33,934 nt of DNA from Rhodothermus sp. (GTDB taxonomy: Bacteria; Bacteroidota; Rhodothermia; Rhodothermales; Rhodothermaceae). A program made the position numbers and the translations under genes. The stretch covers positions 1 through 33,934 of the forward strand of contig WFPM01000096.1 in assembly GCA_015487635.1 (NCBI GenBank), read 5' to 3'. Below the pieces are notes generated by a model. That model had not been told where the DNA came from. It made no database searches and saw nothing but the letters and a program-made list of their open reading frames with translations. Below are positions 1 through 33,934 of this stretch, piece by piece. The stretch's first letter is position 1, and every line of letters begins with the position of its first letter.

Positions 1-216
1 GCGCTCCTGCGTCGGTTTCATCAGATGGGCTGGACGTCGGCTACGCTGCGCGACGCGGAAGCGTTCGTTACCAAGGTGGTGACGGAAGCCTGGCGCACGC
101 CCAAAGAACAGTACGAGCGCACCATCGCGGCCTGTGTAAACCAGGTGCTCGAGCCGGTGCTGAAGCTTCACAAGCGCTCACGCACCAGCATCTCGCTGGA
201 AGTCCTTCCCCAATAA
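1..216 (+). CDS. C-terminal fragment of an unrecognised protein (5' end outside window)
   Basis: The reading frame is open from the first base and stops with TAA at 214-216, so only the last 71 residues of a longer protein are visible. An in-frame ATG at 25 is available but is probably internal. The fragment is a soluble, helix-rich, basic segment ending SISLEVLPQ, with no signal peptide, membrane segment or motif that I can assign. It sits 16 nt upstream of the DUF2911 gene on the same strand, so the two may be co-transcribed. I do not recognise the family. Codon usage matches the GC-rich neighbours. Confidence 0.6.
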   Translation, partial: ALLRRFHQMGWTSATLRDAEAFVTKVVTEAWRTPKEQYERTIAACVNQVLEPVLKLHKRSRTSISLEVLPQ

Positions 217-232
217 CCTGCCGGCCTTCGCC

Positions 233-799
233 ATGTATCGCTTTTGCCTGCTTGCGCTGCTGTTTGCTTTTTTGATGGGGTCGGTACCGGCTTTTGCTCA
301 GGACTCGGTAGAAGTCGTGCCGCCGCCGCGCTCGGGAAGCCTGGAGCGCAGTCCGCTGGCCCTGGCCACCACGTGGCTCGACAGCACCTACGTGAAGGTC
401 GTTTACGGCTCGCCGCGCAAGCGCGGCCGCGAAATTTTCGGCGCGCTGGTCCCCTACGGCGAGCTCTGGCGCACCGGCGCCAACGAAGCGACCGAGATCA
501 CCACAACGGGCGATCTGATCTTCGGCGGCCATCACCTGCCGGCCGGTACCTACAGCCTCTACACCATCCCCTATTCGGATCGCTGGACGATCATCGTCAA
601 CCGGGCACTGGGCCAGTGGGGGGCCTTCAACTACAACCCGGAGCTCGATCTTTTCCGCTTCGACGTGCCTACGCGCCGGACAGACAAGCTCTACGAGGGC
701 TTTACCATCACCTTCGAAGAAGAAGAGGGCCAGACCTACCTGTACCTCCGCTGGGATCGCACCGAAGTGCGCATTCCGGTGGCCGCCGCCTCGGAGTAA
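233..799 (+). CDS. DUF2911 domain protein, exported
   Basis: A 188-residue protein with a clear Sec signal peptide (residues 1-22, cleavage near AFA/Q). The rest matches the DUF2911 family, which is common in Bacteroidota and relatives. Family hallmarks visible are VYGSPRKRGREIFG at about residues 58-71, LVPYGELWRTGANEAT just after it, and LPAGTYSLYTIP in the middle, followed by a W-x-I-I-V-N strand. The family has no settled biochemical function; it is a compact beta-rich secreted domain. It follows the upstream gene by 16 nt, and a 118-nt gap separates it from the phosphohexomutase, so it is probably the last gene of an operon entering from the left. The family call is firm and the role is unknown. 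Confidence 0.85.
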   Translation: MYRFCLLALLFAFLMGSVPAFAQDSVEVVPPPRSGSLERSPLALATTWLDSTYVKVVYGSPRKRGREIFGALVPYGELWRTGANEATEITTTGDLIFGGHHLPAGTYSLYTIPYSDRWTIIVNRALGQWGAFNYNPELDLFRFDVPTRRTDKLYEGFTITFEEEEGQTYLYLRWDRTEVRIPVAAASE

Positions 800-917
800 G
801 CCGAAGTTTTAACCACGGCGTAAATTCTGCCAAAAGCGGGAACGATTTCCGGAGCAGATGTCCTATCTTCTCTACCCTTCATAACGCTTTCCCTGCAACC
901 AAACCCGAAGGCAACCC

Positions 918-2342
918 ATGGCACAGATCAAGTTTGGCACCGACGGCTGGCGGGCCGTCATTGCCGAAGATTTCACGTTTGCGAACCTCGGTCGTGTGGC
1001 CCAGGCGACGGTCCGCTGGCTCAAAAAACGCTACGGCGATCACCCAAAGGTGGTCATCGGCCACGACACACGCTTTCTGGGACGTGAGTTCGCCGAGCAT
1101 GTGGCCCGCATTTTTGCTGCACAGGGCATTTCGGTTCGCATGGCTGACACCTTCACCACCACCCCGGCCGTGAGCTGGGCCACCAAACACTTCGGTTGCA
1201 ATGCGGGCATTGTCATTACGGCCAGCCACAACCCACCCAAATACAACGGCTTCAAGATCAAGGCGGACTTCGGGGGGCCGGCTTCGCCGGAGATGATTGC
1301 CGAAGTTGAACGGGAGCTACCGGACGCCGAACCGCCGACTGAACTGCCTGCTTTCGACGATCTGGTCAGCGACGGTCGCGTCGAACTGTTCGACCTGAGC
1401 ACGGCCTACCTGGATCATCTGCGCACGAAGCTGGACATCGACGGCATCGCCCGCAACCTGAAGATCGCGCACGACGCGATGTTCGGTGCCGCGCAGGGCA
1501 TGGTCAGCCGCCTGCTCGGGGCCGATCGGGTGGTCGAGCTGCACTGCGACTGGAACCCCGGCTTTCACGGCCAGCCGCCGGAGCCCATCGAGCGCAACCT
1601 GAAGGAGCTGTCAGAAGTGGTCGTCCGCGAGCGGTGCGACCTGGGCATGGCCAACGACGGCGACGCCGACCGGATCGGGCTTTTTGACGAAAACGGTCGC
1701 TTCGTGACCTCGCATGAAATCCTGGCCCTGCTGGTCAAGTACCTGCACAAGGAGCAGGGCTTGAAGGGCGACATCATCAAGACCTTCTCCACTACGCACC
1801 TGCTCGACAAGATGGGCCAGGCCTATGGGCTGCGCGTCGAGACCACGCCCATTGGCTTCAAACACATTGCCAAGCAGATGGTAGAGCGCGACGTGCTCGT
1901 GGGCGGCGAAGAGTCGGGCGGCATTGCCGTCAAGGGCCACATCCCTGAACGTGACGGCATCTACATCGGGCTGCTCGTGGCTGAACTGCTGGTGCGGCGG
2001 GGCAAGAAGCTCTCGGAGCTGGTGCAGGAGCTGTTCGACGAATTCGGACCGCATCACTTCTTCCGGATCGACCTCCACACGACCGACGAAAAGAAGCAGG
2101 CAGCGTTGGATCATCTGCGCCAGACGGGCGGGCTGAAGGACGTGGCCGGCGATGCCGTACGCGAGGTGCAGACGCTCGACGGCTTCAAGCACATCACGGA
2201 CCGCGGCTGGGTGCTGATCCGTCCTTCGGGCACCGAACCGCTGCTGCGTGTCTATGCCGAGGCGCCCACGCCCGAGCTGGCCGAAGCCTACGTGCACAAT
2301 GCGATCGAACAGCTCGGCTTTGCGGAAGTGCCCGCCCACTGA
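918..2342 (+). CDS. Phosphoglucomutase/phosphomannomutase family protein (alpha-D-phosphohexomutase)
   Basis: A 474-residue cytoplasmic enzyme of the alpha-D-phosphohexomutase superfamily, which interconverts hexose 1- and 6-phosphates through a phosphoserine intermediate. All four active-site signatures are present: the phosphoserine loop TASHNPPKYNGFK (residues 101-113, Ser103), the metal loop NDGDADRIG (246-254, Asp247/249/251), the sugar-specificity loop GEESGG (330-335) and the phosphate-binding loop RPSGTEPLLRVY (435-446). Length fits the family. Sequence alone does not settle whether glucose, mannose or glucosamine phosphate is the substrate; GEESGG is typical of PGM/PMM types. The ATG at 918 follows a weak AAGG and starts the canonical N-terminus IKFGTDGWRAVI. 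A strong terminator follows. Confidence 0.93.
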   Translation: MAQIKFGTDGWRAVIAEDFTFANLGRVAQATVRWLKKRYGDHPKVVIGHDTRFLGREFAEHVARIFAAQGISVRMADTFTTTPAVSWATKHFGCNAGIVITASHNPPKYNGFKIKADFGGPASPEMIAEVERELPDAEPPTELPAFDDLVSDGRVELFDLSTAYLDHLRTKLDIDGIARNLKIAHDAMFGAAQGMVSRLLGADRVVELHCDWNPGFHGQPPEPIERNLKELSEVVVRERCDLGMANDGDADRIGLFDENGRFVTSHEILALLVKYLHKEQGLKGDIIKTFSTTHLLDKMGQAYGLRVETTPIGFKHIAKQMVERDVLVGGEESGGIAVKGHIPERDGIYIGLLVAELLVRRGKKLSELVQELFDEFGPHHFFRIDLHTTDEKKQAALDHLRQTGGLKDVAGDAVREVQTLDGFKHITDRGWVLIRPSGTEPLLRVYAEAPTPELAEAYVHNAIEQLGFAEVPAH

Positions 2343-2365
2343 AGCAGCCGTCGGTTGCAGCCGAC

Positions 2366-2394
2366 AACGCCGGGTCGCACAGCCCGGCGTTTTT
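2366..2394 (+). terminator. Rho-independent terminator after the phosphohexomutase gene
   Basis: A perfect 9-bp stem AACGCCGGG / CCCGGCGTT (2366-2374 and 2383-2391) with an 8-nt loop runs into a T tract at 2390-2394. It lies 24 nt after the phosphohexomutase stop and just before the convergent reductase stop at 2399. A smaller hairpin, GTCGG/CCGAC (2350-2365), lies directly upstream. The stem could also act on the opposite transcript, but no T tract follows on that strand. Confidence 0.85.
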
Positions 2395-2398
2395 CATT

Positions 2399-2929
2399 TC
2401 AGCGCTGCGGCGTATCGGCAAAACGACGGCCCAGCTCAGCGCAGAGTTGCTCCAGGTAGCGCTGATCGACTTCGGTAAACGCGGCCGGGATGTCCGAATC
2501 GACGTCCAGCACGGCCAGCAGGCGACCGTCGGGGGTCAGCACGGGCACGACGATCTCCGACTGCGTGGTAGCCGAGCAGGCGATGTGGTCGGGAAACCGG
2601 TGCACGTCGGGCACGAGCTGTGTCTGCCGTGTGCGAGCGGCGGCGCCACACACCCCCCGGCTGAACGGGATGCGCAGGCACCCGTGCGTGCCCTGGTAGG
2701 GTCCCACGATGAGCAGCTCGTCCGAGACAGCCCGATAGAAGCCGGTCCAGTGGTAGTAGTCGAAGGCGTGGTGCAGCTCGCATGCCACGGTCGCCATAGC
2801 GGCAATCCAGTCGGTTTCGCCTTCGAGCAACGTGTCGATATGCCGGAGTACAGCTTCGTAGTGCCGGGCGCGCTCGTCGGCGCCTGCCGTAACCGGAAGC
2901 GCCGATAAGATCGCGGATTGCCCTCCCAT
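2399..2929 (-). CDS. msrC: Free methionine-(R)-sulfoxide reductase (GAF-domain fRMsr)
   Basis: A 176-residue single-GAF-domain protein. The family reduces free L-methionine-R-sulfoxide in the cytoplasm with thioredoxin as reductant. The three family cysteines are all present: Cys84 (HGCLRI), Cys94 (GVCGAA) and Cys118 (HIACSA), inside the diagnostic blocks GPYQGTHGCLRIPFSRGVCG and FPDHIACSATTQSEIVVPV. The numbering coincides with the published E. coli enzyme. The Asp-rich C-terminal block VLDVDSD is also typical. The gene is convergent with the phosphohexomutase and lies 96 nt downstream of mlaE on the same strand. That gap is long enough for its own promoter, although I see no convincing one. 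The start is ATG at 2929 without an obvious Shine-Dalgarno. Confidence 0.92.
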   Translation of the reverse strand: MGGQSAILSALPVTAGADERARHYEAVLRHIDTLLEGETDWIAAMATVACELHHAFDYYHWTGFYRAVSDELLIVGPYQGTHGCLRIPFSRGVCGAAARTRQTQLVPDVHRFPDHIACSATTQSEIVVPVLTPDGRLLAVLDVDSDIPAAFTEVDQRYLEQLCAELGRRFADTPQR

Positions 2930-3025
2930 AATATTGCTATTTGATCTTCGTTTGGAAGGAAGCCCTTCTACGCCCGATCTGATTTCGAAGATGCCGCGGC
3001 GTCTTCCGCAAACACTCCGGCTCGC

Positions 3026-3835
3026 TTACAGCGCCCCGAAAAGAAACAGCGAAATGCGCACGACGACGACGTCGGCCAGCAGAATCAACAGCGACGAAAT
3101 TACCACGGCCTGCATGGCCGCCTGCCCGACTTCGCGCGTGCCGCCCCGCACCGTATAGCCCAGGTAGCAGCTTACAATCCCCACCAGAAAACCGAACACG
3201 CTGGTCTTGAGCGTATCGACGATCAGGTCCGAAAAGCGCAGGCTCGAAAAGGCGCTATTCCAGAACAGGCGATAGTCCATGTCGGCCGAGATGACCGATT
3301 CGACGTACCCCCCGGCCAGTGCGATCATGTTCGTCCAGGTCGTCAGCACGGGAAACATCACAATGCAGGCCACCACGCGCGTGATCACCAGGTAGTGAAA
3401 GGGCTTGAGCGCGGCCACCTCCAACGCGTCGATCTGCTCGGTCACGCGCATCGAGCCGATCTCGGCGGCCATTCCCGCCCCGAGGCGTCCGGCCAGCACC
3501 AGCGACGTGATGACCGGCCCGATCTCTTTGAAAACCGACAGCGCCAGCATATTGGGCAGCACCGCCTCAGCCCCGAAGCGGGCGAGCGTGCCCCGGCTCT
3601 GCATGGCCAGCACCACACCGATGGCAATGCCCGTAACGGCCGTCAGGATGAAGCTCTTCGAGCCGGCCTCGTCCATCTGGTTGATCAACTCGCGCCCTTC
3701 GTAAGGCGGCCGCCACACATCCCGGAAGAACCGGGCCATGAACAGCACCAGCCCGCCGGCCTTCTCGAAAAAGGCGCGGCCGACGCGCTCGGGCGGACGC
3801 TTCGGGATGTCGAGCGCTTCCGACTCAGTAGGCAT
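3026..3835 (-). CDS. mlaE: MlaE-family ABC transporter permease
   Basis: A 269-residue inner-membrane permease of the MlaE family, which works with an ATPase (MlaF) and an MCE protein (MlaD) to move phospholipids between the membranes. The family block is intact: FKEIGPVITSLVLAGRLGAG (from about residue 102) followed by MAAEIGSM and VTEQIDALEV (to about 140). Hydrophobic segments lie near residues 62-80, 93-118, 150-175 and 195-265. The start overlaps the end of tamB by 11 nt, indicating translational coupling. What is odd is the context: no MlaF-type ATPase or MCE gene follows; the next gene is a methionine sulfoxide reductase. The permease must use partners encoded elsewhere. Confidence 0.9.
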   Translation of the reverse strand: MPTESEALDIPKRPPERVGRAFFEKAGGLVLFMARFFRDVWRPPYEGRELINQMDEAGSKSFILTAVTGIAIGVVLAMQSRGTLARFGAEAVLPNMLALSVFKEIGPVITSLVLAGRLGAGMAAEIGSMRVTEQIDALEVAALKPFHYLVITRVVACIVMFPVLTTWTNMIALAGGYVESVISADMDYRLFWNSAFSSLRFSDLIVDTLKTSVFGFLVGIVSCYLGYTVRGGTREVGQAAMQAVVISSLLILLADVVVVRISLFLFGAL

Positions 3836-6800
3836 AGCGCCACAGCAGGTTGATCCGCATGGTCGTTCCCTGGCTGGTCACGCGCACGATCATCGCATCG
3901 AAGATCGTGTATTCGACGGTGAACTCCGTGTAAACCTCCGTCCGTTGCGTGGCGGCCTTGTTGCCGAAGGCGATCGGCCGGCTGACGGCGGCAAACAGTC
4001 GCGGCGAGACGTATTTGCCAACGGTCAGTTTGGCCCCCTGCAGGCCGTCGGGTTCGATCTCGACCACGTCAAGCCCGAGTTCTTCGCCGGCCAGTCCTTC
4101 GACGATGCCGGCCAGTTGCCCGAGCGCCAGACCGGCTCCGCGGCCCAGCAGCCCCCCGCCGACGCCGTTGCCGCCGGGTGCCAGTGAGGCAAGAGCCTGC
4201 CCGGCCGGTCGGCCGAAGACAATGTACGAGATGATGTCCGGCAATTCGAGACCCGAAGGGTTCTCGGACGAAAACGCCAGGTTGAGCCGGTCCAGCCGCC
4301 CGCTGACCGACAGCAGGATCGTGACCTGGCTGGATTGATCCTCACGGGAGGGCACCACGTAGCGGGCCTTCAGATTGAGTTCTGGATCGTCGGCCGGCCC
4401 GTTGAACGAAAGCGTTCCTTCCGTAATCTCAAACCGTTTGCCGAACTGCACGATGTAGCTGCGCTCCGGGATCACCTCGATCGTCCCGAAGAGCTGCAGA
4501 TCCTGATGGGGCTCCTTCTGGACGGTGAGCGTGCCCGTGAACTGCACGTTCATCTCGGGGCTGGCATTCGAGCGCAGCCACACGTCGCGTTCCATGTGCA
4601 GGTTCAGGCGCATGCGCGAGGCTTCATAGAAGTCGAAGGTGGTCGTGTCCTCTTCGGTAATGCGCACGCCAAAGTACTGGCGCAGCATCTGCAGGTCGGC
4701 TTCGGTGAGCTGGACGGGCTCCAGGTCGGCCACCGTGGTTTCTTCAATCAGGTAGATGTCGGCGCTGACCACCTGCAGGTCGCCCTCGATTTCGGGGCGG
4801 TCGGTCGTGCCGGTCAGCCGGAGCGTTCCGGAAAGAACGGTGCGATAGGCACGGTTGTCGGCGGCCAGGAACGAGCGGGCCCGCATGCGCAGGTCGAGCG
4901 TACCCAGCGTGAGCGCCTCCAGTTCGACGGTGCCGCTGCCGGTGAGGCGTCCGCCCGAGTGCAGCTCAAAGGAAGTCAGGATAATCCGGTTGCCTTCCAT
5001 ACGGGCCTCGGCCCGGATGTCGCGATAGGTGACGCCCAGTTCGGGAAGATAGACGGCCCCGTCGAAAAGCCAGGCCTGTCCGTCGAGCCGTGGACTCGCC
5101 AGCGTACCGCCGATATGCACGCGTCCGGCCAGCCGGCCCCGCACGCCGCGCAGGACTTCGGGGTCCAGGAACGGCTGGATCCAGGCGATGGCGAAGGTGT
5201 CGGCGACCAGGGTCAGATCGAGCGGAGCCCGGTTCGGGTCGAACGGCGGCGCGTCGGAAGGCACCTGCAACCGCAGGTCCACCGGGATCGTGCCACGCAG
5301 CGTCATCGTGCTGGCATCGGCCCGGTGCTGGAGCCGGGCGTCCACCTGCAGCCGCAGGCTGTCGTACTGCAGATCCAGTTGCAGATCGCCCACAGCGCGC
5401 CCTTCCGAAATCAGATCGAGCAGAAGCTGCCCGCCGAGCCGTGGCGCCGTGGCCGGACCGGTCAGGTCCACCGTGCCGCTGAGCGCACCGCCCAGTCCGG
5501 CCAGGTCGAACAGATCGGTGACGGTTTCGAGCCGGAAGCGTTCGAGCGTCAAAACGAAGCTCTGCATGCCGTCCGGGTCGAGCACGCCGTCGGCCGCAAG
5601 CTGCTGGTCCTGCGCTTCGGTGTAGAGCAGCAGGCCCTGAATGCGATAGGCCTCGCCATAGGTGAACGTGGCCGGTTGCAGCAGGCGCCAGCGGGCGTCG
5701 TGCAGCCGCATGTCGAGCCGGGTCAGCCGGATTTCCTGCTGCGTCGGGAGCGCCTGGCCTTCGAGGCGGACGGTGTGCTGCCGATCGACGTTCAGGCGCA
5801 GTTCGTAGTCGGCCTGCCGGCCGTCGTAGCGTAGCTCTGCCCGTGCGTCTGCCACCTGGAAGGTGCCCAGCGTCAGCAGATGCACCTGCGACCGGATCTC
5901 GGCTTTCGAGAGCCGACGCTGCCGGTCCAGTTCGCCAGCCGTGCGGCCCTCAAGTTCCACCAGACGCAGCTCGTCGTAGATCAGATTCTGGAGCGTCCAT
6001 CTCCCCTCGAACCGGAGCTGACCAGGCCGTCCGTAGGCACGGGCTTCGATCCGGCCGCCGTCGAGCGCCAGCAGCCGCGCGCCAACAAGGCGTCGCAACG
6101 GCTGTAACCGATGAAACTGCACCTGCAGCGTCAGCCCCGAGCTTCGCACGCCTTCAGAATCCACGAGTGCCACCTGACCACCGCCTTCCACCGTCGCCAC
6201 ATTGCTCTGGAGCCGGAGTGTATCGAGACGCAGCAGCCCTTCGGCTACTGAAAACCGGATGTCCAGCCGGTCGACGGCCAGCGCGTCGAGGTGCGCCCCG
6301 TCGCTCTGCAGGCGGCCGTGCGCCTGCATGATGGCCGGGTCGAAGCCCTCACCCTCCAGTTCGGCATCGAGCGAGAGCCGGGCCGAGAGCGTGTCGATGC
6401 CCAGCAGGGGCATCGGGTCGAGTTGCTCGGCCGCGAGCGTCAGCGCGTAGCGGGGCGTCGGCCCATCCAGCAGCAATCGGGCGTCGAAACGGGCCTGTCC
6501 GTCGGCCACGCCCATCTGTCCGCCGAACTGCCAGCGTCCGGCCAGGGCGGCCACGCGGAACTGTCCTGAAACAGGTCGCTCGCTTACCTGAGAAGCGTCG
6601 AGCCGCAGCCTTGCGGCAAGCTGCATCGTACGCGGCTCCATACCCCGGCCATGCAGCGTCAGCACGCCGTTCAGCCGGGTTCGGGGCTGCTTTTGTCCGG
6701 TCCAGGCCGCCAGATCCACGCCGCGAAAGACGAGCCGCTCGATCGTGTAGACCGGCGTGGTCGCCAGCGAGTCGGCCTGCACCTCCAACTGCAGCGAACC

Positions 6801-8942
6801 ATTGGGCCAGGTAGCCCGGGCTGCCAGCGTCAACAGTCCGCGCCGCAGCGTGGCGTCCAGCGTGGCCGCTTCCAGCGGCTGTGCGTTGAACCGGGAGTCC
6901 TCCAGTTGCAGCGCCAGCTCGGCTTCCGCATCGGCCAGCGTCGCGCCCCGATAAAACCCTTCGAACGAGCCGTTCAGCCGCGAAGACCAGCCCGGCATCA
7001 CGGCGGCCAGGTTCACCCGCTCCAGGCGGCCGCGGTCAATCTGCCAGCGGGGCCTTCGGGCCATCGGCCGTCCCTGCAGGCGAAAGGCCACACGGCCCGC
7101 GCCCAGTCCGATTTCGGGCGTGGCCGTAAGCCGGCCCCGGTCCATCCGGACAGGCACGCGCACTGGCGCCAGTCGGTAAGTGCCATAGACCAGGCTGTCC
7201 AGCTCAAGCGCGGCCTCCAGTCGCATTGCTTCGGGAGCCATCCCACCACCGTGTAGCCGAAGCTGACCGCTGACCGCACTGTGCAGCGTATCACCCAGCA
7301 GCGCTGCCACGTCGATCCGTTCCAGCACGAAGGACTGCACCTCGTAAGAAGGCATCGAGGCGCTGGCCCATCGCCCGCGTCCCTGCAGGCGGCCACCGGC
7401 CAGCGCTGCCTCCAGCGCAAAGCGGAGCGTGTCGCCCCGCAGGTGTACGGCCAGCTGTCCTCCTTCGATGGTGGCCCGGTTCAGCCGCGAAGGCCGGAGC
7501 ATGAGCCGTCCATCCATCCGGTTCGCCCCCTCGCCCTCCAGCCGAAAAGCCAGGTTCAGTCGTCCTGTCCAGCTCGTGTCGGACAGGAAGCGGGCCGGGT
7601 TCAGGTTCTGGAGCAGGCCATCCAGGCGATAGGTGGGTGTCGCGTCGAACGGACGCCCCCGGCCGGTCAGCTGCAGCCGGGCGCCGCGCAGACCGGTCTG
7701 TGCCGCCAATCGGCCTTCGCCCTCCACGAAGCGCACGGCAATCCGAGTGGGGTCCAGTCGGTAGGCGCCCAGCCGGGCCTCCGAGATGGTAAGGGTAGCC
7801 ACGCCGTCCAGCGCCTCCAGCGACGGTCCCTGCAGTTTGGCCCGGAATTGCAGATCGAGGCGGCCCGCCGGTCCGCCGAAGAAAGCCGGGTCCAGCCGCT
7901 GTACCTGGACTTCGGCCCGGTAGCGCACCGGACCGTCCAGCAGCGGCGTGAAGGTGGCCGCCAGCGCCAGTTTTCCCTCCGTGCTGGTGCGCAGCTCGGC
8001 CTGCGCCCGCAGCAGGCGGCCGCTGCCCTGCACGGTCACGAAGCCCTCGAGCGTTCGCCCCGGATCCGGGACCGTCACGAACGGCGACAGGTCGTAGAGG
8101 GCCAGCGGCCGTGCTTCCAGCCGGAATTGCACCGCTTCGATCTGTCCCGTGTCGGCCGGAAGCAGCAGTGTCCCACTACCGACCACCCGGCTGCGGGCAG
8201 ACCACATGTGCAGCGTGTCGAGGTGGAAGCGCCGGTCGCGCAACGCCAGCCGCGCGGCGACGTGCACCGAGTCGGGTGCATCGGGTGGCTGGAGTACCGC
8301 CTCCAGCTGGCGCACCGAAAACGTCGGCCACCCCTTCGGCGGCAGCCGCAGCGTGTCGAGCTGCATATCGAGCCGGTGCAGGTGCCAGGTCGAGTCGGCG
8401 CGGGGTGCATAGAGATGCAGGACCGCCGTTCCCTCGCGCAACCTCAGGTGGTCGATCCAGAGATCCGGCGCGGCACCGGCCTCCGCTTTCGTTTCCATCG
8501 TGTCGGGCGCGGTAGCGAACAGGCGAAGCAGGTCCCAGGTACTGTCGGGCTGCTGCGTCAGCTCCAGGCGCGGACGGATCAGGCGCACCCGCCGCAGATG
8601 TACGCGCCGGTCGAAAAGCAACGCCTCAGGCACATAGGCTATTTCGAGCGAATCCAGCGCCAGCAGCACGCGCCCGGACGTGTCGCGCAGGGCGACGTCG
8701 TAGAGCGCCAGTGTGCGCACGAAGTTACCCTGCAGCGTGCCGATCTCCAGCCGCCCGCCCTGCAGGTGCACGTTTACCTGGCGTTCGATCAGCCGACGCA
8801 CCTGTTCGGCGCCCCACGACGTCTGCAACACCAGCAGAAGCAGCCCGACCAGCACGATCGGCGTGCCGAGCAGTCCCAGCAGCGTCCATCCGATCCGGCG
8901 CAGCCACCGGTGCGCAGGGGATATGGCCGGGGTAGGTTCCAT
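3825..8942 (-). CDS. tamB: TamB-like translocation/assembly module protein (AsmA-like, DUF490)
   Basis: A 1705-residue periplasm-spanning protein. It has one N-terminal membrane anchor (residues about 18-40) followed by very long, repetitive, amphipathic beta-strand sequence rich in 'LRL', 'GxLxLxG' and 'A-RLxG' units, as in the hydrophobic-groove lipid-transfer proteins of the AsmA/TamB/VPS13-like class. The last 350-400 residues carry the conserved TamB domain, including blocks such as GTIEVIPERSYIVQFGKRF and PELNLKARYVVPS. In Proteobacteria TamB partners an Omp85 protein (TamA) and supports outer-membrane protein insertion and phospholipid transport. Here the gene lies 12 nt downstream of an Omp85 gene and overlaps mlaE, which fits an envelope lipid/OMP module. 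It is longer than E. coli TamB (about 1259 residues). The large opposite-strand ORFs across it are coding shadows. Confidence 0.9.
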   Translation of the reverse strand: MEPTPAISPAHRWLRRIGWTLLGLLGTPIVLVGLLLLVLQTSWGAEQVRRLIERQVNVHLQGGRLEIGTLQGNFVRTLALYDVALRDTSGRVLLALDSLEIAYVPEALLFDRRVHLRRVRLIRPRLELTQQPDSTWDLLRLFATAPDTMETKAEAGAAPDLWIDHLRLREGTAVLHLYAPRADSTWHLHRLDMQLDTLRLPPKGWPTFSVRQLEAVLQPPDAPDSVHVAARLALRDRRFHLDTLHMWSARSRVVGSGTLLLPADTGQIEAVQFRLEARPLALYDLSPFVTVPDPGRTLEGFVTVQGSGRLLRAQAELRTSTEGKLALAATFTPLLDGPVRYRAEVQVQRLDPAFFGGPAGRLDLQFRAKLQGPSLEALDGVATLTISEARLGAYRLDPTRIAVRFVEGEGRLAAQTGLRGARLQLTGRGRPFDATPTYRLDGLLQNLNPARFLSDTSWTGRLNLAFRLEGEGANRMDGRLMLRPSRLNRATIEGGQLAVHLRGDTLRFALEAALAGGRLQGRGRWASASMPSYEVQSFVLERIDVAALLGDTLHSAVSGQLRLHGGGMAPEAMRLEAALELDSLVYGTYRLAPVRVPVRMDRGRLTATPEIGLGAGRVAFRLQGRPMARRPRWQIDRGRLERVNLAAVMPGWSSRLNGSFEGFYRGATLADAEAELALQLEDSRFNAQPLEAATLDATLRRGLLTLAARATWPNGSLQLEVQADSLATTPVYTIERLVFRGVDLAAWTGQKQPRTRLNGVLTLHGRGMEPRTMQLAARLRLDASQVSERPVSGQFRVAALAGRWQFGGQMGVADGQARFDARLLLDGPTPRYALTLAAEQLDPMPLLGIDTLSARLSLDAELEGEGFDPAIMQAHGRLQSDGAHLDALAVDRLDIRFSVAEGLLRLDTLRLQSNVATVEGGGQVALVDSEGVRSSGLTLQVQFHRLQPLRRLVGARLLALDGGRIEARAYGRPGQLRFEGRWTLQNLIYDELRLVELEGRTAGELDRQRRLSKAEIRSQVHLLTLGTFQVADARAELRYDGRQADYELRLNVDRQHTVRLEGQALPTQQEIRLTRLDMRLHDARWRLLQPATFTYGEAYRIQGLLLYTEAQDQQLAADGVLDPDGMQSFVLTLERFRLETVTDLFDLAGLGGALSGTVDLTGPATAPRLGGQLLLDLISEGRAVGDLQLDLQYDSLRLQVDARLQHRADASTMTLRGTIPVDLRLQVPSDAPPFDPNRAPLDLTLVADTFAIAWIQPFLDPEVLRGVRGRLAGRVHIGGTLASPRLDGQAWLFDGAVYLPELGVTYRDIRAEARMEGNRIILTSFELHSGGRLTGSGTVELEALTLGTLDLRMRARSFLAADNRAYRTVLSGTLRLTGTTDRPEIEGDLQVVSADIYLIEETTVADLEPVQLTEADLQMLRQYFGVRITEEDTTTFDFYEASRMRLNLHMERDVWLRSNASPEMNVQFTGTLTVQKEPHQDLQLFGTIEVIPERSYIVQFGKRFEITEGTLSFNGPADDPELNLKARYVVPSREDQSSQVTILLSVSGRLDRLNLAFSSENPSGLELPDIISYIVFGRPAGQALASLAPGGNGVGGGLLGRGAGLALGQLAGIVEGLAGEELGLDVVEIEPDGLQGAKLTVGKYVSPRLFAAVSRPIAFGNKAATQRTEVYTEFTVEYTIFDAMIVRVTSQGTTMRINLLWRYAY

Positions 8943-8954
8943 GGACGTTGGCGC

Positions 8955-11063
8955 TCAGAACGTCTGGCCGATGCTCAGGTGGAGCCGCAGGCGGCGTTGC
9001 CAGTGCGCCTCCGGGGGACGATCCGTCAGCCCCTGTCGGTAGCGGTACACGTCGGCCGGATCGCGCAGGTCCTCGTAGCTCGGATTGAGCTTGTAGGCCA
9101 GATCGAGCCGGACGAAGCCAGCGGGCGTCTGGTAACGCACGCCCAGACCGGCCGCCCACCGGAAAGCCGTCGTGCGCAGCACCAGCCGATCCTGACCGAG
9201 CTGGCCGCCATCGAGAAAGACAGCCCCCTGCCAGTCGCTGCCGAGTCCCGGCAGGCCGAAGCGCAGCTCCAGGTTCAGCACCAGCTTGCGGTTGCCGCCG
9301 ATTGGCTCGTAGTAGATCGTCGTATCGCCGTCGCTGACCTGCAGACGGGTTACTTTCGGGCCGAGCTGTTGCAGTCCCCAGCCGCGCACATCGCTACTGC
9401 CGCCCGCGTAGAAAAGGATCGGGTCGAATCGGTTCTCGTAGCGCAGGCTGTCGGCACGTCCCAGGCGGCCGGCCAGCGCCTCGCGGCTGCGTCCCAGCGG
9501 CTCCAGCCGCCCAAAGAGCAGGCGGCCAGCCAGCACGCTCCGGCGCGTGAGCGGCAGGTAGCCCGTCAACTCGGCCCCCAGCCGGTAGTATTCGATCTCC
9601 GAACCGATGAGCCCACCGCCCAGCTCGGCAAACGGTCGGATGAGATAGCCGCGCCGGGGATTGAAGTAGTTGTTCGTCCGGCCGAAGGTGGCCGTCAGCG
9701 ACAGGATGCTTTTATCGAACAGGTCGCGCGTGCTCGTCGTGTCGCGCCGCTGCTGCGTGAGCTGCAACGCCCGGCTGAAGGCGTGCTGCAACGTGACGGT
9801 GCGGAACGGATAGATCTCGTAAAACAGGGTGGTGTTCAGACCGAACTCACGCGTGTTGATCTGCAGTGGTTCGTCGCTGTCTTCCAGCAACGGATCGCGC
9901 TGATATTCCAGGAAGGGCGACAGCAGCAGCTCCATCCGCCGCGAAAACAGATAGGGCTGGCGAAACAGCGCGCTGAAGCGAAACAGCCGGGGCGGCGGCG
10001 TGCCCGGACCACGTCGGGCCAGCAGGCCGGTCTGCGCCACCAGGTTCAGCGTGAGCGTGCGGGCATCGCCCAGAAAGTTGCGGTGCGTCCAGCGCACCTC
10101 AGCCCCGAGCCCTTCGCTGCGGCCGAAGCCGCCCTGCAGCACCAGAAAGCGCAACGCTGACTCGGCCACCCGGTAGCGTACGGTCACCGTACTGTCGCGC
10201 GGCTGCGGCGGAATGTCGGCCAGCGCCACGCGGAAGATCTCCAGCCCGAAGAGCTGGCGCTGCCCTTCCACCACCTTGCGTTGCGAAAACAGGTCGCCTT
10301 TGCGAAACGGCAGCTCCCGACGCAGCACACGGTCGCTCACCCGCCGATTGCCTTCGATCTGAATCTCCGAAAAGTAGCCACGCGGGCCGGTATCCACCAT
10401 GAAGCGCAGGTCCACCGTGTTGAAGGTCGAATCGATGCGGGCCTCGGAGCGTACGCGCGCAAAGGCATAGCCCCGATCCCGGAACCAGTTCAGCACGGCG
10501 TCCTGAATCTCCACACGTCGCGCTTCGGTGTAGCGGTCGCCCACCCGAAAGGCGATCCGGCCCCGGAATTGACGCCAACGCTCCCGCAGCCCCGGATCGA
10601 GCGTGGTCACCAGATAGCGTCCCTCCAGATCGAAGAAGCCCACATCCTGGATAATGAGCGGCGGTCCCTCGCGAATGCTCAGTACGATGTGGATCTGGTT
10701 GCGCACCGTGTCGAGCTGCGAGGCGGGATAGGTGATCTCCGTGTGCAGAAAACCGTTGCGGGCATAGAAGCGGCGGAGCCGCACCACGTCGCGGGCCAGT
10801 TCAATGGGATCAAACAGGTAACGGGTAGGAGAGACGAACGGCAACCGGCCCTTGACGCGATCCCACCAGGATGGCGCCTGCAGCACCATCTGCTCCCGGA
10901 GCTGGTCCTCTTCGAAGCTCTTTGTGTCCACGAACCGAAACGAAATGGCTCGAATCGTGGTGCGCTCGTTGACCAGCCACAGCGGCGCCTGCGCCATGAG
11001 CGGCCGCGCCAGCCCCAGCAGCAGCGCCGCGACAATCCCGATCCGACAGCGCCCGCGCTTCAT
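8955..11063 (-). CDS. Omp85-superfamily outer-membrane protein (BamA/TamA-like, POTRA + barrel)
   Basis: A 702-residue exported protein with a signal peptide at residues 1 to about 24 (LLLGLARPLMA). Residues about 30-340 hold POTRA-like modules; the clearest has FSEIQIEGNRRVSDRVLRRE and GDLFSQRKVVEGQRQLFGLE. Residues about 340-702 form the surface-antigen beta-barrel, with the superfamily-type block FYAGGSSDVRGWGLQQLGP near residue 550 and a C-terminal aromatic, IGQTF. The position 12 nt upstream of tamB suggests it is the TamA-type partner rather than the essential BamA, but the annotation could be either. It overlaps the upstream yihY-like gene by 4 nt (ATGA). It acts in the outer membrane, in beta-barrel insertion or lipid transfer. 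Confidence 0.88.
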   Translation of the reverse strand: MKRGRCRIGIVAALLLGLARPLMAQAPLWLVNERTTIRAISFRFVDTKSFEEDQLREQMVLQAPSWWDRVKGRLPFVSPTRYLFDPIELARDVVRLRRFYARNGFLHTEITYPASQLDTVRNQIHIVLSIREGPPLIIQDVGFFDLEGRYLVTTLDPGLRERWRQFRGRIAFRVGDRYTEARRVEIQDAVLNWFRDRGYAFARVRSEARIDSTFNTVDLRFMVDTGPRGYFSEIQIEGNRRVSDRVLRRELPFRKGDLFSQRKVVEGQRQLFGLEIFRVALADIPPQPRDSTVTVRYRVAESALRFLVLQGGFGRSEGLGAEVRWTHRNFLGDARTLTLNLVAQTGLLARRGPGTPPPRLFRFSALFRQPYLFSRRMELLLSPFLEYQRDPLLEDSDEPLQINTREFGLNTTLFYEIYPFRTVTLQHAFSRALQLTQQRRDTTSTRDLFDKSILSLTATFGRTNNYFNPRRGYLIRPFAELGGGLIGSEIEYYRLGAELTGYLPLTRRSVLAGRLLFGRLEPLGRSREALAGRLGRADSLRYENRFDPILFYAGGSSDVRGWGLQQLGPKVTRLQVSDGDTTIYYEPIGGNRKLVLNLELRFGLPGLGSDWQGAVFLDGGQLGQDRLVLRTTAFRWAAGLGVRYQTPAGFVRLDLAYKLNPSYEDLRDPADVYRYRQGLTDRPPEAHWQRRLRLHLSIGQTF

Positions 11064-12040
11064 GCGTCCACTTCAGAGATTGCGGTGGTAGCCGGCATTT
11101 CCTTCCGGTCGCGCTGGTGTTTTTCGTAGAGCAATACCAGCAACGCCCCCAGAATAAACACCACCCCCGAATAATACACCCAGAAGCCGAAGGCCAGGAT
11201 CAGGCCGAAGACCCGTCCGATCGCGGAAATACCGCTATTCGCAAAGCGTTCAAAAAACGTGGAACGGGCCGCGTAAAAGGCGAAGGCGGTCTTGGCCGCT
11301 TCCCAGAGCAGCGCCGCCACGACGGCCCCAATTAGAGCACCTCGGGCGGGCGGCCGAGGCTTCGGTGTAAAGTAGTAGAGCTGGAAGAACATGGCCAGGC
11401 TGAGCAGATAGGGAATGAGCAGACCCAGCACCTGAATAAGCCGTCGCCATCCTTCCCGCACCCACACGTAGTCCAGGTGCAGCCGCTGCAACCATTCCAG
11501 ACCGGCTACGTTGACCGCCTGGATCGCCAGCGAAACGCCGAAGGTCAACAGAAACAGTCCACCGACCTGCACCATCATGCGCAGGTCGAACAGATACCCG
11601 CGCAGGATGGAACGCCCCTGATGCCAGGGCTCATCGAACACCTGGCTGAGCACGCCGCGCAGCGTGGTGAACAGCGTCATTGTGGCATAGAGCAAGCCCA
11701 GAATACCGATCAGGGTGAAGGTGCCGCTGACCCGCTGAAGTTGCTCCAGAAATTGAATGAGCTGGTCACTCTGATAGGGTGGCAGAAAATCCCGAATAAA
11801 GCGGGCCACGGTCTGAAAGGGACGCTCCTGGCGCAGCATACGGCCCAAGATACCGGTCGCCAGCACGAGCACGGGCACGATCGTCACCAGTACCTTGAAA
11901 GCGATAGCCTGGGCCCAGAGAAAGACAGGCTTGCGGTCGAGCAGGTGATAGAGCCCCACCAGGTAGTAGCGCAGCGTTAGCCAGACGCGCCGCATTACCT
12001 CACGAAAAGCCGCCCATCGAAGCTGCATGCCGGACCACAC
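11060..12040 (-). CDS. YihY/BrkB (virulence factor BrkB) family inner-membrane protein
   Basis: A 326-residue integral membrane protein with about six transmembrane helices. It has the YihY/UPF0761 hallmarks: QAIAFKVLVTIVPVLVLATG near residues 43-62, the LRGVLSQVFDEPW segment, and a C-terminal stretch LIGAVVAALLWEAAKTAFAFY followed by FGFWVYYSGVVFILGA. The family has no agreed function; transport or envelope roles have been proposed. The tail is short and charged. The first possible codon is GTG at 12040, and an ATG at 12028 is an equally plausible start; neither has a strong Shine-Dalgarno. It ends in a 4-nt ATGA overlap with the Omp85 gene, so it is probably translated in the same operon. 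ClpX lies 76 nt upstream. Confidence 0.85.
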   Translation of the reverse strand: MWSGMQLRWAAFREVMRRVWLTLRYYLVGLYHLLDRKPVFLWAQAIAFKVLVTIVPVLVLATGILGRMLRQERPFQTVARFIRDFLPPYQSDQLIQFLEQLQRVSGTFTLIGILGLLYATMTLFTTLRGVLSQVFDEPWHQGRSILRGYLFDLRMMVQVGGLFLLTFGVSLAIQAVNVAGLEWLQRLHLDYVWVREGWRRLIQVLGLLIPYLLSLAMFFQLYYFTPKPRPPARGALIGAVVAALLWEAAKTAFAFYAARSTFFERFANSGISAIGRVFGLILAFGFWVYYSGVVFILGALLVLLYEKHQRDRKEMPATTAISEVDA

Positions 12041-12064
12041 AGGTTCCGGAGAGAGACAACGCCA

Positions 12065-12076
12065 GGGCTAAAGCCC
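12065..12076. other. Short palindrome GGGCTAAAGCCC between clpX and the yihY-like gene
   Basis: A 12-nt palindrome with GC-rich flanks lies in the 76-nt spacer between clpX and the yihY-like gene. It is not followed by a T tract on either strand, so it is not a standard terminator. It may be an interspersed palindromic element or a weak processing hairpin; nothing else in the window shares it. Confidence 0.3.
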
Positions 12077-12116
12077 GCGCTCGAAGGGGGTTCCGGCCAC
12101 TTCTGCAACCGTTGCG

Positions 12117-13376
12117 TTACGCGCTGGCGCGACGTTCTTCGTAGATCGGGGCCTCGCCGTAGCGAACCGTTGCAGCCGTAATCCGACACACGCCCACGTC
12201 GGACATCGTGTGAATGTTGAACATAATGTCGAGCATCACCTCCTCCATGACGGCCCGCAGACCCCGCGCGCCGGTCCCCAGCTCCCTGGCCCGCTCGACA
12301 ATGGCATCGAGCGCTTCTTCCTCAAAGATCAGCTCAATGCCATCCATGGCGAACAACTTCTGGTACTGGCGCACCAGTGCATTCTTCGGTTCTGTCAGGA
12401 TGCTCCGAAGCGCTTCGTCCGAAAGCGCCTCCAGCGGCGTAATCACGGGGAGTCGTCCGATAAACTCGGGAATGAGTCCGAACTTGAGCAGATCATCCGG
12501 TTCGACATAGTAGAAAATGCGGGGGTCTTTCGGATCGACCCGCTTGCCTCCCGACGCAAAAAATCCGATCGACGAGGTCGAAAGACGGCGGGCGATAATC
12601 TCTTCCAGCCCCTCGAACGCCCCGCCGCAGATGAACAGAATATTGCGCGTATCGATGTTGATCAGGTTCTGCTCCGGATGTTTGCGCCCACCTTTCGGCG
12701 GCACCCCCGCAATGGTGCCTTCCAGGATTTTCAGCAGGGCCTGCTGCACGCCTTCGCCCGAAACGTCGCGCGTGATCGAAGGGCTGTCGCTTTTGCGGGC
12801 GATCTTGTCGATCTCGTCGATATAAACGATGCCCTGCTCGGCCCGCTCCACGTTGAAGTCGGCCGCGTGCAGCAGGTGCGCCAGAATGCTTTCGACGTCT
12901 TCGCCCACGTAGCCCGCTTCGGTCAGCGCCGTGGCGTCGGAAATCGAAAACGGCACGTCGAGAATACGGGCCAGCGTGCGCGCCAGCAATGTCTTGCCCG
13001 TACCAGTCGGACCGATCAGCAGGATGTTGGATTTTTCCAGCTCAACGTCGTCGTAATCGGACAGATAGTGCTGATTGTCGATCCGCTTGTAATGGTTGTA
13101 AACCGCCACGGCCAGCGTCTTTTTGGCCCGCTCCTGGCCGATCACGTATTCGTCGAGGGCGGCCTTGATCTCCGGAGGGGTCAGGCGACGCCGATGCGCC
13201 TGGGGGCGCCGACGGGCAGCCGCATGGGCCATCAGATCGTTACGTACAATGCCGGCCGCGTCGTGAATGCATCGGTCACAGATGTACACATCGTTCGGAC
13301 CGGCCACCATCGAAAGGACTTCTTGGGTCGTCCGCCCACAGAACGAGCAGCGAATCGTGTCGTCACTTCGGCGCAT
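12117..13376 (-). CDS. clpX: ATP-dependent Clp protease ATP-binding subunit ClpX
   Basis: A 419-residue AAA+ unfoldase that feeds substrates to ClpP in the cytoplasm. Domains in order: the C4 zinc-binding domain (Cys10, 13, 33, 36); a short arginine-rich linker (about 50-66); Walker A GPTGTGKT (122-129); pore loop GYVG (155-158); Walker [10 protein letters not shown] (183-191); the ClpP-docking IGF loop (270-272); the arginine finger in EFIGRLP (304-310); and sensor 2 GARGLRAV (369-376). Length is normal. All catalytic elements are intact, so it should be active. No clpP is nearby in this window, unlike the common clpP-clpX pairing. It diverges from the rRNA methyltransferase gene across a 174-nt gap, which must hold promoters for both. 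Confidence 0.97.
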
Positions 13377-13550
13377 TACGCTCTCAGGTTACCTGACCGA
13401 AAACTCGGCGCCCTGCTTCCTATGGTAAGAATATCGGCATTGCAGCGCAACCTCTTCAATCACCCGCACAAAACTACCGGTCGCGAGGTGCGTTAAGGAG
13501 CGGGCTGCAACTTACCGTAACTCTCTTTTCCTGCCTCTGGTTCTTCCAAA

Positions 13551-14504
13551 ATGGCCACTACTCTGCCAGAAGCGTTCCTGGCGCGGCTCCGGCGGCTGGT
13601 ACCACCGGAGCGGTTGCCAATGGTCGAAGCGGCCTTCCGGGAGCCGCGCATCACGGCCTTCCGGGTCAATACGCTGAAGGCCGATCGCGACACCGTGCAG
13701 GCCGCGCTGGAAGCCGAAGGCATTCGTCCGCGGCCGGTGGCGTGGTATGCCGACGCCTTCCAAGTGTCCCCGGAAGCGCGCGCGGCACTGCTCGCGAGCA
13801 GGCCCTACCGCGAGCGGTGGATCTACGTGCAGGACCTGGCCAGCATGCTACCGCCGCTGGTGCTGGCGCCCGAACCGGACGCACGCGTGCTGGACCTGTG
13901 CGCGGCGCCGGGTAGCAAGACGCTGCAACTGGCCTGCCTGATGCAGGGCCGGGGCGAAATTGCCGCCGTTGAGGTCGTGCGCCCGCGCTTTTACCGCCTG
14001 AAGGCCAACGTGCAGGCTTACGGCGCCCCCAACGTGCGGTTGTACCTGCAGGACGGCACGCGCGTGGGCCGCTACCGGCCCGAATACTTCGATTACGTGC
14101 TGGTCGATGCGCCCTGCTCTTCGGAGGGACGCTTTCACCTGAGCGATCCCGGCACGTTCGCCTACTGGAGTCCGCGCAAGATCCGCGAGATGGCCCGCAA
14201 GCAGTACCGACTGCTCGTGTCGGCCGTCCGGAGCCTGCGTCCGGGCGGCGTGCTCGTTTATGCCACCTGCACGATGGCGCCGGAAGAAAACGAAGCCGTG
14301 CTCGACCGCCTGCTGCGCACCTTCGAGGGCATGCTGAGCGTCGAACCCGTGGAGCTGCCCCTTTCCAACCAGCTCCCCGGTCTTGAAAGCTGGGACGGCC
14401 GTCCATTCCACCCTGCCCTGCGCCTTGCCCGGCGCATCCTGCCCACCGCCGAAATGGAAGGCTTCTTCCTGTGCCGCCTGCGTAAGCAGCGGTCTATCGC
14501 TTAA
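13551..14504 (+). CDS. RsmB/NOP (NOL1/NOP2/Sun) family RNA m5C methyltransferase
   Basis: A 317-residue SAM-dependent RNA cytosine-5 methyltransferase, probably acting on 16S rRNA. It shows an N-terminal substrate-binding region (FRVNTLKAD, about residues 37-45), the SAM-binding motif [11 protein letters not shown] (114-124), motif [10 protein letters not shown] (186-193) with the release cysteine Cys189, and motif [13 protein letters not shown] (238-248) with the catalytic cysteine Cys240. The C-terminal PUA-like or RsmF-type extension of the longer family members is absent, so this is the minimal catalytic form. I cannot tell RsmB, RsmF or tRNA specificity apart. The start ATG at 13551 lacks a clear Shine-Dalgarno. 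Its TAA overlaps the TAA of the convergent MCP gene. Confidence 0.92.
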
Positions 14505-15799
14505 AACAGCTCAATGCGCGGGCCTTCTTCGTCTGCGTCCCTCGCATGCCCGGACGCGCCAGACGGCGGGCGTGGACGCGAGCGTTCCAGCGGCTCTTGC
14601 AACCACCGCGCGCCTTCCAGGAGGTAGCCTGCCACCTTCTGGAGGACCTTGATCACCTGCTCAAGTTCCTGACGAGCGACATCCTGAAACTGAATCGCTC
14701 CCAGGGTTTCCGAAAGCCGTGCCACTACTTGATTGCTGTTGACCTGCTCGACCACATCGACGAGCGACGAGATGCGCTGATTGTTCTCCCGAAGTGCCTG
14801 TTCAATCTGCCGACTGGCCTGCTGCAGCTCCTGCAATTCCTGCGCATTGGTTTCCATTAACGTGCTCAACTGGCCGATTTTCTCCTGCAGACGATGAGTC
14901 ACCTGGGATACCTGCCGATCGATCGAAGCAGCGATCGTTCGGGTTCGTTCCGAAAGCTTTTGCACCTCGCCCGCAACCACGGCAAAGCTGCGCCCGGCTT
15001 CACCGGCTCGGGTCGCTTCGATCGTCGCATTAAGTGCAAGCAAGTGGGTCTGTCGGGCAATGCTGTCGATCTGGTCGACCAGCGGCTGCAATTGCCGGGC
15101 TTCATCGACCAGTTGATGCAGTTGTCGAAGTTCTTCGCGGGTACGCGTCAGTTGCGCTTCAAGGTAATCGCGAATTTTCTGCTCGACCACTTCCAGTTCC
15201 CGGTTACCCTGTGCCACGAGCTGCACCTCATGAGCAATTTCGGCAATGCGGGCCACCTGCTCCTGCGAAGAGGTATGAATGCGGCTCAGGTGTTCGACCA
15301 CGCGCATGACATCGCTTTCAGTACGTGTCAGCAGCCCCTGCAAACGACCACAGACATCCTGCAATGAGGGCTCTAGCTGGAACAGATCGTCCCCCAACGC
15401 TCGGGCTTCCTGCTGCAACCGCTCAAAAGACTGGCGCAAGTGGTGCAACTCGCGGCGGCTCTCTGAAAGGGTGTGCTGAGCTTGCCCCAGACGCCGTCGC
15501 TGTTGCTCCAACTCCCGACGGAGCGCGCCGATGGCGGCCGAATGTTCTACCTGCGGGGCTTCGGGCGCCGGTACAGTCGAGGCAGCCGATTGCACCCTCA
15601 CCCGTCGATCCCGACGCGAGGGCAGCCTACTGCGCAACACCCATCCCCCCAGAAGCCCCAGCAACCCGCTGCCTTCGACCAGGACCACCACCCAGAAGGT
15701 TGGCCGCCACTCCTGACGCTGCGCAAGCATCCATCCTGAACTACCCAGTACTACACCGAAACAGAGGATACCAACCAGGGGCCATCCGAAACGACGCAT
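14501..15799 (-). CDS. Methyl-accepting chemotaxis-like signalling protein without a sensor domain
   Basis: Taking the ATG at 15799 (a GTG at 15805 is an alternative), this is a 432-residue protein with two close transmembrane helices (about 6-25 and 36-56) separated by a loop of about ten residues, so there is no ligand-binding domain. A long coiled coil follows (about 90-240), then the MCP signalling tip [20 protein letters not shown] (about 249-268) and [14 protein letters not shown]. The tip indicates interaction with a CheA/CheW-type complex. Beyond the returning coiled coil lies [15 protein letters not shown], with Asp373 and Gln377 in the DxxxQ spacing of the CheZ phosphatase. The C-terminus is short, charged and disordered. 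No che genes are adjacent. The upstream region is long and AT-rich. Confidence 0.85.
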
Positions 15800-16190
15800 C
15801 GGCACACCTGCTCAAGGTTTACGCACCCTGACCTTCCCGCCCTGGATTCTTGCTTTTTAGCTTCTATTTTAGGACATTTATGCTTCCCTTTCCCTTTTTC
15901 ATTAAAATTTAACACAATTTACATAATTTGATTGATCAAATCGTCTTACTAATTAAACTATTAATAAACAACATACTAATCAAATAAAAGCATTGCCTTT
16001 CTTGCAAGAGTATCTGCATCTTATCAGAAGTAGGGAGTGTCTGCGAAGGAAAGCGCTTTACCAAATTGGACCTCTCAGCGACCCGGTACAGGGATATGGG
16101 CACCTTATCGCTTGAAACATGGCCGGTGCCTGTCCAGCAATCGACCATCATGCCTGCAGCGCACGGCACCGTCTCAAGCCTGCTTAGCAG
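15800..16190. other. AT-rich non-coding stretch upstream of the MCP-like gene
   Basis: About 390 bases contain no credible gene. Roughly 15840-16010 is strongly AT-rich, unlike the GC-rich surroundings. It contains the inverted repeat ATTTGAT-TG-ATCAAAT (15926-15941) and two near-identical direct repeats, TACTAATTAAA (15947-15957) and TACTAATCAAA (15974-15984), 27 bp apart. ATCAAAT occurs again at 15979-15985. This is most easily read as the regulatory region of the minus-strand MCP gene. The more GC-rich part, 16020-16190, shows nothing I can name. Confidence 0.5.
15926..15985. promoter_or_regulatory. Candidate operator cluster (ATCAAAT motifs) upstream of the MCP-like gene
   Basis: There are three half-site-like copies of ATCAAAT or its complement: a 7-bp inverted repeat with a 2-bp centre at 15926-15941 and a further copy at 15979-15985. 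The direct repeat TACTAAT(T/C)AAA at 15947 and 15974 lies in the same stretch. The arrangement suggests binding of a dimeric regulator. No specific regulator is identified, and chance AT-richness remains possible. Confidence 0.3.
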
Positions 16191-16217
16191 AAAGGCCTGC
16201 CGCGATAGCAGGCCTTT
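16191..16217 (-). terminator. Bidirectional-type terminator after the cytochrome operon
   Basis: A perfect 10-bp stem AAAGGCCTGC / GCAGGCCTTT (16191-16200 and 16208-16217) with a 7-nt loop. It has A residues on one edge and T residues on the other, so it can work in both directions. It lies 81 nt beyond the stop of the cytochrome lipoprotein gene and probably ends that minus-strand operon. The T tract is only three to four long. Confidence 0.6.
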
Positions 16218-16298
16218 CACCCAGGGTGCTGAAGCCCGAATAGCTTTTGCCCCACAAGGGCCGGGGTATTGCGGTCTATGCGCAATGCCTATGTCTGC

Positions 16299-16625
16299 TC
16301 AACCGTTCGACGAAATCAGAAATTCCCGGATTTTCTGTACCTCCTCTTCGGTCAGGTTGGCCCGCACCCGCATATGGTGGGTAATGATTTCCCACTCTGC
16401 ATCACCAAAGGCTGCAGGCGGCGGGGCATTGTGGCAACGAATGCAGTTCTCCCCCCACAACTGCACCCCCGTCTTCACCTCAAGGGCTCGTACCCGCGGC
16501 GTAGCTTCGCCAACGGTCTCCTGCGCCTGCAGATTGGATTGATAGGTTGCCGGACTACACCCGTAGAGGCTCAATCCGAATGCACCCGCCACTGCCAGCA
16601 CGGTCAGGGTTCTTATCGCTTTCAT
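16299..16625 (-). CDS. Monohaem c-type cytochrome, predicted lipoprotein
   Basis: A 108-residue predicted lipoprotein. Its signal peptide ends in the lipobox LYGC (residues 20-23, lipidated Cys23), and a small haem domain follows with one c-type haem site, CIRCH (61-65). Met85 in HHMRVRAN is the best candidate distal ligand, and a C-terminal helix, TEEEVQKIREFL, closes the class I fold. It would be anchored to a membrane facing the periplasm or, if exported further, the cell surface; sequence cannot decide. It is the third gene of a cassette with a porin and another monohaem cytochrome, 16 nt after the porin gene, with the Shine-Dalgarno-like ACGGAGAG upstream. A role in electron transfer is firm; partner and substrate are unknown. 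Confidence 0.88.
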   Translation of the reverse strand: MKAIRTLTVLAVAGAFGLSLYGCSPATYQSNLQAQETVGEATPRVRALEVKTGVQLWGENCIRCHNAPPPAAFGDAEWEIITHHMRVRANLTEEEVQKIREFLISSNG

Positions 16626-16641
16626 GGCGTCTCTCCGTTGT

Positions 16642-17850
16642 TTAGAATCCGATGGCTACATGAATCATGAAGGCATTTTTGAAAACCCCTCCAGCCTCTC
16701 CTTCTTCTCCGGCAGGCGTCTTGGCCATACCGGCCAGCTCCTCGTGGGGCGCTTCTCCCAGCATATCATTGACCAGATAGCTGAACTTGATTACTGTACG
16801 CCAGTCCAGCCAGTAATTCAGACTGAAGGCGATCTCTCGCCGCTTTTCGCCCCAGGGCGCCTCGGGTGCCAACTGCAACCGGGACAGGCGCCCTACAAAT
16901 TCCATGCGTTTCAGTACATTGCTACGGACAAACGAAGGTTGCAGCGAAGCCTGCACGAAATAGGCCCAGCTTTCATTGTCAAACGTGACCGTTTCGCCCG
17001 GCTCCTGGCCCGGATAGGTTGCGCGATCGACCAGCACAGCATTGTACTGGGCTTTGATGTTCAGCATGCTCTTCAGGAAGGTCAGCCGCCGTACCAGATT
17101 CAGGTCGATCGCATACATCCGTGCAGCTACGTCCTCAAAAGCAGATTCAGCAGCACCTACTCGGGCATACTGTCCGGACAGGCCGATCTCCAACGATAGG
17201 TCTGACAGCGGCAGCACGCTCAGCCGACCTCCGAAGGCTTTGTTTGTATTGTTATCCTCAATCAGACCATAGGTCAGCTGACCTGCCGCATCCGGATCTG
17301 CTTCGCCATCGTTCAACGCCGGACCGTTGACCACGTAGGCCGCATACGTCAGCCGTCCGCCTCCCAGCGGAACGGCGCCGCGCAATTCGATACCAAAGTC
17401 AGAGGCCGGTCCCACTGGATTGTCATGTCCAAAACCCGGCGGTGCTGTGGGCAGACGATTAATCCACGCTGGATGCAGGTTCGCCGAAAAAATGCCAAAC
17501 GGTAAAAGGAACCGCCCCAGCCGCACTGTCAATCGGTTGGTTAGCTTGTAGGATATATTTGCGTATTCCAAGTCAAATTCCACCTCTCCGGCCTCAAAAG
17601 AAACCCCTAACTCTCCCTCAAAAAGCAGTCGGTCCGACTGTCGCCACAGAAAAATGGGGTTAAAACTACCTCCTACAAAGCTGTTCTGCCATGGCTTATT
17701 TTCAAACTTTCGAAATTCAAGGCCGGTATGGCCGTAGCCGCGTACGGTGAAGAGGCTCTGTCCGGGGGTGGGATCCAGCCGCTGGGCCCAGCCAGGTACC
17801 ACTCCGATCCCCAGACCGATCCATAGTGCTATTAGAAATTTTCGTTTCAT
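16642..17850 (-). CDS. Outer-membrane beta-barrel porin-like protein of the cytochrome cassette
   Basis: A 402-residue exported protein with a signal peptide (residues 1 to about 22, ending GWAQ). The mature part is built of alternating amphipathic beta strands ending in the outer-membrane signature phenylalanine (HVAIGF). The block LTVRLGRFLLPFGIFSANL (about residues 107-125) followed by WINRLP is characteristic of porin-like proteins in Bacteroidota and Proteobacteria that resemble phosphate-selective or anion porins. There is no haem motif in the barrel itself. It has a strong Shine-Dalgarno, AAGGAGGA, at 17857-17864, six bases from the start. It lies between two monohaem cytochrome genes with gaps of 24 and 16 nt, so all three are surely one transcript. 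The substrate is unknown; an electron conduit or solute porin are both possible. Confidence 0.82.
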   Translation of the reverse strand: MKRKFLIALWIGLGIGVVPGWAQRLDPTPGQSLFTVRGYGHTGLEFRKFENKPWQNSFVGGSFNPIFLWRQSDRLLFEGELGVSFEAGEVEFDLEYANISYKLTNRLTVRLGRFLLPFGIFSANLHPAWINRLPTAPPGFGHDNPVGPASDFGIELRGAVPLGGGRLTYAAYVVNGPALNDGEADPDAAGQLTYGLIEDNNTNKAFGGRLSVLPLSDLSLEIGLSGQYARVGAAESAFEDVAARMYAIDLNLVRRLTFLKSMLNIKAQYNAVLVDRATYPGQEPGETVTFDNESWAYFVQASLQPSFVRSNVLKRMEFVGRLSRLQLAPEAPWGEKRREIAFSLNYWLDWRTVIKFSYLVNDMLGEAPHEELAGMAKTPAGEEGEAGGVFKNAFMIHVAIGF

Positions 17851-17874
17851 GGCGATTCCTCCTTGAACGTTTCG

Positions 17875-18285
17875 TTATTTCTTAGCCAGCGTGCGCAAAT
17901 AAGTCACCACCTGCCACCGCTGCTCTTCGCTCAGCATGTTTTTAAAGGCCGGCATGGCCCCCCGCCCCTCACTGATTTTCCAGAAAAGGGCACCGTCCGT
18001 TTGCGCCTGCACTTCTTCCGAAGTCAGATCGCTCGGACGAGGGCTAAGCGCCATCCCTGCCGGTCCGTCGCCACGCCCCTTGTCGCCATGACAGACCACA
18101 CACTGCTGCTGAAAAATCGTTTTACCTGCCTTAATGGCCTCCTCCACCCGGTTGGCGTAAGGATTTTTCAGGGTATCGGCCCAGGCCGGCGCCTTCCATT
18201 TGCTCTGGCCAATGGGCGCCAAAGAGTAGGCACCCAGGCTTCCGCCTATGCCGAGCAATACCATAAGCCACCAGTACCAGCGCAT
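17875..18285 (-). CDS. Monohaem c-type cytochrome, membrane-anchored or exported
   Basis: I place the start at the ATG at 18285, giving 136 residues, because AAGGAG lies 7 nt upstream and the N-terminus is then a clean hydrophobic segment (WWLMVLLGIGGSLGAY). The frame continues upstream to 18318 without a good ribosome site. A class I cytochrome c domain follows, with CVVCH (residues 62-66), the haem-pocket proline/glycine region DGPAGMALSPRPSDL, the likely axial Met111 in RGAMPAF and the terminal helix EEQRWQVVTYLRTL. It would carry electrons in the periplasm, tethered to the inner membrane if the helix is not cleaved. It is the first gene of the cytochrome-porin-cytochrome operon. Its physiological partner is not evident. 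Confidence 0.9.
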   Translation of the reverse strand: MRWYWWLMVLLGIGGSLGAYSLAPIGQSKWKAPAWADTLKNPYANRVEEAIKAGKTIFQQQCVVCHGDKGRGDGPAGMALSPRPSDLTSEEVQAQTDGALFWKISEGRGAMPAFKNMLSEEQRWQVVTYLRTLAKK

Positions 18286-18292
18286 ACGTTCG

Positions 18293-18298
18293 CTCCTT
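18293..18298 (-). promoter_or_regulatory. Shine-Dalgarno AAGGAG fixing the cytochrome start
   Basis: Read on the minus strand, AAGGAG is 7 nt before the ATG at 18285. This selects the shorter 136-residue protein over the frame opening at 18318. Confidence 0.75.
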
Positions 18299-18329
18299 TT
18301 TGTTTTTTGGTGTAACAACTTTGTTCATA

Positions 18330-18358
18330 CAGATACCAATCACCGAAGTTTACTTCAA
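18330..18358 (-). promoter_or_regulatory. Candidate promoter of the cytochrome operon
   Basis: On the minus strand TTGAAG (18358-18353) and TATCTG (18335-18330) are separated by 17 nt, in the AT-rich gap before the first cytochrome. Both boxes match the sigma70 consensus only partly. A start site near 18323 would leave a leader of about 38 nt. This is the best candidate in the gap, but weak. Confidence 0.3.
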
Positions 18359-18433
18359 GAGGTTAATTTGAACTTTTTTTGTGACCAAATCCAAGAAAAA
18401 CAGAATAATAAATGTATTGAGATACATTTATTA

Positions 18434-18467
18434 AAAAGCTCTTCGGACCGGAATTCGAAGGGCTTTT
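18434..18467 (-). terminator. Terminator after the GH32/lutA remnant transcript
   Basis: 12-nt arms AAAAGCTCTTCG (18434-18445) and CGAAGGGCTTTT (18456-18467) enclose a 10-nt loop. One internal pair is G-U on the plus strand and mismatched on the minus strand. On the minus strand the stem is followed by T residues at 18437-18433. It lies 83 nt past the last stop of the decayed lutA/vapC frame and before the cytochrome operon promoter, so it should insulate the two. Confidence 0.6.
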
Positions 18468-18549
18468 CGACCAATGCGCTGCATGATGCTTCAGGCCACG
18501 AGCACGCCCAACGCGCGGCCGACTTTTTCAAAACCTGCGAGCGGTCGGT

Positions 18550-18780
18550 TTATCGAATAAGGCGTACCCGGCTTCCAGGTGCCTGCCAGACCCGGTCGGC
18601 CGTAACGACCGGCCATCCCTGACGCAAACCCGGCGCAAGGCAGGCCCGATCGGCAAACGAAAGCCCGAGGGCCCGCGTCTGCTTCCAGAGACCCGCGGCA
18701 ATCTCCGCGTCTCGCATGGTGAATGGTTCGATCTGCAGCCCCACGCAGAAACTGTCGTAAGTGCGCTGTTGCACGTGCCG
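18550..18780 (-). pseudogene. C-terminal remnant of a VapC-type PIN-domain toxin gene
   Basis: The final 60-70 codons of the composite frame match the C-terminal half of PIN-domain toxins. GLQIEPFTMRDAEIAAGLW is followed by LGLSFADRACLAPGLRQGWP and VVTADRVWQ, where the Asp of ADRACLA and the Asp of TADRVW correspond to late acidic active-site residues of VapC nucleases. The first half of the PIN domain, with the first catalytic Asp, and any antitoxin gene are missing. Just upstream, an alternative frame reads TAHLRQFLRG, which would fit a VapC helix, so a frameshift near 18745 is likely. It is joined directly to the lutA remnant. It cannot encode a functional toxin. Confidence 0.7.
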
Positions 18781-18798
18781 GACGGCTCCGGCATCATC

Positions 18799-19054
18799 CG
18801 CCTCCAGGTGGTGCTGCATGTGAAAGACGCAACTGCCCGAAGGCGCCACGATGCAATCGTACGACGCGAACACCCGTCCGAAGTGCCTCATTACAGGCCA
18901 CGCCTCCCGGACAAAACCCTCGTTGGCAGCGGTTGTCCGCAGCAGGTCTGGTCCGGCGGCGACAGCCCAGTCGCTCCAGCAGCGTCAGCGCTGCCCGCGC
19001 CACGCGCGGGTACAACTGATCGATATGGCAGGGTACAAACAGTACGACGGTCAT
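18799..19054 (-). pseudogene. Truncated, frameshifted lutA-like gene (CCG-domain lactate-utilisation protein A)
   Basis: The frame opens MTVVLFVPCHIDQLYPRVAR and continues to LLERLG, the N-terminus of the LutA/YkgE family, which carries cysteine-rich CCG domains and acts in lactate oxidation. The expected PPDQTCCGQPL then appears in a second frame (about 18959-18927), and ANEGFVREAWPV, ASYDCIVAPSGSCV and HMQHH in a third. This implies one deletion at about 18960-18961 and a one-base loss at about 18927. The second CCG domain is absent; after about residue 85 the sequence turns into a vapC tail. The ATG shares one base with the GH32 stop (TGATG), so it is still coupled to a live gene. It is non-functional unless the frameshifts are sequencing errors. 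Confidence 0.75.
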
Positions 19055-20469
19055 CAGGCTTCGCTCATCATTGCCCGATTCAACACAGCCTGAATGCACG
19101 CTGCTTTGTTTTCCATCTGAGCCCAGCCTATCCCGGGCGCCGGAAAGACCAGCGCGCTCAGGACGAGTCGGGCCTGCGGGACGAAGACTTCCACGCTGTA
19201 GCGGTCGAAAAGAATCTCCAGCTCGAGTTCCTCCGGCATCTCAGGCGGCAGCAGCGCCTCAAAACGACCGGGAAAGTCGGGCGAAAAGTCGGTCCGGCCG
19301 ACTGCACGGCGATCCAGAAAAAGGCGTCGGCTTTCGGCCTCGTAGCCCAGCGCTACACCGGGCGTCATCCCTGCAAAAAGATGACAGTGCCACGTCCCCC
19401 GGCCGTCGGTACGCAACCGGATCCGCAACAGTCCGGCTTCAGGAAGTGGAAACGGTCGCCCGAGCGGCGGCGCCTCCACCGGCTGCGTCCGCGCATAGCT
19501 CTCCCGACAGGGGCGCTGCACAAGATGGCAGCGGCCATCGACTTCCACCATTGATAGCTCGCGCGGGATCGTCAGCATGCCGCGCCAGGGGTGGGTGGGC
19601 AACGCATTTGCGTAGCGCCAGTTGTTCATCCAGCCCAGCCACACCCGGCGTCCATCGGGCACGTGATTGAAGGCCTGCGCCGCATAGAAATCGGGTCCGG
19701 CCTCCACCCAGCGTACCGTTTCGGGCGGATCGTCCGGCACGAAGCGTACGCCGTCGAAATGTCCGGTGAAATACTGCGCGCCCGAGCCGCCCGTCGGCGC
19801 CCCATCGTCCACGTCCACCTTCAACAGCCAGTGCGTGCGGTCGGAACCCTCCACGGGTAATTCCAGCAGGGCCGGACATTCCCAGTGGGGCGCTTCCTGC
19901 CAGCAGCCGGCCGGACCGAACGTGCTCAGCAGCTCCCAGCGCTTCAGGTCGTCCGAGGCGTAGAAGGCCACCTGCCGGTCGTCGGCCCGGGCCACGGCCA
20001 TTACCCAGTAGCCGCCCGGTTCGTACCGGAAGACCTGCGGATCGCGCACATGCGGCCGCTCAGGATCCACCAGCACCGGATTTTCCTCATAGAACATCCA
20101 CCGCTCCCCACCGTCCAGGCTGTAGGCCAGGCATTGCGCTTCGCCGTCGTCCCGGTAGTGGGCCGTATAAAGGGCCACCAGTGCTTCGGCACCGAAACCG
20201 GCCGTATTGCCATGATCGACAACGGCCGAGCCTGAAAAAACCATGTGGTCGGGCTGCTCCGGGAGCGCCACAGGCCGATCCTCCCAGTCCAGCAGCGAAC
20301 GCCCGACGGCATGCCCCCAGCTCATGTGCCCCCAGACCGGTTCATAAGGATTGTGCTGGTAAAAAAGGTGATAGCGGCCGCGGTGGTAGACCAGCCCGTT
20401 CGGGTCGTTCATGAAGCCATGCGGCGGGGCAAAGTGCAGCAGGGGACGGGGCCAGCGGTCGCGCGCCAT
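19054..20469 (-). CDS. Glycoside hydrolase family 32 beta-fructosidase (sucrose/fructan hydrolase)
   Basis: A 471-residue GH32 enzyme that hydrolyses terminal beta-fructosidic bonds (sucrose, inulin- or levan-type oligosaccharides). The catalytic triad is intact: nucleophile Asp22 in NDPNG (21-25), transition-state stabiliser Asp143 in RDPQ (142-145) and acid/base Glu197 in WECP (196-199). The FSGSAV motif (78-83) is also present. A five-blade propeller is followed by a C-terminal beta-sandwich (about 335-470; ELEILFDRYSVEVF is typical). No signal peptide is seen, so it should be cytoplasmic and needs imported substrate; no transporter is adjacent. It starts 3 nt after the TPR gene and shares one base with the lutA remnant, so these form an operon. 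Confidence 0.93.
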   Translation of the reverse strand: MARDRWPRPLLHFAPPHGFMNDPNGLVYHRGRYHLFYQHNPYEPVWGHMSWGHAVGRSLLDWEDRPVALPEQPDHMVFSGSAVVDHGNTAGFGAEALVALYTAHYRDDGEAQCLAYSLDGGERWMFYEENPVLVDPERPHVRDPQVFRYEPGGYWVMAVARADDRQVAFYASDDLKRWELLSTFGPAGCWQEAPHWECPALLELPVEGSDRTHWLLKVDVDDGAPTGGSGAQYFTGHFDGVRFVPDDPPETVRWVEAGPDFYAAQAFNHVPDGRRVWLGWMNNWRYANALPTHPWRGMLTIPRELSMVEVDGRCHLVQRPCRESYARTQPVEAPPLGRPFPLPEAGLLRIRLRTDGRGTWHCHLFAGMTPGVALGYEAESRRLFLDRRAVGRTDFSPDFPGRFEALLPPEMPEELELEILFDRYSVEVFVPQARLVLSALVFPAPGIGWAQMENKAACIQAVLNRAMMSEA

Positions 20470-20472
20470 CGG

Positions 20473-21600
20473 CTACGGGATGTTGAGCGGAAGGGCAACC
20501 TCGCCTTCGAGCCATTGCGAACCGCAACGCCGATAGGCCTTGCGCAACGCCTCCAGTCCCCCTTCGGCCGGTTGCATTCCGGACAGATGCAACAGCAGCT
20601 CGGCATGCAGGCGCTCGAAGGTGTAGCCATGCCGGCCGGCCCGCTCACGAGCCGCTTCCAGGTAGCTCCGGGCCTGCCCGGGGGCCCGGTCCTGAAGCAG
20701 CAATAGCTCGGCCAGGCCCGTGTAGACATAGGCGATGCCCCGGTCGTCGCCCGTCGCACGAAAGAGCGTAAGAGCCTGCCGGAATCGCTCGCGGGCCTGC
20801 GCGAGCCGGTGGGTCACCTTGAAAAGCGTTCCCTCGCCCCAGAGCGTGTAGGCGTAGCTGACCCGATCACCGATCTGGTGGTAGCGCTGCTGGGCCTGTG
20901 CGAAGTAATGATGTGCGGCCTCAACGTTGCCCAGCATGCGGTGGGCGTTGGCGATGCCGCAGGCGGCATAGGCGCGGCCGAACAGGTCGTCGCAGGCCGT
21001 CAGGATACGCTCGGCCACCTGGTAGTAGGCCAGCGAGGCGTCGTATTCACCCCGCATCCGGCTCAGACCGCCCAGCGCACAGCGAACGTACCCCTCGGCC
21101 GTTGAAGGCTCCTCATCTTCAAAGATGTCCAGCGCTTCCAGTAGACAGTCGAGCGCTTCGTCAAAGTCGCCGGTCAGGCGGAGCGCGCCGCCCAGACACC
21201 AGAGCGTGTAGCCGATGCCTTCCGGATCGTCCTGCTCCTGGTAGTAGTCCAGCGCTTCCCGGAAGCAGGCAATGGCCGTTTCAAGGTCGCCCATGGCGCG
21301 GCGGGCCATCCCTTCGCCGACGCGGGCATCCATCCAGAGGGCCTCATCGCCCAGTTCCTGTGCCAGGACCTGCACCCGCTCGTAGAGCTGCAGGGCCCGC
21401 CGAAAGTAGCCCACCAGACGCAACGCGTGTGCGGCTTCCAGCAGGGCCTCGGCCCGCCGGTCGGGTCGATCGTCCAGCAGACGTGCCGCTGCCAGATACA
21501 GGCGGGCCGCCTCGGCAAAGCGACTGCTCGCATGGGCCGCCCGCGCCCGCTGCAATAGCGTCTGGCTTTTGACTTCCTGTCGTGCAGGTGTCTCGCTCAT
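20473..21600 (-). CDS. Tetratricopeptide-repeat protein
   Basis: A 375-residue, entirely helical, soluble protein made of about eight consecutive TPR or TPR-like units spaced 36-40 residues apart. Examples are the units beginning RFAEAARLYLAAARLL, YFRRALQLYERVQVLAQELG, DLETAIACFREALDYYQ, DFDEALDCLLEALDIFED and EYDASLAYYQVAERIL. There is no signal peptide, membrane segment, DNA-binding domain or enzyme domain, so it is probably a cytoplasmic protein-interaction scaffold. It lies 3 nt upstream of the GH32 gene, which implies co-expression, but this tells little about function. The architecture resembles the sensor half of TPR-containing regulators, though no output domain is present. The function is unknown. 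Confidence 0.8.
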   Translation of the reverse strand: MSETPARQEVKSQTLLQRARAAHASSRFAEAARLYLAAARLLDDRPDRRAEALLEAAHALRLVGYFRRALQLYERVQVLAQELGDEALWMDARVGEGMARRAMGDLETAIACFREALDYYQEQDDPEGIGYTLWCLGGALRLTGDFDEALDCLLEALDIFEDEEPSTAEGYVRCALGGLSRMRGEYDASLAYYQVAERILTACDDLFGRAYAACGIANAHRMLGNVEAAHHYFAQAQQRYHQIGDRVSYAYTLWGEGTLFKVTHRLAQARERFRQALTLFRATGDDRGIAYVYTGLAELLLLQDRAPGQARSYLEAARERAGRHGYTFERLHAELLLHLSGMQPAEGGLEALRKAYRRCGSQWLEGEVALPLNIP

Positions 21601-21770
21601 GTATCCACCGATGCTGAAACCCGATCGAACAAACGATCCAGCACCGGCGGCGTTTCAAGCGAACGTTCATGGCCGAATCATGCCACTGCGGACGGCGCCT
21701 TCATGATCTGGCCGTCGGCGGGACCGTACCTGCTCGAAGGCAACGCTCCCGGGCTTCGGCGTCCACGCGG
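21601..21770. other. Spacer between the small ORF and the TPR operon
   Basis: 170 bases without a gene. The promoter of the TPR-GH32 transcript should lie here. The only structure I see is the small inverted repeat GATCG-AACAAA-CGATC near 21623, about 25-40 nt before the TPR start. No convincing -35/-10 pair was found. Confidence 0.35.
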
Positions 21771-21980
21771 TCACTCTTCGTGCAATCCGCCCTGCATACG
21801 TAGAAAGGCGTCCAGTGCGGCTTCAAGCCAGTGGCGGGCCTGCGTCTCGTTCAGTTCAATCTGAAGCGAAGCAGCTTCGATATAGATGCGATCGCTGTGG
21901 CGCTCGTACCGATCGATGAGCCCGAGTTCGATGGCGCGTTGCAGCAATTGCTCGACAGAGCCAGGGTGAGCGTTCGGCAT
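21771..21980 (-). CDS. Small hypothetical protein (69 residues)
   Basis: A 69-residue acidic, helix-rich protein with balanced composition. It has the pattern LLQRAIELGLIDRYERHSD, then a strand IYIEAASLQIEL, then the amphipathic helix TQARHWLEAALDAFLRMQ. No signal peptide or membrane segment. I do not recognise a family. It stands alone between nadD and the TPR operon, with about 140 nt of upstream sequence that contains a 20-bp palindrome. Codon composition and the amphipathic pattern favour a real gene over a chance frame, but there is no clear Shine-Dalgarno. Chance remains possible. Confidence 0.45.
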   Translation of the reverse strand: MPNAHPGSVEQLLQRAIELGLIDRYERHSDRIYIEAASLQIELNETQARHWLEAALDAFLRMQGGLHEE

Positions 21981-22024
21981 ACTACGTCTGTGTTTCCACC
22001 AGAGTGACTATGCCGAACCCCGCT

Positions 22025-22044
22025 ATCGTTCAGTGCTGAACGAT
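22025..22044. promoter_or_regulatory. 20-bp palindrome, candidate operator upstream of the small ORF
   Basis: ATCGTTCAG-TG-CTGAACGAT has perfect 9-bp arms around a 2-bp centre. It lies 44 bp upstream of the small ORF start and 75 bp beyond the nadD stop. There is no T tract on either side, so an operator fits better than a terminator. No known regulator is assigned. Confidence 0.45.
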
Positions 22045-22110
22045 TCGCACGCACGCGTCCAAGTAACAGACTGATTGGTCCCGGAAATATCGTCTATGGC
22101 GCATCCAACT

Positions 22111-22127
22111 ATGCGCTTTTAGCGCAT
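22111..22127. other. Hairpin overlapping the nadD stop codon
   Basis: ATGCGCT-TTT-AGCGCAT is a perfect 7-bp stem with a 3-nt loop, and the nadD TAA falls within it. No U-rich tail follows on the minus strand, so it is a poor intrinsic terminator. It may stabilise the 3' end of the operon mRNA. Confidence 0.4.
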
Positions 22128-22718
22128 CGAAACGCCGTAGAGTTGGTTTTTGATGATATATTGTCGGACCGGCTCGGGCACGAGATAGCGAATGGAGCGG
22201 CCCTCGCGACAGCGTCGGCGGATTTCGGTGGCCGAGATCTCCAGCAGGGGGGCTTCGACAAACGTCGTGCGGGCCAGGAACCGAGGATCGACCGGATGCT
22301 CGGGCGCCCCGGGCCGGCGATAGACGATCAGTGGTACACGGGCCACGATCTCTTGCGGGGCGCGCCAGGTGTGGAAGGTGCGGAGACTGTCTTCGCCCAG
22401 AATCAGCATCAATTCCCACTCCGGGTGCTGCGTTTGCAACGCGCGGATCGTGTCGATCGTGTAGGAGCGGCCGCCTCGGCGAATTTCCACGTCGGACGCT
22501 ACAAAAAACGGATTACCTTCGACGGCCAGCCGAACCATGGCCAGCCGGTGATGCGGCGCGGCCAGTTCCCGTTCGTCCTTGTGGGGCGGTGTGTGACAGG
22601 GCACCCAGAGCACCCGGTCCAGTCCGGCCTGCTCACGCACCTGTTCGGCCACGATCAGATGGGCCAGATGCGGGGGATTGAACGAACCGCCGAAGAGCCC
22701 GACGCGCCGTCGTGCCAT
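22119..22718 (-). CDS. nadD: Nicotinate-nucleotide adenylyltransferase NadD
   Basis: A 199-residue cytoplasmic nucleotidyltransferase converting nicotinate mononucleotide and ATP into deamido-NAD in NAD synthesis. It has the family signature GGSFNPPHLAHL at residues 10-21 (the HxGH-type nucleotide-binding loop), WVPCHTPPHK at 38-47, LILGEDSLRTFHTW around 105-118 and the C-terminal ISATEIRRR motif at 161-169. Length is normal. It follows bamD by 3 nt and ends the long efp-to-nadD run. The ATG at 22718 gives the canonical N-terminus, RRRVGLFGGSF. All expected motifs are intact. Confidence 0.95.
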   Translation of the reverse strand: MARRRVGLFGGSFNPPHLAHLIVAEQVREQAGLDRVLWVPCHTPPHKDERELAAPHHRLAMVRLAVEGNPFFVASDVEIRRGGRSYTIDTIRALQTQHPEWELMLILGEDSLRTFHTWRAPQEIVARVPLIVYRRPGAPEHPVDPRFLARTTFVEAPLLEISATEIRRRCREGRSIRYLVPEPVRQYIIKNQLYGVSMR

Positions 22719-22721
22719 GTG

Positions 22722-23564
22722 TCAGTTCTGGCGTTGCCCCTGAGCCAGCGAAGCCTCTCCTTCCAGTTCCGCCAGCCGCTGCTGAGCCCGGGTGTAAAGC
22801 GCTTCGGCCGTCCGCAACAGCGGGCTATCGGGAAAGAGCTGCAGCAGGCGCTCGTAGAGTTTGAGAGCCTGGCGATAGCGCTCCGGCTGGCGGGCACGCA
22901 CGCTCTGCTCGGCGTAGGCGATGTAGGCCCGCATGGCGCCGACAAGGGCATCGTCGGCCCAGGGCGTATCGGGATAGGTATCGAAGACGGTCTCGTAGGT
23001 GACGGCCGCTGCCTCGTACAGTTCACGACGTTCGTAGAGCCGGGCCGCTTCGTATTGCTTGCGAGCCAGTTTGGCGCGCAGCTCGCGGATCTTCTGCGTG
23101 GCGTCGTCGACCAACTCGTGATTGGGGTAGCGATCGATGAAGAGCTGAAAAGCCTCGATGGCCTTGCGCGTGTCGGTCTGGTCCAGTTCGTAGGGCGGCG
23201 AGAGCTTGTAGTAGCACATGGCCCGCTCGTACTCGGCCTGCGGCACGCGGGGGTCGATCTGGTAGATCTGAATGAAGCGCTCGTACTCGCTGGCAGCTAG
23301 CAGGTACTCCTTGTTCTGGTAATAGGCACGCGCCAGATAGAACTGCGCATCGGCGGCCCATTCGTGTGTGCGCCCGTAGGTGAGAACTGCTTTGAAGTAG
23401 TCGATGGCGCGGTCGTATTTCCCCTGGTTGTAGAATTCCATCGCGCGCTCGAAGGCCTCCTGCGGCGAGCTGTGCCGCAGACGCCCGCTTCCCGCACAAC
23501 CGGCCACCAGCAGGCCGATCATCAGCAGCCACCCGGCTCTTAACCGTCGAATGCTCTGCAACAT
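22722..23564 (-). CDS. bamD: Outer-membrane protein assembly factor BamD (YfiO-like lipoprotein)
   Basis: A 280-residue lipoprotein. The signal peptide ends in the lipobox LVAGC (residues 19-23, Cys23). The mature protein is a run of TPR units: [76 protein letters not shown] and [19 protein letters not shown]. This is the BamD/YfiO fold, which binds BamA on the periplasmic face of the outer membrane during barrel insertion. It is somewhat longer than E. coli BamD (245 residues). It lies 59 nt after the LpoA-like gene and 3 nt before nadD. The Shine-Dalgarno is weak. Confidence 0.9.
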
Positions 23565-23623
23565 AAGCCGTTGTTTTTCAAAATGCCGCGACTGGTACGA
23601 AGCGCCGGAGGGCCTGTTCCACC

Positions 23624-25054
23624 TCAGCGCATCAGTTCAAGCCGCCCGTCACGGTAGCGATGGAAATACAGGGCGCGATTGACCTGGCCGCCGTCGAAGT
23701 GCAGCCGGATGCCCAGTCCCTGGTAAAACGGGGCTGTCCGGATGCGATCGGGCAGATTTGCCAGCGCCGAGCGATCCGGCAGTTGCGCCAGCAGAAAACG
23801 CGTCACATCGTAGCCGGTGTAGACCAGCCGGTCAGGCGCCTCCGTGCGGCCCAGGGCCTGATAGCGTCGAATAAAATCTTTCACCTCGACCCGACTGGTA
23901 TCGACGTAGAAGTCGTTGCTGAAGGTCAGCAGGTAGCGGCTGGCCTGCAGGGCCGCCTGAACCTCACGCCAGGCGGCATTGCCCAGCACACGCGGCGTGA
24001 GTCCGGAGCGATCCAAGCTGCTCAGTGCCGCCCGGGCCAGCAGGGGGGCATTCGCGCCCGAAAGCGGCAGGTAGAGCGCCTGCACCTGCGCCAGCGTATC
24101 GCGGCCAACGTGCTGCACCAGTTGTGCCCAGGCCTGCGCATCGGGTAGCAATTTGTAGAATGGAACGGCAGCTTCCAGGCGAAGCGCCTCACCCTGAAAC
24201 GCCTCGGCCATGCGCTCGGCGGTCGGGTCGCCAAACTGGGCCACCACGCCGATACTGTCGAGCCGGAGCCCATAGACGGCCATCCGGGCCATGCGCTTGC
24301 CGCGCACGGTCAGCGTCGGGTTGGCCTGAAACACAAAGCGGCGCCCTTCCGAAACCCGCTCGTCGGTCGCCAGCGGGGCCACGAGCACGACGCCCCGCTG
24401 CTCGGCCACCTCGGCAGCTGCCCGTGCCTGTTCGCTGTAGAGCGGCCCGATCACCAGATCGGCCCGCTGTTCGTCGAGGAGCGCCTGCAGCGCCGCCTGC
24501 ACCCGGGCCGAATCGGTTCCGGCATCCCGGAACACCATGCGCACCGGTACGGCTAGGCTGTCGGCATTGTGCGCCGCGACGGCCAGCCGGATCCCGTCGA
24601 AGAGCGCCTGTGTCAGCGGCGCGTTGTCGGCGTCCAGCGGGAGCAGAATGCCCAGCGTGATCAGTCGGGCCGCCTGTCGGCGTCGCAGCAGAGCCACCTC
24701 GGCCAGGTGCCGCAGCCGTTCGGCTTCGGAGCGGTAGCGGCTCGTCGGATATCGCGCTATAAACTCGTCGGCCCATTGGATCACATGGTCGTACTCCCCC
24801 ATGCGGTAGAGTGCCTTGGCGGCCATGATCCAGGCGGCCGTGGTGCGCCGATGTGCCGGATAGGCGTCGATCACCCGCCGGAATTGCCGGTAGGCCAGTC
24901 CGTAGTCGCCCCGCTCGAAGGCCTGCAGCGCCTGCCCGAACTCGGTCTCGGCCGCTTCGATGCGCGGGATTTCGGCCGGCTGGGCCCATGCACCGAGCCC
25001 TATCAGGCCCAGCAGCCACCCTATCAGAAGCGCCTGTATTCCACGGCGGCTCAT
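23624..25054 (-). CDS. LpoA-like exported protein: TPR domain plus periplasmic-binding-protein fold
   Basis: I choose the ATG at 25054, which overlaps the guaA stop as ATGA, over the in-frame start at 25060 and the much longer frame to 25222. The 476-residue product then begins with a signal peptide ([14 protein letters not shown], cut near residue 24). Residues about 35-125 hold TPR-like helices ([37 protein letters not shown]). Residues about 131-465 are a type I periplasmic-binding-protein fold ([21 protein letters not shown] at its start, [16 protein letters not shown] in the middle). This two-part plan matches LpoA, the lipoprotein activator of PBP1A, and also branched-chain amino-acid binding proteins. 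No lipobox is seen and no ABC permease is adjacent, which favours a cell-wall or structural role. Confidence 0.75.
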
Positions 25055-26619
25055 TCCCATTCGATCGTAGCCGGTGGCTTCGAGCTGATGTCGTAAACGG
25101 CCCGGTTGATGCCCCGCACCTCGTTGACGATGCGGTTGGACACGTGCGCCAGGAATTCGTGCGGCAGGCGGGCCCAATCGGCCGTCATCCCGTCGACGCT
25201 GGTCACGGCCCGCAGCGCGCACACGTACTCATAGGTGCGCTCGTCGCCCATCACGCCAACCGTCTGCACGGGCAGCAGCACGGCAAAGGCCTGCCACACC
25301 TGATCGTACAGCCCATACCGCTGCAGTTCTTCGATGAAAATCGCATCGGCCTCACGCAGCAGGTCCAGCCGCTCCTTCGTCACCGGACCGATCACCCGGA
25401 CGGCCAGGCCCGGTCCGGGGAACGGATGCCGATGCAGGATCACCTCGGGCACCTGCAGTAAACGACCGATGGCCCGCACTTCGTCTTTGAACAGCTCCCG
25501 AAACGGCTCAATGATCTCAAAGTTGAGTTTTTCGGGCAGGCCGCCCACGTTGTGGTGCGTTTTGATCGTGGCCGAAGGCCCCCGGAACGACACGCTTTCG
25601 ATCACATCGGGGTAGAGCGTGCCCTGAGCCAGAAAGCGCGGGCGGCGTCCCAGCTCGCGCGTCAGCTCTTCCGTGGCCTGCTCGAAGACCTCGATGAACG
25701 TGGCGCCGATGATCTTGCGCTTCTGCTCGGGATCGACCACGCCTTCCAGGCGCGAGAGAAACAGCGCCCCGGCATCGACGGCCTTCAGCCGGAGGTGGAA
25801 GTGATCCCGGAACGTGGTCACCACCTGCTCGGCCTCGCCCTTGCGGAGCAGGCCGTTGTCCACAAAAATGCAGGTGAGCCGGTCGCCCAGCGCCCGGTGC
25901 AGTAGCACGGCCGCCACGGACGAATCGACCCCGCCCGACAGGCCCAGAATCACATGCTCGTCGCCCACCCGCTCGCGCACTTCGGCGATCTTTTCCTCAA
26001 TGAACGAAGCCGGCGTCCAGTCGCCCCGGCAGCCGCAGATCCGCAGCGCGAAGTTCTGCAGGATCTGGCGGCCGTAGTCGGTATGCACTACTTCGGGGTG
26101 AAACTGCACCCCGTAGAGCGGGCGATCGACGGCCCGCACGGCCGCGATCGGCGCGTTTTCGGTGTGGGCGATGACCTCGAAGCCCTCGGGCAGGCGCGTC
26201 AGGTGGTCGCCGTGGCTCATCCAGACCGTGGTCCCCGAAGGCACCCCGGCAAACAGATCCGAGTCGTCGTCGATCTGCAGGTGGGCCCGCCCGAACTCGC
26301 GCCGATCGGCCCGCTCGACGGCCCCGCCCAGCGTATGCGCCATTGCCTGCAGGCCGTAGCAGATGCCCAGCACGGGCAGCGGCGAGCCGTCTTCGCGCCG
26401 CAACTCCAGCATCTCGCGGGGCAGCTGCGGCGCGCCTGGATCGTAGACCGAGCAGGGGCCGCCCGAAAGGATCAAACCCTTCGGACGCAGCGCCGCTACT
26501 TCGTCCGGCGTAAGCGTGCAGGGATAGATCTCCGAATAGACGCCTACCTCCCGCACGCGCCGGGCGATCAGTTGCGTGTACTGAGAACCGTAGTCGAGAA
26601 TGATGATCTTTTCGTGCAT
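25051..26619 (-). CDS. guaA: GMP synthase (glutamine-hydrolysing)
   Basis: A 522-residue cytoplasmic enzyme converting XMP to GMP with glutamine and ATP. The N-terminal class I glutamine amidotransferase has the nucleophile Cys87 in GICYGLQ (85-91) and the His174/Glu176 pair in QFHPEV. The ATP-pyrophosphatase domain has the P-loop LSGGVDSS (227-234). The C-terminal dimerisation domain ends in the conserved PPATIEWE. Length is standard. An AGGAAGGG tract lies about 13 nt upstream of the start. It is 22 nt after gcvH and overlaps the LpoA-like gene by 4 nt, so it belongs to the long operon. All key residues are intact. Confidence 0.97.
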
Positions 26620-26641
26620 CGCCGATCGCTTCCCTTCCTGC

Positions 26642-27025
26642 TTACCCCACCATGGCCGCGTACTCTTCGGCCGTCAGCAGCGTCTCCACCTCCGAAGGAT
26701 CCTTCACCGCGATGCGGATCATCCAGCCGTCGCCATAAGGCGACTGGTTGACCAGTTCCGGATGATCCTGGAGCGCCTCGTTAACGGCGATGATGGTGCC
26801 CGAAACCGGCATGAACAGCTCGGAGACGGTCTTGACTGCCTCGACCGTCCCGAATACCTCATCCTTGGTCAGTTCGGTCCCGACGGGCTGCAGCTCGACG
26901 TAAACAATGTCGCCCAGCTCCCGCTGGGCGAAGTCCGTGATGCCGACCGTGGCTTCTTTACCGTCGGCTTCCAGCCGCAGCCACTCGTGCTCTTTCGTGT
27001 AACGTAATTCGCTGGGGAATTCCAT
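26642..27025 (-). CDS. gcvH: Glycine cleavage system H protein
   Basis: A 127-residue lipoyl carrier that shuttles the aminomethyl group between the P, T and L proteins of glycine cleavage. The lipoylated lysine is Lys65 in [12 protein letters not shown], and the N-terminal [11 protein letters not shown] and middle [19 protein letters not shown]-type blocks (here ending ELQP) are diagnostic. It is an ordinary length and intact. The other glycine-cleavage genes are not in the window; gcvH is instead inserted between accC and guaA with gaps of 24 and 22 nt. A general lipoyl-carrier role is possible as well. Confidence 0.96.
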
Positions 27026-27049
27026 GGCGTCGCTCGGGTTTCTGGTTCG

Positions 27050-28405
27050 TCAGGATGCCGGTTCAGGTTCCAGGCGAAACGACTCCAGAAAGCGCGTATC
27101 GAACCGCCCTTCCTGAAAGTCCGAGTGTTTTAGCAATTGCTGATGGAAAGGAATGGTTGTGCGCACCCCTTCGATGACAAATTCGTCAAGCGCCCGCAGC
27201 ATGCGGCGGATGGCCTGCTGGCGCGTGGGCGCCCGCACGATCAGTTTGGCGATCATCGAATCGTAGTGCGGCGGGATCACGTAGCCCGCGTACACGTGCG
27301 TGTCGAGCCGTACGCCCGGTCCGCCCGGCGGATGAAACACGGTGATCTTGCCCGGCGAGGGGCTGAAGTTTTTGAACGGATCCTCCGCGTTGATACGGCA
27401 CTCGATCGCGTGCCCCTCGATCCGGACGGCCTCCTGAGGCGGCAGCGGCTCGCCCATCGCGATGCGCAACTGCTGTTCGATCAGGTCGAAGCCCGTCACC
27501 TCTTCGGTCACGGGATGCTCCACCTGAATGCGCGTGTTCATCTCCATGAAGTAGAAGTTGCGGTCCGCATCGACCAGAAATTCAATCGTGCCGGCCCCTT
27601 CGTAGTTGACGGCCTGGGCACCGCGCACGGCCGCCTCGCCCATACGGCGCCGCAGGTCTTCATCCACGATGGGCGAAGGCGCTTCTTCCAGCAGTTTCTG
27701 ATGGCGCCGCTGGATGGAGCATTCGCGTTCGCCCAGATGGATGACGTTCCCCTTGCCGTCGCCCAGCACCTGAATTTCCACATGGCGGGGCTGGACGATG
27801 AACTTCTCCAGATAGACGTCGGGTCGCCCGAAAGCTGCCTCGGCCTCGCGGCGTGCCGCATTGAACTGGCGTTCGAAGTCTTCCTCACGCTGCACCACAC
27901 GCATGCCGCGCCCGCCGCCTCCGGCCGCCGCTTTGATCATGACGGGATAGCCGATTTCGGCTGCCACGCGCAACCCTTCCTTCACGTTCTCGATCACCCC
28001 GTCGGAGCCGGGTACCACGGGCACGCCGGCCTTCCGCATCGTCTCTTTGGCCAGGCTTTTGTCGCCCATGAGCCGGATGGCCTCGGGCGAGGGACCGATG
28101 AACTTCAGCCCGTTGTCGGCACAGATGGCGCTGAAGTCGGCGTTTTCCGACAGGAAGCCGTAGCCCGGATGGATGGCGTCGGCGCCGGTCACCTCGGCGG
28201 CCGCGATGATGCGGTCGATGCGCAGGTAGCTTTCGGAGGAAGGCGGCGGTCCGATGCAGACCGCCTCGTCGGCAAAGCGCACGGGGAGCGAGTCGCGGTC
28301 GGCCGTCGAGTAGACCACGACAGTCTTGATGCCCAGTTCGCGGCAGGTGCGGATCACCCGCAGCGCGATCTCTCCCCGGTTGGCAATCAGAACCTTGCGA
28401 ATCAC
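27050..28405 (-). CDS. accC: Acetyl-CoA carboxylase, biotin carboxylase subunit
   Basis: I take the GTG at 28405 as the start, giving 451 residues beginning with the canonical [16 protein letters not shown]. The frame extends to an ATG at 28471, but that addition is a low-complexity Ser/Pro stretch overlapping accB. The enzyme carboxylates the biotin on AccB with ATP and bicarbonate, the first step of fatty-acid synthesis. Visible signatures are [13 protein letters not shown] (79-91), the ATP-grasp loop GGGGRGMR (162-169) and [15 protein letters not shown] (287-301), with metal-binding Glu and catalytic Arg. The start lies 7 nt after the accB stop, so translation is probably coupled. Confidence 0.95.
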
Positions 28406-28412
28406 GGCTGGC

Positions 28413-28982
28413 TCAGTCGAGGGCGATGACGAAGAGGGGCTGGTCGTACTCCACCGGCTGGGCGTTTTCAACCAGGATTTCTTTGACCACGCCGGCCACC
28501 TCGCTTTCGATCTCGTTCATGAGCTTCATCGCCTCGATGATGCAGAGCACGTCGCCGGGTTTGACGCGGTCGCCCACCTCGACGAACGGGTCGGCATCGG
28601 GAGCCGGCGCGCGGTAGAAGGTGCCCACGATCGGCGCCCGCACGATGTAGGTTTTCTCCTTCTCCTTGACGGCCGCTGGAGCCCCATCGGCGCTCTGGTC
28701 GGTCTGGGCCGCAGGAGTTTCAGCCGCCGGGCCCGGGTTGGATCCTGCTCCGACCGGAGCGGCCGTCGGCTGAGCGGCCGGCACAGGCGCCGGAGCCGGC
28801 GTCGGCATCATCTGGGGCATGCCGTAGGGCATCGCGTAGGCCGGCACGGGCGCCGACTGCATCACGATCGTGGGCGCATTTTTACGGATGACCAGCTTGA
28901 AATCCTCTTCCTCGATCTCTACCTCCGCCACGCCGCTTTCGGCGACGATCTTCAGCAGTTCGCGGATGCGTTCCAGGTCCAT
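28413..28982 (-). CDS. accB: Acetyl-CoA carboxylase, biotin carboxyl carrier protein
   Basis: A 189-residue carrier protein. Residues 1-36 form the N-terminal helical region ([20 protein letters not shown]). Residues about 37-108 are a flexible Ala/Pro-rich linker, longer than in many homologues. Residues about 110-189 are the biotinyl domain, with the biotinylated Lys153 in the motif [10 protein letters not shown] (150-159). It carries CO2 between the AccC and AccAD active sites. It lies 27 nt downstream of efp and 7 nt upstream of the accC start; the efp-accB-accC order is widespread in bacteria. Confidence 0.96.
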
Positions 28983-29009
28983 GGTAGGGCTGGGATGGTT
29001 GGGTGAGGA

Positions 29010-29588
29010 TCAGCCGGCCTCGGCCGTGGCCACGCGCGTGATGTATTCACCTGTCTCGGTATTCACGCGCACTACATCGCCTTCATTGATGAAGAGCGGC
29101 ACCTGAATGACCGCCCCGCTTTCCAGCTTGGCCGGCTTCGAGCCACCCGTGGCCGTGTCGCCCCGCACACCGGGCTCGGTCTCGACCACGCGCAGCTCCA
29201 CATGTTTGGGAATCTCGACGGTGACGGGTGTCTCTGTCTCGGCGTGCATGAGCACGTCGGCCTCACCGCCTTCCTTCAGGAACTCCCGCCGGGGCACCAG
29301 ATCGGGCGGAATCGTAATCTGCTCGTAGGTCTCCAGGTTCATGAAATGCAACCCCAGCTCGTCCTCATACAGGAACTGGTGCGGCCGGCGCTCGATGCGT
29401 GCCGTCTCGACGCGCTCGCCCGCCCGGAAGGTATTGTCCACCACCTGGCCGGTGCGTACGTTTTTCAGCTTCGTGCGTACGAACGCCCCGCCCTTCCCGG
29501 GCTTCACGTGAAGGAATTCAACGATCTGCCAGAGATCGCCTTTCCAGACGATCACCAGACCATTTCTGAAGTCACTCGTGTCCGCCAT
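29010..29588 (-). CDS. efp: Translation elongation factor P
   Basis: A 192-residue three-domain, tRNA-shaped factor that rescues ribosomes stalled at consecutive prolines. The tip of domain I carries Lys32 in PGKGGAF (30-36), the position modified in lysine-type EF-P. Domains II and III follow, with the family block FINEGDVVRVNTETGEYITR near the C-terminus. No modification enzyme is encoded in the window, so the modification state is unknown. It is the first gene of the efp-accB-accC-gcvH-guaA-LpoA-like-bamD-nadD run, preceded by a sigma70-like promoter. Length is close to the usual 185-190 residues. Confidence 0.96.
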   Translation of the reverse strand: MADTSDFRNGLVIVWKGDLWQIVEFLHVKPGKGGAFVRTKLKNVRTGQVVDNTFRAGERVETARIERRPHQFLYEDELGLHFMNLETYEQITIPPDLVPRREFLKEGGEADVLMHAETETPVTVEIPKHVELRVVETEPGVRGDTATGGSKPAKLESGAVIQVPLFINEGDVVRVNTETGEYITRVATAEAG

Positions 29589-29635
29589 CGGTGCAACGGG
29601 TTTCGTTTGCTTTAAAATACGCCACCTAGCAGATC

Positions 29636-29665
29636 AATATAGGCCGCCCGCCGCTCCGGTGTCAA
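29636..29665 (-). promoter_or_regulatory. Sigma70-like promoter of the efp-to-nadD operon
   Basis: On the minus strand TTGACA (29665-29660) and TATATT (29641-29636) are separated by 18 nt. A start site near 29629 would leave a leader of about 41 nt before efp. The -10 region also reads TATATTGA, close to the Bacteroidota-type TAnnTTTG. This is the best promoter match in the window. Confidence 0.55.
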
Positions 29666-29770
29666 CGAAGCCGCCTCATCGGCACGACGGGCGCCGAGCA
29701 AACCTCGAAGAAGGGATTTCGTCTCCCGAATCACGGAGATTTCACGCAGAAAAGCCGGCGTTCCAGCCCA

Positions 29771-30571
29771 TTAACGGTACGGTTTTTCGTGACGCAACAC
29801 GGCCATCAAGTCTTTGACGCCCACCGGTCCGTGTCGGTACAGGAAGGGTTCGCCGTAGGTGGCGCCGATCATGTAGCCGTAGCTCCGGGCGCGCGCTTCG
29901 ATCCACCGGAAAAACTCGGGATTGGAAACGAACGTCTCCGGCTCGTCCTCGGCCGGCTCGTATTCGGGATTGTAGAACTGAGAGCGGAAGGCGAGCAGGG
30001 CTTCAATGCGTTGCTCCCAGACCTCGGTAACATCCACCACGAAGGTGGGCTCGAAGGGTACGGCCTGCATGTAGTGGAGCACGTGGTGCGGGCGCCAAGG
30101 CTCCTGAGGGGTGCCGTCGGGTTCGAAGGTTTCGATGCGACGCAACCCGGCCATGAACAGCGCCGAAGCGGCCAGCCGAGCGGCCGCCCCGTGATCGGGA
30201 TGGCGGCACTCCGGTGCGTTGATCAGCACGATGTGGGGGCGGTAGCGCCGGACGGCCTGCACGACGGCCAACCGCTGTTCCCAGGAGTCTTCCAGACGTC
30301 CGTCGGGCAGGCCCAGGTTTTCGCGCACAGCCAGCCCAATGATGCGGCCGGCCTCGGTGGCTTCCTCCAGGCGGCCCTCCGGCGTGCCGCGCGAGCCCAG
30401 CTCGCCCCGCGTGAAGTCCACAATGCCCACCCGGTAGCCCTGGCGGGCGAGCAGGCACACGGTTCCGCCCGCACACAATTCCACGTCGTCGGGATGCGCC
30501 GCCAGCGCCAGCACATCGAGCGGACGGCCGGGCTCGACGTCTTCGATGAGCACCACACGCCGATCTTCCAT
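29771..30571 (-). CDS. bshB1: Bacillithiol biosynthesis deacetylase BshB1 (LmbE/PIG-L family)
   Basis: A 266-residue zinc-dependent N-acetylglucosaminyl deacetylase. It removes the acetyl group from GlcNAc-malate on the way to bacillithiol, the low-molecular-weight thiol of Bacillota, Deinococcota and Bacteroidota. The metal site is visible as His26 and Asp29 in AHPDDVE (25-31) and His127 in HPDHGAA (124-130). The family block VDFTRGELGSRGT (51-63) is characteristic of BshB1. It lies 14 nt after leuS and is therefore co-transcribed with it. BshA and BshC are not in the window, so the pathway has to be completed elsewhere. Confidence 0.93.
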   Translation of the reverse strand: MEDRRVVLIEDVEPGRPLDVLALAAHPDDVELCAGGTVCLLARQGYRVGIVDFTRGELGSRGTPEGRLEEATEAGRIIGLAVRENLGLPDGRLEDSWEQRLAVVQAVRRYRPHIVLINAPECRHPDHGAAARLAASALFMAGLRRIETFEPDGTPQEPWRPHHVLHYMQAVPFEPTFVVDVTEVWEQRIEALLAFRSQFYNPEYEPAEDEPETFVSNPEFFRWIEARARSYGYMIGATYGEPFLYRHGPVGVKDLMAVLRHEKPYR

Positions 30572-30585
30572 AAATGCGCCGCCGG

Positions 30586-33306
<2,721 letters not shown>

Positions 33307-33380
33307 GGTCCGTGCTCGCTTGCACCATTTTTTTCAAAAGCAGGGGCAATATACGCCGCGAATCCGGAGATTGTTTGTCC

Positions 33381-33415
33381 GAAAAAACGACAGAAGGCCC
33401 CGGCAAGGGGCCTTC
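33381..33415 (-). terminator. Terminator after the outer-membrane barrel gene
   Basis: A perfect 9-bp stem GAAGGCCCC/GGGGCCTTC (33393-33401 and 33407-33415) with a 5-nt loop. On the minus strand it is followed five bases later by six T residues (33387-33382). It lies 26 nt beyond the barrel gene stop and 75 nt before the leuS start, separating the two transcripts. Confidence 0.8.
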
Positions 33416-33440
33416 CACTAACAGGCCGACAGGCATTCAA

Positions 33441-33934
33441 TCAGCGAAAGACCACACCCAGCGAGAGCAAAAAGCTACGATTCTTTACATCGTCCGCCTT
33501 CGGCCCGGTGTGGTCAATTTTTGTAAAGCCCAGATAGTAACGTCCCGAAAGAAACACTTCCTGCATCAACCCACGTTGTACGGGCAATCCCAGTTCTACG
33601 CCGCCTACGCCACCTATATCGAACGCTTGAAAGAACATGTCCGCATCTTCGCCCTTCACCCGGGTATTGGTCCGGACCGAGAACTGGGGCCCCAGCAGCA
33701 GGCGTACATGGCCGGCACCGGGCGCCACATGCACCAGCAACGGCAGGCTTGTATAGGAGATACGCACACTGGCGCCATCGGGGGCAAAAGGCGCACCGAC
33801 CAGCCGCTTACCGCCTTTCATTTCATACCAGAGCTCGGGCCGAAGGGCCAACCAGGGGGTCAGGGGGTAACGTAAGAACACGCCGGCCGCAAAGCCTGGT
33901 CGGTAGGCGGCACTGCCCAGATCGTTACCGGAAA
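33441..33934 (-). CDS. C-terminal part of a PorT-like outer-membrane beta-barrel protein
   Basis: The frame is open to the window edge, so the start is missing; 164 residues are seen. A GTG at 33881 is internal. The sequence is a chain of amphipathic beta strands with the pattern YRPGFAAGVFLRYPLTPW, LRPELWYEMKGGK, SYTSLPLLVHVAP, HVRLLLGPQFSVRTN and VFLSGRYYLGFTKID. This pattern of strands, with the block 'SYTSLPLL' and 'GPQFS', is typical of the PorT/OMP_b-brl_2 family of small eight-stranded barrels in Bacteroidota. Such proteins are outer-membrane proteins of mostly unknown function. It has its own terminator downstream. Confidence 0.8.
   Translation of the reverse strand, partial: SGNDLGSAAYRPGFAAGVFLRYPLTPWLALRPELWYEMKGGKRLVGAPFAPDGASVRISYTSLPLLVHVAPGAGHVRLLLGPQFSVRTNTRVKGEDADMFFQAFDIGGVGGVELGLPVQRGLMQEVFLSGRYYLGFTKIDHTGPKADDVKNRSFLLSLGVVFR

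Follow-up and report, generated by a model that had tools for sequence, protein, structure and literature searches.

The window analysed here, a stretch of 33,934 nucleotides, forms one contig in a Rhodothermus-like assembly of 3.03 Mb. It possesses a set of three closely spaced genes in which a gene for an outer-membrane barrel is situated between the genes of two monohaem cytochromes (Table 1). The intergenic gaps are 24 and 16 bp and a Shine-Dalgarno-like purine run is present at the start of each gene, suggesting that the three genes form one operon. The sequence-only reading of this DNA had described three tight genes on one strand with the haem-binding, methionine and C-terminal motifs listed in the table, and all of them were found in place.

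Table 1. Features of the three-gene module and its surroundings in the window
Feature	Position	Strand	Description
Gene 1 (P0001)	17875-18285	-	136 aa, monohaem cytochrome c; CVVCH at 62-66, Met111
Gene 2 (P0002)	16642-17850	-	402 aa, 16-strand outer-membrane barrel, distant Porin_O_P type, C-terminal IGF
Gene 3 (P0003)	16299-16625	-	108 aa, monohaem cytochrome lipoprotein; lipobox ..LYGC23, CIRCH at 61-65, Met85
Methyl-accepting-type signalling gene	14501-15805	-	MCPsignal E=2.7e-23
4.0-kb segment (module and methyl-accepting-type gene)	14487-18490		absent from same-genus genomes, flanks joined there
Inverted repeat	18411-18428	-	AATGTATCTcAAtACATT / TAAATGTATctcaATACATTTA, upstream of gene 1
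kbl 3' remnant (~42 bp)	18491-18532		upstream of module

Within the genus, the 4.0-kb segment is cleanly missing from several genomes. In G002, only 31 bp separate the sequences that flank positions 14487 and 18490 in the window (92% and 84% identity on the two sides), and the segment is equally absent from G001 and G005, where rsmB directly follows kbl. The methyl-accepting-type gene was detected in G000, G003, G004 and G006, the last of which matches the public Rhodothermus MAG contig JALSJJ010000226.1, and no close match to it was found in G001, G002 and G005; it may be a passenger or a sensor. The intact kbl of the window's genome is located on another contig (C79), and in the relatives kbl directly precedes the module. 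Outside the genus, the nearest barrels belong to Calditrichota and Bacteroidota relatives with 44-54% identity, while barrels of the window's own order share 30-34%, suggesting horizontal transfer. The inverted repeat upstream of gene 1 is a possible operator or promoter element, and its consensus occurs once in each of four module-bearing genomes of the genus and is absent from the two module-free genomes searched. A wider regulon for this motif was considered and rejected, since the module alone carries it in the genus genomes searched.

Gene 1 matched the Pfam profile Cytochrome_CBB3 with E=9e-16 (58.4 bits against a cut-off of 27), which places it above the cut-off for Cytochrome_CBB3/Cytochrom_C. 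In the family alignment Met111 is kept in all 50 of 50 members, and W124 and R131 are likewise invariant. The sequence-only reading had called the product a tethered monohaem cytochrome c. The monohaem cytochrome c assignment stood, and the tether became uncertain because the relatives show apparently cleavable signal peptides ending in ..AQ. The product appears to be exported to the periplasm, where a cleavable signal and an N-terminal tether are both possible. A model of the small cytochrome, built without haem, gave no structural match.

Gene 3 matched the described families more weakly. It scored under the cut-off with Cytochrome_CBB3 (E=7e-4, 20.4 bits, cut-off 27) and with DHC (PF09626; E=0.0023, 19.4 bits, cut-off 22.2), of which it weakly matches one half of the profile. 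Unlike this dihaem family, gene 3 encodes a lipoprotein with one haem and an invariant His-Met pair. Met85 is kept in 55/55 family members, and its retention throughout the wider gene-3 family points to a role as the axial ligand. The residue before it, His84, was found in each of 61 barrel-type gene-3 sequences and in none of 24 other relatives. As it is confined to the barrel-associated members, His84 is probably tied to a barrel-related function. In three further loci (L135, L144 and L146), a different barrel-like protein of ~268 aa is directly followed by a small monohaem lipoprotein which is related to gene 3 and has no His84; this is possibly a second barrel-cytochrome pairing.

The structure of the barrel was predicted by AlphaFold2 from 55 aligned homologues. 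The model is confident (pLDDT 88.9, pTM 0.86) and composed of 16 strands. The top Foldseek matches in the PDB were general 16-strand porins, with OprP and OprO at lower positions and TM values of about 0.5-0.6, and an MtrB-like fold was absent among the best matches listed. When PDB sequences were searched with the profile of the barrel, no meaningful match was obtained. Porin_O_P (PF07396) was matched by 40/55 family barrels at E<=0.01 with a best E of 3.6e-9, and the window barrel itself reached 12.8 bits, under the curated cut-off of 20.9. The most conserved part of the protein, above the strands, is loop 3 (residues 116-149, 34 residues), which carries the pattern L.PFG.F...LHPAWIN.LP. In porins, loop 3 usually narrows the pore. 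His126 in this loop is replaced by Ser in Legionella and is thus not universal, so a fixed metal site in the barrel is not supported.

To understand how constant the three-gene order is, relatives were collected by a barrel-profile scan with one genome per species, which gave 148 relatives and 80 kept loci. The scan relied on barrel patterns alone and thus involved no selection for cytochromes. In loci with sufficient contig room, CxxCH genes on the strand of the barrel and immediately next to it were counted. A haem gene was present upstream in 77/81, downstream in 82/84 and on both sides in 74/78 loci; these loci are partly redundant and represent 54 distinct barrels at <=90% identity. Most of them belong to Bacteroidota/Chlorobiota and Calditrichota, and others to Rhodothermus and to MAGs of Neomarinimicrobiota, Verrucomicrobia and Planctomycetota. 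In an independent, unbiased draw of 296 genomes of the phylum, the barrel was found in 12 at a threshold of E<=1e-20, and in all 12 a gene-3 type cytochrome (>=66 bits) was adjacent. Ten of these genomes possess both cytochromes and two possess a fused two-haem downstream gene, and the barrel-negative genomes contain only weaker gene-3 relatives (<=56 bits).

The order of the three genes is thus strongly conserved in other genomes (haem genes on both sides in 74/78 loci). Barrel homologues routinely standing without cytochromes, which would have spoken against the sequence-only reading, were not encountered within the family in either sample; cytochrome-free porin-like proteins were seen only at much weaker similarity to the barrel. 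This distribution bears on the view that gene 2 encodes an ordinary solute or oxyanion porin of the Porin_O_P type which merely shares an operon with general respiratory periplasmic cytochromes. The general 16-strand porin fold and the Porin_O_P matches of most members favor such a role. A general porin is not expected, however, to be kept with two specific cytochrome families over many phyla, to be fused with them, or to be accompanied by a barrel-specific His84 form of the gene-3 family, and the ordinary porin is therefore very unlikely. The module also differs from Porin_O_P proteins in the constancy of its cytochrome partners and in the sub-cut-off score of the window barrel.

Natural fusions link the three parts further. 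On plasmid NZ_CP082853.1 of Legionella anisa, the barrel is preceded in the same chain by three gene-1-like cytochrome domains (hhalign barrel E=8.7e-35), and the following gene consists of a gene-3 domain (hhalign E=1.2e-21) and another cytochrome domain. Alteromonas macleodii pKD02 possesses the barrel (E=1e-47) followed by a gene-3 domain (E=3.7e-17) fused to a cytochrome, and by annotation Glaciecola pGLAAG01 has the same layout. A fused two-haem downstream gene was also found in three genomes of the window's order (L018, L115 and L117). Fusion of gene 1 with the barrel and of gene 3 with a gene-1-type domain, together with the adjacency of all three genes elsewhere, strongly supports the existence of a physical redox unit. 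Chance adjacency of the cytochromes was excluded by these fusions and by the 12/12 co-occurrence. The link between barrel and electron transfer, which the sequence-only reading had drawn from gene order alone, thus gained strong support from cross-phylum conservation, strict co-occurrence and natural fusions, and it is almost certain that the three parts form a functional redox unit. In the Alteromonas and Glaciecola plasmids (L103 3064-12852 and L104), the barrel and the fused two-haem gene are situated near FAD-oxidase, ferredoxin and cytochrome c3-type genes.

The fusions also indicate on which side of the membrane the haems are placed. In an even-stranded porin the N-terminus is periplasmic, as argued for Cyc2 (PMC8406198). 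The cytochrome domains at the N-terminus of the even-stranded Legionella barrel are therefore expected to be periplasmic, and so are the gene-3 domains, as they are fused to gene-1-type domains. Surface-exposed lipoproteins of Bacteroidota carry an acidic export signal (PMC5080379), and this signal was found in 0/47 gene-3 lipoproteins, although the rule was derived solely from Bacteroidota and may not apply to Rhodothermus. The sequence-only reading had proposed a single haem to either side of the barrel, and both lines of evidence disfavor it. An arrangement with both haems in the periplasm, and one at the mouth of the barrel, would fit better, and a periplasmic position of both haems is likely.

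The same evidence weighs on a true trans-outer-membrane wire, in which gene 1 would be periplasmic, the lipoprotein cytochrome would be on the cell surface and electrons would be exchanged with extracellular partners by way of the barrel. The conserved order and the cytochrome-barrel-cytochrome make-up do resemble conduits built of a periplasmic cytochrome, a porin and an outer cytochrome. All 47 lipoproteins are without the surface-export signal, however, and the chain of fusions from gene-3 to gene-1-type domains and on to the periplasmic N-terminus of the Legionella barrel keeps the two cytochrome types on the same side. Moreover, two single haems a membrane span apart are too far from each other for fast electron transfer. 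Such a wire is accordingly quite improbable.

The genomic context was then analyzed for copper genes. CusA-type pump, P-type ATPase, multicopper oxidase, HYC_CC_PP protein and CopZ-like HMA protein were used as markers; the identities of the marker seeds were checked, that of the P-type ATPase by reading only. Among loci outside Rhodothermus with >3 kb on both sides, at least one marker was found in 51/58, compared to 1/20 control loci around barrel-free gene-3 relatives. These loci are non-independent and dominated by Flavobacteriaceae, so the p-value calculated for this comparison is too favourable; the trend holds also in Calditrichota, Neomarinimicrobiota and Chlorobiota. Near the module copies of the window and of other Rhodothermus, none of the markers was found. 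All seven genus members possess CusA-type pumps, whether or not they carry the module; as these pumps do not track it, copper genes were rejected as evidence for why the module is kept in the genus. Copper as the substrate in most lineages is an evenly balanced possibility, and in the Rhodothermus of the window it is rather doubtful. In Flavobacteriaceae and relatives (L034-L096), recurrent partners in the copper islands are an AraC regulator with a metal-binding-like N-terminus and DUF302, PII-like, DUF5676, DUF2231, NDH-2 and lycopene-cyclase-domain proteins.

Two further explanations depend on this context. In the first, the module serves copper export: the two cytochromes would oxidise periplasmic Cu(I) and feed the electrons into the respiratory chain, with the barrel as a mere exit for Cu(II) or a copper complex. 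The location of loci beside CusA, multicopper oxidase, CopZ-like and P-type ATPase genes and the probable periplasmic position of all haems are consistent with this. It is nevertheless unlikely, since fusion of cytochrome domains straight to the barrel suggests a role at the barrel itself, and the Rhodothermus copies have no adjoining copper genes. In the second, the module acts on another substrate, e.g. Fe(II), sulfide or NO-related compounds, and copper islands are only its frequent carrier. The Rhodothermus copies standing alone argue for it, and so does a distant relative from the window's order (L017 9086-14972). There, the genes situated after the barrel and its two monohaem cytochromes resemble, from reading of their sequence, a GltD-type oxidoreductase, a Rieske protein, a cytochrome b and a six-haem cytochrome. 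The architecture is also that of the Fe(II) oxidase (PMC8406198). Against it stands the strong enrichment of copper markers over the controls, which makes this explanation improbable.

Comparison with known systems places the module closest in design to Cyc2 of Fe(II) oxidisers. Both have a 16-strand barrel of OprO/OprP-like structure, partnered by a periplasmic cytochrome with one haem, a likeness of design and fold, and OprP/OprO are the templates reported for the Cyc2 barrel (PMC8406198). In Cyc2, however, haem and barrel are in one chain, while in the window and nearly all relatives they are separate and fused only in Legionella. Cyc2 has one cytochrome family where the module has two different ones, and the module is found in copper islands. 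As the N-terminal cytochrome-barrel fusion is not the arrangement of the module, it was likened to Cyc2 in design only and not assigned to it. With MtrCAB, MtoAB, PioAB and other porin-cytochrome conduits such as PCC3 and PCC4, the module has in common a gene cluster encoding an outer-membrane barrel and c-type cytochromes. The MtrCAB/PCC conduits differ in possessing ~26 strands and a multihaem cytochrome inserted in the barrel, compared to 16 strands and one CxxCH per neighbouring gene in the module, and possibly also in having a surface-exposed cytochrome, which is not predicted here by the Bacteroidota rule. The module sits among Pco/Cop/Cus copper resistance genes in most lineages, and we know of no cytochrome-barrel-cytochrome set in these systems.

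On this basis, the reading preferred here, by analogy and at slightly less than even confidence, is an outer-membrane redox module that resembles a split Cyc2 and acts on a soluble substrate, which in most lineages would most likely be a copper ion. Through the barrel, a small dissolved substrate would be able to enter the lumen from outside and meet the haem of the gene 3 lipoprotein in or at the barrel. The gene 1 cytochrome c would then shuttle the electron across the periplasm into the respiratory chain, or electrons would move in the opposite direction. It is somewhat more probable than not that the barrel brings a substrate, whether arriving from outside or on its way out, into contact with the haem. 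In this scheme, complex formation, the position of the plug, the substrate and the direction of flow are as we infer them. By the Cyc2 analogy, electrons could plausibly be exchanged with the outside. In most lineages, a possible reaction would be the oxidation of Cu(I), which would yield Cu(II) as the less toxic form and, unlike the reaction of multicopper oxidases, would require no O2. A broader proposal is more speculative and on balance rather unlikely: a widespread undescribed oxidoreductase in which Cu(I) or another soluble metal ion would be oxidised inside the barrel and the electron delivered to respiration, so that copper would be detoxified independently of O2 and energy perhaps gained.

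No earlier description of the three-gene module was found in the literature searched, which mostly excluded subscription journals and preprints. To our knowledge, the outer-membrane electron conduits known so far are multihaem wires or the fused Cyc2. An all-monohaem version in three genes, with patchy gain and loss over many phyla, would widen this conduit class and offer a simpler system for study. If the substrate is copper, the module would represent a redox branch of copper resistance which is independent of multicopper oxidases. Further members can be searched by the signature of an HM..RA lipoprotein cytochrome beside an LHPAWIN barrel.
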